Virus record (IMG/VR): IMGVR_UViG_3300033145_001598
Span: 1 to 64,000 of that record
DNA: 64,000 nt
Direction: 5' to 3' (one strand)
Source: a virus
Position numbers and translations under genes: made by a program
The notes under the pieces: model-generated
Databases searched by the model: none
The model's input: only the letters and a program-made list of their open reading frames with translations
What the model was told of the DNA's origin: nothing
In this document: positions 1 to 64,000 of the stretch, piece after piece
Position numbering within the stretch: position 1 is the stretch's first letter
Layout of the letters: the number at the start of each line of letters is the position of its first letter

Positions 1-759
1 GTACGTAGGCCTAAGTACTGGAAGAACCTAGGAGTACCTGAGCTTGATGAGAAGTGTGCCTATGGCTATAGCAAGGTTAGGGACTTAGCTAAGGATGGTA
101 GACTTATAATCAAGGACGTCACCCATGGTGGTACTCTAGCCTTTGCTGAGTATTTGATTCAGTACTATCAGGAGAAGTACCCGAGCCGGCGTATTATCTA
201 TATCCTGGATAACTTCCATAAGCTAAACGATTTCATGAACCTTAAGGATGAAAGAGCTCGTTTTAAACAACTCTCTCAAGCTATCAAGAGAATGGCAGAA
301 CAGTTCTCTATTCCTATCTTGAGCACAGTTGAATATACAAAGCTAGCTCCTGGCATCAAGCCAACTAACCATAACATTGCAGAAACTGCACAGATTGAGT
401 ATGATGCTAACTTCATAGCTCATATATATAGTGAAGTGTCTGACATACCAGCAGCCTTTTCTATCTGTCATAGAGATAGCAACTGGAATGGAGACAATCA
501 AATTCTTCCTAGAGTAGAAGTTGTAGTAGGAAAGAATAAGATTACGGAAGTAAAACACTCTATATTCTTAGACTTCTGGCCAGGTAGTTCAGACTATGGC
601 TATGTCAGTCAAGAGGTTGTATCTGCTGAAGCTAAGGAGATGAGAGGGCACCGTGAACATAGCCCAGTAGATGATAGGTTTGGTGACCCTAGTATATTTT
701 TTGATAACAAAAACCCTAAAAATGGTAATGGAGATAGACGCTTTGAGTCCCCTGTATGA
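1..759 (+). CDS. DnaB-like replicative helicase, C-terminal part (5' truncated by window)
   Basis: The frame is open from base 1, so the gene starts left of the window and only its last 252 residues are visible. It reads as the RecA-fold ATPase half of a DnaB-family helicase. The Walker B strand is IIYILDNFHKL, followed by a sensor-like strand ILSTVEYTK, then ETAQIEYDANFIAHIYSE, which matches the position of the DnaB H3/H4 motif, and a closing VVVGKNKI strand. The Walker A motif lies outside the window. Its role would be unwinding the fork ahead of the DnaE polymerase encoded further right. A RecA-like ATPase of another subfamily is the main alternative. Confidence 0.7.
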   Translation, partial: VRRPKYWKNLGVPELDEKCAYGYSKVRDLAKDGRLIIKDVTHGGTLAFAEYLIQYYQEKYPSRRIIYILDNFHKLNDFMNLKDERARFKQLSQAIKRMAEQFSIPILSTVEYTKLAPGIKPTNHNIAETAQIEYDANFIAHIYSEVSDIPAAFSICHRDSNWNGDNQILPRVEVVVGKNKITEVKHSIFLDFWPGSSDYGYVSQEVVSAEAKEMRGHREHSPVDDRFGDPSIFFDNKNPKNGNGDRRFESPV

Positions 760-928
760 TTTTGAATGTATAAATAAAGAATGTGAAACTAAAACTTTTG
801 AAGAGGAGGTAAAACTAAATGATTTGGAAGAAAATAAAATCCTTTGTCCTGAGTGTAATCAAGAAGCTAAAAGACTTATTTCTCCGCTTAAAACGCGCCA
901 TGGGTCTTGGTCAAGATGGAACGTCTGA
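728..928 (+). CDS. Small FmdB-like zinc-ribbon protein
   Basis: A 66-residue protein with YDFECINKECETKTF near the N-terminus and ILCPECNQEAKRL later. This two-knuckle C-x4-C ... C-x2-C layout resembles FmdB-type zinc ribbons. The frame is open back to 671, but the ribbon begins just after ATG 728 (ATG 722 is equally possible). The start lies inside the end of the helicase gene. Function is unknown; such ribbons usually bind nucleic acid or a protein partner. Confidence 0.6.
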   Translation: MEIDALSPLYDFECINKECETKTFEEEVKLNDLEENKILCPECNQEAKRLISPLKTRHGSWSRWNV

Positions 929-935
929 GTAAACT

Positions 936-1337
936 ATGGACGTAAAAGAATGTGACATTAAGGAATGTCGTAACCAATACAAGCCAGGTCTTGGCAATAG
1001 CCCTATTTTTCTTGGCAAACGTTACGACCTATGTTCAGAATGTTATGACAAGATGGTTGAATGGGTCGAAGAATATTTAGATAACGGGGCTGCTGCTGCA
1101 GGGTTCGCCCCACAAGTAACTTATTATCCTCATCATTCAGTTCCTGATCTCCAGCCTGCTTATGCGGGGGACGATGTTATTATAGGAACAATCGCCCACC
1201 CACCAGAAAATAACCTAAGATATGACCGTGTTATTTCTAGTGGTACTCCTTTTATTGGTTGGAATACCAACAGTTCTATAATGCCATCTGGAGTAATCTT
1301 AACTACAACCAACACCAGCGATGGAGAAGATGAATGA
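936..1337 (+). CDS. Unknown protein with N-terminal cysteine knuckles
   Basis: 133 residues, not recognised. The first 40 residues hold CDIKECRNQY and DLCSECYDKM, which could form one zinc site. The rest is rich in Gly, Pro, Thr and Asn, with no membrane segment. It overlaps the next gene by an ATGA junction, so the two are probably translationally coupled. Confidence 0.55.
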   Translation: MDVKECDIKECRNQYKPGLGNSPIFLGKRYDLCSECYDKMVEWVEEYLDNGAAAAGFAPQVTYYPHHSVPDLQPAYAGDDVIIGTIAHPPENNLRYDRVISSGTPFIGWNTNSSIMPSGVILTTTNTSDGEDE

Positions 1338-2290
1338 AAACTTTAGTTAAACTACTACCATATATAGTTACTGCTTTGTTGGTAGGTACTATTGCGCTTC
1401 ACTATTATAATAAGAGCTGTCAGTTAGATGACATCCTTAAGGCTAGGGACAGTGAGCTTCTTCAGGGAGATATGAAATTGGGCCGGGCTAAGACAAGGCT
1501 TGCCGACGCTAGAGCCATGATTGAAAACTTAGATGAGAGAGTACAAGAAGAGATAAAGAAAAGACAGGCTTCTGTTAACCTATATTCTGACTTAGAAGCT
1601 AGGTATGAAGCAGAAGAGACAGGAGTTAAGATTATTACTCGTGTTGTATATCGCAAACGAGGGGACAATATATCTATTAAACCTCCTGATGGTGTAATGT
1701 TTATTAAAACAGAGGATAACAAGTTTAAAGAAGTTACTTCAATGAAGTTCGCTTATGAAGATTTTCGCATTACTATTGATGGAGATGCTGTTCAGCAAAC
1801 TTTATCCTACAAACTTCATCAACGGTTTAGGGGAACGTTTACAGAGACAACCTTACCAACAGGAGCTCGCAATCACTACGCTGCTATCTATGAGATGAAT
1901 AAGAAAGGAGAGGATATAGGAAAGATGCAGCTTGAGAAGTTCAATGTTGTTAGAAGCAACGAACTTAAAGCTAGGATGTTTTGGTGGAATCCTAAGATCG
2001 ATTTACATGTGGGTGTTGGTGTTGACACTGTACCTGGTTTCAGTTGGGTAGCTGATGTTGGTGTTTCTTTCTCAGCATACGGTCTAACTAAGAATGACCT
2101 CTCTTGGCGGTTCTTTAGACTCGGTCTAGGGGTAACCAACCAGAACTTTTCTCTTACTATCGTCCCTGCCCAGTACAACCTGGGCAGCAATCTTCCGCTA
2201 ATAAGCAACCTGTGGGTAACACCCTTCGCAGGTTGGAACGTTACCTCTAACTTGGCGCACTTTGGTCTAGGAGTCGCCGTTGTCTTTTAA
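1334..2290 (+). CDS. Membrane-anchored coiled-coil protein with beta-rich C-terminus
   Basis: 318 residues. One N-terminal transmembrane helix (about residues 7-23) is followed by a predicted coiled coil to about residue 95. The C-terminal third has alternating polar and hydrophobic strands with many Gly and aromatic residues and ends in VAVVF, which resembles an outer-membrane beta structure. The family is not recognised. It sits upstream of the endolysin block, so a role in lysis or the envelope is possible but unproven. The start overlaps the previous stop (ATGA) behind a GGAG site. Confidence 0.6.
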   Translation: MKTLVKLLPYIVTALLVGTIALHYYNKSCQLDDILKARDSELLQGDMKLGRAKTRLADARAMIENLDERVQEEIKKRQASVNLYSDLEARYEAEETGVKIITRVVYRKRGDNISIKPPDGVMFIKTEDNKFKEVTSMKFAYEDFRITIDGDAVQQTLSYKLHQRFRGTFTETTLPTGARNHYAAIYEMNKKGEDIGKMQLEKFNVVRSNELKARMFWWNPKIDLHVGVGVDTVPGFSWVADVGVSFSAYGLTKNDLSWRFFRLGLGVTNQNFSLTIVPAQYNLGSNLPLISNLWVTPFAGWNVTSNLAHFGLGVAVVF

Positions 2291-2660
2291 ACTACCGGAT
2301 CTTCACTACTGTAATACTATATATACTGACAATAAAAAGGCTATTAGTGACATAAACCCGCTATTGCTACAGAAATATAAGAAAAAGAAAATGTTAGTTA
2401 TTTGTGCTAGAGAAGGCCAGCTCATCAGAATCGGCAAGTTATTACAGCAGACAGAGTATAAAGACAAGAAGATCATGGCTTTCGGATGGTGGTCCTGTGA
2501 TGAAGCTGGACTTATTACCACTGTAGGTACAGTAGATAAAACCTTTTTATTTAGCTTTGATGCAGTAGTTATCCTAGACAAAAGAAGAATAGACTCTGTG
2601 TTTGACCATCTAATATCAGCAGTAGAGGCTCTATGTACATCATCAAACCCCAAAACATAG
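2280..2660 (+). CDS. Unknown protein, TTG start
   Basis: 126 residues, not recognised. The only start with a good ribosome site is TTG 2280, preceded by AGGAG at 2268-2272; it lies inside the end of the previous gene. The core MLVICAREGQLIRIGKLL and the strand FDAVVILDK suggest an alpha/beta fold. The C-terminus overlaps the start of the Cas4-like gene by 28 bases. Confidence 0.5.
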   Translation: MSFKLPDLHYCNTIYTDNKKAISDINPLLLQKYKKKKMLVICAREGQLIRIGKLLQQTEYKDKKIMAFGWWSCDEAGLITTVGTVDKTFLFSFDAVVILDKRRIDSVFDHLISAVEALCTSSNPKT

Positions 2661-3340
2661 CAGCATATACAAGGTGTCCCAGAAAGGCTCATCATCTCTG
2701 GAAACAGAAGCCTCCCTCCACTGTTGTTTCTCAAGTAATAAGTAAAATTATCCAGGTCGCATACTCACATCACGCTAAGACGAACGAGGCGCCCCTGTGG
2801 CGGCGTTTTCCTCCCTGGCTGGACCTCCACGTACCTATAGAGTGGAGAGCCCTAGAAGGAGCAGAGAGATACTCTCAGGGCTTAGACCTTTTAGTTAGGC
2901 TATCCTCTTGGTACAACAACTACTATGTGGATTCAGCTGCTCCAGGGCTAGTTAACTTCCCTGTTAGCAAGCCTGTAGGAGAGTATTTTTCTTTCTCTGA
3001 CACTATTCCTATTGTAGAAATAGGTAGTAAAGTCAAGCTATTAGATATTGTTGAAGGAGATTCTAATGTGAGTGGTAGGTCTCTATACAATGATTTTGCT
3101 ATTCAGGCTAGGATCTGGGGTTTCTACATGTTTTCTGATATAATGCCTGATGAATATGTTCAATTGGTTATCCAACCTAAGTCTATTAGACCTGTTTCAA
3201 TTAACATAACAGAGAAGGCCCTTGAAAAAACAGGGAAAATGGTTAATCATATAGTACATAGCATAATGAAAGGTATGTATTATCCTTCATTTTCTGAGCA
3301 GTGTCAAAAATGTCCGTATGCTGCCAGGTGTAGTATCTAA
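2633..3340 (+). CDS. Cas4/RecB-like PD-(D/E)XK family protein with 4Fe-4S cysteines
   Basis: 235 residues. The N-terminal YTRCPRKAHHL supplies one cysteine and the C-terminal EQCQKCPYAARC supplies three. This 1+3 layout is typical of Cas4/AddB iron-sulfur nucleases. The QxxxY-type motif is present as IQARIWGFY. The catalytic D-(D/E)-x-K part is weak: LLDIVEGDS lacks the expected lysine, so catalysis may be lost or altered. In phages such proteins act in recombination or DNA end processing. No CRISPR array or cas1/cas2 is nearby. The start is ATG 2633 behind AGAGG. Confidence 0.65.
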   Translation: MYIIKPQNIAAYTRCPRKAHHLWKQKPPSTVVSQVISKIIQVAYSHHAKTNEAPLWRRFPPWLDLHVPIEWRALEGAERYSQGLDLLVRLSSWYNNYYVDSAAPGLVNFPVSKPVGEYFSFSDTIPIVEIGSKVKLLDIVEGDSNVSGRSLYNDFAIQARIWGFYMFSDIMPDEYVQLVIQPKSIRPVSINITEKALEKTGKMVNHIVHSIMKGMYYPSFSEQCQKCPYAARCSI

Positions 3341-3355
3341 AGGGGGAAATAACAG

Positions 3356-3514
3356 TTGTTAAAAATTAAAGACAAGCATAATCGTACAAAATTTATACTC
3401 AGGGACGAGGACGATGAACCCTTGAGTATTGATGAATTAATTCTTAAGGATGAAAAGGAACAGGAGAAGAAGAATGCCGACAAGAAATCCAAAAGACCAG
3501 CCACTAAGCGTTAG
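3356..3514 (+). CDS. Small charged protein, TTG start
   Basis: A 52-residue frame starting at TTG 3356, nine bases after AGGGGG (3341-3346). It fills an otherwise empty gap and overlaps the start of the next gene by 41 bases. It is rich in Lys, Asp and Glu (KEQEKKNADKKSKR) with no hydrophobic core, so it is probably disordered. No function can be assigned. Confidence 0.5.
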   Translation: MLKIKDKHNRTKFILRDEDDEPLSIDELILKDEKEQEKKNADKKSKRPATKR

Positions 3515-3821
3515 TGGTATTCCACAACGAAGAGACGAGCCCGAAGTAGCTACTTGCAAGAAGTGTGAGAACACATGGTTTGAACAGCTTGTAGTTTTTC
3601 AGTATCCAAAGCATCACAGTGTAGTGCTAGGACAAGAGGTGCCACGTCAATCTCAGATTGGTTTCTATCTAATGAAATGTGCTAAGTGTGGGGAACTTCA
3701 TGAACCTAAGGTTCAGATAGGTCCTCAAGATAGTGCTAGAAAGAAATACGATCAGTTCTGGGACGATATGGAAGCTCCGATACCTGAAAAGGTTCCGGGT
3801 TCTCTTGGTGAAAAAATATAG
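3474..3821 (+). CDS. Zinc-ribbon protein
   Basis: 115 residues from ATG 3474, chosen over the upstream ATG 3450 because AGGAG lies at 3462-3466. ATCKKCENTWFEQL and LMKCAKCGELHEP give a C-x2-C / C-x2-C zinc ribbon with a strand between. The C-terminus is charged. Function is unknown; it could be a nucleic-acid or partner-binding adaptor. Confidence 0.6.
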   Translation: MPTRNPKDQPLSVSGIPQRRDEPEVATCKKCENTWFEQLVVFQYPKHHSVVLGQEVPRQSQIGFYLMKCAKCGELHEPKVQIGPQDSARKKYDQFWDDMEAPIPEKVPGSLGEKI

Positions 3822-4100
3822 ATGAAACTGATAGATAGCAATAGATATTATTTACCAGGAACAAGTGGTAGATGGATTCATATTGCTACTGTTCATCATG
3901 GTCTTAGAGAATACATGTGTTTTGCTGATAGATCTAACAACAAGATGTACATAGAAGAGATTACAGGTGGTTCTCTAGAATTTATAGACGATGATAGTTT
4001 AGCTCAAGGGCTAGCTGATTTTGTAACAGACAGATGTGTACTAGATGTAACTAAGCCTCTTCTATCAGACAACGAGTGGTTACGTAAGAGCAAACAGTGA
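3822..4100 (+). CDS. Unknown small protein
   Basis: 92 residues, not recognised. It begins right after the previous stop and overlaps the next gene's GTG start by four bases (GTGA). Mostly predicted strands and helices without membrane segments or cysteine clusters. Confidence 0.55.
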   Translation: MKLIDSNRYYLPGTSGRWIHIATVHHGLREYMCFADRSNNKMYIEEITGGSLEFIDDDSLAQGLADFVTDRCVLDVTKPLLSDNEWLRKSKQ

Positions 4101-4732
4101 AAGAAAGAAGATTTAGATATAGCTATAGATATAATTCTTCTAAGCTCCATAAGAGAGTAGGCGACACTCTACGTAGTGGTGTTTTCTCAGGTTTCAAGCT
4201 ATTCCAGGAATATCCTGTCAATAAGGTCTTAGATTCTTACCCGTCAGGGCGTCATAAGTTTGACTGGGTTATCCTAGACATTGGTTTAGTTATTGAATGC
4301 CATGGTGAACAACACTACAAACCAGTTAGCTTTGGTGGAAGAGAAGACACTGGAGCAGGACAAAGATTCAAAGAACAAGTAGAGAGAGATAGGATAAAGA
4401 AGGAGGCAGCTGAGGAAGCTGGGTTTACTTACATAGCAATTCCACATTGGGATTACAAAATTATAAATGAAAACTATATCTGGGACCTGTATCAGCAGAA
4501 TAAGAATGTGAAGGTAGTTGAGAAGCCTCAGAAGGCTCCTGACGATCCTTGGAAAGAGAAGCAGAAGATATATGCTAGAGAGTATAGACAGCAGGCTTAT
4601 CAGCGACAGAAGGAATGGATAAAGAAGATGAAGTCCCAGAAGGAGGTCGACGATGAGTCGTCGTCTAGTGGATATTCGAAAAGAAATACCTCGTCACAGC
4701 AAAAGAAAGTGGCGAAAGAGGGACAAAGCTAG
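4097..4732 (+). CDS. VSR/DUF559-like PD-(D/E)XK endonuclease
   Basis: 211 residues from GTG 4097, which overlaps the previous TGA. HKFDWVILDIGLVIECHGEQHY gives the Asp and Glu-x-x of a VSR-like nuclease core; RDRIKKEAAEEAGFTYIAI matches the helix and final strand of that fold. The last 60 residues are a charged, helical tail. Related phage proteins nick or cut DNA in recombination or as free-standing homing enzymes. The specific target cannot be read from sequence. Confidence 0.6.
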   Translation: MKERRFRYSYRYNSSKLHKRVGDTLRSGVFSGFKLFQEYPVNKVLDSYPSGRHKFDWVILDIGLVIECHGEQHYKPVSFGGREDTGAGQRFKEQVERDRIKKEAAEEAGFTYIAIPHWDYKIINENYIWDLYQQNKNVKVVEKPQKAPDDPWKEKQKIYAREYRQQAYQRQKEWIKKMKSQKEVDDESSSSGYSKRNTSSQQKKVAKEGQS

Positions 4733-5315
4733 TAGAATAGTCCTTCATACCACAGCTAGTTCTAACCAGAACCCGTATAAAACGGCACGTTATCATATCA
4801 AACCAGGCAAACAGAATCACATTTCAAAAAGAGGATGTCCAGGAATTTGTTACCATGATTTTATTACACAAGACGGCACAATATATCATTGCAATGATTA
4901 TACAGACGTTACTTGGCACGCTGGTGCATACAATTCTAGATCGGTTGGAGTCACGATGGCATTTAAAGGCCAAGATGGTGGACTACCAGATCCTTTACAA
5001 TGGCGCGCGGCTATAGATCACGTAGTAGTTCTTTGCCTATACTTGAAAGTATTTCCTTACCATGTGATAGGACACAGAGAAGTTCCGTTCATGGTCACTA
5101 TACTAGGCAATGGATCCAAGAGATATAAGAAGACTTGTCCTGGGATGGGTGTTAATATGGATCTGTTTCGTCATACAGTAACCATTTGTTTGCAGAACAG
5201 ACTACAACTAGAAGGCCTATATACTGCAGACATAGATGGTCATTTTGGCAAGAAGTCCAAAAAAGCATTACATGCCTTTAGGATTACAGACAAAAGTGTC
5301 GACTGGAGAGTATAG
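4653..5315 (+). CDS. N-acetylmuramoyl-L-alanine amidase endolysin
   Basis: 220 residues. An Amidase_2 domain covers about residues 27-165: VLHTTAS supplies the first zinc His, WHAGAYNSRSVGV matches the core, and GHREV with KTCPGMG supplies the second His and the Cys ligand, as in T7 lysozyme. A C-terminal LQNRLQLEG...HFGKKSKKALHAF repeat resembles a peptidoglycan-binding domain. It would cut the amide bond between glycan and peptide at lysis. There is no signal peptide, so release would need a holin, which is not identified. The start follows a near-perfect AGAAGGAGGT site inside the upstream gene. Confidence 0.88.
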   Translation: MSRRLVDIRKEIPRHSKRKWRKRDKASRIVLHTTASSNQNPYKTARYHIKPGKQNHISKRGCPGICYHDFITQDGTIYHCNDYTDVTWHAGAYNSRSVGVTMAFKGQDGGLPDPLQWRAAIDHVVVLCLYLKVFPYHVIGHREVPFMVTILGNGSKRYKKTCPGMGVNMDLFRHTVTICLQNRLQLEGLYTADIDGHFGKKSKKALHAFRITDKSVDWRV

Positions 5316-5914
5316 TGTCATTTTCACCTAATCTGAAAAGATGTCCAAAATGTAGAAAAGAAAAAGAAACAGAAGAGTTTCATAAAGACAAACATCGTAA
5401 GGATGGTTTATATGTTTATTGTAAAAGTTGTTGTACTGATCAACAAAGACAACACCGTGCTAAATATGCAAAATCTTTAGCTATCATGGAACAAGCTAGA
5501 AATCAGACTCCAGAGCGCAAAGAATCTCGTAAAAAATATAAAAAGTCAGAAAAATTTAAGAAACAGAATAGAAAATATGAAGCTCAGAGGCGACGGGAAA
5601 ATATTGGATTTAAGATAAGTGCTAATCTGCGAGGGAGACTCTATCATGCAATTAAAGATGGAGCTAAAGGGGGATCTGCAGTAAATGATCTAGGATGTAG
5701 CGTAGATGAGCTGAAGAAATATTTAGAAGCCAAGTTTAAGCCTGGGATGAGTTGGGATAATTGGGCTAGAAAAGGATGGCATATTGATCATATTGTCCCA
5801 TTAAATTATTTTGACTTATCTGATCCCAAACAAGTTGTTAGGGCCTGTCATTATACCAATCTTCAACCATTATGGTATTACGAAAATGGGTCTAAAGGAG
5901 CTAAGTGTGTATAG
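5315..5914 (+). CDS. HNH endonuclease with N-terminal zinc ribbon
   Basis: 199 residues from GTG 5315 (TAGTG overlap). RCPKCRKEK and YCKSCCTDQQ form a zinc ribbon; a Lys/Arg-rich helix follows. The catalytic region is GWHIDHIVPLNYF ... HYTNLQPLWYYEN, a common phage HNH pattern in which H-I-D-H and the later Asn form the metal site. It is probably a free-standing homing nuclease placed between the lysin and a second nuclease. Confidence 0.75.
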   Translation: MSFSPNLKRCPKCRKEKETEEFHKDKHRKDGLYVYCKSCCTDQQRQHRAKYAKSLAIMEQARNQTPERKESRKKYKKSEKFKKQNRKYEAQRRRENIGFKISANLRGRLYHAIKDGAKGGSAVNDLGCSVDELKKYLEAKFKPGMSWDNWARKGWHIDHIVPLNYFDLSDPKQVVRACHYTNLQPLWYYENGSKGAKCV

Positions 5915-6512
5915 AAAGACCATTTGGTCGCCTGTCGAAGTAGAATATCTTAAGAAGCATCGTCATGACGCAGTCAATCAGTTAACTATAGCTTTAGCTA
6001 AGAGTCAGCATGCTGTCCGTAAGAGAATAAAGCAGGGCTTTGATGGCAAGGTTTTATCTACCAAGAAGCCTAACCAGAGATATAGCAAGATAGGAAAAAG
6101 GAAAGACTGTAACAATATGTTCTTTAGATCTGGCTGGGAAGCTAATGTTTACAGGCTTTTACGTACAGACAAGGATATCAAGCTTATAGAGTACGAGCCG
6201 ACCACCTTCTCCTTCACTTCTTTTGGGATATTAAAAGGCACAGTTAGCTATACACCAGACTTTAAAATTACTTACCAGGACGGTAGCTATGAGTGGATAG
6301 AGGTCAAGGGTGGGTGGATGAAAGCTGCTGACAAGACTAAGTTACGGCGTTTTAAGAAGTTTTTTCCAGATGAGTATGATAAGCTAGTAGCTGTGACACC
6401 TGGTCCTACCTCAAAAACAACCAAATTCTTTGAGGACTTCGATGTCCCGATAAAATGGCACTACCCCGAACTGAACAAGACCTATCGAAAGACTATTCCC
6501 AACTGGGAGTAG
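5907..6512 (+). CDS. PD-(D/E)XK nuclease (DUF1064/TnsA-like)
   Basis: 201 residues from GTG 5907, preceded by AAAGGAG at 5894-5900; the frame is open further upstream, but that stretch only shadows the HNH gene. FRSGWEANVYRLL, IEYEPTTFSF, YTPDFKITYQDG and EWIEVKGGW give the E, PD and ExK signature of a PD-(D/E)XK nuclease similar to DUF1064 phage proteins. The N-terminal third looks like a small helical DNA-binding region. Holliday junction or recombination nuclease roles are plausible. Confidence 0.65.
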   Translation: MYRKTIWSPVEVEYLKKHRHDAVNQLTIALAKSQHAVRKRIKQGFDGKVLSTKKPNQRYSKIGKRKDCNNMFFRSGWEANVYRLLRTDKDIKLIEYEPTTFSFTSFGILKGTVSYTPDFKITYQDGSYEWIEVKGGWMKAADKTKLRRFKKFFPDEYDKLVAVTPGPTSKTTKFFEDFDVPIKWHYPELNKTYRKTIPNWE

Positions 6513-6514
6513 AG

Positions 6515-7105
6515 GTGTGCGTTCTCATAGATTACTTCCTGCCCTTATGTAAGGGCATCACCCCAAATTATAACCATTGGTTCTTCCGCTTATTCATCCC
6601 TGAACGTGCTAGTGGTGAGGTTGCCTACGGTACTCCTACTGATACTAGAGGGGTCCAGGAAGTTCTACAACGTGCTTGGTGGGTTGAAGAAGAAGACATC
6701 ATTCAACAAGTAATGATGGCCATATATGACGGCGGGCTTAATCCTAAAAACTATATCAAAAGTCCTGTAGCTAGATATCTTAGGGATTGGTTGCTGAAGG
6801 AAGGTAGGGTTTTAAGTAGGACATATGCTGAGAAGAACTGTTGGTTTGATGCTAAATACTCTTACCAAGAGCATAAAGAGCCCAATGTTTCTATGGTATT
6901 TAATAATAATTTTCTAGCTGAATGTAGCTTGACACTATTTGAGAAGTATCTATTATACTTAATGAACGTTCTCCACATGTCTAAAGCAGAATCAAGTAGA
7001 CAGTTGGGAGAATATAAGATGCAAATAAGTCGTTTTTTTATTAAACTATCTGAAAAACTACAAGGAGTAACTGATGCCAGCAAGGAACCAACAAGACTTT
7101 GTTAA
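6515..7105 (+). CDS. Possible sigma-like or HTH regulatory protein
   Basis: The frame is open from ATG 6455, but GTG 6515, just after the previous stop and behind GGGAG, is the better start (196 residues). The C-terminal segment TLFEKYLLYLMNVLHMSKAE followed by SSRQLGEYKMQISRFFIKL resembles sigma-70 region 4, with a helix-turn-helix. The middle QRAWWVEEEDIIQQVMMAIY could correspond to region 2. Phages often use such proteins for late transcription. The match is weak and the call tentative. Confidence 0.35.
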   Translation: MCVLIDYFLPLCKGITPNYNHWFFRLFIPERASGEVAYGTPTDTRGVQEVLQRAWWVEEEDIIQQVMMAIYDGGLNPKNYIKSPVARYLRDWLLKEGRVLSRTYAEKNCWFDAKYSYQEHKEPNVSMVFNNNFLAECSLTLFEKYLLYLMNVLHMSKAESSRQLGEYKMQISRFFIKLSEKLQGVTDASKEPTRLC

Positions 7106-7307
7106 CAATTACAAAGCTGACCAAGGGGATACCCCCAGAAGTATTACCGATAGGCTACAATGGCCAGGGATTGACCATCTTCATATGAAAAGCAGAGAAG
7201 AAATAGCCGAGACCCTAGTTAATGTACTAAAGTCTCGAGCTAATATTACTAATGTAAATTGGGAATTAGGGAAGAGTTATATAGAGATTACTTACCATTC
7301 TGGTTAG
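7074..7307 (+). CDS. Unknown small protein, last plus-strand gene
   Basis: 77 residues, not recognised. It overlaps the previous gene by 32 bases behind AAGGAG, and its stop shares bases with the stop of the convergent gene on the other strand (7304-7307). No motifs are seen. Confidence 0.5.
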   Translation: MPARNQQDFVNNYKADQGDTPRSITDRLQWPGIDHLHMKSREEIAETLVNVLKSRANITNVNWELGKSYIEITYHSG

Positions 7308-7933
7308 TCTTCTTCAGTAGCTGAAGTCATCATCCGAGGCTCTTCTTTCTCTTTTTCCTCACCTGGAGCTGTAGGTTTCATTATTTTCTCTACCTCTGGG
7401 GCAATCTTATCCTTATAGGCTGCTAGCAGTTCGTCATTAGTGACTATCTCTTTTTCATCTAAGACTACCAGTAGTGAAGACAACCTAGCTGAGGTCATAA
7501 GAACATTCTGTTCTCCACCACCTACAGCTTGCATTACTTTTACTAAGTCATACATGATTGATGTGATGAGAGAGTTTAGACAATCAACTGCAGTGGCTAG
7601 TCCTTCTAGTGCCTTACGAGTCTGGGCACCATTCAATTTTCCACCCTTAGAAGCCCTCTCTAGGACCTGTGAAACCTTCTTTAGAGCTTCCCGCCTGGCA
7701 CCACTCGTAACATCAAATGCTTCTACAGGGTCCTGTGGAGGTGCATCTTCTAATTCATCTATTACTTCTTCTACTTCATCTGGTTGATTAGATTGACGCT
7801 CTTCAAAGTTAGCAATGAGCTCATCAGTATTGTCTATTTTCTCTGATTCTGATGCATCTGTCACATTGACAATTTCCTTCGTTATTCGGGTTGTACTGTT
7901 AGTTTCCTGTTTCGGGTCTGTTGTTGTGGACAT
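7304..7933 (-). CDS. Unknown acidic protein
   Basis: 209 residues. The first 70 are Asp/Glu/Thr/Ser rich and probably disordered; residues 75-180 form a helical domain with ALKKVSQVLERASKGGKL and LNSLITSIMYDLVKVMQAV. The tail is acidic again. The family is not recognised. It is the last gene of the long minus-strand block and ends tail to tail with the plus-strand block. Confidence 0.6.
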   Translation of the reverse strand: MSTTTDPKQETNSTTRITKEIVNVTDASESEKIDNTDELIANFEERQSNQPDEVEEVIDELEDAPPQDPVEAFDVTSGARREALKKVSQVLERASKGGKLNGAQTRKALEGLATAVDCLNSLITSIMYDLVKVMQAVGGGEQNVLMTSARLSSLLVVLDEKEIVTNDELLAAYKDKIAPEVEKIMKPTAPGEEKEKEEPRMMTSATEED

Positions 7934-8267
7934 ATTGTTGGTTCTCCTGTATGTATTTTTGGATTTCTTCCTGGATTATTCGATTTAATATTTGTCTTTC
8001 GGGTGTACCTTCTATATTTGCAGTAGCAAGTGTTTCTAACGCTGCGTCTTTTAAGATACGATATTTATATATTTCAAAAAAGTTATCTAGAGTATCTATG
8101 TAGAGAAAGCTATTGTCTACTTTAAACTTTCTTTTTATTTCACTTTCTTCTATGTCTCCAGATACTATTCCTAATAGGCGGGGGGAATTGTTATCTATAT
8201 ATACTGCTACTAAATCTTCTGGACCTGTTGGCTTCCAGTCTAGTCTAAACTCTCTCTGTCTAGCCAT
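7899..8267 (-). CDS. Unknown protein
   Basis: 122 residues, not recognised. The N-terminus has two or three strands (LVAVYIDNNSPRLLGIV), the C-terminus a long charged helix ending in QENQQYVHNN. It overlaps the downstream gene by 35 bases. Confidence 0.5.
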   Translation of the reverse strand: MARQREFRLDWKPTGPEDLVAVYIDNNSPRLLGIVSGDIEESEIKRKFKVDNSFLYIDTLDNFFEIYKYRILKDAALETLATANIEGTPERQILNRIIQEEIQKYIQENQQYVHNNRPETGN

Positions 8268-8278
8268 TCTTGCCCTTT

Positions 8279-8533
8279 CTAACGAAGTTCTGCTGGTTCA
8301 ATGTCTGTGATATCAAACTCATGGATAGGCTCGTTTTCTCCATAGTCTAGTTCGTCCATAGCTCTACAGATACCTTCTTGTAGTATCTCTGTTGTTGTTG
8401 AGTAGGCATCATTAGCCGATTCTGCTTCGACTATAAGTCGGACTGTTACCTCAAATCTGTCTCTTCCAGGTTGTGATAGAAACCTTTCTCTATCCTCGGG
8501 GTTGGTTCTAGTGAAATCGTTTCTATCCATCAA
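8279..8533 (-). CDS. Unknown small protein
   Basis: 84 residues. DRFEVTVRLIVEAESANDAYSTTTEILQEG has a strand-helix form seen in many small phage proteins. The C-terminus reads IHEFDITDIEPAELR. It lies directly downstream of two paralogue-like small genes. Function is unknown. Confidence 0.5.
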   Translation of the reverse strand: MMDRNDFTRTNPEDRERFLSQPGRDRFEVTVRLIVEAESANDAYSTTTEILQEGICRAMDELDYGENEPIHEFDITDIEPAELR

Positions 8534-8758
8534 TTACTCTCCAAAATTAAATTCTAGTTGTTCTAGTACATTCCTATACGTATACGGCCATTGTTTTTTC
8601 CCATTAATATAGCTGAATTCCATATGGAATATCTGTGACGTAGGTGCAGTCATTGGTTGTGCCTGAACCTCACCTATCCTATATAAAGGAGCTGTTTCCC
8701 TAAACACAGGAATTTGAAATGTTTCACTCATTGTCCATTCTGAATTATTATCTGGCAT
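8534..8758 (-). CDS. Small protein with C-terminal QLEFNF peptide (copy 2)
   Basis: 74 residues. Its end, YRNVLEQLEFNFGE, closely matches the end of the neighbouring upstream gene (YRKVLVQLEFNFDAR), so the two may be tandem paralogues. The QLEFxF hexamer also ends two small proteins at 55.7-56.3 kb. It resembles the hexapeptide form of a bacterial beta-clamp binding motif; that reading is an inference. Confidence 0.5.
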   Translation of the reverse strand: MPDNNSEWTMSETFQIPVFRETAPLYRIGEVQAQPMTAPTSQIFHMEFSYINGKKQWPYTYRNVLEQLEFNFGE

Positions 8759-8951
8759 CGAAATTGAACTCCAATTGTACTAGTACCTTACGATACATAA
8801 GTTCTATTTTTCTATTGATTATTTTATCGTGCATAGCAATGACATCATAATTAATAGCGCTAAGATCTGGTGCCCGCCACCTAACCACTTGGTCTATAGG
8901 AAATGTTCGTGCTGTTACATTAATAGATGGCATCCTTAATCCTGGTGGCAT
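8748..8951 (-). CDS. Small protein with C-terminal QLEFNF peptide (copy 1)
   Basis: 67 residues, ending in QLEFNFDAR. Shares its last 15 or so residues with the following gene, which it overlaps by 11 bases. The start overlaps the PhoH stop by one base. Function is unknown. Confidence 0.5.
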   Translation of the reverse strand: MPPGLRMPSINVTARTFPIDQVVRWRAPDLSAINYDVIAMHDKIINRKIELMYRKVLVQLEFNFDAR

Positions 8952-9805
8952 TATTCCCCGAACACTTCTGAGAACAGTCTGGCTGTGGCTGACCTCTCAC
9001 ATCTCTGTAACTCAATAGATGCTGCTAGTGGTGAATTCTTAATCTTAGAATCATTCATTAGCTTATAGATCCCTGTCTTGTCTCTGGCGATCTTCTCATC
9101 TCTCTGGTTTAAATCTCCCATTAATACTATCTTACTGTTCTCGCCTATTCTAGTACCAATTGTCAATACTTCCATATGATTTAATATTTGTATCTCATCT
9201 GCTATGACAAGAGTGTCATTAAACGAGGCACCTCTAATCAGTTGTAGTGGTACTACTTCAAACTTAAACTGGTCTATTAGGTCCTGAACCTTAGACTTTC
9301 CTACTAATAGTTCCATGTTAGTAGTGTAATTCAGTAGGTAGGGACTGAACTTTTCATTAACGTCTCCAGGTAGAGCGCCTAGAGAATACTTTCCTACATA
9401 TGACATTGGTCTGGTGATCATAATTTTACTGTACTTCTTTAGATTTATTTTCTCCATGGCTGCTGCTAGGGCAAGCAGGGTCTTTCCTGATCCTGCTATA
9501 CCGGTAAGGATAACAATAGGGATACTGTCATCCATAAGGGCATGTAGAGCAAAGGCCTGCTCTCTATTTCTTGGTTGTATTCCCGCCGCTGTTGGGCTTT
9601 CTATCTTTTGGATCCATGATCCCGTCCTATCTATCTTACATATAGTGGTGTTCTTAGAGTCGTCTTTATCTTTCAGCTCAAGGTAGGTGTTGGGGTACAG
9701 AGAGTATCTTTTGTCCCATATTGGAATTTTATCATCACATCGTAAGTCTTCGATAACATTAGCTGCTACTTCATAAACTCTAAATCCAGTATACTTTTCA
9801 CTCAA
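8951..9805 (-). CDS. phoH: PhoH-family P-loop ATPase
   Basis: 284 residues. Walker A is GIAGSGKT (residues 102-109), Walker B is LVIADEIQ (about 199-206), and MGDLNQRD matches the conserved motif after it. The N-terminal 90 residues look like the short accessory domain found in some PhoH proteins. PhoH-like proteins are common in large phages and are thought to act in RNA metabolism or phosphate stress. Neighbours are nucleotide-metabolism genes. Confidence 0.85.
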   Translation of the reverse strand: MSEKYTGFRVYEVAANVIEDLRCDDKIPIWDKRYSLYPNTYLELKDKDDSKNTTICKIDRTGSWIQKIESPTAAGIQPRNREQAFALHALMDDSIPIVILTGIAGSGKTLLALAAAMEKINLKKYSKIMITRPMSYVGKYSLGALPGDVNEKFSPYLLNYTTNMELLVGKSKVQDLIDQFKFEVVPLQLIRGASFNDTLVIADEIQILNHMEVLTIGTRIGENSKIVLMGDLNQRDEKIARDKTGIYKLMNDSKIKNSPLAASIELQRCERSATARLFSEVFGE

Positions 9806-9825
9806 GTATTATGTCACCTCTCCTA

Positions 9826-10881
9826 CTAAAGACCGTGGGCGATGCTTTCTCTATATCCGGCTTGGGTTTGTTTGATGAAAACGGCATGGTCCCTTAGTTC
9901 TTTTAGGTTATGAGCATCCTGATAACTCATACCTGATAGTATACCATTAACTAGCTCATCAAAAATGTCTTCTACTTTTCCCCTGTAGGGAACCTTGGTT
10001 ATCTCTCCCTCCACTGAGGTTGCTTGACCTTTCCAGTCCTCCTGAGCTTTCCTAGAAGCCATGCCTCTATATAGTTTCTCTGGTGGACCACCTGGGTAGG
10101 ATATTATGTCTCCAGGAGCATCGTCTGTACCTGCAAATAGCTTACCTATCATGACAGCGTCAGCACCCGCTGCTAGGGCTTTTACTATGTCACCCGAGCT
10201 TCGGATACCCCCATCAGCAATAATCGTTCTACGGGGCCCTGAGACAGTCTGAAGAGCTTCCCAGACCCAGCGAATAGCAGTCAACTGGGGTACTCCATTG
10301 CCAGTTTTGATCCTGGTAGTACAAATCGAGCCTGGTCCTACCCCTACCTTGATACAATCAGCTCCAGCCTTAGCTAGGTCTACTGCTCCCTTTCCGGTAG
10401 CTACATTACCTGCTATGACAGGATAATTAGGATACCAGCTCTTGACACGCTGGATTTGAGCAATCATAGAGTCTGAGTGACCATGGGCTATGTCTATGAG
10501 GATACTGGTATGGGTGTGGTCTGAGAATTCTAGTAACGGATCTTTCTCGAGAACTTTTCTAAGTCTGCGTAAGCCACTGTCACCAGTTCCTATGCAAACA
10601 ACTCTAGGGCACAATAGTTTACGAACTTGTTCCTTTTGCCACTTGGATTCCATAAAGCGGTGGATGATACCCAGGCCTCCTAGTCTGTTCATCTCGTGGG
10701 CCATTTCCATCTCAGTAACTGTATCCATGTTGGCTGAAATGATTGGGTACTTAAGTTCTAGTCTAGGTAAAATTTCTGTAGATAGATCAATTTCGCCATT
10801 AAATCTACTATCAATACTTCTCCTTCTAGGAATTAGATGTACATCATCAAAGGATAAACCTAGTTCTTGTAGTATTTGCAT
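9826..10881 (-). CDS. IMP dehydrogenase / GMP reductase family enzyme, lacking CBS domains
   Basis: 351 residues forming a TIM barrel with NAD(P)-linked chemistry on guanine or inosine nucleotides. The catalytic loop [14 protein letters not shown] places the active Cys at residue 187; [12 protein letters not shown] is the phosphate-binding strand. The CBS pair that splits most IMPDH barrels is absent. The flap (about 272-300) reads [14 protein letters not shown] and lacks the Arg-Tyr pair of IMPDH; it is closer to the AQxxYxG of GMP reductase. GMP reductase (GMP to IMP) is therefore as likely as IMPDH. The gene overlaps the upstream gene by one base. Confidence 0.85.
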
Positions 10882-11363
10882 TATAGATCTCCAAGTCTTG
10901 AGAATAAGTCATAGGTATCAGGGAATAATTCTTCTTCGTTGTAAGCAGCTATATCGTACCATTCAAATGTAACTGTATAATAACTACTTCTATTAGATCT
11001 TTCTGTGTGAACTGAGAAGGTATCTAGAAATACAGTCCTGTAGTCTCCTGCTTTATCTATAGATACAATAGAAACTATTTCGTCTTTACAGTGAAAGACA
11101 TAGTCGTCGAAGAATTTTTCTTCTATTGTTAAATAAAGTTGCCATACTCTAGGATCATTATCTATAATTCCAGTTCTAGGATTAAGTCTATGTTCGAAAC
11201 CTGTTCTTGTTAGTACGGCATTGTTAGAATGAAACCATAAATTATTACCTAAATAGACATCTGCTTTTACTATGCCTTCATTAAGTAGCCAAGTGTCTGC
11301 GGATTGTGAATCCGGAGAGATTCTTTGTAGATCTTTCAATCTTATCGTCGGTGCCATATTCAT
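10881..11363 (-). CDS. Unknown protein
   Basis: 160 residues, not recognised. Mostly beta with many aromatic residues (SSYYTVTFEWYDIAAYNEEE). Its first 83 bases overlap the end of the dCMP deaminase gene in another frame; no later start exists before clear coding sequence, so the overlap seems real. Confidence 0.5.
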   Translation of the reverse strand: MNMAPTIRLKDLQRISPDSQSADTWLLNEGIVKADVYLGNNLWFHSNNAVLTRTGFEHRLNPRTGIIDNDPRVWQLYLTIEEKFFDDYVFHCKDEIVSIVSIDKAGDYRTVFLDTFSVHTERSNRSSYYTVTFEWYDIAAYNEEELFPDTYDLFSRLGDL

Positions 11364-11850
11364 CTCTATACACTATTTCTACTATCCCTGCTACAACTAT
11401 TGTTTTGAAGCAGGCCCAACAAGGCATTGTATTACAATAGACAGTAGCTCCTTGTGTTGATATACCTAGGCGAGCTGCTTGTGTGATGGCATTTATTTCT
11501 GCATGGACAGTTCGGACACAGTGGTCGTCTTCCATGATGTGACCGCCAAACTTCTGTCTTGCTGGATGTCCCATGCATTGCATAGTTTTCCTACACATAG
11601 GACCTATGCCATTAACACTCTCTGGTGCTTCTATGGTTTTGTTTCCACAGATTTGACATTCCCAGAACATTTCAGGGTCGTCACAGTGAGCACTACCTGG
11701 AATGGAACCATTGTATCCAGTGGTAAGGATGCGCTTGTCTCTAACTAGTATAGCGCCTACCTGTTTCCTATCACATGTGCCTCTGGTCGCAACCATTTCA
11801 CACATGTCTAAAAAATAACTATCCCAACTCGGTCTGTTTGTAGTATTCAA
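11281..11850 (-). CDS. Deoxycytidylate (dCMP) deaminase
   Basis: 189 residues. The zinc-dependent deaminase signature is complete: HAEINAI (His 116, Glu 118) and MPCWAC (Cys 144, Cys 147). CDRKQVGAILVRDKRILTTGYNG matches the conserved N-terminal substrate region of ComEB/dCMP deaminases. An insert with further cysteines (CQICGN ... MCRKTMQC) may bind a second zinc, as in T4 Cd. It makes dUMP for thymidylate synthesis, in line with the ThyX-like gene and the reductase in this window. Confidence 0.85.
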   Translation of the reverse strand: MNTTNRPSWDSYFLDMCEMVATRGTCDRKQVGAILVRDKRILTTGYNGSIPGSAHCDDPEMFWECQICGNKTIEAPESVNGIGPMCRKTMQCMGHPARQKFGGHIMEDDHCVRTVHAEINAITQAARLGISTQGATVYCNTMPCWACFKTIVVAGIVEIVYRDEYGTDDKIERSTKNLSGFTIRRHLAT

Positions 11851-12403
11851 GTATCACCTTTTCTGCTTTTTTGCTGAACATATTGCGAATTAATTCTTCT
11901 GGTAATGGCTTACCATATAGCCAACTTGATACAGTGTATGAAAAACTACTGGCTCTCCAGCGGACTAGATCAGGAATTAGTTCCCCAGTTTTTAGCTTGC
12001 ATTCCCATGCAAATGCTTCTGCATCTAGTTCAAACCAGACTCTCATAGGATTGAAGTAGACAGGTAATGGACCGAAGAGATACAGAAGTCCCATGACAGG
12101 TATGCCAACCATGGGATGAATATAAAGGCCGCAGACTTTGAATTGCCATACATGTCTAGCTTCATGGGGAATAATTCTTTCGGTCTGTTCTCTTGTCCAC
12201 TTTTTAGGAATGAACAGATAGGGTCCTACTGCTTTAGCAATGTTATCTGTCTGCCATTGCATCTTTTTTTTTCTACCAAAGCATACGATAAAGATAAGAA
12301 GCTTACAGAACCAGTTCTCTGTAGTGTATAAACGAATTGTATTGTCAAAGCTAAGGGCAAACAAATCCACCCAGTGTTTTTCTTCTGTCCATGATCTACT
12401 CAT
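11819..12403 (-). CDS. Putative membrane-associated zinc metallopeptidase (HEARH)
   Basis: 194 residues. IIPHEARHVWQF carries an HExxH zinc motif, and FELDAEAFAWE about 50 residues later offers a third acidic ligand. NWFCKLLIFIVCF and GIPVMGLLYLFGPLPVYF are short hydrophobic segments that may touch the membrane. The layout resembles small gluzincin-like proteins of unknown substrate. The peptidase call rests on the motif only. Confidence 0.5.
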   Translation of the reverse strand: MSRSWTEEKHWVDLFALSFDNTIRLYTTENWFCKLLIFIVCFGRKKKMQWQTDNIAKAVGPYLFIPKKWTREQTERIIPHEARHVWQFKVCGLYIHPMVGIPVMGLLYLFGPLPVYFNPMRVWFELDAEAFAWECKLKTGELIPDLVRWRASSFSYTVSSWLYGKPLPEELIRNMFSKKAEKVILEYYKQTELG

Positions 12404-12411
12404 AAATTCTC

Positions 12412-13605
12412 CTAATCGAACTTGATTGGTTTAATAAAGGTTGGAAGAGATTTGCTGCTGATTCCAAACATCAGCTGTGTAGGTTCATCATGAACAGCAA
12501 GGTTCTCTGAATAATCATCAGGGCCCATAACAGATCCGTTTCTAAAAATTGGTTTACTGTTCCAGGTCATGACTCCCCAGTGATGGAAGTGTCCATAACA
12601 AACAAAGTCCCAGTTATGTATACCGTTCCAGCCTGCAAACTTGTTGGAAGCTGCTGCTGTATCAGCTTGTACTGGTGCGAAATGGCGGATTAATCCACGC
12701 CATCCCTTAACTTCTACTATGTTGTAGCTTGAATACCTGTTCTTGATAGTGATATTAGGATCTTCATGCATATCTACTAGTAGTTCTATCTGTTGGAATA
12801 CCATGTTATCCCAGTTAGCTTCTGCTGAATGGAATTTACTACTTCTACCATGGTTTCCTCTGACTGTAGCTATTCTAACTAGTGGAAAGACTTGACGAAG
12901 ATCTATAATCATTTGCCATATAGCTTTGCTTGTACCTATAACTTGTTCAGCTACATGAGTCTCTAGACTCATTTCTTGAGCAGGAAAGATTCCTTCGCCG
13001 TCTACATGGTCTCCTGCTAGGATAATAACTAGTTCATCAAAGTCCGCGAGATCTTTAGACCCTAGGCAATCCACTACTCTTTCTGGAATAGAACGAATTC
13101 TACTGAGAGCTGTCTTGATATTATATTGTTCTTCCTGATTAGGACCTAGTACAATTCTACCTACATGGAAGTCAGAGAGTAATAAACATAGACTTTCTTT
13201 CTTACCCTTGGCTGTCTTCAGAGATACAGAACCTGTACGAGGAGTCATATTACGGATTTCTAACAGTTCATCCATAAGATCAGCGACAAGGTTTCTTTTC
13301 GCTGAGGTCATCTGGCTTTTTTGTGCAGGTGATAAAGAAACGGGAGGTTCTATCTGTTGAATCAGATGCTCTCTTTGGTCTAGTATCTGTTGAATTGCTT
13401 TAGATTCTTCAGGACTTAGGCCCATCATAGATGGTGCACCATAGTCTTTGAATCCAATCCCCATGTTGCGAGACTTCTTGGAGATCGCCTCCATACTTCT
13501 TTCATGATCTAATAGTTCAAATACCTTATGAATTTCTCTGGTTGAACATGCAGATCTTAATGCTTCTAGGATTGCTATTTCTTGATCGCTCCAAATTACT
13601 GACAT
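12412..13605 (-). CDS. Calcineurin-like metallophosphoesterase with N-terminal SANT/Myb-like domain
   Basis: 397 residues. The N-terminal WSDQEIAILEALRS...RSMEAISKKSRNMGIGF resembles a SANT/Myb-type DNA-binding module found in phage fusions. The phosphoesterase motifs follow in order: SDFHVGR, AGDHVDGEG, TVRGNHGR and YGHFHHWG. These coordinate two metals as in SbcD/Mre11 and related enzymes. A DNA phosphodiesterase role is possible because of the fused domain and the neighbouring polymerase, but the substrate is unknown. Confidence 0.75.
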   Translation of the reverse strand: MSVIWSDQEIAILEALRSACSTREIHKVFELLDHERSMEAISKKSRNMGIGFKDYGAPSMMGLSPEESKAIQQILDQREHLIQQIEPPVSLSPAQKSQMTSAKRNLVADLMDELLEIRNMTPRTGSVSLKTAKGKKESLCLLLSDFHVGRIVLGPNQEEQYNIKTALSRIRSIPERVVDCLGSKDLADFDELVIILAGDHVDGEGIFPAQEMSLETHVAEQVIGTSKAIWQMIIDLRQVFPLVRIATVRGNHGRSSKFHSAEANWDNMVFQQIELLVDMHEDPNITIKNRYSSYNIVEVKGWRGLIRHFAPVQADTAAASNKFAGWNGIHNWDFVCYGHFHHWGVMTWNSKPIFRNGSVMGPDDYSENLAVHDEPTQLMFGISSKSLPTFIKPIKFD

Positions 13606-13760
13606 TCACTACAACTCCTTAACAGTCTTGAGCCTAATAGACACTTGTTGAGTTTATGACATCCGTATAAGATTACGCCGAACCCAAACAAAACTGAACT
13701 AATCTTCCCCCAGAATACTATGCTTCCGCCCAGAAAGAAAAGTGTTTCTAAAAAATCCAT
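13596..13760 (-). CDS. Small membrane protein (54 aa)
   Basis: A short frame filling the gap between the DnaE C-terminal gene and the phosphoesterase gene. ATG at 13760 is preceded by AGGAG (13772-13768) at a normal distance. Residues 5-33 are hydrophobic (LFFLGGSIVFWG ... VLFGFGVILYG), so one or two membrane helices are likely, followed by a short Cys/Lys-rich tail. It overlaps the next gene by 10 bases. Function is unknown. Confidence 0.6.
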   Translation of the reverse strand: MDFLETLFFLGGSIVFWGKISSVLFGFGVILYGCHKLNKCLLGSRLLRSCSECQ

Positions 13761-13761
13761 A

Positions 13762-16359
13762 TCATAACTCCTGTATCTTCTTTAATAACGCGGACCTATC
13801 TCCGTCACATTTAAATGTGCCAATTCTCCAAACATTATCTTCTTTGGATGAAACAGATAGGTTTACTCTAAACTGATTACCACGCAGACTACTGATTGTA
13901 CTAGCAGCACTGGTGGCTATTTTCATTGGTACTACTAGTTCTAATTCACTCGTAAGAGATTCCCTTACGCTTTCAAGCATTTGAATAGATTTGATTTTAG
14001 CTTTGACTATCTTTGCTTCGTCTCCTTCCAGTACATCTATCTGTATTCTAAAACGTGCAGGATGCTTATCGCTAAGTAGATGTTTATACATGGAATAAGG
14101 TTTAGGTAATATGACAGCTTCTATCGTACCACTTTTATCTTCGAGTACCATATATGCCATCTTTTGTTTTCTTTTCTTTGTAGTTATCTCTTTGATGGCA
14201 CTTGGTATACCTATTAGTGTAGCTGTATCCTTATCTCTACCCTCTTCTTTTATTTCTTCTATTTTATATGGGGCAATCTCTTTGATGTTGTCCAGAGGAT
14301 GTCCTGAAATATAGTAGCCCATGAGTTCCTTCTCATAGGCAAGAACTTCTTCTATGGGCATCTCTGGCTGTGGTTCGATGGATGGGAGCGTGGGAGGCTC
14401 AGGTTCCACCGGCACCTTTAAAGGTTTCTTTTTTGATCCCTGTTCAATCTCCAGCAGTCTCTGGTCATACTTCACTGTTCTCTTGTTAAAGGTATCCGTC
14501 TTGCTCACGTACTTTTTATGTTCTTGTTTATATTCATAAATATCCTGAGTCACAGCCATCAATGATGATCGACTATGGTCTCCAGTACTGTCAAAGGCTC
14601 CCGCCAAAACAAGAGATTCCAGTTTCCTCTTATTAATCTGTCCGAGGTCTATTCTACCAGCGAAGCTAACAATGCTTTCATATGGGCCGTGTGTTTGTCT
14701 TTCTTCAATAATAGATCCTGCCGGCACCTCACCTAGATGTTTGACAGCTGCTAAACCAAACCGGATTGACTCTCCATCGCTGGCTATTGCAAAACTTGTC
14801 ATAGATTCGTTAGCATCAGGTGGCAAGACCTGTAGTTCTAAATGTTTACAATGGTTTATATATTTTATGACCTTCTCTGTTTCGTCTTGATCACTAACAA
14901 GACAAGCACACATGAACTCAAGAGGGTAGTGTGTCTTTAGATAGGCCATCTGGTAAGCTATGTAGGCGTAGCATATTGAGTGAGCTTTGTTGAATGAGTA
15001 CAGTGCGAACTCTTCTATCTGAGAGAACAGTTCTTCTGCGTTATCAATCTCTTTCTCTTGCATGCCTCCAATAAATTTACCCCGTTCTTGTTTCATCTTC
15101 TCGGGTAACTTCTTACCAATAATCTTTCTCATGTTATCAGCTTCAGCCATCGTATAACCGGCCAGCTCTCTACAGATCTGCATTGCCTGTTCTTGATAAA
15201 CAATGACTCCAGCTGTTTCCTTAAGGACTGACTCTAATTCTGAGACTAGGTAGTCAGGTGCACAGTACCCGTTTCTAACTTTGATCACTTGTTGGACCAT
15301 ACCACTACCCAATGGACCTGGACGATAGAGTGCTGCTATTGCTGATATGTCTTCTAGACAGTGTGGCTTAATCTGTACAGTAAGGTCCCGGATACCAGTT
15401 GATCCTTCTAGTTGAAAGACTCCATCTAGCTTTCCTTTCTGTAGCATTAGGTAAGTTGGCTTATCAGATATGGAAATTTCTAATGGGTCAATGGTAATAC
15501 CGTGTCGTTCTAATACGCTTTTCACACATCTATCTATTGTAGTGAGAGCTCTTAACCCTAAGAAGTCAAACTTGATTAGTCCAACTTCTTCTACTGTGTT
15601 CATTTCAAACTGGGTAGTAGGCTTGCCGTCTTTCCCTATAGATAAAGGTATCCTGGTATGGATAGGCAGGTTGGATATTACTACGCCGCTTGCATGAGTA
15701 CCAAACGACCGTAATCTGTTCTCCATTCTTTCTGCCCACACTAGGACTTCATGTTCTATAGTTCCAGGAGAGTTCCTGATAGACTTAAGCTCTGGTACTT
15801 TTTCATAACAGGTAGCTAGGGTCTGTGTATGACCAGCAATAGGCGGTAACACTAGCTTAGATAATTTATCTCCCACTTCATATGGGAAGCCAAGAGCTCG
15901 GGCGACATCTCTTATTGCACCCTTCGCTTTCATAGAACCATAGGTTCCTATGTGAGCAACTTTATCTTCTCCATACTTTTCCTGAAGATATTCAATTACT
16001 CTATCTCTCTGTGTCTCATCGAAGTCTAAATCTATATCTGGGTAACTAACCCTGCTCGGGTTAAGAAATCTTTCGAATACGAGTCCGTATTTGATCGGAT
16101 CCAGGTGAGTAATCTCAAGCGCATAAGCGACAAGACTTCCAGCAGCTGAGCCTCTACCAGGACCCACAGATATTCCATTATCCTTCGCCCACGTGACAAT
16201 GTCTGACACAATGAGGAAGTAGCCTGGAAAATCCATAACTTCAATGATTCTAATCTCATAATCTAACCTCTTCTTATACTCCGCTCTTCCAGCCAAACCT
16301 CTTTTCTTTAGGCCCTTTTCACATCTATACTTAAAGTAGAGTTGTAGTTCGTTCATCAT
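13762..16359 (-). CDS. dnaE: DNA polymerase III alpha subunit, C-terminal chain (palm, fingers, OB)
   Basis: 865 residues corresponding to bacterial DnaE from the start of the palm onward. SVGPGRGSAAGSLVAYAL opens the catalytic domain, PDIDLDF holds two catalytic Asp and KFDFLGL the third. The fingers region contains VYQEQAMQICRELAGYT. An OB fold (ATLIGIPSAIKEI...YMVLEDKSGTIEAV) follows. The PHP domain is absent here and is encoded at 17050-19170. The pieces join naturally where E. coli DnaE passes from LGxYxxPxF to the palm. The two chains add up to a full-length polymerase of about 1185 residues after intein removal. Confidence 0.92.
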   Translation of the reverse strand: MMNELQLYFKYRCEKGLKKRGLAGRAEYKKRLDYEIRIIEVMDFPGYFLIVSDIVTWAKDNGISVGPGRGSAAGSLVAYALEITHLDPIKYGLVFERFLNPSRVSYPDIDLDFDETQRDRVIEYLQEKYGEDKVAHIGTYGSMKAKGAIRDVARALGFPYEVGDKLSKLVLPPIAGHTQTLATCYEKVPELKSIRNSPGTIEHEVLVWAERMENRLRSFGTHASGVVISNLPIHTRIPLSIGKDGKPTTQFEMNTVEEVGLIKFDFLGLRALTTIDRCVKSVLERHGITIDPLEISISDKPTYLMLQKGKLDGVFQLEGSTGIRDLTVQIKPHCLEDISAIAALYRPGPLGSGMVQQVIKVRNGYCAPDYLVSELESVLKETAGVIVYQEQAMQICRELAGYTMAEADNMRKIIGKKLPEKMKQERGKFIGGMQEKEIDNAEELFSQIEEFALYSFNKAHSICYAYIAYQMAYLKTHYPLEFMCACLVSDQDETEKVIKYINHCKHLELQVLPPDANESMTSFAIASDGESIRFGLAAVKHLGEVPAGSIIEERQTHGPYESIVSFAGRIDLGQINKRKLESLVLAGAFDSTGDHSRSSLMAVTQDIYEYKQEHKKYVSKTDTFNKRTVKYDQRLLEIEQGSKKKPLKVPVEPEPPTLPSIEPQPEMPIEEVLAYEKELMGYYISGHPLDNIKEIAPYKIEEIKEEGRDKDTATLIGIPSAIKEITTKKRKQKMAYMVLEDKSGTIEAVILPKPYSMYKHLLSDKHPARFRIQIDVLEGDEAKIVKAKIKSIQMLESVRESLTSELELVVPMKIATSAASTISSLRGNQFRVNLSVSSKEDNVWRIGTFKCDGDRSALLKKIQEL

Positions 16360-16616
16360 TCCCTAAACTGTTTAGCCATTACGCCCTGTTCATGTATCCA
16401 TAACACACCAAGCTCGCTATCTTCCTCAATTATCTCTGCCTTAAGGCGATTGCGAAACCCTGTAAGTTCAGCTATGTCCATAAGTCTTAGGATGTCTCCA
16501 ACTGTCCATGACAATTCCTTATAGCTTAGCTTTTTATCTTTCCAGCATGTATTTAGACTTCTTTTAGCATAGTCTACAACTCTTCTAGCGCTAGAGATTT
16601 CGGAGGATCCTCTCAT
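16356..16616 (-). CDS. Unknown small protein between DnaE halves
   Basis: 86 residues, helical, not recognised. It ends in an ATGA overlap with the start of the DnaE C-terminal chain. It belongs to a three-gene insert separating the polymerase halves and does not resemble intein, transposase or homing-nuclease sequence. Confidence 0.55.
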   Translation of the reverse strand: MRGSSEISSARRVVDYAKRSLNTCWKDKKLSYKELSWTVGDILRLMDIAELTGFRNRLKAEIIEEDSELGVLWIHEQGVMAKQFRE

Positions 16617-16828
16617 TCTTTATACTCTAGATCAAGGAAGCTATTGATTGCATTATCAAGATAGTCGAAGTCTGTATATCTTTGTTCCCATGGAAGTGTT
16701 TTATGATAAATATACCAATTTTGAGAAAAAGACAGAGGAGACTTACCTAGATTTCTTTCCTCTCCTTCATAATGTCCAATAGCAGTGACTACTGACTCTA
16801 TGTGATCGTATAGTTCTTTTCTATTCAT
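16613..16828 (-). CDS. Unknown small protein between DnaE halves
   Basis: 71 residues, not recognised, rich in Tyr and Glu. It overlaps the genes on both sides by 4 and 8 bases, so the three small genes and the DnaE C-terminal chain appear to be one coupled unit. Confidence 0.5.
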   Translation of the reverse strand: MNRKELYDHIESVVTAIGHYEGEERNLGKSPLSFSQNWYIYHKTLPWEQRYTDFDYLDNAINSFLDLEYKE

Positions 16829-17066
16829 CTTTATCCCCTGGCATATCTTCCTTCTTTAACATTTTTAGTTTCAATGCTTTCTTCATTGCTTCTAAGCTAC
16901 TGACTAATTCCTTTTTGGTTTCTCCAAAAGGCTCAGCAGGTTTAGGGTCCCATGAGTTAATACTGCCGTCCTTTTCATAGTACACCTCATGGATAGTAAA
17001 CTCATACCAGTTTCTACCCTGAGGCAAAACATGAACATGTTTAATTATTCTATAGTTCCAATTCAT
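16821..17066 (-). CDS. Unknown small protein between DnaE halves
   Basis: 81 residues, not recognised. NWYEFTIHEVYYEKDGSIN suggests a beta-sheet N-terminus; the C-terminus is a Lys-rich helix. This form is common among small phage proteins of unknown role. It overlaps the end of the DnaE N-terminal chain gene by 17 bases. Confidence 0.5.
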   Translation of the reverse strand: MNWNYRIIKHVHVLPQGRNWYEFTIHEVYYEKDGSINSWDPKPAEPFGETKKELVSSLEAMKKALKLKMLKKEDMPGDKDE

Positions 17067-19170
17067 TTTTCCACTCCAAAAATTTTGAATAGTCGTCAGC
17101 CTCTTCTACATTAAATACTGGTGGATAGTAGGTACCCAATTCTATTTCTACATTACATTGTTCTGCTATCTTCTCTGTATTATAGTAGGCTTCTTCACAT
17201 CCTATAGACTGAGCTCCTGCTAACATTTCTGCTGGTGTCTTTACATAGAACTCAGGACCATATTGAAACTCTGATGACTCTCTGTATGTTTCTAGTGACA
17301 TTTTAGTTTGCATAGCCATTAATAGTTCGTGTAGTTCTGAATCTTCTTTCGTAAGATAGTGTGCGTCTGCAGTGATTACGAACGGTAGACCACGTTGCCT
17401 TCCCAAGTCAAGTAAAAACTCATTGTAAGTTGTCTGTCTCTTGTCATCGTCCTTCCATACTTGTAGCTCTAAATATAAATCAGAACCAAACGTATCTAAA
17501 TAGAAGTCTAATTCTCTTGCTACATGACCTTGAGGGTCGTGACACTTCGCCGCTCTCTCATAGATATCTAGGTCACGGATACAGTGCTTAGACAGTACTC
17601 CAGCTAGACATGATGTTGTTGCTATTACATGTCCACTTAGTTCGCGTAAGTTTTCTTTATAAATTCTTGGCTTGTAATAGAAGTTGTGGCGAGCAGCGTT
17701 AGACACCAGACTTAAGAGACCCTGATAGCCTGTATTATCTTTAGCTATCAGGACCATATGTTTATTGTCTCTCGTTCTCTCTTCACTATCGTCTGGATCA
17801 TCTGTGATGTATGCTTCACAATTATGTAATATAATATCAGAAACGTAACTATTATCTCCAAATACTTCAAAATTGAAAACTTTTGTCTTGATCTTTTTTG
17901 TACTAATATTTGTAATTGGCTTAAGTATTAATTTATTAGTAGATATAGAGTGACTAAAGTGCCTGTTTAGCTTGAGGTTTAGCATATAATATTGATGTTC
18001 TTTTCCATTAAGAGAACCTGTCCCTTCTGTGATCGAACCCCAGTGGCCTTCTGAAGCCATTAGCGTTCTCATGCCCCATGCTAAGTTTCGTGATGATACT
18101 TTTAGTGTTCCCGTAGTTTGTTTTCCGTCTCCTTGTAAGACTCCAAGAATAAAGAATTTTTTGACTTCTTCCGAGGCATTGAAGATAAAAGACGGAACTA
18201 TTTTTTCTTTTGCTCCAATACCACAGAGCTCACCTAATAAATATGCCAATGGTACTGAGCAAGCTACAACTTCTCTAATGCTTTTTTCTGGCCTTATATA
18301 TATATTGCTCTTTATATTAAACTTTTCTAGTAAGACTTTTTCTATGAAGCTTGAGTATTCGATCTCGTTTATGTTAAAACTAAAAATAATTTGCCCAGTA
18401 ATTCTACTATTACTGTTATGGTTTAATGATCCTTCAGCTACATAAAGACCAAGAAACCGTGCAAAGTTTTCATCTAGCAATAAAGAAGTATTGAAATCCC
18501 ATTTTTTCTCTGAATCATACTTATTGTATTTTTTTGGTCTAATAACTTCGTTTTCATTTACAATAAAATCATGTTTTTCTAGAAACTGTTTTACATATAG
18601 TCTATCAAGCTGTGGGTAACTTTCTAGTTTAGGTAGGCAAGCATATGAATTCCATTCGGCAATTCCTTTATGAGAATTTCTTCGACCAGTTTTTATATCC
18701 TTTGGTTTTATCCATTCAGGATCTGAAAATTGCTCTGAATGCCATCTATTAGCCTTTTGTCTTTTAACTACAAGAATAGGATGTTCTTCTGTAAGTTGAA
18801 TTGATCTAGCTTTTTGACTTAGTCGGATCGTACATAGATCTCCTTCATAATCTCTTTCGAATATTTTTGTAACTGGCATAAAGCGACCTTTATGAGTTAA
18901 AACTAAATCTCCAGGTTTGATATCTTCTACATTTTTAACTCCATTAGGCGTAACGATCTCTTGTCCCTTGAGAAGACAGCCTATCAGAGGTTTGATATCG
19001 TTCTTCTTGCATTCCTTATAGAACTCTATGATTCCAGCCATCCATCCATGATCAGTGATGGCACAGGCGTCCATTCCATTCTTTTTAAGGTGAGGAATTA
19101 ATTCTGGTATAAGTATCGCGCCATCAAGAATTGAGTATTGTGAATGTATATGAAGGTGGGTAAACGCCAA
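17050..19170 (-). CDS. dnaE: DNA polymerase III alpha subunit, N-terminal chain (PHP domain), with intein
   Basis: 706 residues. Residues 1-64 and 451-706 form the PHP part of DnaE: HLHIHSQYSILDGA, ITDHGWMAG and ITADAHYL carry metal-binding residues. Residues 65-450 are an intein inserted between KPLIG and CEAYI. The spliced chain of about 320 residues ends at LGTYYPPVFNVEEADDYSKF, exactly before the palm, which is encoded 690 bases downstream as a separate gene. No palm sequence follows the stop. The chain must associate with the C-terminal chain to make a working polymerase. Confidence 0.9.
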   Translation of the reverse strand: MAFTHLHIHSQYSILDGAILIPELIPHLKKNGMDACAITDHGWMAGIIEFYKECKKNDIKPLIGCLLKGQEIVTPNGVKNVEDIKPGDLVLTHKGRFMPVTKIFERDYEGDLCTIRLSQKARSIQLTEEHPILVVKRQKANRWHSEQFSDPEWIKPKDIKTGRRNSHKGIAEWNSYACLPKLESYPQLDRLYVKQFLEKHDFIVNENEVIRPKKYNKYDSEKKWDFNTSLLLDENFARFLGLYVAEGSLNHNSNSRITGQIIFSFNINEIEYSSFIEKVLLEKFNIKSNIYIRPEKSIREVVACSVPLAYLLGELCGIGAKEKIVPSFIFNASEEVKKFFILGVLQGDGKQTTGTLKVSSRNLAWGMRTLMASEGHWGSITEGTGSLNGKEHQYYMLNLKLNRHFSHSISTNKLILKPITNISTKKIKTKVFNFEVFGDNSYVSDIILHNCEAYITDDPDDSEERTRDNKHMVLIAKDNTGYQGLLSLVSNAARHNFYYKPRIYKENLRELSGHVIATTSCLAGVLSKHCIRDLDIYERAAKCHDPQGHVARELDFYLDTFGSDLYLELQVWKDDDKRQTTYNEFLLDLGRQRGLPFVITADAHYLTKEDSELHELLMAMQTKMSLETYRESSEFQYGPEFYVKTPAEMLAGAQSIGCEEAYYNTEKIAEQCNVEIELGTYYPPVFNVEEADDYSKFLEWKNELEL
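17821..18978 (-). other. LAGLIDADG-containing intein in the DnaE PHP domain
   Basis: 386 residues of host frame. It begins CLLKGQEIVTPNGV, the usual Cys1 block A, and ends VSDIILHN before Cys+1 of CEAYITDD. LTEEHPIL is the block B region. ARFLGLYVAEGSL and FFILGVLQGDGK are the two LAGLIDADG helices of the homing endonuclease. Removing it restores the conserved DnaE string IKPLIGCEAY. All splicing residues expected at the borders are present, so it should be active. Confidence 0.9.
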
Positions 19171-19171
19171 A

Positions 19172-20188
19172 CTATTCTCCGCTTAACAATCGTTCTCTGA
19201 TCTCTCCTGCCATTGAAGTGTTTTCTTTAAGGAGTTGGCTAACAGTAGCTCCTCCTTGACCAAGTCTCTCCCCCTTATAGGAGTACCATGACCCTGACTT
19301 CTCTATAATATTTCTTTCTACTCCCATGTTAAGCAAGTCTTTGGCCCAGTTAATTCCCTTGCCAAACTCTATTTCTATAAGGACTTCTTTGAAAGGATTT
19401 CCTGTCTTGTTCTTGGCTACCTTAACTTTTACCTCTATCGCGGAAGCTTCTCCCTTCTCGTTGTCTTTGCCATCTTTTATGATAGCTTTTTTTCTAATAT
19501 CTATTCTTTGCGAAGCATAAAACTTAAGAGCATTCCCTCCGCTAGTAACTTCGGGACTACCAAACATAACTCCTACTTTCATTCTAATTTGATTGATAAA
19601 GATGATAGTAGTACCAGCTTTCTTTAGAAGACTAGTAAGTTTCCTGCAAGCTTGGCTCATTAGTCTTGCTTGTAAACCAATATGAGATTGGCCCATGTCT
19701 CCTTCAAGTTCTGCTTTTGGAACTAGTGCAGCAACGGAATCTATTACTATCAGACCCACTGCTCCGGACCTAACTAGAATGTCAGCTATTTCTAGGGCTT
19801 GTTCGCCACAGTCTGGTTGAGATATTAGTAGGGCGTCCATGTTGACACCCAAATCTCTAGCATATTGATAATCTAATGCATGCTCTGCATCAATGAAGGC
19901 ACATGTATCACCTGTCTTCTGTGCTTCTGCTATTGCATGAAGTGCTAGAGTGGTCTTTCCACTTGATTCTGGACCAAAAATTTCAATCATTCTATTCCTG
20001 GCATAGCCTCCTCTCAGTGCTTTATCCAAACTGATAGATCCAGTTGAAATTCTTTTGATATCACTGAAGTCAGAAGTGTTACTAATGATTGCTTCTTTAC
20101 CAAATGCTTTTTCTATTGTTGCTAGAGCCAACTGGATCTGCATCTCCTTATTGTCTGTAGTTTCACCATTGTTCTTCGATTTGCTCAT
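19172..20188 (-). CDS. recA: RecA recombinase
   Basis: 338 residues, full length for bacterial RecA. Walker A is [18 protein letters not shown] is Walker [23 protein letters not shown] covers the L2 DNA-binding loop and the motif after it. A shortened C-terminus is typical of phage copies. It promotes strand exchange in recombination-dependent replication and repair. It sits directly upstream of the DnaE N-terminal chain and overlaps the dNMP kinase by 26 bases. Confidence 0.95.
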
Positions 20189-20771
20189 TTAAATTTACCC
20201 TCTCAAATATTTTGCTTAGGACTTCCTCTACTTGTGAGTATAGAGTGCTAAATGAATTTACATTCTTGATAACATAGTCCCATCCATAATAGATTGACAA
20301 GTCTTTTTCACTTGGATGATCATCTATCTCTGGATCATGTTTTATTGCTCTATCTATTCGTATTACAAAACCACCGGCCTCCCTTATAGCATCTGCCTCG
20401 TTTCTAAATCTAACATCAGATATGACAGTGCTTTCTTCTCTGCTTTCTATTCTTCTCATCAAGGTCTTAACCCAGATGCTTCCTCCAAATACATTCCTCA
20501 TGGCTTCTGTACCAGCCTTCTGGAGGATTTCTCGTGGAGTCATACCCCAGTAGGGGTCTACTTCTTTCTTTAGACTGGTGTGTACCTGCTCATCGCTAAG
20601 GCCAAACACTCCTTTACCAATGCCTTCTTTGAGTGAGTGGGCAAAGCTATCCCTAATGAAAGGTCTCTCATCAGGATGGAACTCCTTGCATCTGTCCACA
20701 ATATAATCACAACAGGTGTCCTTGCCACGGCGTCTTCTGTGGCCAAACCCAATTAATAGTTTTTTTGGCAT
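20163..20771 (-). CDS. Deoxynucleoside monophosphate kinase
   Basis: 202 residues. [13 protein letters not shown] is a P-loop of the dNMP kinase type (GxxxxGKDT); [18 protein letters not shown] and [19 protein letters not shown] match the conserved lid and substrate regions of T4 gene 1-like kinases. It phosphorylates dNMPs to dNDPs for phage DNA synthesis, next to the reductase and deaminase functions. Confidence 0.8.
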
Positions 20772-20772
20772 A

Positions 20773-21243
20773 TCAACACTTCAGATCAATGAATTTTTCA
20801 TCTGCTAGAAACATCATTAAACAAGCAATAGATTCAAATATTTCAGTGAAGGTGGCTAGGAACCACCCTGGAACTTCATGAAAAGGTTTGCTTGTTACTA
20901 GATAGCAGGGCTTGCCCGCTTCGTATGCATGACCTACCTCATGGATTGTACCTGACATGGCCTCGCCCTCCCATCGGACGATTAACATGTCTACATTGTC
21001 CACAAAGTTAAGATCAAGATCAATGATCTTCCTCATCAGCTCTGTATATTCAAAGATATTCTCTTTCTTTAGCCGATTCAGCTCTTTTTGGTTGGTTATT
21101 AGGGATTCTTCTTCTTCAGGAATGATACAATCTACTTCTAGATACTCTTTAAGTAAGTCTCTGTACTCTTCTCGCCAAGCTCTACCACCATCTGCTGTAA
21201 ATTCCATCGGGCCAGCAAGATAACAAGTCTTCATATCTTTCAT
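20773..21243 (-). CDS. Nucleoside 2-deoxyribosyltransferase-like protein
   Basis: 156 residues. TCYLAGPMEF at the start, DLDLNFVDNVDMLIV, and SGTIHEVGHAYEAGKPCYLV match the fold of nucleoside 2-deoxyribosyltransferases, including a Glu near SGTIHE that could be the catalytic residue. Such phage proteins may exchange bases or hydrolyse nucleotides. Its place beside dNMP kinase supports a nucleotide role. The exact reaction is unknown. Confidence 0.55.
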   Translation of the reverse strand: MKDMKTCYLAGPMEFTADGGRAWREEYRDLLKEYLEVDCIIPEEEESLITNQKELNRLKKENIFEYTELMRKIIDLDLNFVDNVDMLIVRWEGEAMSGTIHEVGHAYEAGKPCYLVTSKPFHEVPGWFLATFTEIFESIACLMMFLADEKFIDLKC

Positions 21244-21570
21244 CTAATCTCCATCTAACATAATCTTAATGTCAAACTCACGAACTTTGTTCTCTTTAAG
21301 GATAGATATCTTCTCTCTAAACCATCGTATATTGAGGTCTAGAATATCCAGTAAGTCATTGAGTGATTTGTCTTCACTACCATAATCTATGACGTAGTCA
21401 TCGTCAAATATAAAGTCTATAGCAGTGTCATAATAGTATTGTTCGATAGGAGCATCGCTGAACTCTAAGCTCAGGTAATCTCTCACAGATTGTTCAACTA
21501 TCTTCAGGATGAGATAGCGACACTCATCTAACTCAGGTAGAGATCTGAATATCAAGTACCACCCTCCCAA
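21244..21570 (-). CDS. Unknown acidic protein
   Basis: 108 residues, not recognised. Acidic central part (DFIFDDDYVIDYGSEDKSLN) and helical ends. It ends two bases before the next gene begins. Confidence 0.5.
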   Translation of the reverse strand: MGGWYLIFRSLPELDECRYLILKIVEQSVRDYLSLEFSDAPIEQYYYDTAIDFIFDDDYVIDYGSEDKSLNDLLDILDLNIRWFREKISILKENKVREFDIKIMLDGD

Positions 21571-21618
21571 TATAGAGAGTGTACACTGGCTTGACTATTC
21601 TAGTCTAGTTTTAAATAC

Positions 21619-22059
21619 TTAGAGCTCTGTAAGTCTGTCTTTTCTCTGCTTGACACGGAGTTCGCGGCACTCATCACAGAGGGTCACAGTCCATCCATCA
21701 TTCATTGTTTGTCCTGGATTTCCGCATAGTTCACAGATTGTAAAGGATGTCTTCTCTGCTTGCCTGACAACTCCATGGATTTCTTTGTCTACTATTTTAT
21801 GATTTCTCCAGGACCCGTTCCATTCGTAATAGCATCTGAGGCCGCCGAATTTCTCTTTTACCTGGACTATTTCAAAGGCTCCATCAGGAGCATCATATTT
21901 CTTAAGGATTTGATCTATGGTACAGAAGAGTATCTCAAGTAGCTCTGTCCATCCATCTCCAACGTTAAAGCCAAAGCACATTAGAGATTTCATCTTGTCT
22001 TCCGTATTGAACCAGGAAGGATAGCTATTCATTAGCCTTTTTTGGTCTTCTTCTTTCAT
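21619..22059 (-). CDS. Conserved-type phage protein with C-terminal zinc finger
   Basis: 146 residues. FEIVQVKEKFGGLRCYYEW followed by FTICELCGNPGQTM and WTVTLCDECREL is a pattern seen in hypothetical proteins of many phages and bacteria. C-x2-C ... C-x2-C would bind one zinc. Function is unknown. Confidence 0.6.
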   Translation of the reverse strand: MKEEDQKRLMNSYPSWFNTEDKMKSLMCFGFNVGDGWTELLEILFCTIDQILKKYDAPDGAFEIVQVKEKFGGLRCYYEWNGSWRNHKIVDKEIHGVVRQAEKTSFTICELCGNPGQTMNDGWTVTLCDECRELRVKQRKDRLTEL

Positions 22060-22089
22060 TATGTCCTCACTATTTCACAACTGTCTCCA

Positions 22090-22635
22090 CTATTTCCAAA
22101 AACAGTGGGCTGCTATTAGTCTGCACCATTTTATAAATTGTTCTTGTCCATAAATATTCTTCATACGATTTATATCTTTATGAACCCATTGTATGTTTCC
22201 TTTTACATATCCCTTCTTAGAATCAATTCGATCTAAAGAAGCTGTTTTTATGTTTATATTTCCAAGAGCAATAGGTATTCCTGATAATGCACATTTTCTA
22301 TCTTGAGACAGAAACAATTCCCAGGCATCTTTGATTGTTATGTTTACTTCTAGTGGACCTCTACTATTATTTTGTGCATTTCTTGTGATTTGGTTCCAAT
22401 GATTTCCTGTAAGATCTCCATAGCCTGTCCACTTATAATGTCCACTCTTTTGAGGTTTTATACAGCCACAGGATTTGCTGTTTCGTCTTTTTAAATGTGA
22501 AGCATAAACATCTCTAATTGTTCCGCATTCACATTGACAGCGATAACGGGTATGTCCTCTCCTTGTGCTACTTATGTCTTCTAATATTGTCCATTTATTA
22601 AACTTGTCTCCCTTATTAAACTGTAGTTTTTTCAT
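22090..22635 (-). CDS. HNH endonuclease with N-terminal Cys-rich module
   Basis: 181 residues. The N-terminal RCQCECGTIRDVYASHL...SKSCGC is a Cys-rich module common in phage homing nucleases. The nuclease part CALSGIPI ... ASLDRIDSKKGYVKGNIQWV and KDINRMK matches a widespread HNH variant. It lies between the ribonucleotide reductase gene and unknown genes with a gap of about 40 bases on its 5' side, as expected for a free-standing homing element near a conserved gene. Confidence 0.7.
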   Translation of the reverse strand: MKKLQFNKGDKFNKWTILEDISSTRRGHTRYRCQCECGTIRDVYASHLKRRNSKSCGCIKPQKSGHYKWTGYGDLTGNHWNQITRNAQNNSRGPLEVNITIKDAWELFLSQDRKCALSGIPIALGNINIKTASLDRIDSKKGYVKGNIQWVHKDINRMKNIYGQEQFIKWCRLIAAHCFWK

Positions 22636-22677
22636 ATGCTAATATATAGCACACTATATTATAGCTAGCAACTATTA
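22636..22677 (-). promoter_or_regulatory. Promoter-like and palindromic spacer
   Basis: A 42-base gap upstream of the HNH gene contains TATAAT on the minus strand (22663-22658) inside an imperfect inverted repeat (GCTAATATATAG / CTATATTATAGC). No convincing -35 box is seen at 17 bases, so this may instead be a hairpin that separates the HNH gene from the reductase transcript. Confidence 0.25.
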
Positions 22678-25488
22678 CTATGTATTATTGGGAATAATAC
22701 TACAGGAGTCTGAGGAACAAAATTTTTCGATGACTTCATTAGTAGCCTCTGATAGATCTAATGGTTTTAGTTTGGTTATAGCTTTCTTGTATTCCTTCTT
22801 GGTTATCTCTTGGTAGGGAGCATGTTCGTAGCCATGGTCCTTAAGAGGTAGGAAACTTATTCCTTTTAGTCTGTGTTCATATAGTTCTAGGGCGTATGGA
22901 ATCTGCGCCGCTTCTTCTTTGTTGAATGTAATGGTACAGCTTACTTGATTATCTGCCCACCAGTATTGCATTTGAGCGGCGTTTTCCAACTGTTCCCACA
23001 TGCTTACGTCACTTTTACTTCTATCAAAATGTTCTTCCTTAATAGGGAAGTACACTGCTGTTGTATTAGGTTCTTTCTTGGGGTCTATCTCTACGCACTG
23101 ATATCCTGCAGCTCTTAGTTTTTCTATGAGAGGTGAATCACTAGCGAACCTAATAACTCGGTGATAATATTCGCTATGAGGGTTATGAATACCAGGAGTA
23201 GCCCCTGGCAACAGAGAAATAGTCCCCGAGGGCTTGAGACTAGTAATCTTAATACTCTCCGGAATACAAAGCCATCTACTATAGATGCCATCTAACCTCT
23301 TTAAATAATCGTACCCTTGGTCACACCAGCTGAAGAGTTCCCGCCGTCCATGTATCTTAAATGCCTGCGCTATACCTGACATGCTGGTGCCAATACGCCT
23401 ATTCCTTAACATAACAGCATTGGTTCTAGCATCATGAGTATGTACTAGAGTTACTGTCTTAGCATAGAGATAGGCAAACTTTAATGTTCTTTGAAACTCT
23501 TCATAGCCACTATGTTTAGCAGGAAAAGTTTCAACCAAATTACATAGTTCGAAGGATTCTAAAGTTTGTTCCAAACATGGATTTCCTCCTGCTGCAGCTA
23601 CATCTTTATAGTCTGCTGGATCTTTAGTTCTAGAATATTTTCTAGCATTTTCTAACCAAAAATATCCAGGTTCTCCATTTTTTGCTGTTCTTTCAGCACA
23701 TTCTTTATAGTTCATTCCTAGTATAGCAAAAATTGAATTATTACTGGCCCATCTGTGATGATCAAGAGCTTTTTTATTAACTTTAGGGTCTTTAAGCTCA
23801 AGGAAATCTATGTCATCAGGCTCCCCAAACATAATCTCTGCTGTCCTACGGAGGTTACCAGCTACTACACATCTACCTATTAGATTAAATATATCTACTA
23901 TAGCTGTAGAGGTAACAGCTTCTCCCACTAGTTTGTCTAGGAGTTTTTCAAGACTTTCTACTAGTTCTATTAATGGTTCCGGACCACTATTATGTGAAAC
24001 AAATCCATTGGCTACAAAATTATGGAATGGTGCCTCCATTTGCAAATCGAATACTCTTTCATATCCTTGCTTCTGTATGCTCACTATATTGTCAAAGTTT
24101 AGGTATCTATGCTCGTATGGTGAGCCTAAATGATCTTCTTTTGCATGAGTTTTATTATGACAACGGGCACATAAAGTTTGAAGATTATAATGATTGTTAT
24201 TTAAAGCATTTCTGTCACGATGATGGACATAAATATAATGTTCTCTTGTTGAGAACTCATCATTACCACAAAGTTCACAGGTTGGGTGTAATTTAAGATA
24301 GTCCCTATTTTCTTTTCTTTGCCTTGCTGTTATTGCAAGAGCATCATCTCTTATTTGATACACATCAAAGCATGGCTTACATCTTATTGCTCGTCTACTT
24401 ATTGAACATCCACAGTCTATACAAGTGCCTGTTTTTCTTTCTTTAGCTCCATTAATTGCAATGTCTTCTCCTATAGAAAAGTTTTCTAAATACTTATATC
24501 TTCCTTCTGAGTCTAGGAATCTATGATTAGATGTTGCTTTGATTGAATAACCTAGTCTTGTTGTGATTTCAAATACTTCTGCGGTTCCATTATCATAAAT
24601 ATCAATGACCTTGTTTCTAAAGAAGCTACCAGTTTTTTCATCTAATGAACGGATTAAAATATTTCTTGATTCCCAGTTCCAGGTTGTATTTTGTTTCGTG
24701 TCATATAGTTCTTCTATAGTAATCTGATTTTCATTCTTACCTTTATGATGATCATCCAGATAGAGTAGCGTTTCTCCTGTTAAACAAGCCGTACCACCAA
24801 ACCCACGGATAGGGGTCCCTGAGGGCCTGACTTGACTGTAGTCTATGTTTTCTGGAAAGGTATCTCTTCCTACATAGGAGTCGAGAACACGTCTTATAAG
24901 CTCAACCCAGCCTTCTCGTGAGTCTTCTACAACATGCTTGCCACCTATACGTGGTTCACGGATGTTAATAGTCCCCGCACCTCTAGTGTCTCCTCCGACA
25001 CCTACGCCAAGCATAGACATGTCCATAAGAAAGCAAAATGGATCTGAGAACGAAGTCTTAAGGTCTATCGTGGAGCACATTGCACAATTATTCAACGAGG
25101 CTGCTTTTTCAAGCAACCTATCCGTTCCCATCATCCACATACCACGACCTGGAGGCAGGAACTTAAACTCCCACATCAATCGATACATTTCTTGAGCAGA
25201 TCTTTGTGCTTTTCTAGGATTCCAGGGCAGGTGAAGGTCTTTACAGTGAGCTTCTTGGAGGTGATAACAACCTTCTATTACTCGAACTAAAGTTAACCAG
25301 TATTCCTCACTGGTCTTGACTTCATGTTCTTCAGCAAGCTTCTGACACCTCTTAGGGATATTCTCCAGAGCTCTACTGTAAGTTCTTTTGTAGGTGATAT
25401 ATCCGATTTGGCCCCATTCTGGTTGTTTACCAGCAAATTTGGCAACAAATCTATCATCTAGTCTGAAGCGGACGACAGACATATCCAT
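22678..25488 (-). CDS. nrdJ: Adenosylcobalamin-dependent (class II) ribonucleoside-triphosphate reductase, with intein
   Basis: 936 residues; the spliced protein is about 670. The family is the monomeric RTPR type. NNCAMCSTID supplies one redox Cys, NPCLEQTLESFELCNLVE holds the Cys radical site, the catalytic Glu and the second redox Cys, and the tail FCSSDSC is the C-terminal Cys pair that re-reduces the active site. IGTSMSGIAQAF and SLKPSGTISLLPGATPGIHN match other conserved strings. It reduces NTPs to dNTPs with B12 and needs no oxygen or second subunit. An intein occupies residues 235-500 at GGTA/SGPEP. Confidence 0.9.
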   Translation of the reverse strand: MDMSVVRFRLDDRFVAKFAGKQPEWGQIGYITYKRTYSRALENIPKRCQKLAEEHEVKTSEEYWLTLVRVIEGCYHLQEAHCKDLHLPWNPRKAQRSAQEMYRLMWEFKFLPPGRGMWMMGTDRLLEKAASLNNCAMCSTIDLKTSFSDPFCFLMDMSMLGVGVGGDTRGAGTINIREPRIGGKHVVEDSREGWVELIRRVLDSYVGRDTFPENIDYSQVRPSGTPIRGFGGTACLTGETLLYLDDHHKGKNENQITIEELYDTKQNTTWNWESRNILIRSLDEKTGSFFRNKVIDIYDNGTAEVFEITTRLGYSIKATSNHRFLDSEGRYKYLENFSIGEDIAINGAKERKTGTCIDCGCSISRRAIRCKPCFDVYQIRDDALAITARQRKENRDYLKLHPTCELCGNDEFSTREHYIYVHHRDRNALNNNHYNLQTLCARCHNKTHAKEDHLGSPYEHRYLNFDNIVSIQKQGYERVFDLQMEAPFHNFVANGFVSHNSGPEPLIELVESLEKLLDKLVGEAVTSTAIVDIFNLIGRCVVAGNLRRTAEIMFGEPDDIDFLELKDPKVNKKALDHHRWASNNSIFAILGMNYKECAERTAKNGEPGYFWLENARKYSRTKDPADYKDVAAAGGNPCLEQTLESFELCNLVETFPAKHSGYEEFQRTLKFAYLYAKTVTLVHTHDARTNAVMLRNRRIGTSMSGIAQAFKIHGRRELFSWCDQGYDYLKRLDGIYSRWLCIPESIKITSLKPSGTISLLPGATPGIHNPHSEYYHRVIRFASDSPLIEKLRAAGYQCVEIDPKKEPNTTAVYFPIKEEHFDRSKSDVSMWEQLENAAQMQYWWADNQVSCTITFNKEEAAQIPYALELYEHRLKGISFLPLKDHGYEHAPYQEITKKEYKKAITKLKPLDLSEATNEVIEKFCSSDSCSIIPNNT
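23989..24786 (-). other. HNH-containing intein in the ribonucleotide reductase
   Basis: 266 residues starting CLTGETLLYL (Cys1, block A) and ending FVANGFVSHN before Ser+1. KATSNHRFL is the block B region. The endonuclease is not LAGLIDADG but zinc-rich HNH: TCIDCGCSISRRAIRCKPC, then CELCGN ... YVHHRDRNALNNNHYNL and CARCHNKTH. Removing it restores GFGGTASGPEPL, a conserved string of RTPR. Border residues are intact. Confidence 0.88.
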
Positions 25489-25516
25489 AAGTAAGTTAAC
25501 CTTTCTTTTGACTGAG

Positions 25517-25885
25517 TTATTCTGATTTGTTCTGAGCTTTAGTGAGTAGATTTAGAGACATTTTCATCATCTCAGCAATTTGACCCATGGTCTTCATGAG
25601 AATCGGGAAACCATATCCTGTACTCATGTCTTTGGTTACATCAATTCTATGCCCAGCATAGGAATGTAGTCCCATAAGCTCAACAATACCTGTGTTTTTG
25701 CCAATGATATCAAAGAGAAATTCGCCATCATCTTCTTTAAGGCCAATGATATAGCCATATTTCAATGCTGGTATCTGTCTGACCTCTCCTTCAGCGTCTT
25801 CCATTCTGTCATCAAGCTCTTCGGCGAGCGCTTCTTCATGTTCTTCGATTCCAAATTCGTCAACTTCTTTAGGTTCGTCTGTCAC
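25517..25885 (-). CDS. Unknown protein with acidic N-terminus
   Basis: 122 residues. The first 35 are strongly acidic (EEHEEALAEELDDRMEDAEG); the rest looks like an alpha/beta domain with MKTMGQIAEMMKMSLNLL at the end. Not recognised. Overlaps the upstream gene by four bases. Confidence 0.5.
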   Translation of the reverse strand: MTDEPKEVDEFGIEEHEEALAEELDDRMEDAEGEVRQIPALKYGYIIGLKEDDGEFLFDIIGKNTGIVELMGLHSYAGHRIDVTKDMSTGYGFPILMKTMGQIAEMMKMSLNLLTKAQNKSE

Positions 25886-26658
25886 TGTTGTTCATTCCTT
25901 CCCAACATGCCGTCTAGTCTTTGTTCGTGCTGCAGCATTTTGGCTTCTACGCTAAGATTTAAGACAATATCTTCTATATGTTTTCGTGTTTCAAATAAAC
26001 TATTGAGTACATCTTTCCAGAAGGCTAGCTCCAACTCAGCACAGGTTACAGCTTCTTGAAGATCAGCTGTAGCTTGTTCTGCTAATAGGTTGAGAGTATC
26101 TTTAGCTGGAAGTTTCTGATTCTTTGCAGTGTATAAAGCTACTTGTCTAGAGAATTCTTTTCTATGTTCTTTGTCTCGGTAGCTTTTTGTCATGGAGAGT
26201 CTAGCTTGAGAATCCCTTTTCTCACTGTTGGCTCTCTGCTGTAGGTCCATCAGCTGGGTGCTAGCTTGTCTACAATTGGCTGGGGTCGCATCTTCATCTA
26301 TATCTACTTTAAATATCTGTCTCCACTCGTCTGGTAACTTGCCTGAGATGAGGTACTGAGACTTAAATCTTCTTGCAGTGTCATCAGAGACTCCTTTGCC
26401 TGCCTTGAGATGGTTTATGATATCTTCTGCTATCTTGATGCCGGGATCTTTAAGATCTTCTGACATCTCTTCTCCTTCTTCCTCTAATTCTTCTGCTATT
26501 CTCCCTATCCTGAGTTCGTTCTCGTCTAAGTTTTGATCCCCCCCAAAAACTTGGGCTAGCTCCTGGAAGGGATCTGTTATGTGGGGAATTGTGACATTCC
26601 CCTGGCGGGACGTACAACATGTGGAATCTATCTTACATTCGTCTTCAGATGTTGGCAA
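25882..26658 (-). CDS. Unknown helical protein
   Basis: 258 residues, not recognised. A Cys-containing N-terminus (ECKIDSTCC), an acidic stretch, then long helices from about residue 140 to the end that may form a coiled coil. Located between two metabolic genes without further context. Confidence 0.5.
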   Translation of the reverse strand: MPTSEDECKIDSTCCTSRQGNVTIPHITDPFQELAQVFGGDQNLDENELRIGRIAEELEEEGEEMSEDLKDPGIKIAEDIINHLKAGKGVSDDTARRFKSQYLISGKLPDEWRQIFKVDIDEDATPANCRQASTQLMDLQQRANSEKRDSQARLSMTKSYRDKEHRKEFSRQVALYTAKNQKLPAKDTLNLLAEQATADLQEAVTCAELELAFWKDVLNSLFETRKHIEDIVLNLSVEAKMLQHEQRLDGMLGRNEQQ

Positions 26659-26668
26659 TAGTTTCTTC

Positions 26669-27586
26669 CTATTTTTTACTTCTTTCCATAACCTTGCGAA
26701 ACACCTTAGGAATTCCGCAATAGTCCATAGGACTGGGGTTTCTATTGTGAACTATTCTTTGAATGTTTTCCCATGTATCAACTGGGCCAACCCTTACTTT
26801 GTCGTCCATTAGATGATAAGAATCATATGGACATCCTGTTACCGAACCATCTGGCCACACATGTAATTTCCTTGTTCCTGCTCCACATGTTAAACCTGAC
26901 TTTATATTTATGACAGTGTCTTGCATACAACTGTCTTCAATTAATTTCTCTTTTGGAACTCTGTCTCTAGATTCAAACCATCTTTCTATGGCCTTTGCAT
27001 CCGGCCCTGATCCTAGAGCATCTTTTTCTAGTGTTAGATATACTTTATCCGCTAGTTTTACTCCAGAATCAAATTGATCTACAGGTAAATATCCACTAAT
27101 CATGGCATTATAGTGTAGTTTTACATCTAAGCAATCAATTATGTTACGTAGTTCTTGCCTGGTCCAGTCACTTTTTGGCATACAGGACAGAGACAGTGTG
27201 TCTACTTTGCTTAAGAATTTTATTGTGGGATTATCTTGGCGTCCCATGACAAGGCTAGCCCATGACTTTAATGAATCATAATCTCTTATTGTTAGGCAGA
27301 GGTCGGGCAGATTCTTTTCATGGTCATACCTAGTCCATAGTTCCTTAAATAAATTAACTAAGCCTGGGTCTGGATCTAGTGTGGTGTCTAGTGAGATAGT
27401 GAACTGACTACAAGACAGTTTCTTCTCAATAAATAGAAGACTATACAGGTCTACTCTTAGGGACCCCGAATAGGATGAAGCTGGAGATTTACTAACATAG
27501 CAGTTATGACAATTGAACTCGCATCTGAATGCAGGTTGCCACATCACGTGGTCAGTACTAATTTTATCTTTTCCTATTACTAACAT
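26669..27586 (-). CDS. Radical SAM protein (intact)
   Basis: 305 residues. FRCEFNCHNCYVSK holds the CX3CX2C cluster motif (Cys 22, 26, 29) that binds a 4Fe-4S cluster and S-adenosylmethionine. C-terminal LTCGAGTRKLHVWPDGSVTGCPYDS resembles the start of a SPASM/twitch auxiliary-cluster region, usual in peptide-modifying members. Substrate is unknown. A second radical SAM gene with a SPASM-like end is present at 56.6-58.9 kb, interrupted by a split intein. The gene lies downstream of an unknown gene and the intein-bearing AAA+ gene. Confidence 0.8.
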   Translation of the reverse strand: MLVIGKDKISTDHVMWQPAFRCEFNCHNCYVSKSPASSYSGSLRVDLYSLLFIEKKLSCSQFTISLDTTLDPDPGLVNLFKELWTRYDHEKNLPDLCLTIRDYDSLKSWASLVMGRQDNPTIKFLSKVDTLSLSCMPKSDWTRQELRNIIDCLDVKLHYNAMISGYLPVDQFDSGVKLADKVYLTLEKDALGSGPDAKAIERWFESRDRVPKEKLIEDSCMQDTVINIKSGLTCGAGTRKLHVWPDGSVTGCPYDSYHLMDDKVRVGPVDTWENIQRIVHNRNPSPMDYCGIPKVFRKVMERSKK

Positions 27587-27589
27587 TGT

Positions 27590-28549
27590 TTAATCCAAGT
27601 CTATCAAGTTGAGTCTATCGTCCATTTCGGTAGTCTCAATGAGGATTGGTTCAGGACTTGCTATTGGTGCAGCTACTAGACAAGCAGCTTTAATCGCCAT
27701 AAGTTCCTGTATAATCCAATGTCTATTTCCTCTTATAGTATTCCATGCTGTATTGAATACCACTTGCCAACCAATCTGACTTTTAGCTACAATAGCACTT
27801 GCCCAGGGATCACATTTCTGTCCTCTATTGTCTCCCTCACCGCTGTAGCCCCATCCCTGATTTTGGTTCAGTTGAATCCATTTTACACCTAGAAAACTTG
27901 GACCAGAAAAAGACTGGATGTATTCAGCAGTCGCTCTTCCAATGAATCCATAGATATCATCTCCGGGAAACTGATTCCTTCTTAAGTCTACCTCTTCTCT
28001 TAACTTAGGCTCTGTTCTTCTTAAATAGAATGCATGGTCTTTTATCTTGTTCATTATTATAGAGTCTAGTCTCTCATATACTTTAGCAAGAAGTCGTGGA
28101 GTACCATTAGTTAAAATATAACGAGCATCTCTCCAGTGAGATATATTTGACTTCATACGAGTACTATTACCAATGTCATACCTATGAGCAAGCTGAGAAT
28201 TATATTGTTGATCAAGTTTTTCTACTGCTTCCCAGTCTTGATTACTTGCAAGAGCATAGTAATGTCTTGCTTCAGCAGGTACATCCGGTGCGGTGAAAAA
28301 AGGTTCGGGTATTGGTTCTAATAATGTCTTTTCTTCCGTAAATGATTGACATACAGATAGAAGATCTAAAGGTATTATTGAATCAGATGCCGGTCTATCG
28401 ACAAATGCTAGTTGTTGTACTTTTAAATCTAAGCTATTCATAACAGCATTAAGCTGTCTTACTTTAGGTAGCTTTCTAGATGTGTATCCATCGGTTCTTA
28501 CGACAGCCTGTATTTCTGGATAACAATTGTTATGTTCGTAATTCGGCAT
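27590..28549 (-). CDS. Unknown protein with C-terminal acidic peptide
   Basis: 319 residues, not recognised. Mixed fold with Trp-rich region near residues 225-280 (LGVKWIQLNQNQGWGYSGEG). It ends in TEMDDRLNLIDLD, related to the DDLxDRLDDLD peptide that ends several other proteins at 35.9-43.5 kb. It lies between the AAA+ and radical SAM genes with spacers of 3-6 bases, so the three are probably co-transcribed. Confidence 0.55.
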   Translation of the reverse strand: MPNYEHNNCYPEIQAVVRTDGYTSRKLPKVRQLNAVMNSLDLKVQQLAFVDRPASDSIIPLDLLSVCQSFTEEKTLLEPIPEPFFTAPDVPAEARHYYALASNQDWEAVEKLDQQYNSQLAHRYDIGNSTRMKSNISHWRDARYILTNGTPRLLAKVYERLDSIIMNKIKDHAFYLRRTEPKLREEVDLRRNQFPGDDIYGFIGRATAEYIQSFSGPSFLGVKWIQLNQNQGWGYSGEGDNRGQKCDPWASAIVAKSQIGWQVVFNTAWNTIRGNRHWIIQELMAIKAACLVAAPIASPEPILIETTEMDDRLNLIDLD

Positions 28550-28555
28550 TTTAAT

Positions 28556-31500
28556 TTAGTCGTCTAAAAGATCTGATGTTCTGACTTCTTCTTCAGATAC
28601 ATAGTCTTTCTTTTCTTTTTCTTTCTCTGTCTGAATCTCATCTAGGTCGTCTAGAGAGTCAGCTAGGTCGAGCTCTTTACCACTCTCTGTGGTAACAACT
28701 TGAGCTCCTGGTGCATTGGCAGCAGCTGCTAGAGAGCTAGCATATCTTGCCCTGTCTCGTGCCCAGCTTCTAATCTCGTCAATCTTTTCCTTCATGATCT
28801 TAGCAATAGCCTTCGTATCTTTCAGTGCTCCGAGAATATCCTTTGTCTGGATTTCTCTCTTGCCATCCTGAAATGCTCTGACAACAGATTCCTTTACTGC
28901 CTTCTCAATCTCAGAACCTGTGTACATATGACTAGCTGCTACTAGTACTTCCATGTCTAGCTTTAGGTCGTCAGCATTTCTATCTTTTTTCTTAAGATGG
29001 ATACGAAAGATTTCATCTCTCTCTACAGATGTTGGTAGATCAACAAAGAACACTTCATTGAACCTTCTAATTAACTCTGGAGGTAGAGCTTGGATATCAT
29101 TTGCAGTAGCAATCGTGATGATACCTTCCATCCTCTCTTCCATCGCTGTCAGTAGAGTACCGAAAACACGAGCTAGCGTTCCTCCGTCTGAAAAATTACT
29201 TGATTTTGACCCACTTAAGGACTTTTCAATCTCGTCTATCCAGAGTACAGCTGGTGCTACAGCTTCTGCTTGAGCGATGACCTGTCTCATCTTCTCTTCA
29301 GAGTTGTGGACAAGCATTGGACAGCTTCCTGCGATGAACTTTTCTAGTCCGTGTCCTGGTACAGAGATATCATATACAGTATCTTTTCCCTTTTCTCTTG
29401 GAACTTCTTTGATACTCTTAACTTTAACCCACCGAACCTCGGAATGTGTGGCTGCTTTCATTACTGTACATAGTTCGTCAGTAATTGGGGTACCATAGTA
29501 AGTTCCAGGTGCGAATTGGATACATTTCTTTACTGTCTCTAGGCCAATAGCTGAAGCTCTATGATCATAATTATATGGTCTTGAGTGTAGCTTACTCCAC
29601 ATTCTTTTACGCACAGCATTAATTTCGTCTTTAACCTTCTCTGTTAACGGAATGTAGTATCCATGAATATTAAAAGACTGTCTGTCTGCTAGGGCCTTTG
29701 CCTTATAGTCTTGGATAAATCCCACTTTCTTCTCAAACTTATTAAGGTCTGTCTCTGAACTGATTCTTACAATATAGTCTGTTCCTGGTGTGGTTCTCTT
29801 TCCGCTGTCTGAGATTTTCTCAGCAATATGAGCATGAATGCCTACTCTATGTAATAGATGAGCTATATCATCTCTCAATAACTTAGAGACACTGGATACT
29901 TCTAATATATGACCAGTAAAAGATCCGTCTGTTGAAAAGTAACCAGACAAAAGACCAAAAATATATTCTTTGCTATATCCGAAGACTGATTCTGGAACTC
30001 TTTTGGTATGAGAGTTCCCTTCATATCCATCAGCCTTCAAGGTAGCTTGTAGATCTCTTACATGAACTACCTTACACTGGTCGCTTGAACTACTGTCATA
30101 TATAGAGTAATTAAAATTACCTTCGTCTAGTATTGCTTCAAAAGCTGGCAAGTCTTTGATGTTTAAATGATATCTTACATCTTTTCCATTATAATCACCA
30201 TCTCCTAGCCACGCTCCTGCTAGGAAACCTTCTGTCCAGGTACCTTTATCATTTGTTCCTTCAGCTACATAGAGTACACCAGGGGAAGCAATAAAGTCTC
30301 CTGGGTTCAGAGAGTCTACTCTCACTTCTTTAAGTCGAAGGTTGTCTGTGTAGGAGAATACACCATGGTCTCCAGTGGTTATAATACTTCTACCGTCCTC
30401 TGTCATGAGCTTATACAACTTGTCTTCTGGTTGCATTTTATGTGGAATAAAAGCTTCGACCTTTCCTCTTTGCCCTAATCCAGTATCTGTATAGGTATCT
30501 ACCCAACAGTTGTCTGGTTTATTTTCTACTAGTTCCTGGATTGTATTCCTATGAGAGTCTCCGTCTTCGTCGTACCAGATAATCTCTTCAGAACCCCTGA
30601 TGCTACCTCCCACAAGGCCTGTCATTACCTTACCAACATCTAACCTTAAGAGAGGTAGATTCCACGCCGCGCTTACTGCCTTAGCCAACAGGCTCTTCCC
30701 AGTATTGTGAACAATAACTCCGTCAGCTACAAAATTGTTGTTGGGATATTCCATCTGGATATCATATGTGATATCTTCATCTCTTTTTTCAACACTAACT
30801 ACTGTCCCTTCTTGGATGTAATCTACATTAAAGTTTTCAACTTTAGAATGTAGATGAGCGTGGCCATCATGTTCCATGACCATTAGATTACTAATGTCAT
30901 CGTTCAGAGGACTCTCATCAATGTGATGTACATCATAGTTACGGCTCAAAAACTTAAGTTTTGATGATTGTTGTTCATTTGTCTTAAGAATATCAATAAA
31001 TTCTTCTGGTGTCATTGAATTCATATGAGCTTCAATGACTAGTCGTGCATAGTTAGACCTCTGATATGTACATCCATTAACTTCATGCTCTGATGCTTTT
31101 GGATGATACTTTAGAGTTTCTACAACTCTTCGTTTAGGTCTAAGTTTGATATTTTTACCACCACTAAATTGCGGCTTCATTGATCCTTGACATAGAACTT
31201 TCATTCCTCGTTCTAAGATACCTGCTGGTTTATATAAACCAGTTGCCATACAGATTGGATGATCAGGAGTAAGCATAACAATTTTGTTTTCATTTGAACC
31301 ATCAATTGAAATGCATACTTCTACTATTTCTTTAATACCGGAATCAATAACACCAAGTACACGATTCTTAACAAATTTACCTTCACCATCAAACGAGTGT
31401 AGATATGTGGGAATCTCTGGATTCCATTTATATCTATCGTCACCTCGTTGATTGAATCGTTTATATAGGTCTTCTACTCTAATGTCTCGGAAGTCAGTTC

Positions 31501-32491
31501 GTTTACCACGATTATATGTAGTTATGGTATCACCAGACACACATCCAGGTACGCCGGTCATGAGTACTCCTCGTAGTGGATCTACACCGAACTCTTTAGC
31601 TTCCTGTGAAAACTGGCTATCATACATAGAGAAATACTTCTTAGCATCATCACAGCCACCCACTTCACTGAAGTCTGGTGTTACTCCAATGTATTCTAGA
31701 ATGTCAGATCGTTTAATGACCTGCTTCTTCTCAAGTAACAACCTGCGTTCATCAATTCTCTTCAGGTGAGTGATGCAGGTAATGAGCGCGTTATCTACTT
31801 CTAACTCAGTCATACCTTGTAGAGCAGTAGCAAATTTACTGAAGTCATCGTCCGTATAGTTCAGTTGAGACTGAATGGTCTTACCTTTATTCTTGTCTCT
31901 AACATGGTCTACTGTCATTTTGATACGTTCTTTGATGGCTTCATGACTTGGAAGCTCATACTCTACAACAGTAATCTGTTTCTCAATGGTAGGTTCTACT
32001 CCACCTTTAGTACCACTTGGACCATGAGCTACACATGGAGCTACGATAAGCAACGTCTTCTTTTGTTTGATTAGTGTTCCATAGAGATCTCTGATCTGTC
32101 TTGGCAATGGTTGTGCCAGGACAGTATGGAAATCTTTCATGACAAAGATGGCGCCCTTCCTATCGTTAGGTATCTTAATATCATCAATACATTGCAGTGC
32201 CTTTGGAGGATTCCAGCTTTCTGCTTGTTCTCCAGAAGCTCTGGTTGCTGATGCCTTTGTACTGTACCTGACTAGGCCTTGATACGAAGACCAGGTCCAC
32301 AAGTCTTTATTCTGACGTTGAGCTACTTCTTTGTAAAAGTTTAGGATAAATCTTTTCTCTTCATGTGTTGTTACCCAAATTATAGGTACGTGAGCCTTTA
32401 CTAAACTAAAGATCTGGTCCATCGAGCTTTCATAATTTACTGAAGCTAGCTCTTGAGTATCATTAGATTCTGGTGTTTCTGTCTGTGACAT
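28556..32491 (-). CDS. Ycf46-like AAA+ ATPase carrying two inteins
   Basis: 1311 residues; about 597 after splicing. The N-terminal domain (residues 25-190: HVPIIWVTTHEEKRFI, IFVMKDFHTVL) and the single AAA+ module resemble cyanobacterial/plastid Ycf46 proteins. Walker A is reassembled from GVPG + TGKS across the first intein, Walker B is AVLWIDEIEK, and ELIRRFNEVFFVDLP supplies the Arg finger region. A second intein sits in GLVGG/SEEKMRQ. The C-terminal tail is acidic and contains LADSLDDLDE. Its partner is unknown; the window also encodes Ycf35-like DUF1257 and DUF2997 proteins. Confidence 0.85.
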   Translation of the reverse strand: MSQTETPESNDTQELASVNYESSMDQIFSLVKAHVPIIWVTTHEEKRFILNFYKEVAQRQNKDLWTWSSYQGLVRYSTKASATRASGEQAESWNPPKALQCIDDIKIPNDRKGAIFVMKDFHTVLAQPLPRQIRDLYGTLIKQKKTLLIVAPCVAHGPSGTKGGVEPTIEKQITVVEYELPSHEAIKERIKMTVDHVRDKNKGKTIQSQLNYTDDDFSKFATALQGMTELEVDNALITCITHLKRIDERRLLLEKKQVIKRSDILEYIGVTPDFSEVGGCDDAKKYFSMYDSQFSQEAKEFGVDPLRGVLMTGVPGCVSGDTITTYNRGKRTDFRDIRVEDLYKRFNQRGDDRYKWNPEIPTYLHSFDGEGKFVKNRVLGVIDSGIKEIVEVCISIDGSNENKIVMLTPDHPICMATGLYKPAGILERGMKVLCQGSMKPQFSGGKNIKLRPKRRVVETLKYHPKASEHEVNGCTYQRSNYARLVIEAHMNSMTPEEFIDILKTNEQQSSKLKFLSRNYDVHHIDESPLNDDISNLMVMEHDGHAHLHSKVENFNVDYIQEGTVVSVEKRDEDITYDIQMEYPNNNFVADGVIVHNTGKSLLAKAVSAAWNLPLLRLDVGKVMTGLVGGSIRGSEEIIWYDEDGDSHRNTIQELVENKPDNCWVDTYTDTGLGQRGKVEAFIPHKMQPEDKLYKLMTEDGRSIITTGDHGVFSYTDNLRLKEVRVDSLNPGDFIASPGVLYVAEGTNDKGTWTEGFLAGAWLGDGDYNGKDVRYHLNIKDLPAFEAILDEGNFNYSIYDSSSSDQCKVVHVRDLQATLKADGYEGNSHTKRVPESVFGYSKEYIFGLLSGYFSTDGSFTGHILEVSSVSKLLRDDIAHLLHRVGIHAHIAEKISDSGKRTTPGTDYIVRISSETDLNKFEKKVGFIQDYKAKALADRQSFNIHGYYIPLTEKVKDEINAVRKRMWSKLHSRPYNYDHRASAIGLETVKKCIQFAPGTYYGTPITDELCTVMKAATHSEVRWVKVKSIKEVPREKGKDTVYDISVPGHGLEKFIAGSCPMLVHNSEEKMRQVIAQAEAVAPAVLWIDEIEKSLSGSKSSNFSDGGTLARVFGTLLTAMEERMEGIITIATANDIQALPPELIRRFNEVFFVDLPTSVERDEIFRIHLKKKDRNADDLKLDMEVLVAASHMYTGSEIEKAVKESVVRAFQDGKREIQTKDILGALKDTKAIAKIMKEKIDEIRSWARDRARYASSLAAAANAPGAQVVTTESGKELDLADSLDDLDEIQTEKEKEKKDYVSEEEVRTSDLLDD
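29303..30604 (-). other. LAGLIDADG-containing intein in the AAA+ ATPase
   Basis: 434 residues starting with Ser1 (SIRGSEEIIWYDEDG) rather than Cys, and ending GSCPMLVHN before Ser+1. ITTGDHGVF is the block B region. FLAGAWLGDGDY and IFGLLSGYFSTDGSF are the two LAGLIDADG motifs. It interrupts the GLVGGSEEKMRQ sensor region just after Walker A. A Ser at position 1 is less common than Cys but functional in known inteins. Confidence 0.85.
30704..31543 (-). other. HNH-containing intein in the AAA+ Walker A motif
   Basis: 280 residues from CVSGDTITTY to FVADGVIVHN, followed by Thr+1. It splits the P-loop GVPGTGKS between Gly and Thr. MLTPDHPICM is the block B region. NYDVHHIDESPLNDDISNLM with a later HAHLH is an HNH-type core. 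Unspliced protein cannot bind ATP normally, so ATPase activity depends on splicing. Confidence 0.88.
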
Positions 32492-32513
32492 TTAAATCGT
32501 CCCCTTGTTTATC

Positions 32514-33128
32514 TTATTTGTTATTTGTTTTCTCGTTATGTTTAACAAGTCTTACTTCATTTACTCCCAGAACATCCATGGTTTGTCTGATAGTATATAT
32601 TTCTTCAAATGAGACATGAATGTCTGCCTTATCATTATTTTTTTCTCCAATCTCGATTACTTTCCCATTCTTACTGACCTGAAAACAACTGGTCTTACCT
32701 GTTTCTTCAGTTAGCTTTTGTAACATAGCCAGATGTCTTCTGTCTAGATCTGGTAGATCTTTATCTGTGATAATTATTTCTAGTGGTTGAAAGATTTCTT
32801 CTTTTAGTAATTCCTTAAGGTCAAATAATTGAGCCATCGCCTTTTCTCTAGACTGTACGTTTCCATCTTTCATCTCTAATCTTTGGAGGTTGGGAAGTTT
32901 GATTACTCTTACTCCACTAACCTCTTTTGATTCAATGTATTGAGTAACTGCACGTTCTAGAAATGCTCCAAAAGTTATGACTGTAACTCCAGGCTTCACA
33001 TGATCTTCTACTCTAAACTGAGGAATGTTTAGAATAGAATATTCTTGTTCAAGTATCTCGAGCCACTTGTTAACTCTCTTAGTCTCTTCTTGTTTTGCAG
33101 CATTTGTGAACGCTATTACTTTTTTCAT
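32514..33128 (-). CDS. Unknown alpha/beta protein
   Basis: 204 residues, not recognised. It starts MKKVIAFTNAAKQEETKRVNK and has alternating strands and helices (TVITFGAFLERAV, LEIIITDKDL), so it may be a Rossmann-like fold. It lies just upstream of the AAA+ gene and downstream of the HIRAN gene with 2-22 base gaps. Confidence 0.5.
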   Translation of the reverse strand: MKKVIAFTNAAKQEETKRVNKWLEILEQEYSILNIPQFRVEDHVKPGVTVITFGAFLERAVTQYIESKEVSGVRVIKLPNLQRLEMKDGNVQSREKAMAQLFDLKELLKEEIFQPLEIIITDKDLPDLDRRHLAMLQKLTEETGKTSCFQVSKNGKVIEIGEKNNDKADIHVSFEEIYTIRQTMDVLGVNEVRLVKHNEKTNNK

Positions 33129-33130
33129 AA

Positions 33131-33709
33131 TTATTCAATCACAGAGAGTGCTCTACTAAACACATCGTCTTCATCTCTGTCAGCATCTGTTGCATATGGA
33201 AAAATAACCTTCAGACTAAGCGCTGTTCTTCCACCACTCAACTCTACTCTTTTTATTTTCTTGAGATATCCAGCTTGAATTATTTTATAGTTATGTGAAA
33301 CTATTCTACTGATATGTTTCGGTACATATCCAAGAGTAATAGGAGTTACTTTGAGAAATGACATCGAATTTCTTCTAGGATCATCAAGTATTGCTGGCAT
33401 AAACTGACCCTTTACAAGGGTAGCATTTTTATCGTATTGATTAGTAGGTTCTGATTCTAGAAGTATCTTAAAGACATCTCCGTTTCTTCCTAAAGGGTAA
33501 GAAACTACATCGTTATTGAAATCAACAACTGGAACTGCCAGGGAACGTGATCTTACTATTGTATGAATAGCATGCTTATAGTTCACCTGCATGTTCTCAT
33601 GACCAATACTCTTAGTGTATCCAGCTATATAGAACTCGAAGGTACCTTCATCTATATTGTCTTTGATACCTTGCTTAGCATTAGCTAGCTCACCCAATAG
33701 TCCTGACAT
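33131..33709 (-). CDS. HIRAN-domain protein
   Basis: 192 residues. LLESEPTNQYDKNATLVKG ... ITLGYVPKHISRIVSHN matches the HIRAN signature (NPYDKNA ... lGYVPk), a small module that binds 3' ends of single-stranded DNA in repair proteins such as HLTF. No helicase domain is fused. It may recognise stalled replication ends together with the Whirly-like protein encoded nearby. Confidence 0.6.
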   Translation of the reverse strand: MSGLLGELANAKQGIKDNIDEGTFEFYIAGYTKSIGHENMQVNYKHAIHTIVRSRSLAVPVVDFNNDVVSYPLGRNGDVFKILLESEPTNQYDKNATLVKGQFMPAILDDPRRNSMSFLKVTPITLGYVPKHISRIVSHNYKIIQAGYLKKIKRVELSGGRTALSLKVIFPYATDADRDEDDVFSRALSVIE

Positions 33710-33710
33710 T

Positions 33711-34310
33711 TTAGTTTACCTCTCCACTATTGTCATCATCATCTAATATCTCTTCTGCGCCCATGCTAATGATATCTTCTCTAGTGATTGCACCTTTCTT
33801 AAGTAGAATCCTAACAATCTCTTTAGGATCTGCACCAGAAGCTGCTGCAATTGATGCAATACTACTAGCATCATTCATTCTATGATACTGATCTATTTCT
33901 TCTTGGGTTACTTCTTCTTCTATTGTATGGATCTTGATATTCTTCTGTTGGATAAACTTCAACAGATAGAACCCAACTCCCATCATGAAGAGCAAACTGT
34001 ATCTTGTCATCTCCTGACTCATCAGAAGACTAGATAGTTGTGGTCCCATTAGTTTGTAAAGACCACTAACCATTGCCTGAGTCATCAGTGGAATAACTTG
34101 TTGTCTAGTACTGTTGAGTTCTTCTTGCTTCATCCTGTCACTAACATACTCAGTGATCTTCTCAGTGATTTCAGAGATAGGAATCTCGTCGCCATCTTCA
34201 TCACGAAGTTGGACGGACATCTTGACCTTCCTGCGAGGGTCAATCATTACTATCTTTAGGAGTTGATCTATACTAGGTGTGTCGTCACTCTGCCATGGTA
34301 CGTCGCTCAT
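33711..34310 (-). CDS. Unknown protein with one membrane helix
   Basis: 199 residues. Residues about 105-122 (YSLLFMMGVGFYLLKFI) form a hydrophobic helix, flanked by acidic helices. The C-terminus ADPKEIVRILLKKGAITREDI resembles a helical repeat and ends EEILDDDDNSGEVN. Not recognised. Confidence 0.5.
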   Translation of the reverse strand: MSDVPWQSDDTPSIDQLLKIVMIDPRRKVKMSVQLRDEDGDEIPISEITEKITEYVSDRMKQEELNSTRQQVIPLMTQAMVSGLYKLMGPQLSSLLMSQEMTRYSLLFMMGVGFYLLKFIQQKNIKIHTIEEEVTQEEIDQYHRMNDASSIASIAAASGADPKEIVRILLKKGAITREDIISMGAEEILDDDDNSGEVN

Positions 34311-34977
34311 CGGTCTCTCCTGTGTCTTTAATTGTCTCTGCTTCTTTTTTCATTTCTTGATAGTCTTTTATAATAGCTTGTAGTTTGATCTCAGCCTGTC
34401 TCATCTTAAAAGTTTCGTTCTTGTCTTTGTATACCGCTTTTACGAATGGGCTGACTTGAATAGCTTCATACAATGAATCAAATTTTTCCTTCATGTCTCC
34501 AGTCCAACATTTAAACCATGTACCATTGCCCTGGTTTAACGCTGTCGCTAGATCTTTATCATTGACATGTATCTCTAAACCTTTGCTAGAAGCTTCAGGC
34601 AGATACACAACTGCATGCAATGCAGAATAGATAGCCATCATTGTAGCTCTAACTGGAGGCCCTTCGCACGACCCATTTAATTCAATTGGATCCCTACTCA
34701 TACTAGGATTAATCGTCACATAATATGCAGAGGAATTATATGTTAACTCATCAGATACACAGTTAATTATTAGGTGTTCTGACTGCTCGATATCAGGTAC
34801 AACAAGTTGGATTTTCTCTTCCAAAATTTTTATTTGATTTTGAAGACCAGCCAGATTTGTTACTAACTCGTCTAGATAGTGACGGAGAACTCCAGTTTCC
34901 CCGCCACTATTGTTTTCATTAGTTATGGGTTTAATTACACCCATGCAACTGCAACTGGAATCGCATTTCTCAGACAT
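34285..34977 (-). CDS. Unknown protein, possibly RNase H-like
   Basis: 230 residues from ATG 34977 (MSEKCDSSCSCMG), chosen because the longer frame to 35070 overlaps the Whirly-like gene deeply and AGAGG lies before 34977. YYVTINPSMSRDPIEL, RATMMAIYSALHAVVYL and GLEIHVNDKDLATALNQ resemble the order of strands and helices in RNase H-fold proteins, but the catalytic acids are not clear. The C-terminus is a charged helix. Function unknown. Confidence 0.45.
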   Translation of the reverse strand: MSEKCDSSCSCMGVIKPITNENNSGGETGVLRHYLDELVTNLAGLQNQIKILEEKIQLVVPDIEQSEHLIINCVSDELTYNSSAYYVTINPSMSRDPIELNGSCEGPPVRATMMAIYSALHAVVYLPEASSKGLEIHVNDKDLATALNQGNGTWFKCWTGDMKEKFDSLYEAIQVSPFVKAVYKDKNETFKMRQAEIKLQAIIKDYQEMKKEAETIKDTGETDERRTMAE

Positions 34978-35516
34978 GCTGCTAACCTCTTCACTTCGCT
35001 TGCATTTAATGGAACTGTGTGAGAGATGGGATCGCCATCTGTTTGTTTCATCCGAGCAGTAAACATACAACCTACCTGGATTCCCTTAGGAGTGGTAATA
35101 TCCAACCACTTCTGGACTTTGCCTTGTGAAGCAGTTTTTGCTCCAGGATCATGCATTAATTTGCATTCACCATTTCCACCATCACAACCTTCTAAGACAC
35201 AGAGAATTTGACTCATATCTTCTATGCTCAGAGCCATGACAATTTTGTTGTCCCAGTCATAGTCATTCTTTCCTCTAGCACTGGTGATTTCCATAAAGAT
35301 AGCACCTTCTCGGCTTTTCATTCTTCCAGCTGAACAAGGACTATTACTATCGTTTGTGTTTACACACGGATCTGGTGCATACTTTGAATCGTATACCTTT
35401 GCCTTACACTGAGCACAGTAGTAATGAGGTCGCTGCAGATTGAACTGTAGTGCTCCCCACTTTCCTGTTACGCCCTTGTAGAAGGCTAGTTGCAATGGAC
35501 TAATTGTGTTACTCAT
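34935..35516 (-). CDS. Whirly-like single-stranded DNA-binding protein with zinc knuckle
   Basis: 193 residues. From LAFYKGVTGKWGALQFNLQ, through REGAIFMEITSARGKNDYDW and KIVMALSIEDMSQIL, to LMHDPGAKTASQGKVQKWL and VPLNASEVKRLAACL...IPVAVAW, the strand order and key residues follow plant Whirly proteins (AL..., YDW.K..FSLS, HDP, G.V.K.L, terminal GW-like end). A cysteine group (CAQCKAK ... PCVNT ... PCSAG) is inserted in the first sheet and may bind zinc. It probably coats ssDNA in replication or repair. Confidence 0.6.
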   Translation of the reverse strand: MSNTISPLQLAFYKGVTGKWGALQFNLQRPHYYCAQCKAKVYDSKYAPDPCVNTNDSNSPCSAGRMKSREGAIFMEITSARGKNDYDWDNKIVMALSIEDMSQILCVLEGCDGGNGECKLMHDPGAKTASQGKVQKWLDITTPKGIQVGCMFTARMKQTDGDPISHTVPLNASEVKRLAACLRNAIPVAVAWV

Positions 35517-35877
35517 TTTCTTTTTTCTCCCTATTTTTTTTACCTAAGTTACTCAGCTTAGGATTCTCTTCGAAGTGTTTCCTCCACCTGGTCATTTCCA
35601 GACCTTGAGCCATAAATGCTACATCGACTGTGGGTTTTGAATAGTAGGCTCTCCTAATCTCGTCTTCACTAGGACCTACTCCTTCACAGCCTGCCATGGA
35701 TGCACCTAACATGTACCCAAGGTTTCCATAGGCTAATATAATTTCAGGGATAGTAGGATGATGTTTGTTGAAGAGTTTACGTGTTTTGTCGAGGATTTTT
35801 AGTACTTTCTCTTCGTTTACTTCCTGACTATCTATCTCTTTCCTTTTCTTCCTCTTAAAACGATCTAAGAAACTCAT
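35509..35877 (-). CDS. Unknown helical protein
   Basis: 122 residues. Lys/Arg-rich N-terminus (FLDRFKRKKRKE), a central helix with IILAYGNLGYMLGASMAGCEG, and a charged C-terminus. Not recognised. Overlaps the Whirly-like gene start by eight bases, so it is probably expressed with it. Confidence 0.5.
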   Translation of the reverse strand: MSFLDRFKRKKRKEIDSQEVNEEKVLKILDKTRKLFNKHHPTIPEIILAYGNLGYMLGASMAGCEGVGPSEDEIRRAYYSKPTVDVAFMAQGLEMTRWRKHFEENPKLSNLGKKNREKKENE

Positions 35878-35907
35878 AATATCAAATTCTCCTTACAAAG
35901 TCTAGTA

Positions 35908-36720
35908 TTATTCTATGTCTAAATCATCTAATCTGTCATCTAAATCATCACCAGTTGCTGATAAAGCCGTCGGTGTACTCTGTTTACCTTTGGCTTTTCC
36001 ATCGGGATAAGACCTAAGACCTTTACATTTTGGATAGGCTACACAACCAAAGAAATGGCCGAACTTACCTGCTCTCTTCTTCATTGGACCTTTACAAATA
36101 GGACAGTCAAGATCTATGTATAGTTGTACTATTCTCTCGTGAGTACGCAGAGCGGCTTCCATGTTTGTTCTTGGAGTAGAACTCTCCAGCTGTCCATCAG
36201 TCAATCGAACATCTGTTTTAAAGTAACAACCATTTGAAGTAGGACGAGCTTGAAACGGAACTCCTGTCCATTCGGTAATAATTATCCTGGTTGGTACTTG
36301 TGTAACAGCTACTGTTCTTTCAATAGGAGAATTCATTGAAGCACACCAGGCAGCATAGCTTATCTCATCTCCATATCTATTCTTAAGGACCAATACTGCT
36401 TCAGCAGCTACTCGTACATTATCTATATGATCACTTATTTCAGGCGCATTACCTGCCTGCATTCTGTCTAGAATAAGAGAATCATAAGCGGCACTTCTCA
36501 CTTCAGGATATTGTGCTTGCAAGATTTCTCTGGTTCTGTCTTCTTCCATTGCAATCGCTTCTGCGGACTCTTGAGTTGCATCTATACCATGATAGTTCTG
36601 AAAGTCACTTGCCACTCCTGAGTATATAGGTGCTCGTTCTTGAACAACTCTGTTTAACTCTCGTGACCATGCTCTTGCATGAGCATCCGGAATTCCATTC
36701 GGTGGGTCTCCAGCTGGCAT
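35908..36720 (-). CDS. Protein with topoisomerase-type zinc finger and C-terminal acidic peptide
   Basis: 270 residues. The N-terminal two thirds are an unknown domain. Residues about 205-236 (CPICKGPMKKRAGKFGHFFG then CVAYPKCKG) form a C4 zinc finger of the type at the end of bacterial topoisomerase I, which binds DNA. The protein ends GDDLDDRLDDLDIE, the clearest copy of a peptide shared by several proteins in this region. Confidence 0.6.
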   Translation of the reverse strand: MPAGDPPNGIPDAHARAWSRELNRVVQERAPIYSGVASDFQNYHGIDATQESAEAIAMEEDRTREILQAQYPEVRSAAYDSLILDRMQAGNAPEISDHIDNVRVAAEAVLVLKNRYGDEISYAAWCASMNSPIERTVAVTQVPTRIIITEWTGVPFQARPTSNGCYFKTDVRLTDGQLESSTPRTNMEAALRTHERIVQLYIDLDCPICKGPMKKRAGKFGHFFGCVAYPKCKGLRSYPDGKAKGKQSTPTALSATGDDLDDRLDDLDIE

Positions 36721-36728
36721 ACTGTCCT

Positions 36729-36980
36729 CTAATTCATTACTAATGGATCTTGGTCTGGGTCATATCCCTGAGAGGTAATGTCAAATGTGTCCCAGACAAC
36801 AATTGAGTCTGGTTCTCCTCCAAGTTCAAGTCTTTTCTTTTCTACACATGAAGGGTTGGCACACGTTATAATTAAGAATACTTTTTCATTCTCATCATCG
36901 TGTCCTAAGTTGAGTTTCCACTCGGTACCATGACAGTCACCACATACATACTCTGTGGTTTCAATTGGGATTTTACTCAT
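36729..36980 (-). CDS. Small zinc-ribbon protein
   Basis: 83 residues from ATG 36980, six bases after GGAG. EYVCGDCHGTEWKL and ITCANPSCVEKKR form a C-x2-C / C-x4-C ribbon. Function is unknown. Confidence 0.55.
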   Translation of the reverse strand: MSKIPIETTEYVCGDCHGTEWKLNLGHDDENEKVFLIITCANPSCVEKKRLELGGEPDSIVVWDTFDITSQGYDPDQDPLVMN

Positions 36981-37331
36981 TAATTTCTCCATCTCTGGAG
37001 CAGGACTCTTGGCGGGAAGTCTTTGTGACCTGCCCTATTGATCAGATAGTACAGGTCTGTATAGTGTCATCGTTAGCACTAGAAGATTACTAAATCCTAA
37101 TTGTTCGATCTACTCTCAACGTGCTCTGCCGAACATTTGCTCTTTCACACGAATTATGGTTTCAATCCAGCTCATTCCTACCTTATATGTACCAACGATC
37201 ATAATATTAGCATGGTAATAATATAATCTAAGTAATTTCGGATTTAGTTTTTCAGAATGAGTTACCGCTTTCTTTAGCTCGCGGGCAGCTGTTATATTAG
37301 AACCAGTCTCTTTTATTATAGAGATCTGGGG
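36981..37331 (-). other. Non-genic gap holding an open reading extension of clpP
   Basis: 351 bases without an accepted gene. After the TAG stop of clpP the same frame stays open for 71 codons (37331-37119) and ends at TGA 37118. Its translation looks protein-like (NITAARELKKAVTHSEKL ... YKVGMSWIETIIRVKEQMF), but there is no start with a ribosome site except an internal ATG. It could be the remnant of a lost gene, a stop-readthrough tail, or a gene with an unusual start. Between 36981 and 37118 nothing is recognisable. Confidence 0.45.
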
Positions 37332-37997
37332 CTAAGTAGTTTTCTTTCTCCGTTTTCTTATCTTTTTCTGTTTTTTAGCAGGTTTCAAGATACCATCTAT
37401 AATTCCGTACTCTAGAGCTCCTTCTGCTGTTAAATAAATGTCGTTACCATTTAGTAAGTATTCTTTTACTTCCTTTTCGGTCTCGAACACACTATGTTGT
37501 GTCCAGAATTTAATCTCTCGGTTGTATTCCTGTTCTACCCACTTTAATTGAGAGAGTATTTGATCTCTGGTTCCACCCATAAAGTCTGTATAGAATCCAT
37601 GTACCATAATGGTAGCATCAGAATCGGCAAGTCTTTTACCTACCGTACCAGCAGCTAGAATACATGCTCCCATAGAACATACTTCTCCTACTGCTACAGT
37701 TTTCACGTCCATACGGACATGTTTCATCATAGATATAAGAGCTGATCCTTCTGCTATTTGTCCACCAACAGAATTGACTACGATTTGAACATCGTCTTTC
37801 CAATGAGGATTGAGGTGCTTGAGTAGAATGTCTTGCTGTATCTCTGTTAGACTACCTTCGTCTATTTCTCCCACAATATAGTAAACCCCTTGTGTTTTGA
37901 GGCCTTCTTCAGCAAGCGGTGGTTCTAGTTTGGCATCATCTAAAAACTCAAACAGACTAGTACCTCCTGAATCTTTCCTACGTACACGCATGAGCAC
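37332..37997 (-). CDS. clpP: ClpP-like serine protease
   Basis: 221 residues. VVNSVGGQIAEGSALISMM, GEVCSMGACILAAG (nucleophile Ser 108) and ATIMVHGFY (His 133) match the ClpP/crotonase-fold protease; IYLTAEGALEYGIID matches the conserved C-terminal region. The tail is very basic (KKQKKIRKRRKK). In phages ClpP-like enzymes may mature proheads or degrade host or phage proteins. No capsid gene lies nearby. The Ycf46-like AAA+ protein is not an obvious ClpP unfoldase. Confidence 0.85.
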   Translation of the reverse strand: MLMRVRRKDSGGTSLFEFLDDAKLEPPLAEEGLKTQGVYYIVGEIDEGSLTEIQQDILLKHLNPHWKDDVQIVVNSVGGQIAEGSALISMMKHVRMDVKTVAVGEVCSMGACILAAGTVGKRLADSDATIMVHGFYTDFMGGTRDQILSQLKWVEQEYNREIKFWTQHSVFETEKEVKEYLLNGNDIYLTAEGALEYGIIDGILKPAKKQKKIRKRRKKTT

Positions 37998-38126
37998 TCC
38001 TACTTACAACTACCTATACATCCATTATTCTACCTCTTTCAGTAGTTATTGACACTACTGATCTATAAAATATATAAGTATAGGAATTCATTCATAAATT
38101 AGAAAGATGTCCAGGTTTGAACCTAG

Positions 38127-38378
38127 TTAATCAGCACGCATGAACTTTACTTCTTTGCTTGCATATACTCTCTTCGTCTTGATAGCAATGGCTTCAACTT
38201 CGCCCCCGCCCTCGACCCAAGAATCTTTACTCTCAAGGTTTAGTGGTGCCATGGAAGCTAGATCTATGATATCAACCCATCCTTCCTCATCGTCAGCGGC
38301 TATAGCGCCCTTACACCACTTACCGTCCACCATCACCAGTGTTTTTTCGAACTTGGGGTCGGTTTTGTCTATTTTCAT
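38127..38378 (-). CDS. Unknown small protein
   Basis: 83 residues from ATG 38378, preceded by AAGGAAG; the longer frame to 38468 lies within the next gene. MVDGKWCKGAIAADDEEGWVDI resembles a small beta barrel. Overlaps the upstream zinc-ribbon gene by 59 bases. Confidence 0.45.
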   Translation of the reverse strand: MKIDKTDPKFEKTLVMVDGKWCKGAIAADDEEGWVDIIDLASMAPLNLESKDSWVEGGGEVEAIAIKTKRVYASKEVKFMRAD

Positions 38379-38634
38379 TGCTTCTTCCTTGGTTTTTCTT
38401 ACCTTGGTAATTTCTGTTACCTTGGTAGCCTCCCTTCCTGGGTGGTCTGTTTTTCCATACCTTTCCACAAGTTGTACACTCGAACTCTTTTCTTATGGGG
38501 CCATGGCTCTTGTATTGTATCCAGATCTCTATCATTGTTCCGGTGCAGGAGTACCTCCTACAATCTTTGATAGGACTCAAGACGTCTTTCATATAGGGAG
38601 CTGCACAATAGGTATGTTTGTTTCGACCTGACAT
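38320..38634 (-). CDS. Zinc-ribbon protein with Arg/Gly/Asn-rich tail
   Basis: 104 residues. CRRYSCTGTMIEIWIQY and FECTTCGKVWKN supply zinc-ligand cysteines. The last 40 residues (RPPRKGGYQGNRNYQGKKNQ and on) are low-complexity, basic and Gln/Asn rich, like RNA-binding RGG-type tails. The tail coding region overlaps the start of the next gene. Confidence 0.5.
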   Translation of the reverse strand: MSGRNKHTYCAAPYMKDVLSPIKDCRRYSCTGTMIEIWIQYKSHGPIRKEFECTTCGKVWKNRPPRKGGYQGNRNYQGKKNQGRSNENRQNRPQVRKNTGDGGR

Positions 38635-38679
38635 TCACTTACCTGAAGATAGTATCAGATAAGTGTACTGGATCATTAA

Positions 38680-39219
38680 CTATAGGTCAAGGTGATCTAT
38701 CTGGTCTGAAAGGTCATCTCCTGAAGAGCTATGTAATCCTTTCTTATATCCTGCTTCAAACCCCTCTTGCCACAGATCGTCCAGGTCTTTCCTGTTGAAG
38801 ATAGGTTTTTCTGTGTCCATAGGATGCATAGGAGCCTCTACAGCGGTCTTTAATGCTAACCAGGTGGTAGGGACTGGTCCGTGTGACAAAGCTCTAGAAA
38901 CGTCTTCCAGGATGTCTCGTAGCCCTCTCTGATTGACTGGAATCCTATCAGCTAGCTTTTTCAGATCTCTACCTACGTTATCGAAGTATCTATCCACTAC
39001 TAGCTTGGTTCTATCAGCACAGATGGTTACATACTCACTCATAGTCTCTAGGGTAACCTCATAGGATCGACCCTTTGCATTAACATTAACAGTTCTCTCT
39101 TTATCTGCTTCAGAGACTAAGTTAACGATATTCTTAAGGTCTTCCACAATTATATCAAGTTCATTATGGTAGACGTGGACCGGTGCTTCGTATTCCGGGA
39201 TAGTTGGAGGTGCAGGCAT
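38680..39219 (-). CDS. Unknown helical protein with C-terminal acidic peptide
   Basis: 179 residues, mostly helical, not recognised. It ends SGDDLSDQIDHLDL, a copy of the DDLxDxxDxLD peptide. Its start lies inside the end of the lytic transglycosylase gene (56-base overlap). Confidence 0.5.
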   Translation of the reverse strand: MPAPPTIPEYEAPVHVYHNELDIIVEDLKNIVNLVSEADKERTVNVNAKGRSYEVTLETMSEYVTICADRTKLVVDRYFDNVGRDLKKLADRIPVNQRGLRDILEDVSRALSHGPVPTTWLALKTAVEAPMHPMDTEKPIFNRKDLDDLWQEGFEAGYKKGLHSSSGDDLSDQIDHLDL

Positions 39220-39649
39220 CTCTTGCTCTTTCTAGTTCGTTGATTATTTTTAATATCTTATTGGGATATTGTCTATCGTACCAATTATAGTGTCTTAGCC
39301 AGTGATGTGTTCCTTTGTTCTTAGCCAGACACGATTTTTTCATCTGATATAGCAGTCGGACACCTTCCTTGATATTACATTCCATCTTTTTTACGTTACA
39401 TCTGTTACAAAATTTAAATGGACTGTCTTTAGGACAATGGAGCTGCATTAGACCATAGTCATTGGTTCTACTAGGATACTTTAGCTGTCTGAAGCTGCTT
39501 TCATGCTTCATAATAGCTAAAACTACTATAGGATCTACTTTATACTTGTTTGTATACTGACAGGTATAGGTGGCGATCGCTTTAGACTCTCTGTATGGTT
39601 GTCCTTGGGTAGATAGGAGGCAAATCAAGAGAACTATGCAAGTTTTCAC
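39164..39649 (-). CDS. Lytic transglycosylase-like protein with signal peptide
   Basis: 161 residues. MKTCIVLLICLLSTQGQ is a short export signal. DPIVVLAIMKHESSF contains the catalytic Glu of the SLT/lysozyme-like fold and NDYGLMQLHCP matches the conserved G-L-M-Q motif. Six or more cysteines (CPKD..FCNRCNVKKMEC) may form disulfides outside the cytoplasm. It could open peptidoglycan during entry or assist lysis. Confidence 0.75.
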   Translation of the reverse strand: MKTCIVLLICLLSTQGQPYRESKAIATYTCQYTNKYKVDPIVVLAIMKHESSFRQLKYPSRTNDYGLMQLHCPKDSPFKFCNRCNVKKMECNIKEGVRLLYQMKKSCLAKNKGTHHWLRHYNWYDRQYPNKILKIINELERARDACTSNYPGIRSTGPRLP

Positions 39650-40053
39650 TTAGCATCAGCTTTCTTTTTCTTTATAACTCCTTTCAATTTGATTAATTCC
39701 TTCTCAGTGACCTCTAGCCAGTCTTCATATGTCTTTCTGTACCAGGCTACGGGACTATCTGTTACCTGGCCTGGTTCTCTGGCTATTTTCTTGTTGAGGA
39801 GTCTCTTGGCAGACACAGGGTTCTCTCCACAGAGTACTGATCGAGGGTCTACTGCTGTGACTACGATCTTATAGACAGGACTGTCACGGTGGGGGGTTCG
39901 TACTACATATCCTTTACAGAAGAAGTACGAGGTTTTGTCTGCTGGGTCTGCAAAGGCATGAAAATAGACGAGTTTGCCGATGCCAAGCTTAGTCTTCTTA
40001 ATAGGGGGACTACCACGCTGGGGTTTTCTTCTGTTGGAATTATTTCTGTTCAT
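39646..40053 (-). CDS. Unknown basic protein
   Basis: 135 residues from ATG 40053 (MNRNNSNRRKPQRGSPPIKK); the longer frame to 40131 overlaps the upstream zinc-ribbon gene. The N-terminus is very basic, the middle beta-rich (LGIGKLVYFHAFAD ... YVVRTPHRDSPVYKI), the end Lys-rich. Possibly nucleic-acid binding; not recognised. It lies two genes downstream of the retron RT. Confidence 0.45.
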   Translation of the reverse strand: MNRNNSNRRKPQRGSPPIKKTKLGIGKLVYFHAFADPADKTSYFFCKGYVVRTPHRDSPVYKIVVTAVDPRSVLCGENPVSAKRLLNKKIAREPGQVTDSPVAWYRKTYEDWLEVTEKELIKLKGVIKKKKADAK

Positions 40054-40288
40054 ATTCCTGAACCTGGAGTTGGCACTGCCAGCCGTTGGACTGGTGAGGA
40101 CTTCCATCCTGAAGAGGGATAGAGCGACCACAGTTCATATTGGTACAGTACTGTGCATTTTTTGCCTTCCGGACTTTCCATTTAGTATTGCTACAATAGC
40201 TACACCTAGGACCTTGTATTACTTCACCGTCCTCGGCACAATTGAGCTCTTCTACTTCTTTTCCGCTAGAAACATTAATTACTACCAT
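40040..40288 (-). CDS. Zinc-ribbon protein downstream of the retron RT
   Basis: 82 residues. RCSYCSNTKWKV and QYCTNMNCGRSI give a C-x2-C / C-x4-C ribbon. The gene overlaps the end of the reverse transcriptase by 14 bases, so it is co-expressed with the retron. Whether it is a retron accessory protein is unknown; it is not one of the effector families known to me. Confidence 0.5.
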   Translation of the reverse strand: MVVINVSSGKEVEELNCAEDGEVIQGPRCSYCSNTKWKVRKAKNAQYCTNMNCGRSIPLQDGSPHQSNGWQCQLQVQEYEQK

Positions 40289-41156
40289 TCTGCCACCTAT
40301 TCCTTCTTCTTTCGAAGTATAATGTCATGGCTTGGTACTGTTCCATGCTTATCTGTTTAACGTAGTTCAACTTCCCTTTTATTCTATCATCAATTGATAT
40401 ATTTTGTCGGGCAACCTTGTCTAATTCAGCTCTCAATCTTCTTTTAAACTCTCTTGGAACCTTCATTGTACCATCACTTACGGATATTCCAGTGATTCTT
40501 TGTGGTTTGCTGCCTCTATACAACAGCTTACTCTTCTTATGGTTTACCCTGTATCCATAATCTTGTATTATTTCACAGACTGTCTTCTGAAAGCCTTTAA
40601 CTAGCTTCTCTCCACTAAAAGATAGATCATCCATATATCTTGTGTATCTTAAGCTATATTGTTTAGCTAAGGAATCTATTTCTTTATCAACTGGAGTAAA
40701 AGAGATGTTGGCTAAGACAGGTGAAGATGGCGCCCCGGTGGGTAGCCTCTCGTCAAGGAAGCAAAAGCCGGCCGCTTCGGTAAGGAGAGGGACAACATCC
40801 ATATAGCTACCCACTAGGGCATAATTGAATTTATTTATATCAGTAGATGGAAAGAATCTTTTAACATCTAGGTTCAGGATCATGTTTGATCCTAGATGCT
40901 GTTTGGCGTTGTGTATTGCTCCCTTACCTGGGACTCCATAGACAGCAGAATGTAGGGGGAATAGATCTAAGATACTAATGAGCTTTTGTTGGATAGCTTT
41001 GAGAGGCTCAGTAGGTTCTTCTATGAGTCTGTATCCACCATTAGGTTTAGGTATGCCAAATCTAATGTAATTATCTGGTAGATTTTGTTTAAGCTCTCTA
41101 AGTTTGATCTCTTCTACTCCTGTACTATGAGCTAACTTTCTGTAGATATCTTCCAT
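40275..41156 (-). CDS. Retron reverse transcriptase
   Basis: 293 residues, typical for retron RTs. Retron marks are present: HNAKQH (NAxxH region X, residues 82-87) and QRITGISV (VTG-like region Y, about 219-226). RT motifs: LNLDVKRFF (Asp 97), LPTGAPSSP (138-146) and YMDD (174-177). There is no maturase or endonuclease domain, which argues against a group II intron. An ncRNA-like region with long inverted repeats lies 130 bases upstream on the same strand. It would make branched msDNA. No recognised effector gene is adjacent. Confidence 0.85.
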   Translation of the reverse strand: MEDIYRKLAHSTGVEEIKLRELKQNLPDNYIRFGIPKPNGGYRLIEEPTEPLKAIQQKLISILDLFPLHSAVYGVPGKGAIHNAKQHLGSNMILNLDVKRFFPSTDINKFNYALVGSYMDVVPLLTEAAGFCFLDERLPTGAPSSPVLANISFTPVDKEIDSLAKQYSLRYTRYMDDLSFSGEKLVKGFQKTVCEIIQDYGYRVNHKKSKLLYRGSKPQRITGISVSDGTMKVPREFKRRLRAELDKVARQNISIDDRIKGKLNYVKQISMEQYQAMTLYFERRRNRWQNGSN

Positions 41157-41281
41157 CTCTCTTGTTGTTCCTTCTGCGTTTAATCAGCAGTCCCTTCATA
41201 TAGGGACCCCGTATACCACGCAGTATTTACCTTATATACCCTGTTACTAATTAGTTTATAAGATCTATTAACTATTCATGA

Positions 41282-41386
41282 GCTCATCAGTCCCTCATAA
41301 CCTCAGCTAGCGCTGTTGTTGTGACTGATGATTTCATCATCAGGCACGCGAAGTGCAGGGCACGAGCATGAGGGTCTGATGATGAA
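41282..41386 (-). ncRNA. Candidate retron msr-msd RNA
   Basis: In the 234-base gap upstream of the RT, arms at 41382-41368 and 41298-41284 (minus-strand sense) pair over 15 bases with one mismatch and could be the a1/a2 repeats. Between them lie a hairpin GCAC-TTCGC-GTGC (41356-41344) and a hairpin TGATGA-type stem at 41343-41325. The order a1, stem-loops, a2, then RT is that of retrons. Closer to the RT, GTCCCT/AGGGAC (41207-41190) forms another stem. The branching G and the exact msd cannot be fixed by eye. Confidence 0.55.
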
Positions 41387-41390
41387 AACT

Positions 41391-41543
41391 CTATGTCTGA
41401 GCGTTGGCAGAATCGCCTTCGTCTATTTCTCTTGCTGCTTCTACTACTTTCTCTATTTTAACTCGGTCTGATCCGAGGTGTCGTCTCTTTCGCAGAGGTT
41501 GCAGTGGATAGTTAGCTCTCTTCTTCTTCTTTCTTCTACTCAT
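41391..41543 (-). CDS. Small basic protein upstream of the retron
   Basis: 50 residues from ATG 41543, overlapping the previous stop by eight bases. The first 22 residues are highly basic (RRKKKKRANYPLQPLRKRRH), the rest acidic-helical. It ends five bases before the retron ncRNA. Possibly nucleic-acid binding; not recognised. Confidence 0.5.
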   Translation of the reverse strand: MSRRKKKKRANYPLQPLRKRRHLGSDRVKIEKVVEAAREIDEGDSANAQT

Positions 41544-41955
41544 TTTCTTCCTCCATACAGTCGGCTATTCTATCCGTTATGTCATCACTAGGTAAGTCGT
41601 CTAATTTTTTGAACGGAACAGATGGTCCTCTTATTGCTAGATCATAGTTTCCAGTGTCTTGATTATAGCTAGCAAGAACTCCAAATCGACCATTGTCACC
41701 TTCCCAAGTCTTTAATATTCTATCTATCTCAAACTTAGGAATACTTATCTCTCCCTCTTTTCCATATCTCATACAGAACCAGGCCATTACAACAGCAGCT
41801 GCTTGTTCTCCAGGCATATGATCTAGGTTCAGAGGCTCTACTGTAGTGGGTTTAGTAGATAGCTCATCTTCACCGGAGCCTGCATGGTATGCATATGAGT
41901 TTGAATAAGAAGCCATGTAATCTCCTGGATCTCTTCCTTTGCGTCCTCCTGCCAT
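41536..41955 (-). CDS. Unknown protein with acidic C-terminus
   Basis: 139 residues, not recognised. NYDLAIRGPSVPFKKLDDL resembles KEYSLYFAGPSITIEELADL in the gene at 42652-42906, so the two may share a small domain. It ends SDDITDRIADCMEEENE, a weak version of the acidic C-terminal peptide. Confidence 0.5.
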   Translation of the reverse strand: MAGGRKGRDPGDYMASYSNSYAYHAGSGEDELSTKPTTVEPLNLDHMPGEQAAAVVMAWFCMRYGKEGEISIPKFEIDRILKTWEGDNGRFGVLASYNQDTGNYDLAIRGPSVPFKKLDDLPSDDITDRIADCMEEENE

Positions 41956-42662
41956 TACAGCTCTAGGAACTCTTTCATGTATGGTAGATCAGCTATCCAT
42001 TTACAGATAGAATATTTCTCTGATTCATACTTCCATTCAGGGAGTCTATGAGCTCGGCGTTGTCTAAACATACTCATTGCTGTCTCATAGCTGAATGTCA
42101 TGGTAGCTTTCTGTAGATAGCCTTCGGGGAGTGTAGCTTTCAAATGACAGTGTAGTTTATTGCTTTCTTCTTTAGCTTGTACACTACGCAGTATAGATAA
42201 CTGGCATATTTTGTCGATTAGATTATTTAATGGTTCTAGTGCTGTTTCTGACAGGGGATATTCAAAGTCTTTAGCTTGTAGCTGTCTGTCAGTCAGTTTA
42301 TGCATAGTAGAACAGCTGTTCCTAACTGTAGCTACCTTGTAGGTGTCTACTTCTGTCCATACATACCTTGGGAGTGTAAAGTCAACCCAGATCATTATCT
42401 GTCTGAGGAACTTACGATGTTCAGAGCCTCCCTTAATGAGCTTCTTAGCTAGGACGAGATCTAAGGGTCCTATGAATGGTGCTTCTGGTGCAAGAATGCT
42501 ATGGTCTGGTCCATAAAAGGAAGAACGCCAGGCTTTTCCTTTGGCACGAAGATTACTTGGTCCAAATACACTGTCATTTTTATCCCAGCTATTTTTAGGG
42601 TTACGCATTGCTTTAGCTATTGCTTTACGGAATCCATATACTTCTGTATCTTCAATCTTCAT
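41955..42662 (-). CDS. ThyX-like protein (remote flavin-dependent thymidylate synthase homologue)
   Basis: 235 residues. HRKFLRQIMIWVDFTLPRYV followed by WTEVDTYKVATVRNSCSTMH resembles a family of phage and bacterial proteins distantly related to ThyX, in which RNSCSTMHKL stands where ThyX has its RHRxxSxNExSxR region. LPEGYLQKATMTFSYETAMSMFRQRRAHRLPEW fits the ThyX C-terminal helix. It may methylate dUMP, which the dCMP deaminase would supply. The canonical motif is not conserved, so activity is uncertain. Confidence 0.4.
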   Translation of the reverse strand: MKIEDTEVYGFRKAIAKAMRNPKNSWDKNDSVFGPSNLRAKGKAWRSSFYGPDHSILAPEAPFIGPLDLVLAKKLIKGGSEHRKFLRQIMIWVDFTLPRYVWTEVDTYKVATVRNSCSTMHKLTDRQLQAKDFEYPLSETALEPLNNLIDKICQLSILRSVQAKEESNKLHCHLKATLPEGYLQKATMTFSYETAMSMFRQRRAHRLPEWKYESEKYSICKWIADLPYMKEFLEL

Positions 42663-42906
42663 CTTCTTTTTTGTTTCCTAAAAGCCAGGGAGGTGTTCCA
42701 TCTTTTTCTTCTGGTGTAGGCACAGAAGGAATGATTACGCCGTTTTCATCTGTCTGGTGTGCCATCTCTGTCATTACATCTGATAACAGATCGGCCAATT
42801 CTTCTATCGTTATGGAAGGTCCAGCAAAGTAGAGTGAATATTCCTTATTCTTCTTGTCCCATTTGATAATGAGATGTGTTTTGTCCTTTTCTAAAGTATC
42901 CATCAT
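42652..42906 (-). CDS. Unknown small protein
   Basis: 84 residues. LIIKWDKKNKEYSLYFAGPS is a beta hairpin followed by an acidic helix and a Pro-rich tail. Shares the YxLxxxGPSxxxxxL segment with the protein at 41536-41955. Overlaps the ThyX-like gene by 11 bases. Confidence 0.5.
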   Translation of the reverse strand: MMDTLEKDKTHLIIKWDKKNKEYSLYFAGPSITIEELADLLSDVMTEMAHQTDENGVIIPSVPTPEEKDGTPPWLLGNKKEDED

Positions 42907-42917
42907 TGTATTATAGC

Positions 42918-43454
42918 TTAAATATCCAAGTCATCTAATCTATCCAGTAGATCTTCATGCATGTTTATCTTACGAGGACGTTTAATCTTAGTAATTTTAG
43001 GTGTTTCCTCTGGTGAGACTGGATTATGTGTTAGTAAATCTCTGAGTCTTTCTCTGATTAACACTCGATCAACACTCCTCCCAGCAGACCAGTTTACAAT
43101 ACGATAAGGAGGACTCTTATGTATCTTGCTACGTACTATTCGTGCTAGCTCAGATAAAGCCAACTTTTTACTTCCAAACTCATAAGAAGAAGTAGCTGCA
43201 GCATCTTTACTTAACTCTCCAGATACAGTTCCTATTCTTCCATACGTAGAACAAATCCTATACTTACTGGTAGTTGTCTTCATTACATAAGAAACATATC
43301 TTTTACGATGAGTACCTTCAATACAATCCATTGATATGGAAGCTATACTACGGGCAAATACACTATCAGATACACCATTACTAATTCTCTTTATATCATT
43401 ATAGTAGTCCCACTTGCGTACTGTAGTTGTAGGTGGTGCTGGATTAGTAGGCAT
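42918..43454 (-). CDS. WGR-like domain protein with C-terminal acidic peptide
   Basis: 178 residues. KYRICSTYGRIGTVSGEL ... SYEFGSKKLALSELARIVRS with a closing PPYRIV resembles a WGR domain, a DNA/RNA-end binding module of PARP-like proteins; no PARP domain is present. The end HEDLLDRLDDLDI is a clear copy of the shared C-terminal peptide. Confidence 0.5.
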   Translation of the reverse strand: MPTNPAPPTTTVRKWDYYNDIKRISNGVSDSVFARSIASISMDCIEGTHRKRYVSYVMKTTTSKYRICSTYGRIGTVSGELSKDAAATSSYEFGSKKLALSELARIVRSKIHKSPPYRIVNWSAGRSVDRVLIRERLRDLLTHNPVSPEETPKITKIKRPRKINMHEDLLDRLDDLDI

Positions 43455-43473
43455 TTATTGATTATCCTCTTGT

Positions 43474-43559
43474 GAACAGGACAAGATAGTTAGAACCCAG
43501 AGTCGAAAGGAGGTGGAAAAAGCACTCTAGGGTGGCGCACTTTGTATCAAGTCCTGTTC
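43474..43559. repeat. Inverted repeat in intergenic spacer
   Basis: GAACAGGAC at 43474-43482 and GTCCTGTTC at 43551-43559 are perfect complements enclosing 68 bases. The 113-base gap holds no gene. The overall size resembles a tRNA, but the arms and loops do not fit one. It may be a structured RNA or a terminator-like element. Confidence 0.4.
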
Positions 43560-43567
43560 GGTATCGT

Positions 43568-43750
43568 TTAAAGTTCAAGCTCTTTTCTAGCATGCTTTTC
43601 TACTGACATCAAGAACTTTGCTACGTCTGCTTCGTCATCTAAACAACAGCTTTCACACTCACTGATTGCTTCTCTTACTATCTGTAAGGTCGCTTGGATA
43701 TCTTCTTCAATGATCTCTTCAATGGTTACTGTTAGTTTATTTCTTGCCAT
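43568..43750 (-). CDS. Small acidic protein
   Basis: 60 residues from ATG 43750 behind AAGGAAG. Mostly one helix pair with ECESCCLDDEADVAK in the middle; three cysteines could bind metal. Not recognised. Confidence 0.5.
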   Translation of the reverse strand: MARNKLTVTIEEIIEEDIQATLQIVREAISECESCCLDDEADVAKFLMSVEKHARKELEL

Positions 43751-44118
43751 CTTGTTCTTCCTTATAGAAACGCATGTCTGGACTTTATTAACTAGCTGCA
43801 ACTTGGTCAGGCATCGAACTCTAGTAACTTGGTCTGTCTTACATGCTGCCCACAGGTTAGTCTGTAGAACACTATTCCTATTTTCCTATTATGGGACTAA
43901 TCTTGTTCTTAGCAGGCGAACCGCCTTACTTGTTTTGCAGTAACAGCTCACCAGAACTCGCTCATTCGTTTCCCGTTCTACCTGTCTGGCAGGGCTGTAT
44001 CTCTCTCGTCAGAGTGATCACGGCGGGTATGTTTCGCTTGGAGCTATCACTGCAATTTTGAATCAAGTAGGAGACCTTACAACCATACAGACAACCTCCT
44101 ACCTGATCCTTTATCTCT
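43751..44118 (-). ncRNA. Structured non-coding region, possible RNA gene
   Basis: 368 bases without a convincing gene, unusual in this tightly packed window. On the minus strand it can form several stems: CAGGTAGGAG with CTCCTACTTG (44105-44096 / 44073-44064, one G-U pair that would be a mismatch on the plus strand), AGGCG/CGCCT with a three-base loop, TTACT/AGTAA, and AGTGAT/ATCACT. A weak 77-codon frame (43962-44195) crosses it but has no ribosome site. No tRNA could be folded by eye. Confidence 0.35.
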
Positions 44119-44361
44119 CTAGAGATTGCAACCAATGATGCTGAAATCATAGGCACCACGTGAGTAGTTGGCCTTGTAGGCTGCAATCGTACCACCTGTT
44201 AGGCCCAGTTTGCAGATGATATCCGTAGTGGTCTTACCTTTACGGAGCATCTTTACTACCTCGTAGGTAGCTCGTCCGTATTTTTTACGGAACAGGTTGC
44301 GACATGTCCTGGTTGTAACTGCTTTTTGTGCTGTTTTTTGTGTCTTTGTTAATTTTGCCAT
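44119..44361 (-). CDS. Small HTH-like protein
   Basis: 80 residues. KKYGRATYEVVKMLRKGKTT followed by TDIICKLGLTGGTIAAYKAN reads as a helix-turn-helix with a basic N-terminus, similar to small phage DNA-binding proteins. Its start lies 77 bases inside the end of the upstream gene. Possibly a transcription regulator; target unknown. Confidence 0.55.
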   Translation of the reverse strand: MAKLTKTQKTAQKAVTTRTCRNLFRKKYGRATYEVVKMLRKGKTTTDIICKLGLTGGTIAAYKANYSRGAYDFSIIGCNL

Positions 44362-45241
44362 TTGTTTCTCCTATTTTTTGTTTTCTCATCTCAAATATTT
44401 TGCCTTTGAATCGACGGAGACCATCTCCTTCTTTTCTTTTAAGCAATATTTTTTCAGTATGTTCTTCCCAGTATGGTTTCAGTCCATTCAGGGTATTTAT
44501 ATCATCATGGTCTGTCTTCCTAAAGGAAAAGAGATATTGATACATCTGAACATGTGTATCTCCATACTCTAATACTTTCTCTAGATTAAACTTGAATCCT
44601 GACTGTCTAGCTTTGATCATATAGAAGGCGGGAATGATAAACCCTCTACCCTGATCAAACAAGCTTAGTGTATTAAAAGTACTATCTAGAGCAACTTCCC
44701 ATGTAAGGTGGTGAACAATAGCACTCTCTAACTTGTTATAATCACATGGTCCATTCATATGTTTAGACAAGTCAAACAAACTACTTATGTTACGTTCTCT
44801 GCCCTTTTCATGATTGATATAGCATACTCCAACAGGTGACAGGTGATTTAATAGCCCGTCAAATATTTTTATTGCTTTACCAGAAAATGGGCCGCAGGTA
44901 TCTATGTCAGCCAGGTCAAATTTCCCATCCAGAGACTTGTTTTTCCTCTTACTGTGGACAACAGTCTCCAATCGGCCTTTGATTACTTTTATGCCGTGTA
45001 GTTCATTCCCCGCATTATCCCAAAACTGAGACAGATACCTGCTATCCCTCTCTACTCCAACAATCGAGCTTGGTTTGGCTATCTGGGCGTCAGTGAGCAT
45101 CTTCTCAAAGTGACCCTGACTACCTGGAAGTGTTAGACATCTAACATTGTTCCCGGTAAGAATTCTCTTAGCATGTACGAGCTTTAGTCTCCTAGCATAC
45201 TGTTTGTTCTTACCTTCCCAAGTTTCATATTGATTGGACAT
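44285..45241 (-). CDS. Methyltransferase-fold protein, unknown substrate
   Basis: 318 residues. VRCLTLPGSQGHFEKML, SSIVGVERDSRYLSQF, GIKVIKGRLETVV and FDLADIDTCGPFSGKAIKIF follow the order of motifs I to IV in SAM-binding Rossmann enzymes, though the glycine-rich loop is degenerate. The C-terminal tail is Lys/Asn-rich. It could be an active or inactive methyltransferase. Confidence 0.45.
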   Translation of the reverse strand: MSNQYETWEGKNKQYARRLKLVHAKRILTGNNVRCLTLPGSQGHFEKMLTDAQIAKPSSIVGVERDSRYLSQFWDNAGNELHGIKVIKGRLETVVHSKRKNKSLDGKFDLADIDTCGPFSGKAIKIFDGLLNHLSPVGVCYINHEKGRERNISSLFDLSKHMNGPCDYNKLESAIVHHLTWEVALDSTFNTLSLFDQGRGFIIPAFYMIKARQSGFKFNLEKVLEYGDTHVQMYQYLFSFRKTDHDDINTLNGLKPYWEEHTEKILLKRKEGDGLRRFKGKIFEMRKQKIGETNGKINKDTKNSTKSSYNQDMSQPVP

Positions 45242-45252
45242 GCTTTTTCTTT

Positions 45253-45612
45253 CTAGAAAGGTATGCCATCGTTATACTGTTTTCCCTCAGCAGGTGTGTT
45301 TTCTGCTGGAGTTGCATTGAGTACCTGCTGATACTCTGCGAGAACAATCTCATTCAACTGTTGAGACAGTTCTTTATTGAGACAGCGGACCTGATCATAA
45401 TACTCAGTCTGCTTGATGCCTGTCTCAGCGTTGACCTTCTCTTGTTGACGGTTTGGAAGGCGAACAAAGTCACCATTTTTACCGTGCATGACCGTGAATC
45501 GTACTTCTACTGCGTTGGCGATGATGACAGAGCCATTGGCCTTCAATGTTCGGTGCTCTTTCTTCAAGGGCCAAACCTTAATGTTGCTAAACAAACCTGT
45601 TTCGTTACTCAT
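45253..45612 (-). CDS. SpoVG-like nucleic-acid-binding protein with SSB-type C-terminal tip
   Basis: 119 residues. IIANAVEVRFTVMHGKNGDF and VRLPNRQ, then LNEIVLAEYQQ, match SpoVG (conserved nGlFv-mP and the final vl-EY helix). The tail after residue 100 is flexible and ends YNDGIPF, close to the DDDIPF tip by which bacterial SSB recruits repair and replication proteins. It probably acts as a phage SSB or host-factor decoy. Start codon overlaps the stop of a 23-residue peptide (ATGA). Confidence 0.6.
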   Translation of the reverse strand: MSNETGLFSNIKVWPLKKEHRTLKANGSVIIANAVEVRFTVMHGKNGDFVRLPNRQQEKVNAETGIKQTEYYDQVRCLNKELSQQLNEIVLAEYQQVLNATPAENTPAEGKQYNDGIPF

Positions 45613-45680
45613 TTCTTTTCTCCTGTTAAAAATAATCTAGCAGCAATTGATGCAATTGCTATTACTATTACTATTTGCAT
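45609..45680 (-). CDS. 23-residue hydrophobic leader peptide upstream of the SpoVG/SSB gene
   Basis: ATG 45680 follows GGGAG (45690-45686) by five bases; the peptide MQIVIVIAIASIAARLFLTG plus EKK ends in an ATGA overlap with the next gene. It is one hydrophobic helix. It may be a small membrane protein or only a coupling device for the downstream gene. Confidence 0.45.
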   Translation of the reverse strand: MQIVIVIAIASIAARLFLTGEKK

Positions 45681-45685
45681 TCTCT

Positions 45686-45701
45686 CTCCCGCTTACGGGA
45701 G
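45686..45701 (-). promoter_or_regulatory. Hairpin covering the ribosome site of the leader peptide
   Basis: CTCCCG-TAAG-CGGGAG is a perfect six-base-pair stem with a four-base loop. Its 3' arm contains the GGGAG Shine-Dalgarno of the 23-residue peptide, so folding would block translation of the peptide and, by coupling, of the SSB-like gene. No U-run follows on the minus strand, so it is not a typical terminator. Confidence 0.45.
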
Positions 45702-45843
45702 CGTGGTTTTAACTATTTTTTCTATCTTTTTTTGTCGTTTAGTAGACTTTGTCCCTCCCTTTACTTTCTTCAGCCTTTATCTCTTTCAATTTATAAGAGT
45801 TAATACACTACGCTTATCCGTTGCTTTCTACCAAGCGTGTTTC
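45702..45843 (-). promoter_or_regulatory. Spacer upstream of the SpoVG/SSB leader peptide
   Basis: 142 bases without a gene. It is AT-rich and holds TTATAAAT on the minus strand, which could be a -10 element for the SSB-like gene, but no clear -35 box was found. On the plus strand a hairpin with a U-rich stretch adjoins it, without a plus-strand gene to end. Confidence 0.2.
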
Positions 45844-46266
45844 TTAATCTGGTGTTGGAAACTGTAGAGATCTTAAGGTTGAGATAATTGCTAGAAAACT
45901 ATTTTCCCTAACTGCGTTCTTATCGTAGTCTTCAGCTTTATGGTTTAGTTTTTTAGCTGGTGGATATACGTCATTGACCCACCTCTTAAACTCAGCTCCT
46001 GTTACATCAGAGAGCTCCTTGTGTTCTTCTCTTATTTTTTTATCATTCTCATCATAGATAGGTATGCCTACCCATGTTTTGTTCTTAGTCTTGTCTGTTA
46101 GGCTTTTAACAATAGCTTTCCACTCGTCCTTTTCTTCTCTGTCTTCAGTAATGGTTTCAACCATATCTTTGAGCAGTTCTTTAGTGTCTCGTGTAAGTTT
46201 TTTTTCTTCTACCTCTCCCCGAAGATCATCTATCTCAAGGTCGAGTTTCTCCTTTTTCTTTGTCAT
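45844..46266 (-). CDS. Unknown coiled-coil protein
   Basis: 140 residues, strongly charged; residues 1-60 form a likely coiled coil (KKKEKLDLEIDDLRGEVEEK). The rest is helical with WKAIVKSLTDKTKNKTWVGI. Not recognised. Confidence 0.5.
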   Translation of the reverse strand: MTKKKEKLDLEIDDLRGEVEEKKLTRDTKELLKDMVETITEDREEKDEWKAIVKSLTDKTKNKTWVGIPIYDENDKKIREEHKELSDVTGAEFKRWVNDVYPPAKKLNHKAEDYDKNAVRENSFLAIISTLRSLQFPTPD

Positions 46267-46272
46267 TGTCTT

Positions 46273-46566
46273 TCACCTTCTGGCACCTCTAGACCTAGGT
46301 CGTATAGTAATGCCTGTGCTAGCTTTCTTTGGTATGAAAAGAGAAGATGGCTTAATTCTTGTCTTAACTATTAAACCTATCTCTTCATTCTTTCCTTCCA
46401 CGAACTGATATCTTACTGCCTGTGGTTCGCCGCAATGATTACACCAATATTGACTTAGCATTGTTGCTTTGTCTGGATTAGTAAAATCACTAGGCTTACG
46501 TAACTTTACTGTTTTACAGTTATCTTTTTGGCACTGGTCACATTGTATTACTATTTCCTTTAGCAT
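46273..46566 (-). CDS. Zinc-ribbon protein
   Basis: 97 residues. IQCDQCQKDNCKTV and YWCNHCGEPQAV form a zinc ribbon; the C-terminus is basic (GITIRPRSRGARR). Overlaps the HD protein gene by 29 bases. Function unknown. Confidence 0.5.
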   Translation of the reverse strand: MLKEIVIQCDQCQKDNCKTVKLRKPSDFTNPDKATMLSQYWCNHCGEPQAVRYQFVEGKNEEIGLIVKTRIKPSSLFIPKKASTGITIRPRSRGARR

Positions 46567-47608
46567 AAATTCTCCTGGCTAGGTCCAGGATCCATTCTTG
46601 ATTGTTTCTTCTAGCTGTGTCTGAGTTCACTGCTCCTAATAGATTAGCGTACACCACTCTCATGTCTTGTTCTGGACCTACCACTTTTATTAGATTTTCC
46701 TCCCTTACGTTTAGATCTTCTCTAAATATAAGTAAACTTGAACTTGTTATTTCTTCTATCCTGTCTCGTAATTCTTTCATCTCTCTAGTAATAGTTGGTT
46801 TATTCTTATTAGCTTTGTTCCCCTGTCGATCAGCTGCTCTTAACCTGAAGAGATCTTGCCATCCTTCTTTACCTAGCTTAAGGAGCCACTTTCTAATAGA
46901 TTTCTCTTTACTAATACTAGCGAACCTAAACATATGATGTCTAACTAGGTTAACTATGTAACGAGTATCTATTTCTGAGAATTTAAATCGTCTACAGATA
47001 TGATAGGCTGCTGTAGCACCAACCACATCATGTCGATGAAAGGTAATTCTCCCGTCACTCTCTTCATTTATGGTATTTGGTTTTCCTATGTCGTGGAGGA
47101 GTATAGCCCACTGTACTATGGGCCTATAGTTTCTAGCATGTTCTAAAGACCCTATTAGATGTTCAAACACGGTCTCTTGATGATGACCTCCCCCGTTTAT
47201 ATCAACACAGTCTTGTAGTTCAGGTAGTATTTTTGCTAGCAGACCTGAGTCCTTAATGGCTAACAGGAATTCGGGACCCCATCCTTCACCAAAGATGAAA
47301 GACATGACTTCCCTCATGTGACCTATTGGTATATCTGAGAGAGCATCTATCGATACAATGCTCTGCTTCTCCGGACCCACTACCTCAAGGTTGCCTACGC
47401 TCTCTGCTATCCTAGACGGCTTCCATGGTGATGCCATAGGGAGCATCCTCTTAAGGTGACGTAGGGTGGTGTTCACCACGAACGATAGTGTCCTTTTTCC
47501 AAAAGCCAGAGGGTTGGCTTCTGGTCTTATCAGATATACTTCTACCTTTTCAGACCTGAACAGGTCTGCTAGCGTTTCTATGTCAGCTGGGTGATTAACC
47601 CTCGACAT
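46538..47608 (-). CDS. HD-domain protein related to tRNA nucleotidyltransferase/poly(A) polymerase C-terminal half
   Basis: 356 residues from ATG 47608 (AAGAAGG before it; an ATG at 47641 is possible). HHQETVFEHLIGSLEHARN, AILLHDIGKPNTI, FHRHDVVGA and NLVRHHMF give the His and His-Asp metal motifs of the HD superfamily as in CCA-adding enzymes. The N-terminal half keeps a degenerate nucleotidyltransferase outline (PLAFGKRTLSFVVNT) without clear catalytic Asp residues. It is probably a phosphohydrolase, perhaps acting on RNA ends or nucleotides. Confidence 0.65.
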   Translation of the reverse strand: MSRVNHPADIETLADLFRSEKVEVYLIRPEANPLAFGKRTLSFVVNTTLRHLKRMLPMASPWKPSRIAESVGNLEVVGPEKQSIVSIDALSDIPIGHMREVMSFIFGEGWGPEFLLAIKDSGLLAKILPELQDCVDINGGGHHQETVFEHLIGSLEHARNYRPIVQWAILLHDIGKPNTINEESDGRITFHRHDVVGATAAYHICRRFKFSEIDTRYIVNLVRHHMFRFASISKEKSIRKWLLKLGKEGWQDLFRLRAADRQGNKANKNKPTITREMKELRDRIEEITSSSLLIFREDLNVREENLIKVVGPEQDMRVVYANLLGAVNSDTARRNNQEWILDLARRIYAKGNSNTM

Positions 47609-47858
47609 AGTCCTTCTTCTTTCTTGAAACATCTCCAGCACTGTCTATAAAATAATCATATTGCTTTCGAGTGTTCTCGAATTCTCTCACCAGCTGTGCT
47701 CCTTGTAACCAAGCTACCATAGAGCTATTTGCTTTAGGTTGACCTTCATAGTTTAAAAGGATCGCCCCACTTGTTGTGAAAATATATTCGGCTCCCTTTG
47801 GCGGCCTAGCTAACCCAATTTTGAAGAATTTTTCTGAGTTACTCTTCATCGCCTTCAT
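47595..47858 (-). CDS. Unknown small protein
   Basis: 87 residues from ATG 47858 (AAGG before it); two other in-frame ATGs are close, so the start is uncertain. Short strands with GAEYIFTTSGAILLNYEGQP, then a charged helix. It overlaps the DUF2997 gene. Confidence 0.45.
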   Translation of the reverse strand: MKAMKSNSEKFFKIGLARPPKGAEYIFTTSGAILLNYEGQPKANSSMVAWLQGAQLVREFENTRKQYDYFIDSAGDVSRKKKDYVEG

Positions 47859-48036
47859 ATACCTTGATTCCATCTAACTCTACATAATATTCAGGCTTAC
47901 GTTGAACCTCTACTTTTGTACCAAGAGCTTCTTCAAAGGCACGAGTAATTTCTTCACAAGAAGCATCTTCTACTCCTTGAACATCAATATGAGTGTTGCC
48001 TGCCTTGTCGATTCTAAATGTAATTTCTCTAGACAT
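47839..48036 (-). CDS. DUF2997 family protein
   Basis: 65 residues. ITFRIDKAGNTHIDVQGVED followed by ASCEEITRAFEEALG matches the short DUF2997 family (strand-strand-helix with a conserved Cys in ASCEE). In bacteria such genes are often beside DUF1257 (Ycf35) genes, as here two genes upstream. Biochemical role unknown. Confidence 0.65.
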   Translation of the reverse strand: MSREITFRIDKAGNTHIDVQGVEDASCEEITRAFEEALGTKVEVQRKPEYYVELDGIKVYEGDEE

Positions 48037-48439
48037 TTCTTTTGTCCTTTACTTTCTTTTTCACTCTGAAAGTTACTTCTTTTTCGGGGTTTAGTTTATT
48101 ACACCATTTTGGACATCGGCCAGCATAAATATGATCGATTACCAAAACTTGACATATTTCTCCATGAGATAATTCTGCTTCACTAACGTCAATGTCTCCA
48201 CTTAAAGTTCTATTACGAAGTCCATTGGGCATTTGAGCATACTCAAAGAGCCTATGATATGCTTGAAGTTTACCTGTTCTTCGTTCAAACCTATCTAATG
48301 GAGAACACATTGAGATAGCATAGTAAAACATGTTGTTAACATCTCTTACTCCAGCTACCACTGCAGAACCTTTTCCTACATTAAAGTAGGCAAATCTAAC
48401 TTCTGGTGCTAGCTCTTTTCTCTCTTGTCTAGTTTCCAT
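48029..48439 (-). CDS. Unknown protein between DUF1257 and DUF2997 genes
   Basis: 136 residues. GKGSAVVAGVRDVNNMFYYA is beta-rich; the C-terminal AGRCPKWCNKLN could form a small metal site. It overlaps the DUF2997 gene by eight bases, so it likely acts in the same module. Not recognised. Confidence 0.45.
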   Translation of the reverse strand: METRQERKELAPEVRFAYFNVGKGSAVVAGVRDVNNMFYYAISMCSPLDRFERRTGKLQAYHRLFEYAQMPNGLRNRTLSGDIDVSEAELSHGEICQVLVIDHIYAGRCPKWCNKLNPEKEVTFRVKKKVKDKRNV

Positions 48440-48492
48440 TTATTCCTCTAAAAATTTATTCCAATTTTGCCTCTAAAAGGGGCTTGTTGCTT

Positions 48493-48894
48493 TTAGAAAG
48501 GTGATGTTACTTTCACAAAGAACTCGCCGTCTCGCTCTTCCTCGCTTGCCACAAAGAAATTTCTTTCTGAAGCCACTTCCTTGATGACTTCACAAGCATA
48601 TCTTTGCTGCAATTCACCCTGCCACTGTTGACCAAACTTACGGCCATCTGTGTCTACGTGCAAAGTATAGGTACCATCGGTTTGTTTCTCAAAGCCAAGG
48701 TCACTATTATAGTTTCCAACGCCTTTGACTCGAATCTCTGCTTTCTTGCTGTGGGCAGTACCACCATAACCTCTAAGGGTCTGTGGTGTATCAAATACTT
48801 CGATATTGTTCTCCTGAAGACCCATCTTGACTAGGGCTTTCACCAAAGCTTCCTTCTTCTGAAGCTTCGTAGAGATCTTGCTGTAATGACTCAT
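48493..48894 (-). CDS. DUF1257 (Ycf35-like) protein
   Basis: 133 residues. MSHYSKISTKLQKKEALVKALVKMGL... is the characteristic DUF1257 opening; AEIRVKGVGNYNSDLGFEKQ and LQQRYACEVIKEVASERNF are further conserved pieces. DUF1257 is Ycf35 of plastids and cyanobacteria. Its occurrence with DUF2997 and a Ycf46-like ATPase in one phage is notable. Confidence 0.7.
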   Translation of the reverse strand: MSHYSKISTKLQKKEALVKALVKMGLQENNIEVFDTPQTLRGYGGTAHSKKAEIRVKGVGNYNSDLGFEKQTDGTYTLHVDTDGRKFGQQWQGELQQRYACEVIKEVASERNFFVASEEERDGEFFVKVTSPF

Positions 48895-49117
48895 AATCTG
48901 TCTCCTTTATTAGTTTTGTGTTCTGACACTGTTCTTCAACTGGAAGACTCATCCAGTCTACGAGTTTTAAATTTATATACTTTTCTTCTGATTCTGGATA
49001 AGGGTTTTCTCCCCTGTGAACCCAAGTTCTCTTGATAGTACTTTCAATTGTATATTTAGCTCTTGCCGTGTAGGCGCCTTGAGTGTACCAGTCGATGACT
49101 GATTCGAGGGAGGACAT
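48791..49117 (-). CDS. Unknown protein overlapping DUF1257 gene
   Basis: 108 residues, Ser/Glu-rich C-terminus, not recognised. Its last 104 bases overlap the DUF1257 start in another frame, a long overlap for this genome. The N-terminal half (ARAKYTIESTIKRTWVHRG) looks coding. Confidence 0.45.
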   Translation of the reverse strand: MSSLESVIDWYTQGAYTARAKYTIESTIKRTWVHRGENPYPESEEKYINLKLVDWMSLPVEEQCQNTKLIKETDYESLQQDLYEASEEGSFGESPSQDGSSGEQYRSI

Positions 49118-49193
49118 GTTTTGTTTATCTCCAATTTCTTCTAACCAAACTACCTTAAAATACCTTAAGATTTACTTTACTTATTTCCGCTAT

Positions 49194-49210
49194 AGAAGTC
49201 AAGGACTTCT
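49194..49210 (-). terminator. Hairpin after the DUF932 gene
   Basis: AGAAGTC-CTT-GACTTCT is a perfect seven-base-pair stem with a three-base loop directly after the DUF932 stop codon on the minus strand. There is no U-run, so it may be a weak or Rho-type terminator or an RNA-stability element. Confidence 0.3.
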
Positions 49211-49213
49211 TCT

Positions 49214-50233
49214 TTATCCTATGTCTTGTATGACTGCTGCTAGTCGAGCTCTTGTGTCCCTAAAGAGATCAAGATAACGCCCGACTTCACACTCGGCCAA
49301 GTACTTTTGAAAAGTTGGCAAGTCTTTTACTGCCTCTAGAATAGATTGTGCAACATGTAGCTTACTTGCTGTTTCTTGGTCTTCATATTGTTCTTCAATA
49401 ACACTAATGATTCGGTTGGGGAGGAAGTCTGCTTCTTGGATAAGATTGCGCGCTTCATTTGCAGGATCATCTACTATGAGAGCAGATGCTTCTAGTATTT
49501 TAGCAATTCCTACTTCAGCGGCCTCTTTAGCTTCTCTGACAGCTTGTCTAATGGCATCGATTTCAATGTCCCCTACATGGACAAACCTTGTAGCTCCAGT
49601 AGCTAGTTTGTCTAGATAGTCATAACAAGCATTGGATGTTCCTCCTCTAATAGTCGGTTTAATCCAGATGGCACTCATGCCTGTTTCACTGTTGATTATG
49701 TTAACACCAGCCCAATATATCTGACCATCTTGTTCTACCTGAAGATCCTTGTACAAAACCCTAAGCATAGTAAAGTCATCTGTCTTATCGAATGTTCTGA
49801 GATGAATATTCTCTAAGTTTTCGTCTTTTGACTCTGCTTGCAATGCATCTAACACTTCTGGAATCAGAAAGTTATCGTCGATTGGACTATATCTACTGGA
49901 AAAGATGGCTCTTACACGATTATCAATATATCTAAAGAGAAGCTCTTTACCATCATTCTGTCCAATCCAATAGTTGATGTTGACTGCTTGGAGACCATTT
50001 GGGCATCTATGGAGATAGCTAGCGGGGATTCTTAAACGACTAAGGAGTTGGCCTTCTGCATGGGTTGAGATATCTACTGGCTCAACATGTAGTTCAAAGT
50101 TTTCATTTTCTTCAAGACGAAGAAGACGACCAATATTTGTGGTAGTATCAGTACATCTCTCTGCATAGTCAGTAACTGCTTCTAGAATCTTTTCTTTTCT
50201 CTCTCTAGATGTCCTGTAATTCTTCAAGAGCAT
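49214..50233 (-). CDS. DUF932-family phage/plasmid protein
   Basis: 339 residues. RLRIPASYLHRCPNGLQAVN, RYIDNRVRAIFSSRYSPIDD and NINSETG-like strings match DUF932 proteins, common on phages and plasmids and of unknown function. The C-terminal third is a long helical region. An early gene role is often assumed. Confidence 0.65.
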   Translation of the reverse strand: MLLKNYRTSRERKEKILEAVTDYAERCTDTTTNIGRLLRLEENENFELHVEPVDISTHAEGQLLSRLRIPASYLHRCPNGLQAVNINYWIGQNDGKELLFRYIDNRVRAIFSSRYSPIDDNFLIPEVLDALQAESKDENLENIHLRTFDKTDDFTMLRVLYKDLQVEQDGQIYWAGVNIINSETGMSAIWIKPTIRGGTSNACYDYLDKLATGATRFVHVGDIEIDAIRQAVREAKEAAEVGIAKILEASALIVDDPANEARNLIQEADFLPNRIISVIEEQYEDQETASKLHVAQSILEAVKDLPTFQKYLAECEVGRYLDLFRDTRARLAAVIQDIG

Positions 50234-50250
50234 TATTTTCTCCGGTTATC

Positions 50251-50634
50251 TCAATAAACTGCGTATGATTTTTCTTCTATGATTTCAGAGCCAACTAGCT
50301 CATTGATCTCCCTCTTAATTCGAGCTCGTTCATCGTTATTCATGTAGACTGATCTTGCTAGTATAATAAACTCTGCGTCAAACTTTTCCTTTTTCTCGAG
50401 CTCTCTAACTTGATCTTCTATCACCCAGAGTCTCTCATTAACTTTGGTTAATTCTTTTTGTAAAGCAGGAATGTTTGGATCATCTGGAAGCTCTTCAGCA
50501 GCTTTTTTTAGCTGAATCAATTCTTTGTCTATGTTATAGAGCTTTTCAGGTTCCTTTATTCTTCTAGACTTAATTTGTAAGATAGTTATTTTATCTAGAA
50601 GTTCACCTGCGCTCACTTCCACCTTAAGAATCAT
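50251..50634 (-). CDS. DUF6165-like helical protein
   Basis: 127 residues from ATG 50634 (TAATG overlap with the previous stop). ILKVEVSAGELLDKITILQI with KSRRI is the hallmark opening of a family of small helical bacterial proteins; the rest is a charged coiled coil ending EIIEEKSYAVY. Function unknown. Confidence 0.55.
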   Translation of the reverse strand: MILKVEVSAGELLDKITILQIKSRRIKEPEKLYNIDKELIQLKKAAEELPDDPNIPALQKELTKVNERLWVIEDQVRELEKKEKFDAEFIILARSVYMNNDERARIKREINELVGSEIIEEKSYAVY

Positions 50635-51461
50635 TAAAATGTCAGCCCCCTTGTAAAGATATCTAGACGCTCGCCTCTCCATCCTGCGGCTCTTTTATGT
50701 CCGCCCCCGCCCTGGGTCCTAGCAATCTCTGATACATCAAAATCGTCCCGTCTGGATCTGGCTGAAAAGATTAGCCTTTCTCCATTGTGAAAATAGGTTA
50801 TGCCGTAGGGTCCCCTATTTGCAAGAATCTCACCTATTTCACTCTGTAAGATAGGAGAGTTCACTGCCAAGACTCTTTCTTTCTGTCCTTCTATAGTAAC
50901 AAGTCGAGCCCTATTTGCTAGGCTTTCAGCGAGTCGTGTTTCGTATCGATGAATAGCAGTGCCTTCCATTACAACCAAACCAAAGTTTTCTTCTATCATT
51001 TTATTGAGATGGTTCCAGGAAGCAATTGTTCTTGAAAAACTTCTCATGTAAGCAGAAACTTCTTTAGAGTTATTCAAACCAAACTGCCATAAGTCTCGGT
51101 CCTGAACATACTTAACAAGCTGCGGTGCCTCTTCTCCAGATGAAAAGAAGTCCCAGGCCATCATTGCACCTGATCTATTCATATCAAACTCGCAGAAGTC
51201 TAGTCCTTTAAGGTTTTCCTCCGCAGTTTTGTGGTGGTCCAAGACAATAATGGATTTAGCATGTAACTGCATATCCAACAGTATGTCCTTAGGGTACGAG
51301 AAATCAAAAATGTATACTTCTCTTCCTGTAACATCAGGTGGATCATCTCCGTATTGAGCTGGATGAAATTCTATATTTTCTCTTTCGAGATGCAACCAGG
51401 CTAGCCAAGCTGCAGTAAACCCATCGTCACAATTAGTATGATAAATAATTAATGGTCCCAT
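50634..51461 (-). CDS. DHH/DHHA1 family phosphoesterase
   Basis: 275 residues. HTNCDDGFTAAWLAW, IVLDHHKTAEEN (the DHH motif), YVQDRDLWQF and the DHHA1 motif GGGGHKRAAG are all present. Members of this group, such as NrnB-type enzymes, hydrolyse short RNA or cyclic dinucleotide products. In a phage it could recycle host nucleotides or degrade signalling nucleotides. Substrate not determinable. Confidence 0.8.
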   Translation of the reverse strand: MGPLIIYHTNCDDGFTAAWLAWLHLERENIEFHPAQYGDDPPDVTGREVYIFDFSYPKDILLDMQLHAKSIIVLDHHKTAEENLKGLDFCEFDMNRSGAMMAWDFFSSGEEAPQLVKYVQDRDLWQFGLNNSKEVSAYMRSFSRTIASWNHLNKMIEENFGLVVMEGTAIHRYETRLAESLANRARLVTIEGQKERVLAVNSPILQSEIGEILANRGPYGITYFHNGERLIFSARSRRDDFDVSEIARTQGGGGHKRAAGWRGERLDIFTRGLTF

Positions 51462-51468
51462 GATTATC

Positions 51469-51840
51469 CTAATATAAGAGGAACTGTCTTAGGTAACATT
51501 TATACTGTGAAGGAAAGCTCCCACCCTTCTGCAGCATTAAGCTAACATGTCCGTCTGAACCAGCAGGAACTACAAGGTCTTTATAGACATAGCCTAGCAT
51601 TTCGTTATCTGCATGATGGCAGATAACTTTGAAGTGTTCTGTTGCATTGTTTGGATTACTAACAGCAAAGAAGATAATTGGCGTACCTGATTGCCAATTG
51701 TTATTTTTCCATTCTGCTCCAATTCGGCCCATACCCTCATAGTGAAGGGTAGGTTCTTTTACTTTTGTGTAAAAGCTAGTACTACATGCTGTAAGAGAAG
51801 TAAAGAGTAGTGAAAATATTACTATCAATAAGAATTTCAT
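51469..51840 (-). CDS. Lipoprotein
   Basis: 123 residues from ATG 51840, eight bases after AAGG. MKFLLIVIFSLLFTSLTAC is a lipoprotein signal with lipobox LTAC. The mature part is beta-rich with several Trp and Tyr residues. Phage lipoproteins often block superinfection or act in the envelope; the specific role is unknown. The frame is open to 51912, but that part has no signal. Confidence 0.6.
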   Translation of the reverse strand: MKFLLIVIFSLLFTSLTACSTSFYTKVKEPTLHYEGMGRIGAEWKNNNWQSGTPIIFFAVSNPNNATEHFKVICHHADNEMLGYVYKDLVVPAGSDGHVSLMLQKGGSFPSQYKCYLRQFLLY

Positions 51841-51923
51841 GTATATTGCCTTTTTCTGATTCAAAAAGTAGAGAATTTGTTTTATCGAATAGTTCGTGCG
51901 GTTCTGTTGCATCCCATATTTCT

Positions 51924-52088
51924 CTAATCTACGTTTTCTGTAAAAATACTAGAGATTGGTGAATTTGTTTCGAATGACACATTGTATACCTCACTATAGA
52001 GAGCTTGTCCACCACAAGAACATAGTAGTATACTAAAAAAGGCTAATAGTGTTAGTGCTTTGAGTATTTCCCGATAGATTCTGCCCAC
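51924..52088 (-). CDS. Small lipoprotein, GTG start
   Basis: 54 residues from GTG 52088, which directly follows the stop of the upstream gene and lies seven bases after GAGG. ILKALTLLAFFSILLCSC is a hydrophobic signal with LCSC as a possible lipobox, then 30 polar residues. A second lipoprotein gene follows downstream. The pair might act together in the envelope; spanin function was considered but lacks support. Confidence 0.5.
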   Translation of the reverse strand: MGRIYREILKALTLLAFFSILLCSCGGQALYSEVYNVSFETNSPISSIFTENVD

Positions 52089-52364
52089 TTACTTGCCTCG
52101 CTTCTCTTTTCTTCGCCTACCTCTTTCGGTAGAAGGCAGAAGTTTACCATCTTCTCCCCTCTTCAGTCTATGGGCAGCTATGAAGCTTTCTGCTTCGTCT
52201 GTTGTAGTAATCTTCCCGCCAAACTTATGTCCATTGTTTCTTGAAAAGCCATGAATAACACAAAATTTATGACTGTTCTCATGTTGTTCACAGATACATT
52301 TGTCTTCGCCTCTTGCTTTATTAACAATGTACAGCCAGTCTGAATTCTTAATTCCTATGCCCAT
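52089..52364 (-). CDS. Unknown small protein
   Basis: 91 residues with CICEQHENSHKFCVIHGF (two Cys and two His possibly binding zinc) and a basic C-terminus (ERGRRRKEKRGK). Not recognised. Confidence 0.5.
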   Translation of the reverse strand: MGIGIKNSDWLYIVNKARGEDKCICEQHENSHKFCVIHGFSRNNGHKFGGKITTTDEAESFIAAHRLKRGEDGKLLPSTERGRRRKEKRGK

Positions 52365-52380
52365 TATTTCTCCTGGTTCT

Positions 52381-52638
52381 CTAATAGTTGTCAGGTTCTG
52401 CTGCTAATATATCTTTTAATATATCTTCTGCTAAACATTCTGCATGCAATAAACATAAATAGACTGTGCCACCTGCACCATCACTAATTTCAAGCTTGAA
52501 AGCTTTTGTTCCTTTTGGTAGAGTAGCCATTTCCATAGCATCTCTTCGTGAAGGATTGGTAGCCCATTCATCTTGTGCACAGTTACGACAGTATGCACCA
52601 TTACCTTTAACTTTCTGAACTATTCCTTGTACTCTCAT
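52381..52638 (-). CDS. Unknown small protein
   Basis: 85 residues from ATG 52638 (MRVQGIVQKV). GAYCRNCAQDEWATN has a C-x2-C pair; GTVYLCLLHAECLAEDIL adds two Cys and one His. A zinc site is likely. Function unknown. Confidence 0.45.
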   Translation of the reverse strand: MRVQGIVQKVKGNGAYCRNCAQDEWATNPSRRDAMEMATLPKGTKAFKLEISDGAGGTVYLCLLHAECLAEDILKDILAAEPDNY

Positions 52639-52689
52639 TTTCTTCTCGCCAAACTCTAGTACCAATCCCTAGTTTACTCTGCCCATGGC

Positions 52690-53142
52690 TTATGATTCAC
52701 ACCCAGGGCAGATTCTACATGTGATAGCTACTACGTTTAGTCTCTTTCCACAGGCAATACAGTTCCATCTGTCTGAATTGTAGTTAGCCAATTGCGCTTT
52801 GTTCTCTATAACAATGTTAAATACTTCTTCTACTAAAAAAGTTTGGGCTAGTATTACATTGGAAAACTTATTGAATTTGATAGCAATGGGTTTAGCATTG
52901 GTTCCGATCCAACTTTCATGCTCTATATATATAACCTTATAAATCCTTCCTCTTTCAGGAGTGCTTTCCTTTTTCGGGACTTTTGTAATTTTAAGTACAC
53001 GCCAACATCCCGGAGTAATATCCGCTCTTTCTTCGATAGCTGCAATATAGTGTATGGTCTCTGGATCCATAACGATTAACATACCTACATGTATGTCATC
53101 TACACATAGAGGGATTGAGCCAAGAAATGTTTGGGTGAGCAC
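52690..53142 (-). CDS. Unknown protein with C-terminal zinc finger
   Basis: 150 residues from GTG 53142, or about 130 from ATG 53082; the start is uncertain because it overlaps the SLOG gene. A small beta-barrel-like N-terminus is followed by WNCIACGKRLNVVAITCRICPGC, a C-x2-C ... C-x2-C-x2-C zinc finger. Confidence 0.5.
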   Translation of the reverse strand: MLTQTFLGSIPLCVDDIHVGMLIVMDPETIHYIAAIEERADITPGCWRVLKITKVPKKESTPERGRIYKVIYIEHESWIGTNAKPIAIKFNKFSNVILAQTFLVEEVFNIVIENKAQLANYNSDRWNCIACGKRLNVVAITCRICPGCES

Positions 53143-53725
53143 TGGTCACATCAACCTCCACTTTTACAATCTTTTCTAACTTCAATTGTCTCAGGCTATA
53201 TCTTTCTGTCCATACCTTGAGAGGGGAATTCTCTTTAGGAAAGACTAGTATCACATAGTTAGATCTGTTAATCATATGAGCATTTCTTATAGCAAACCAC
53301 TGAACTCTATATGAATTTCCAGGATACTTTCTAAGTTTTGTTCCTTTTTTTAATTCTTTTTGTATCTCTACATATTCTTTGATTATTTGGTTTCTTAAAA
53401 CATGTGTAATGTCGCTATTCCCTGGATCAGTAATTGCCACTGCATTATTAATATAATAACGACGTTTACTGTTCTGTTCTTCTTTGAGAGTATATATCCG
53501 TGGGTAGGTAACTACATATGGAATATCTAGAGATTTACAAACAGCTGTAGACCATAGTCCCATGTCTTCAGACACTGAGGTAAGACAATAGGTAGGATTT
53601 ATATCTAAAAGCTCGTTCATTACTGCTGATTTTACTTGCGCCTTAAATTGATTCATTTCTCCTGACCCAAATTGTCTAGGTCCATTACCTTGAATGAAAC
53701 CCGATACTATAGAGACTACTTTCAT
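53096..53725 (-). CDS. SLOG-superfamily (DUF1273/YpsA-like) protein
   Basis: 209 residues. DINPTYCLTSVSEDMGLWST plus AVCKSLDIPYVVTYP resembles the SLOG nucleotide-ligand fold of YpsA/DprA relatives, with a Gly-rich loop replaced by MNQFK-type sequence at the start. NRSNYVILVFP is a late strand. SLOG proteins bind or cleave nucleotide-derived signals in conflict systems. A role in counter-defence is a guess. Confidence 0.45.
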   Translation of the reverse strand: MKVVSIVSGFIQGNGPRQFGSGEMNQFKAQVKSAVMNELLDINPTYCLTSVSEDMGLWSTAVCKSLDIPYVVTYPRIYTLKEEQNSKRRYYINNAVAITDPGNSDITHVLRNQIIKEYVEIQKELKKGTKLRKYPGNSYRVQWFAIRNAHMINRSNYVILVFPKENSPLKVWTERYSLRQLKLEKIVKVEVDVTSAHPNISWLNPSMCR

Positions 53726-53907
53726 AATAAGGCTAACTCGCCTTTCTTATCTTTCTTTTTATCTCTTCCAATCTGAAGATACTCATTTGAATGAAAATCA
53801 ATGAAGCTATCTATTTGATTAGTTAGTTTCTTTCCCATCCACCAACCGATGGATAGCATTGCTCCAGTAAAGATCAATTTTCCAGCTGTAAGTGATAAAG
53901 GGTCCAT
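53722..53907 (-). CDS. Small membrane protein
   Basis: 61 residues with one membrane helix (SLTAGKLIFTGAMLSIGWWM) and a charged C-terminal tail. Size and topology would fit a pinholin-like or envelope protein, but there is no lysis gene nearby. Start overlaps nothing; stop overlaps the SLOG start by four bases. Confidence 0.5.
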   Translation of the reverse strand: MDPLSLTAGKLIFTGAMLSIGWWMGKKLTNQIDSFIDFHSNEYLQIGRDKKKDKKGELALL

Positions 53908-53910
53908 TGT

Positions 53911-54135
53911 CTACTCCGTTGGGTGTAAATGTCCATGACCCAGAAGTATACCAACTACATCCTCGGCCACCCTATTCTCTCCATTATTCTTCTTAAGCCA
54001 GACAAGTAAGGATTCTTTCTCTAGATCAGCTATGTCACAAGAGATACACTCTCCGTTTTCAACGAAGGCTCTGACATAAATACCTGTTTCTCCATATTGT
54101 TTATATCTTCCTTGATCAACATATAAGAATTTCAT
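53911..54135 (-). CDS. Unknown small protein
   Basis: 74 residues, beta-rich, not recognised. It shares one base with the RtcB stop and precedes the small membrane protein by three bases; probably one operon. Confidence 0.5.
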   Translation of the reverse strand: MKFLYVDQGRYKQYGETGIYVRAFVENGECISCDIADLEKESLLVWLKKNNGENRVAEDVVGILLGHGHLHPTE

Positions 54136-55463
54136 TATATTGCCTTGATGTTGAGAACAGGTTTTACTCTGTCAATTATCCTTGCTGTAGGATCGAGCGC
54201 TCTCTCAATAATATGACTTTCTTTGTAAGCATCAGGAGCTTCATCAAGAGTACTTTTCACTACTGAAGTAGAATAAATGTCTTTCATTTCTTGTTTAAAT
54301 TTGTCAAGAGATAGTTCTTTTTTAGCTTGTGTTCTAGACATTACTCTACCAGCTCCATGAGGCGCTGAGTAGTTCCATTCACCATTGCTCCTGCCTTCAC
54401 AAATAAGTAAGCCGTCTCTCATGTTAAATGGAATAATTATTTTTTCACCAGTATAACTGGCTACTGCTCCCTTACGGATGATAAGATCTCCAAAGTCTAT
54501 AAGATTATGAACTGTTTCTATTTGTTCAAGAGTTTCTAAAGTATCCTTAAGGCCAAGGCATTTAATAATACGCCGGCCCATTTCTTTCCTATTTAAGTGA
54601 GCATACTCTTGAGCCATTGCCATATCAAACAAGTATCCAAAGGCATCGTCTCCTGTAAGGTATGCAAGCTCCTTAATATCTCCAGCTCCATCTAATCCTA
54701 ATTGTGTTCTAAGATTCTGGATTTTTCCTTCCCATAGTTTCCACTCTGGCTCTTCTTTCTTGAGTTTATCTACAAGGTCAGTAAAGACTCCTTCTCGAAC
54801 GTCCTTAATTCTCAGAAGTGCTCTTTCCTGCCAGTAATTACACACTTTGAGACCAAAGTTTCTAGATCCTGAGTGTATGGTAAGCCAATAATCACCAGTA
54901 TTCTCTGATTTGCCTATTTCTATGAAATGGTTACCTCCACCAAGAGTACCAATACTATTGCAAGCTCTACTAAAATCTGCACCTGTATATCTACAGATTT
55001 CCTGGAACCTATCATAGTCAAAAACAGGTAATTCTGAATTCACTCCTAGCCTATCCGAGGCCTTCTGTACGAGGTTTTTAGCTGCAGATGATGCTAGGAC
55101 CCAATCGTGTCTAGAAACGTTGTATCTGGCTCTCTTGTGAGCTTTAAAGCCCATAGGTACAGTTGACCTGATGTTTTGGTCTATATCCCTGAGAGACATG
55201 GACGACAAGAGACTCTTGCCTAGGTTAATGGCTAGCATTCCACAGCCAATATCCACACCAATAACATTAGGAATGATTTTGTCGGTAAGAGGCATTGTAA
55301 AACCAATTACACTACCTTTGCCAGCATGAGTATCTGGCATAATAGCCACTGGCTTAGTAAATGCAGGATGATTAATCATTTTGGTAATCTGGCTGACACA
55401 TTCTGGTTCTACATCGTCAATCCAGATCTTAGCTGTAGTATATTTGCCTTCACATTCAAACAT
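54135..55463 (-). CDS. rtcB: RtcB RNA ligase
   Basis: 442 residues. GVDIGCGM, LGGGNHFIE, HSGSRN and SAPHGAGR are the metal and GMP-binding motifs; the guanylated His lies in SAPHGAGR. RtcB joins RNA 2',3'-cyclic phosphate or 3'-phosphate ends to 5'-OH ends with GTP and Mn2+. In a phage it can reseal tRNAs cut by host anticodon nucleases. It overlaps the small genes on both sides. Confidence 0.92.
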   Translation of the reverse strand: MFECEGKYTTAKIWIDDVEPECVSQITKMINHPAFTKPVAIMPDTHAGKGSVIGFTMPLTDKIIPNVIGVDIGCGMLAINLGKSLLSSMSLRDIDQNIRSTVPMGFKAHKRARYNVSRHDWVLASSAAKNLVQKASDRLGVNSELPVFDYDRFQEICRYTGADFSRACNSIGTLGGGNHFIEIGKSENTGDYWLTIHSGSRNFGLKVCNYWQERALLRIKDVREGVFTDLVDKLKKEEPEWKLWEGKIQNLRTQLGLDGAGDIKELAYLTGDDAFGYLFDMAMAQEYAHLNRKEMGRRIIKCLGLKDTLETLEQIETVHNLIDFGDLIIRKGAVASYTGEKIIIPFNMRDGLLICEGRSNGEWNYSAPHGAGRVMSRTQAKKELSLDKFKQEMKDIYSTSVVKSTLDEAPDAYKESHIIERALDPTARIIDRVKPVLNIKAI

Positions 55464-55662
55464 GTTTTCTCTTTTCGTCAGATTCTATAAAAGCTCGGTC
55501 AAACTCTTCCATTGCTTGACCAAGAGTTTTATTGCCACAACCTACATATTGTTCTCCATCTTTCCACCAAGCAAATAATCGAAGAGCTGAAATATAACCA
55601 TGATGAAAACCAACCGCTTGAGCTTGTTTTATTAGTTTTTTCATATCTTCTTCATTAACCAT
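55456..55662 (-). CDS. Unknown small protein
   Basis: 68 residues, helical with a Trp-rich centre (LRLFAWWKDGEQYVG). Overlaps the RtcB start by eight bases. Not recognised. Confidence 0.5.
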   Translation of the reverse strand: MVNEEDMKKLIKQAQAVGFHHGYISALRLFAWWKDGEQYVGCGNKTLGQAMEEFDRAFIESDEKRKHV

Positions 55663-55685
55663 AAAGTTTAAACCTTATTTTTTTA

Positions 55686-56132
55686 TTAAAAACGAAATTC
55701 TACTTGACCTGTTGCTGTGATAATGTTTTCTAGATCATCTAAAGAGTTGAAATGTTTAAACTCTGGTTGACCGTCTTCATCACCATTATCTTCGTCTACA
55801 ATATCGTCCCAGGATACATTCCAGTCTATATTGTAGAATCCATGGTTATTACACGTTCTAACACATATACCTCTGCTATCTTTCCAGATATATGTCTCAT
55901 AATTACATGTCCAGTCAACATATAAAGGCTTATTAAAACTACGATGAGTTTCTAACCATACTAAAGCTTTACTATTTCTATTAATAGCAAAGTCTTCACC
56001 ATATTCTAATCTTTCTGTTTCTATTACCTCTAGCATTTTTTTTGCTACTTGAGCAGTAGTAGTATAATCGTTATCTCTAACTATAAATGCAGAAGAACTA
56101 CTGTTGCTTACAAATCCTGTTCTAATCTTCAA
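55686..56132 (-). CDS. GFVSNSSSS-type protein, copy 3
   Basis: 148 residues starting MKIRTGFVSNSSSSAFIV. The same N-terminus opens the next two upstream genes. The remainder has many aromatic residues, two Cys (ICVRTCNN) and an acidic C-terminus that ends QVEFRF. Similar N-termini occur in many hypothetical bacterial and phage proteins of unknown role. Because the split-intein radical SAM gene lies directly upstream, the Ser cluster is a candidate modification or recognition site. Confidence 0.6.
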   Translation of the reverse strand: MKIRTGFVSNSSSSAFIVRDNDYTTTAQVAKKMLEVIETERLEYGEDFAINRNSKALVWLETHRSFNKPLYVDWTCNYETYIWKDSRGICVRTCNNHGFYNIDWNVSWDDIVDEDNGDEDGQPEFKHFNSLDDLENIITATGQVEFRF

Positions 56133-56286
56133 ACCTAAACTCCAATTGCTTCTTTAGATATACTATTACATCGTCTTCTTCTTCGTCTGGAAATTCAGCA
56201 CTCAAATTTTCTTCTAAATAATCATCATTTGCATACATATAGTCTGAACTACTTGAGTTTGCTACAAATCCTAGTCGAAGTTTCAT
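56122..56286 (-). CDS. GFVANSSSS-type peptide, copy 2
   Basis: 54 residues starting MKLRLGFVANSSSSDYMY at ATG 56286, which overlaps the stop of copy 1 (TAATG). The body is short, acidic and ends LKKQLEFRFED. It resembles a precursor peptide in size. The C-terminal QLEFxF matches the pair of genes at 8.5-8.95 kb. Confidence 0.6.
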   Translation of the reverse strand: MKLRLGFVANSSSSDYMYANDDYLEENLSAEFPDEEEDDVIVYLKKQLEFRFED

Positions 56287-56570
56287 TACCAGTGTCCATG
56301 AATCCAATTTATTTTATTGTCTGGTATACCTATTTTTTGTAGGTACTCTTCCATGTCAAAATTATTCATAGAAGTGTTACCACTGATGATTTCTGCTCTT
56401 TCATCTACAATGATCTCCCAAGCATCAGTATCTCCATATTCAATATCTATTTGTTTACCTAGTTCTGAATGACAGACTATTGTGAGGATTTGTTTAGCAG
56501 ATAAATCTGAGAGTTTTATCGTGAATGAAGAGGAGCTGGAATTTGATACGAAGCCAATTCTAAATTTCAT
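56286..56570 (-). CDS. GFVSNSSSS-type protein, copy 1
   Basis: 94 residues starting MKFRIGFVSNSSSSSFTIKL. It is the first gene after the radical SAM C-terminal part, nine bases away. The remainder is a mixed fold with Asp/Glu-rich helices and the end KINWIHGHW; it lacks the QLEFxF tail of copies 2 and 3. Confidence 0.6.
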   Translation of the reverse strand: MKFRIGFVSNSSSSSFTIKLSDLSAKQILTIVCHSELGKQIDIEYGDTDAWEIIVDERAEIISGNTSMNNFDMEEYLQKIGIPDNKINWIHGHW

Positions 56571-56579
56571 TAATAATAT

Positions 56580-57527
56580 TCATGTCATCTCTAGGTCAAA
56601 GACCGGACATTTTCTTTCGTTTGCCATTAATTTATTTCTAAAAGATTCAGCTTGGGGACTTTCCCATACATCTCTCAAAAAATTTTCTGTATTTTGTATT
56701 TTAATAGGGTTATGTCCTGGCTCTTCATCACAAAAACTACAAGGAAACACTTCTCCATTTACATTTATGTAGAGACTGAAGCAGTATGACTCACAAGGCT
56801 CACAGATCATTTCTAAGAGCTTTTTATCTGGATTATCCTGTATAACCTTAAGGAATGAAGGCGCGCTACAGCTATCGAATCCAATTGGTACATCCATTGT
56901 CATTGCTCTAGTAATGAGATTTTTATACATATCTAGATTTCTTAACTGAGTTGTTCTATTTCTACTTCCTTTTGGTTTCATTAATAGAAAGACAATTGCA
57001 TTTAGTCTTTCTAATTCTTCTTCAATTCTTACCTGGTTGATTAAATTAATACATTCATTGTATGTTTCCATACATAATACTTTGTGAATGTTAACTTGTT
57101 TTAATCCAGCCCGCCCGAGTCTATCCACACTAGAAAAGCAGTCACTATCGTTATAGTGACTAACTGCCACTGCACCGCATATAGTGCTAAGCCTAGAGAC
57201 ATGTTCATCGGAAATATCCTTTCCGTTCACTGTAATGTTAGGAACTACTTCATTATGTGGATTATCTCTGCAATACTCCATTATCTTCCATAGATCAGGA
57301 TTTGCGTCTATGGATCCTATGCCGAATGCCACCTGAGTGAGATTTTTAGGAATTCTCTGGAAAATGTCCTTAAAAGTGTTAAGTGACATATTTTTACCTT
57401 TTGAGGTATTCGATTTGTAACAATTATGTACTAATAAGCTATTAGCAAAATAGCTATGGTCTGGTGTAGTTCCAATATTATATACTTGTCCAGAGTAGTC
57501 TTCTCTTGTAATATTCCTTATCTTCAT
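56580..57527 (-). CDS. Radical SAM/SPASM-like protein, C-terminal part preceded by C-intein
   Basis: 315 residues. Residues 1-35 are a C-intein; the remaining 280 begin with Cys+1 in CYKSNTSKG and form the body of a radical SAM protein. That Cys completes the CX3CX2C motif begun on the other chain. CEPCESYCFSLYINVNGEVF, then PCSFCDEE and KCPVFD give the cysteines of a SPASM-like auxiliary-cluster region. The start overlaps the HNH stop (TAATG) behind AGGAG. After trans-splicing the enzyme is about 342 residues. Neighbouring NSSSS peptides may be its substrates. Confidence 0.85.
   Translation of the reverse strand: MKIRNITREDYSGQVYNIGTTPDHSYFANSLLVHNCYKSNTSKGKNMSLNTFKDIFQRIPKNLTQVAFGIGSIDANPDLWKIMEYCRDNPHNEVVPNITVNGKDISDEHVSRLSTICGAVAVSHYNDSDCFSSVDRLGRAGLKQVNIHKVLCMETYNECINLINQVRIEEELERLNAIVFLLMKPKGSRNRTTQLRNLDMYKNLITRAMTMDVPIGFDSCSAPSFLKVIQDNPDKKLLEMICEPCESYCFSLYINVNGEVFPCSFCDEEPGHNPIKIQNTENFLRDVWESPQAESFRNKLMANERKCPVFDLEMT
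57423..57527 (-). other. Split intein, C-terminal fragment
   Basis: 35 residues: MKIRNITREDYSGQVYNIG followed by TTPDHSYFANSLLVHN and then Cys+1. Length and motif order (block F with DHSYFAN, block G with VHN/C) equal known C-inteins of trans-splicing systems. Its partner is at 58459-58743. Confidence 0.85.
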
Positions 57528-58411
57528 TATCTTCTCCTGTTGTCTACTCGTTTATGACATGGCATACAATATGTAATTCCTCGAATCCTTCCTAAAAGGT
57601 GAAGTTTTTCTATTTTTAGAGATACTTCTTCAAATTCCTCGAGACTTAAGTCTTCTAGAGATTTGTTCCATAATTCTTTCTTTAAAATATCTCTGAAACT
57701 ATCAATATGATGGACTTCTAGCTGAGTACTTGTTTTATTACATCTACAGCAAGTGAACTGATCTCTTTCGAGGATTGGAAGTATCCATATTTTATATAAT
57801 CGTGATCTTATTGTCTGTGCTCGGTTACGGTTACCTTTCCATAGACTATGTTTATTTCCTCTTTTATATTGATAAGATCTCTTTGCTCGAGTTTCTTTTG
57901 CTTTTTGTTTGACCTTTGGATCATACATTGGATTATTGACCCTCATTTGTCTTTTTTGTTTCTCTTTCCTTTTATTGTTTTCCTCTTCTGAATAGATTTT
58001 CTTCCGTCCATATTTTTGAATGGACGGATTGTTATCTGAGGACATCCGTTTTTTAGTAGAGATTAAGCTTTTTTCCTTACATTTATTACACATAGCTCTA
58101 CTATATGTTTTTGTTTTATGAAAGGTTTTTACTATGTATGAATTAGTAATATTAATTTTACAACGAGGGCAATATGTTCTCTTAATCTTAGTAGACTTTA
58201 TTCGTCTTTTAGATCGGCATTTATCACATTGTTTTTGTTTATACTTCCCTTGGAAGGATTCTCTGCAAATCTCGCAAATTTTATTGAAAGATCTACTATG
58301 ATAATTTAGCCTATCCTTTTCTCGAGTAAATTGTTTTTTACACTTACTACTACAATATTTGGAATCTTTACGTTTAGCTATAAACCTTCGTTTACATATG
58401 TAACATATCAT
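57527..58411 (-). CDS. Free-standing HNH endonuclease lying between split-intein halves
   Basis: 294 residues. Four Cys pairs in the first 115 residues (CYICKRRF, KYCSSKCKK, ICEICRESF, YCPRCKIN) look like zinc fingers; NNPMYDPKVKQKAKETRAKR resembles a NUMOD3 module; QFTCCRCNKTSTQLEVHHID and ITYCMPCHKRVDN form an HNH core. This order is typical of intron/intein-associated homing nucleases. Its place between the two halves reproduces the fractured-gene arrangement reported from environmental phages. Confidence 0.8.
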   Translation of the reverse strand: MICYICKRRFIAKRKDSKYCSSKCKKQFTREKDRLNYHSRSFNKICEICRESFQGKYKQKQCDKCRSKRRIKSTKIKRTYCPRCKINITNSYIVKTFHKTKTYSRAMCNKCKEKSLISTKKRMSSDNNPSIQKYGRKKIYSEEENNKRKEKQKRQMRVNNPMYDPKVKQKAKETRAKRSYQYKRGNKHSLWKGNRNRAQTIRSRLYKIWILPILERDQFTCCRCNKTSTQLEVHHIDSFRDILKKELWNKSLEDLSLEEFEEVSLKIEKLHLLGRIRGITYCMPCHKRVDNRRR

Positions 58412-58455
58412 ACAATTATGATATAGAATTTTTGCTTATATGTAAACCAAAATGT

Positions 58456-58929
58456 TTAAAATCCTATGATTTCATCGTCTTCGGTGAGCTCATCTGCTCG
58501 AATCCATCCTTTTGATGTATATAATTTATGATTTGGTGTTAATCTAAGTGTCTCATTATCTGTTACAATCTTAATTAATTCACCTTCATATTCTCTGACA
58601 AAGGTCTGGTCAACTATTTGTTGAGTGCGAGACACTTTTCCATTTTTATGTATCTTTGCTCCATACACAGATTCACCTACCTTAATTTCTTGAATTGATT
58701 TTTCTCCATCAGGAGTCAGAACCTTAGTGTCAGGGGGTACACAGAAACTACATCCTCCATCGCAGATTGTAGATATCTCAATATCCAGTATCTCTGGTCC
58801 GAACGGACTGTAAGTCGGATCGTCATCAAAGGTGTCACCCCAACGAGCGAAAAAGCCTGTGTCTTTGTTGAAGTCATAACTATACCCATTACTTCTTACC
58901 TTTTTCACTGGCCTTTTTTCTGTTTTCAT
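58456..58929 (-). CDS. Radical SAM protein, N-terminal part followed by N-intein
   Basis: 157 residues. Residues 1-62 are the N-extein, ending ISTICDGGCSF, the first two cysteines of a radical SAM CX3CX2C motif. Residues 63-157 are an N-intein that begins with Cys1 (CVPPDTKVLTPDGEK). The stop follows ELTEDDEIIGF, a normal N-intein end. This chain has no function by itself; it must be joined to the product at 56580-57527. Confidence 0.85.
   Translation of the reverse strand: MKTEKRPVKKVRSNGYSYDFNKDTGFFARWGDTFDDDPTYSPFGPEILDIEISTICDGGCSFCVPPDTKVLTPDGEKSIQEIKVGESVYGAKIHKNGKVSRTQQIVDQTFVREYEGELIKIVTDNETLRLTPNHKLYTSKGWIRADELTEDDEIIGF
58459..58743 (-). other. Split intein, N-terminal fragment
   Basis: 95 residues from CVPPDTKVLTPDGEKSIQEI to DDEIIGF. 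Block A is CVPPDTKVLT, block B is RLTPNHKLYT with the conserved T-x-x-H. The length is near the 100 residues of known N-inteins. The gene stops right after it, showing a natural split. Confidence 0.85.
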
Positions 58930-58934
58930 GATAT

Positions 58935-59162
58935 TTATAAATTTTCTTTACTTACCTGTTTGATACCTTGTTTTTCTTCTTCTTCTAATACTATCCTTCT
59001 ATTATTATACTTGGTAAGGTCATACTCTACTAATTGACCCTTTTCAAACTTAAAGAATTCTCTCTTACTATTATTCTTAAGCACTATTGTTTCTTTACGG
59101 ATTCCCGCAGTAGATCTGTTTCTAGCAGAATCTAGTCTTTTAGTCTCATCGAACTTTCTCAT
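58935..59162 (-). CDS. Unknown small basic protein
   Basis: 75 residues, Lys/Arg-rich, not recognised. It ends five bases before the radical SAM N-part begins. Confidence 0.5.
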   Translation of the reverse strand: MRKFDETKRLDSARNRSTAGIRKETIVLKNNSKREFFKFEKGQLVEYDLTKYNNRRIVLEEEEKQGIKQVSKENL

Positions 59163-59167
59163 TCTAA

Positions 59168-59386
59168 TTATTCCTTATTATTCTTCCTTCCTCCTTTTGT
59201 CCTATGTTTAAGATAACTCTTTCTAAGTGATTCATAGTCAGGGTCTCTATTCCATAGAGCTGGGTGAATACCAATATGTCCAGGGCACTGCACCATGTGC
59301 TCCCGTTCTTCTAGGACACCAGTTTCTTTATTAATTTCTTTGTACTTAATTTTAGCTGGATATTTACAAATATTACATTGACGCAT
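59168..59386 (-). CDS. Small zinc-finger-like protein
   Basis: 72 residues. QCNICKYPAKIKY and MVQCPGHIGIHPALW give C-x2-C and C-x2-H ligands. The C-terminus is basic. Its start overlaps the RNase HII stop. Function unknown. Confidence 0.5.
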   Translation of the reverse strand: MRQCNICKYPAKIKYKEINKETGVLEEREHMVQCPGHIGIHPALWNRDPDYESLRKSYLKHRTKGGRKNNKE

Positions 59387-60041
59387 CTCTAATTCTCATT
59401 TCTTCTTCTATTTTTATCCACCACTTCCAAGATTGTCTAATCTCTTGTGGTAATTCACCTGTGCGCCTCAGGTATTCTCTTATCCAAGTTTTAGTTCCAT
59501 CATTTGGGTATCCAGCACCATTCCAGAATGCTTCTCCCATGATATCTATGGTTTCTTTATCTCTGAGGAACTTAGCTATAATACTAGCTGCTCCTACAGT
59601 GATATATTTGCTATCTGCTTTATCTGTAGCAATTACTGGAATATCGTTTATTTCTGTTCCTAAAGACCCGAAAATATTTTCGCCATCTAGTACGAGAACA
59701 TCTGGTTTAATTCTTTCTATAAGTTGTTGCATGACCCTTAGAGCAGTTTCTCTTTCAAGGTCATTTAAGTTTTTCTCATCTGAGCTCACGTACTCATCAA
59801 CTCGTGATGCTGGTACCATCTCAAACGACCACCATGTTTTTAGGATAGGTATCATTTGATGTAGTTTGTCTCTTCTAGAGGCATACCTGCTCCGCTGGTC
59901 TCCTACAAAGGCTTTAGAGTCTCTGACTCCAATTCTTCGTAGTTCAAATCCTTTATCTGAATCTGCTACTACAGCAGCTAGGACTATAGGTCCTATTACG
60001 CTACCTCGACCAGCTTCATCTACTCCTAGAATTTTAGTCAT
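59373..60041 (-). CDS. rnhB: Ribonuclease HII
   Basis: 222 residues. VDEAGRGSVIGP holds the Asp-Glu of the active site, RDSKAF the substrate-binding motif, VLDGENIFG the next Asp and DKADSKYITVGAASIIAK the final conserved block. It removes RNA from RNA-DNA hybrids such as Okazaki primers. The protein is full length. Confidence 0.9.
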   Translation of the reverse strand: MTKILGVDEAGRGSVIGPIVLAAVVADSDKGFELRRIGVRDSKAFVGDQRSRYASRRDKLHQMIPILKTWWSFEMVPASRVDEYVSSDEKNLNDLERETALRVMQQLIERIKPDVLVLDGENIFGSLGTEINDIPVIATDKADSKYITVGAASIIAKFLRDKETIDIMGEAFWNGAGYPNDGTKTWIREYLRRTGELPQEIRQSWKWWIKIEEEMRIRDASM

Positions 60042-60290
60042 TTAATTGAACTCACACCTTCTTAGTGAATGGCGCTTTCTTGTTCTGGATAAATTCAACT
60101 GTGTTATATCCACATAACGAGCGCTTTGTTTCCAACCTATTTGAAAGTATTGATGTGCAGCATTTGTTGCTGATACTACTAGTATTTGTTTTACTAGACT
60201 TCTAAGCCTACTTGGTGAAACGCTTTTTGATGCAGCTACGATCATCTCCGTAAAGTTATCAATCTCCTTCTCGTTCAGTTTCATCACCAT
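60042..60290 (-). CDS. Unknown small protein
   Basis: 82 residues from ATG 60290, seven bases after AAAGGA. Helical and basic at the C-terminus (LSRTRKRHSLRRCEFN). Overlaps the upstream gene end by 32 bases. Not recognised. Confidence 0.5.
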   Translation of the reverse strand: MVMKLNEKEIDNFTEMIVAASKSVSPSRLRSLVKQILVVSATNAAHQYFQIGWKQSARYVDITQLNLSRTRKRHSLRRCEFN

Positions 60291-61374
60291 GATACTTCCT
60301 TTCAGTATGATAAATACGAGTGAATTGATTTGGTTCTTTTTGGACTCTCATTATGATTTCTTCTACAGCTATGTTATGCATCCAGTTTACACCTGGTTCT
60401 AAAGCTTTATCATGTATCATTGTAGCTACTGCTGCTACTATATAACCAGTTGCCTGTGCCATAGCTGAAATATCGTTTTCAGTATCATACTTCCATTGCC
60501 AGACCGTTGTCATCATATCTTCTACTGTGTCATATTCTGCACGTAGAATGATAGTGTCTTGATCTTCAGGACCTACTGCTTCTAGTACTCCTTCTAAAAT
60601 CTCTGCAGGATTCTTTTGCCAGAAGATATTTTCTTTCATCCATTCGAAATGACCTTCGTATCTTAATGTTCTATAATTAAGATAATGAAGTTCTGATACT
60701 TGTGGTGTTATTGACATACTACCGTAAGTAGGAGCAGCTTCGAATGAATGATCAAGTCCCTCTATGCTTCTCCATTCGGTTTCATCATTGTCTAATGCTG
60801 GAACATGACAAAGTTCGCCATATTCTCTTTGAGCTACTAGACCAGTATATTCATTAAGAAGCCCATGAACACTAAAGCTTCTTACATATCTGGGTTGATG
60901 ATAATCTGCTGGACAAAGAGGTAAACCTCCACAAAGAATACTCAATTCTGTTCCACCTGTTCTTGCTACATGCCCTGCTAGAGTAGATGCAAAACCTGGT
61001 GCTAGTCCACAGTCTGGAACTACTATGTTTGGTCTCTTGTAAACAGATTTTAATAGATCTTGAGCAAATTTTTCGTCTCCTCCAAGATCTACAAAATTTA
61101 CTTCTTTTTGTAAAAGAATTGTAGCCATTCCTAGATGAATAGGTAAACAGTTAACATAAGTAGCTGAGATATCTGAATGAGTATCTAATAGGTGTTGATA
61201 CTCTGTACATAAGCCTAATTGACCTGCTTTTCTTCCATCCTCTAAGTCTTGAGGTAGTTTCATACCTATCTTAAATGTAAGATCAGCTATATCGACTCTT
61301 TCTTGTGTATGTCTGAGTAGATATCTAGTTATAGCTAGTCCCTGTTGTCCTAGTCCACCTAAAATACAGTACAT
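60259..61374 (-). CDS. Saccharopine dehydrogenase-like oxidoreductase
   Basis: 371 residues. ILGGLGQQGLAITRYLL is the N-terminal NAD(P)-binding Rossmann motif; NFVDLGGDE and VPDCGLAPGFASTLAGH are conserved in the saccharopine dehydrogenase/lysine dehydrogenase family. The C-terminal catalytic domain follows. Such enzymes oxidise amino acids or their adducts. A phage copy is unusual; it might supply an unusual metabolite or alter host lysine metabolism. Confidence 0.75.
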   Translation of the reverse strand: MYCILGGLGQQGLAITRYLLRHTQERVDIADLTFKIGMKLPQDLEDGRKAGQLGLCTEYQHLLDTHSDISATYVNCLPIHLGMATILLQKEVNFVDLGGDEKFAQDLLKSVYKRPNIVVPDCGLAPGFASTLAGHVARTGGTELSILCGGLPLCPADYHQPRYVRSFSVHGLLNEYTGLVAQREYGELCHVPALDNDETEWRSIEGLDHSFEAAPTYGSMSITPQVSELHYLNYRTLRYEGHFEWMKENIFWQKNPAEILEGVLEAVGPEDQDTIILRAEYDTVEDMMTTVWQWKYDTENDISAMAQATGYIVAAVATMIHDKALEPGVNWMHNIAVEEIIMRVQKEPNQFTRIYHTERKYHGDETEREGD

Positions 61375-61376
61375 TA

Positions 61377-61535
61377 TTATTCCTTTTTTGTTTCCTCTAG
61401 AAGCTTTAGTCCTTCTCGAAGCATACTAACTACAGCTTCGTTAAAGCTAATGTTTTTCTCATTTGACACGTCGATAATTGCCTGCATTGCTTTATCTGTT
61501 AGGCAAACTTCGACTTCTTGCCTTTCGCTAGTCAT
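61377..61535 (-). CDS. Small ribbon-helix-helix-like protein
   Basis: 52 residues from ATG 61535, overlapping the previous gene by eight bases. SERQEVEVCLTDKAMQAIID, then VSNEKNISFNEAVVSMLREG and a final helix, follow the strand-helix-helix plan of small RHH regulators. It lies between another small RHH-like gene and the saccharopine-dehydrogenase-like gene. Confidence 0.5.
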   Translation of the reverse strand: MTSERQEVEVCLTDKAMQAIIDVSNEKNISFNEAVVSMLREGLKLLEETKKE

Positions 61536-61713
61536 CTGGTCCATCCATTGGTTGATTGTCCTTGATTAGAGATCCCAAGGGGCTCTGTGTGAGTAGTCTA
61601 ATCGCCGCATTTTCCCAAGTGACTCCCCATACTTCTGCTAGTAGGAATATGTCACTGATGGTCTTTTTGTCGGCTTTGATTTTTACTCTACAGCTCTCCT
61701 TTTGATTTGCCAT
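61528..61713 (-). CDS. Small ribbon-helix-helix-like protein
   Basis: 61 residues. SCRVKIKADKKTISDIFLLA followed by EVWGVTWENAAIRLL has the same strand-helix-helix outline as the next gene, so the pair could be tandem DNA-binding regulators. Evidence is pattern-level only. Confidence 0.45.
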   Translation of the reverse strand: MANQKESCRVKIKADKKTISDIFLLAEVWGVTWENAAIRLLTQSPLGSLIKDNQPMDGPDD

Positions 61714-61749
61714 CTAGATATCCTTATCTGCTGATACTACGCCACATCT

Positions 61750-61941
61750 TCATTCCACTTTCTTAATGGTTATAGACCTTACGTCCCTATTAGACTCCTC
61801 GACGGCTAATTTACCTTCCTCTCCATGAATAGCTTTCATAGCTTCATGTATGAGTTCCAGAATAGCTGTTGCGGTGCCGTCTATTTCAACAGACTTTTCT
61901 TTCTTATTTTCAGTGAGTTTTAAGTGATTTCTATCTTTCAT
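61750..61941 (-). CDS. Unknown small protein
   Basis: 63 residues with a strand-helix-strand plan: LTENKKEKSVEIDGTATAIL, a helix, and DVRSITIKKVE. Similar short phage proteins exist; role unknown. Confidence 0.45.
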   Translation of the reverse strand: MKDRNHLKLTENKKEKSVEIDGTATAILELIHEAMKAIHGEEGKLAVEESNRDVRSITIKKVE

Positions 61942-61949
61942 TATTTCTC

Positions 61950-63194
61950 TTATTCGTTCGTAGATAGCCCTTGAGATAAAATAATTTCTGTTGTATCACA
62001 CTGATCTTCTTCATCTGTTAGTTGTAAGTAAGTAGATTCGGGTAACCATTCGTCTAGATTGAATTCTTCTGTAGAAACTTCAACCTCTTCTGGCTTAGGT
62101 ATATCTGTTAACCATTCTGGTGGATTAATATCTTTAACTTTAGCAAATCTCCCAGTTGGTCTTCTCATTCTAATCTTGGTTTTATCTTCACGAATACCGA
62201 AGTGTTTCTCCATGGCATCCATTAGTCTATACCTAGCTTCATCCCAGGTAATTTTGCCTTTGTGTGCCATTTGGGTTAGCTTGTACTGCAGCATAGTCTT
62301 ATACCTCCAAGGAGGTAATTCTACGCTTTCATGCAGTTTCATGTATCTTTCTTGCCACAGGTGCCAGAGTTTCCTTCTGTCTCCTGCAGATATTTTGTTT
62401 CTATCTCTAACAGGATTATCTTTATCCTGTTTATAAGAATCCATAATGTCTTTAGCTTTAGAAAGAATTTGTTGTTTTGTAGTACTAGGTTTCATCTTTT
62501 TAGCTTGTTCAAGGAGCTGAGTAGCCATAGATGGTCTTTTGTCTTGAGACGTATATCCAATTAGTCGAGCTAATTCCTTCTTAGACAAGTCTTCTTTAGT
62601 GATTTTTGTTGCTATAAGTTGAGCTCTTGCATGACGCAGTCTTTTATCTTCCGAGTATGGAAACCAGTCTGCTGAGTATACAAGTTTATCTGCTTGTTTT
62701 TGTAATTGTTTAAAACTGGCCTTACCACTATCTATTAGTCTTCGAGCTGTTCTAACATGCTCGGTTTCGTCAAAGGTTATATCCCAGACATCCATCGGTG
62801 GTACCTGATCATATTCTAGACCTACAAATTCAACGTCTTCTCTATTGAATACGTCTTCCGGATCTCCCTTTAGACCTAGTAGTTCACTATAAGTATCTTC
62901 TTCTACTTCTAGTCTTTGTCCTTCTTTGTCTATAACAAAGAAATGATCTGTACCTTGCAAAAATTCTGGTTCTCTTTTTTTAATTATCTTAACTACTCTA
63001 TAGGTTCCGTCTTCTAGCTGTTCTACTTGAACATGCATGTCCCCTTCTTGCATGAGCTGTCGAATATTCTGAGGTAATGAACCTAATGCTTCTAAATATC
63101 TTCCTGTGTCTATATCGTCTAGTTCACTTTTAGGGTCTCTATGATCGAAGTCACTAACCAGAATATGGCTTGAGGTACACTTTCGTAGAGGCAT
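61950..63194 (-). CDS. Unknown large protein
   Basis: 414 residues, not recognised. The N-terminal 150 residues are acidic with beta strands; the centre is a Lys/Arg-rich helical region (RHARAQLIATKITKEDLSKK); the C-terminus is acidic. Preceded by CTGGAG before ATG 63194. Could be structural or nucleic-acid binding. Confidence 0.5.
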   Translation of the reverse strand: MPLRKCTSSHILVSDFDHRDPKSELDDIDTGRYLEALGSLPQNIRQLMQEGDMHVQVEQLEDGTYRVVKIIKKREPEFLQGTDHFFVIDKEGQRLEVEEDTYSELLGLKGDPEDVFNREDVEFVGLEYDQVPPMDVWDITFDETEHVRTARRLIDSGKASFKQLQKQADKLVYSADWFPYSEDKRLRHARAQLIATKITKEDLSKKELARLIGYTSQDKRPSMATQLLEQAKKMKPSTTKQQILSKAKDIMDSYKQDKDNPVRDRNKISAGDRRKLWHLWQERYMKLHESVELPPWRYKTMLQYKLTQMAHKGKITWDEARYRLMDAMEKHFGIREDKTKIRMRRPTGRFAKVKDINPPEWLTDIPKPEEVEVSTEEFNLDEWLPESTYLQLTDEEDQCDTTEIILSQGLSTNE

Positions 63195-63257
63195 CTTTTC
63201 TCCAGGATGAAGGGGGTAAGATTAGACTTTCTTTTCCTCTTACCATTACATGAAAGG

Positions 63258-63833
63258 CTACGAGTTTTCTTTTTGTCTGAGTTCATCTCTTCCTAAGATG
63301 AATTGGATAATTCTAACCCTTTCTTGCATGTTTGATTCCGATATAGGTAGGTATTTGGTTTGATATTTTTCTAACATGAATTTTATCATTCCATCTATTT
63401 TGATCACTGAGTCCCAAATCAGATGGGTGCTTGCCCTTGTTCCATCATCTTTAAGGAGATGTTTGCTGGGCCTAAGAAACAAGACAATTCCACGATTGAC
63501 TTGATTTACATATTGTTGAAACTGTGGAGAACTCATTAGTTCTGAGGCTATTGTGGTATGTTCAGCTGCATATGCAATAGAGTCAAAAGCTCTATCTGAT
63601 ACAAAATTATCTCCATGTTCCTGCTCTTTTACTAATTGTCTTCTTAATATTTCATGTTGAAAATGTCCTATACCATCTATATCTATAAACAACTCATCAA
63701 GGGTTGTTTCCCATTCAGCAAGTATAGAGCGCGCTACTTCTGTAATCATGGGCATCTTATACTTGTCGCTTATATATCTAGCTAGTGTAGTTTTTCCTGT
63801 ACAATGCGATCCAACTAAGTAAACTCTAGGCAA
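63258..63833 (-). CDS. AAA_28/NadR-like P-loop ATPase or kinase
   Basis: 191 residues. YLVGSHCTGKTTLARYIS is the P-loop; MITEVARSILAEW and NFVSDRAFDSIAYAAEH match the AAA_28 family that includes the NadR kinase domain. It may phosphorylate a nucleoside or nicotinamide riboside in nucleotide or NAD metabolism. No NMN adenylyltransferase domain is fused. Confidence 0.65.
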   Translation of the reverse strand: MPRVYLVGSHCTGKTTLARYISDKYKMPMITEVARSILAEWETTLDELFIDIDGIGHFQHEILRRQLVKEQEHGDNFVSDRAFDSIAYAAEHTTIASELMSSPQFQQYVNQVNRGIVLFLRPSKHLLKDDGTRASTHLIWDSVIKIDGMIKFMLEKYQTKYLPISESNMQERVRIIQFILGRDELRQKENS

Positions 63834-63851
63834 TTCTTAATTCCATTTCCT

Positions 63852-64000
63852 CTATTGATTCCATAAGCGATTAAGCTTTTCTAGTTCTCTTTTAACTAAA
63901 TCATCGATTTTAGTTAACATTTTATTCTGTTCTATAGTTTCATCTAGGAATTGTTTCATGGGTAAACTTTTATCATCTGGATTATTAATATGCCACCATC
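63852..64000 (-). CDS. Unknown protein, 5' end beyond the window
   Basis: The frame is open from the right edge to TAG at 63854-63852; the last 48 residues are visible, mainly one charged helix (LDETIEQNKMLTKIDDLVKR). The start lies outside the window. Not recognised. Confidence 0.5.
   Translation of the reverse strand, partial: WWHINNPDDKSLPMKQFLDETIEQNKMLTKIDDLVKRELEKLNRLWNQ

What the first reader, a model, noticed from the sequence alone, without database searches (positions are those of the whole stretch)
56580..58929. Fractured radical SAM gene: split intein halves separated by a free-standing HNH nuclease
The sequence directly shows an N-extein plus N-intein (58929-58456), an HNH gene (58411-57527), and a C-intein plus C-extein (57527-56580), all on one strand. 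Fractured genes with split inteins and an intervening homing nuclease were described for a few phage replication and metabolism proteins from environmental DNA; I know of no radical SAM enzyme built this way. The TAATG coupling of the HNH stop to the C-intein start adds a possible control of trans-splicing by HNH translation.
Basis: partly seen in the sequence, partly recalled or inferred. Interest (0 to 1): 0.92.

Follow-up and report, generated by a model that had tools for sequence, protein, structure and literature searches.

The report
Phage radical-SAM enzyme split by inteins
In this phage the gene for a radical-SAM enzyme is broken in two around a homing-nuclease gene, and the protein halves very probably rejoin by split-intein trans-splicing at the exact cysteine that completes the enzyme's iron-sulphur site; the same break occurs in other, unrelated phages, so it is a real mobile element of a known kind in a new type of host gene.

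Summary
On the minus strand lie an N-part (62-aa N-extein + 95-aa N-intein), a free-standing 294-aa HNH gene, and a C-part (35-aa C-intein + 280-aa C-extein), in three different reading frames. Joined, the exteins give a 342-aa radical SAM/SPASM protein that is uninterrupted in ~180 phage genomes and 80 IMG/VR contigs. The intein sits inside CxxxCxxC: the third cluster cysteine is the +1 splicing nucleophile. Joined N+C intein passes the Pfam intein cut-off; a cis relative folds as HINT (gp41-1-like). I found five more inteins at exactly this site in other phages: two with the same N/HNH/C layout and homologous HNH, one with the HEN fused to the N-intein, one with a decayed HEN, one contiguous. 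A sixth splits a different radical SAM family at the same Cys. They are scattered on the extein tree. So: a fractured gene of the Dassa type with a new host class; cis-inteins in radical SAM proteins were already known. Trans-splicing is inferred; TAATG control is unproven. Unexpected: 64 of 80 relatives are flanked by genes sharing an 18-aa N-terminus, MKIRxGFVSNSSSSSFxI (220 genes, all same strand), including three here: candidate substrates.

The parts
58744..58929 (-). N-extein, 62 aa, first part of radical SAM domain ending ...CDGGCSF (first two cluster cysteines)
   Evidence: PHROG 7293 positions 21-82
58459..58743 (-). N-intein, 95 aa, C1 (CVPPDTKVLTPDG), block B TPNH; ends DDEIIGF, stop at 58456-58458
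   Evidence: closest solved NrdJ-1 by sequence
58390..58447 (-). Predicted RNA hairpin covering the HNH start codon (z -2.3); similar over the L106 HNH start (z -2.5), not in L109
57527..58411 (-). Free-standing HNH homing endonuclease, 294 aa: Cys-rich N-terminal fingers, NNPM/YKRG linker, C-terminal HNH (VHHID...CMPCH); homologous to L106 (32%) and L109 (34%) HNH at the same intein site
57534..57538 (-). Shine-Dalgarno AGGAG for the C-part, inside the HNH 3' end; HNH stop and C-part start overlap as TAATG
57423..57527 (-). C-intein, 35 aa, MKIRNITREDYSGQVYNIGTTPDHSYFANSLLVHN, ends HN before C+1
56583..57422 (-). C-extein, 280 aa, begins CYKSN (third cluster Cys = splicing +1 residue), rest of radical SAM domain plus SPASM; stop 56580-56582
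56286..56570 (-). Neighbour gene beginning MKFRIGFVSNSSSSSF: candidate substrate of the radical SAM enzyme (inferred)
56122..56286 (-). Neighbour gene beginning MKLRLGFVANSSSSDY: candidate substrate (inferred)
55686..56132 (-). Neighbour gene beginning (TTG)KIRTGFVSNSSSSAF: candidate substrate (inferred)
   Evidence: PHROG 7397 on residues 1-34

Best explanation
A phage radical SAM/SPASM gene carries a naturally split, class-1-type intein between the second and third cysteine of CxxxCxxC, with a free-standing HNH homing-endonuclease gene between the halves (a 'fractured gene'). The N-part and C-part are translated separately, probably from one transcript, the intein halves associate, and trans-splicing (C1 acyl shift, transfer to C+1, Asn cyclisation) joins the exteins into a 342-aa enzyme; only then is the [4Fe-4S]/SAM site complete, because C+1 is the third cluster ligand. 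The HNH enzyme is the mobility partner: it cuts the intein-free codons of this conserved motif in a co-infecting phage and the whole cassette is copied in. Shown: anatomy, motifs, homologues, scattered distribution, HINT fold of a cis relative, completion of the motif by the joined sequence. Inferred: splicing, cleavage and homing. Further inference: the restored enzyme modifies the conserved N-terminal peptide (MKxRxGFVSNSSSSSF) of neighbouring phage proteins.
For: ORFs and frames; intein profile matches to both halves and to the joined halves; homologues contiguous across the break; none of the 69 loci whose reading frames I extracted is interrupted, 54 reading CYKSN at the third Cys; same-site inteins in L095, L104, L106, L109 and cis in L108, with conserved C1, TxxH, HN, C+1; homologous HNH in window, L106 and L109; decayed HEN between intact halves in L095 (AP2 relic) and L125 (HNH pieces in several frames), so halves are kept when the nuclease is lost; six intein-bearing exteins scattered on the tree, 6 changes forced by well-supported branches; L125 is a different radical SAM family, intein 29-44% but extein 18-23% identical to the others; HINT fold with gp41-1 and NrdJ-1 among best matches; extein-family fold matches SuiB, CteB, SkfB.
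Against: No biochemical evidence. PF14890 is below its cut-off on either half alone. HNH start has no clear Shine-Dalgarno. The HNH has no tblastn relative among 50,697 phage records. Scatter on the tree could also come from old inteins with many losses rather than recent homing.
Confidence: 0.9

Rival explanations
1. A contiguous HNH-bearing intein whose reading frame was broken by sequencing or assembly error.
For: Cis-inteins with internal HNH domains occur in the same phage (RNR and AAA+ ATPase ORFs), and L104 has the nuclease fused to the N-intein.
Against: Two breaks are needed (three frames, 44-nt gap with stops). The C-intein begins with its own ATG and conserved MKI start in five unrelated contigs, most with a Shine-Dalgarno in front; L106 and L109 have the same three-gene layout.
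Confidence: 0.03
2. A gene in pieces like T4-type nrdA split by mobE: halves assemble without splicing, and the intein remnants are dead.
For: Such genes in pieces are known (Friedrich et al. 2007, cited in PMC10448857).
Against: Splicing residues C1, TxxH, HN, C+1 are retained in the window and the split relatives (HN is SN in L125); the break is inside the three-Cys cluster motif, so an unspliced intein would lie in the active site; in relatives where the nuclease has decayed the intein halves are still intact.
Confidence: 0.04
3. An addition to, not a replacement of, the best explanation: the split is a regulatory device in which HNH translation (TAATG overlap, hairpin over the HNH start) sets the amount of C-part and so of enzyme.
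For: Stop/start overlap of HEN and C-part also in L104, L106, L109 and the L110 helicase; hairpins over the HNH start in window and L106.
Against: C-part carries its own Shine-Dalgarno; L095 keeps the split without an intact HEN; no hairpin signal in L109; overlap is the ordinary compact phage arrangement.
Confidence: 0.15

Closest known systems
Fractured genes with split inteins and intervening homing endonuclease (Dassa et al. 2009, NAR 37:2560; paper not held, known from citations)
   Same: N-intein gene, nuclease gene, C-intein gene in a row; phage/metagenome origin
   Different: Host gene is a radical SAM enzyme; nuclease is HNH with Cys-rich fingers, not the new nuclease family named in that paper's title (family identity from memory)
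Pseudomonas phage MIJ3 PolB split intein with HNH orf154 between orf153 and orf155 (PMC6892783)
   Same: Split intein with an HNH gene between the halves
   Different: DNA polymerase B; Ser at the splice site (VHNS); no same-site series of relatives described in the text read
Salmonella phage S16 UvsW gp114/gp114.1/gp115 (HQ331142)
   Same: N-intein similar (34%); small gene between the two helicase parts, overlapping both
   Different: Helicase host gene; different middle gene
gp41-1 and NrdJ-1 split inteins
   Same: Closest split inteins by fold of the cis relative (6qaz, 30% id) and closest solved intein by sequence (8ubs)
   Different: Other host proteins; about 30% identity or less
Intein-containing radical SAM proteins: Rv2578c family NF038136, tetraether lipid synthase NF045703
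   Same: Intein in a radical SAM protein; the window's match to NF038136 runs through CxxxCxxC into the intein (56-144 vs 69-156), suggesting the same site
   Different: Contiguous cis-inteins, cellular proteins

Membership tests
Naturally split intein / fractured gene | N-intein half with C1 and TxxH, own stop | tested here: met
Naturally split intein / fractured gene | C-intein half with own start, terminal HN and C/S/T +1 | tested here: met
Naturally split intein / fractured gene | Joined halves match an intein profile over its cut-off; HINT fold | tested here: met
   (48.6 vs 35.8 bits); fold tested on the cis relative L108 only
Naturally split intein / fractured gene | Exteins contiguous in uninterrupted homologues | tested here: met
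Naturally split intein / fractured gene | Homing endonuclease gene between the halves | tested here: met
   HNH by PHROG 1271 (7e-07) and homologues; cleavage not tested
Naturally split intein / fractured gene | Trans-splicing in fact | not testable with these tools
   needs co-expression and mass spectrometry
Radical SAM/SPASM enzyme (PHROG 7293) | CxxxCxxC restored and SPASM cysteines | tested here: met
   invariant columns; SPASM over cut-off; fold of relative L092
RiPP-type peptide maturase | Fold of peptide-modifying SPASM enzymes | tested here: met
   best Foldseek matches of relative L092: SuiB, CteB, SkfB, anSME
RiPP-type peptide maturase | Cognate substrate peptide modified | tested here: inconclusive
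   strong genomic association with MKxRxGFVSNSSSSSF genes, no chemistry tested
Known cis-intein radical SAM families (NF038136, NF045703) | Score over the family cut-off | tested here: not met
   29 vs 700 and 19.5 vs 1700 bits for the N-part

The most novel reading that the evidence does not exclude
The trans-spliced enzyme is the maturase of an undescribed phage protein-modification system: SPASM radical SAM enzymes (PHROG 7293) modify an 18-residue N-terminal peptide (MKIRxGFVSNSSSSSFxI) carried by many otherwise unrelated small phage proteins, and a second radical SAM family (PHROG 16999) does the same to a sister peptide (MKxQxRxxVFETNSSSTHSL). The intein parasitises the one site both enzyme families share.
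Probability: 0.5. Interest if true: 0.88.

Novelty: new member of a known kind. Interest (0 to 1): 0.62.

Why it matters
It extends fractured genes to radical SAM enzymes and shows one insertion site in every intermediate state: contiguous intein, nuclease fused to the N half, free-standing nuclease, and nuclease decayed with halves kept. That series makes the origin of split inteins testable at a single locus, and offers new splicing candidates. The splice joint is also a metal-cluster ligand, so enzyme activity is an all-or-none readout of splicing. The attached enzyme family points to a possible new peptide modification in phages.

Tried and rejected
Assembly/frameshift artefact: rejected because the layout recurs. 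HNH relatives by close search: none in phages or IMG/VR; profile search found only L106 and L109 and weak partial hits. HNH in solved structures: none. L093, L094, L096-L103 matched the HNCYKSN codons by chance, no open frame. L111-L113 matched only C-intein blocks in other genes. A joint alignment of N and C rows with L108 mis-registered the halves, so it was redone with N rows only. No paper held describes a split radical SAM intein or contains the GFVSNSSSS motif; the library is open-access only.

Full report
Observation. They lie in three different frames; 44 nt separate the N-part stop from the HNH start, and the HNH stop overlaps the C-part start as TAATG. The N-part reads ...ICDGGCSF then CVPPDTKVLTPDG..., and the C-part reads ...ANSLLVHN then CYKSN... 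The intein therefore starts at residue 63, giving a 62-aa N-extein, 95-aa N-intein, 35-aa C-intein, 280-aa C-extein and a 342-aa joined product.

Intein identity. NCBIfam intein_Nterm is over its cut-off on the N-part (44 vs 24.5 bits, residues 63-138). Pfam Intein_splicing is below cut-off on each half but over it when the halves are put together (48.6 vs 35.8). By sequence the nearest solved intein is NrdJ-1. The contiguous relative L108, modelled with the N-halves as alignment (mean pLDDT 80, poor only over the last 12 residues), finds HINT domains; gp41-1 ranks second and NrdJ-1 ninth.

Host gene. PHROG 7293 matches the N-part at 21-82 and the C-part at 78-351. The joined extein finds 182 phage records by tblastn, 172 with at least 80% of the query in one place, and 80 IMG/VR loci; 69 extracted reading frames (from these and from genome contigs) are uninterrupted and the residues at the third Cys are CYKSN in 54 of them. 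A SPASM domain is over its cut-off in the C-part. The model of the uninterrupted relative L092 (mean pLDDT 95.6) matches SuiB, CteB, SkfB and anSME, all peptide- or protein-modifying SPASM enzymes. The break lies inside CxxxCxxC, so neither part alone has the complete cluster motif of the native enzyme (direct reading); the joined sequence restores it.

Same-site relatives. I searched IMG/VR for the codons of HN|CYKSN and then with C-part alignments. Results: L106 (IMGVR_UViG_3300024259_002316) and L109 (3300043411_003041) have the window's layout, N-part, HNH gene, C-part overlapping the HNH end, and their HNH proteins are homologous to the window's (32% and 34%). L104 (3300031992_000278) has the N-intein fused in frame to an HNH/AP2 nuclease, with only the C-part separate, overlapping by 11 nt in another frame. 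L095 (3300031603_000004) has intact halves with only an AP2 relic between. L108 (3300005915_000298) has a contiguous 131-aa intein at the site and a second nuclease-linked break 20 to 30 residues downstream. L125 (3300012662_000012) is a different radical SAM family (PHROG 16999) split at the same Cys, with an HNH in several broken pieces between intact halves. C1, TxxH and the terminal Asn are kept in all; the penultimate His is Ser in L125.

Evolution. On a tree of 75 exteins the six intein-bearing members of the main family are scattered: six changes, all forced by well-supported branches, and no bootstrap tree makes them one group. The L125 intein is 29-44% identical to the others while its extein is 18-23%. 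This fits a mobile element with gains and losses; it does not by itself separate recent homing from old presence with loss.

Expression. The C-part has AGGAG 6 nt before its ATG, inside the HNH gene; L095, L104, L106 and L125 have similar sites and L109 does not. The HNH start is in a predicted hairpin in the window (z -2.3) and L106 (z -2.5), not significantly in L109. From general knowledge, phage T4 homing nucleases are held back by hairpins over their start; I did not confirm this in a paper.

Comparison. The arrangement is that of fractured genes (Dassa et al. 2009, cited in PMC10448857 and PMC6892783; paper not held). MIJ3 PolB has a split intein with an HNH gene between (PMC6892783) and Salmonella phage S16 UvsW a three-gene layout with a related N-intein. 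Contiguous inteins in radical SAM proteins are catalogued (NF038136, NF045703). What I did not find described is a split or fractured radical SAM gene, or several architectures at one site (open-access papers only). Hence: new member of a known kind, with a new host class.

Unexpected neighbour system. The three genes just downstream share an N-terminus (GFV[SA]NSSSS); they are the only such genes in the 75.6-kb record. In 64 of 80 relatives the +-5 kb holds 220 such genes, all on the enzyme's strand, 219 at an N-terminus; 19 control loci and base-shuffled sequence hold none. The first 18 residues are nearly invariant (MK-R-GFVSNSSSSSF) but the bodies fall into 72 clusters with no detectable similarity between them by BLASTP at 1e-3. 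In whole records 24 of 32 strict matches lie within 10 kb of the enzyme, about 4 expected. Straboviridae relatives lack them nearby, and GAP161 lacks strict matches in its whole record. The second family shows the same with VFETNSSSxHSL (four genes each in L125 and Lak-B1). A substrate relation is my inference (about 0.5).

Noticed in passing
window 56570-55686; L013-L092: Genes sharing an 18-aa N-terminus MKIRxGFVSNSSSSSFxI cluster on the same strand beside PHROG 7293 radical SAM enzymes (220 genes in 64 of 80 loci, 72 unrelated body clusters): candidate substrates or leader-tagged proteins.
   Followed up: partly
L125 413-6916; L136 (Lak-B1) 6929-8701: A second phage radical SAM family (PHROG 16999) is flanked by four genes each beginning MK..R..VFETNSSSxHSL, a sister motif.
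   Followed up: partly
window 25488-22678 (-): 936-aa ribonucleotide-reductase-like ORF with a contiguous intein holding an HNH-like domain (profile match 23989-24735).
   Followed up: partly
window 32491-28556 (-): 1311-aa AAA+ ATPase-like ORF with two contiguous inteins, one in the Walker A region.
   Followed up: partly
L108 2714-5798: Contiguous intein at the same site plus a second break 20 to 30 residues downstream with a 392-aa endonuclease-VII/HNH-like gene and truncated intein-like ends; how this gene is expressed is unclear.
   Followed up: partly
L110 3172-5939: UvsW-like helicase fractured by a split intein with a non-HNH endonuclease (PHROG 15427) between the halves.
   Followed up: no
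window 54135-55463 and 59373-60041 (-): RtcB-like RNA ligase and RNase HII genes near the locus.
   Followed up: no
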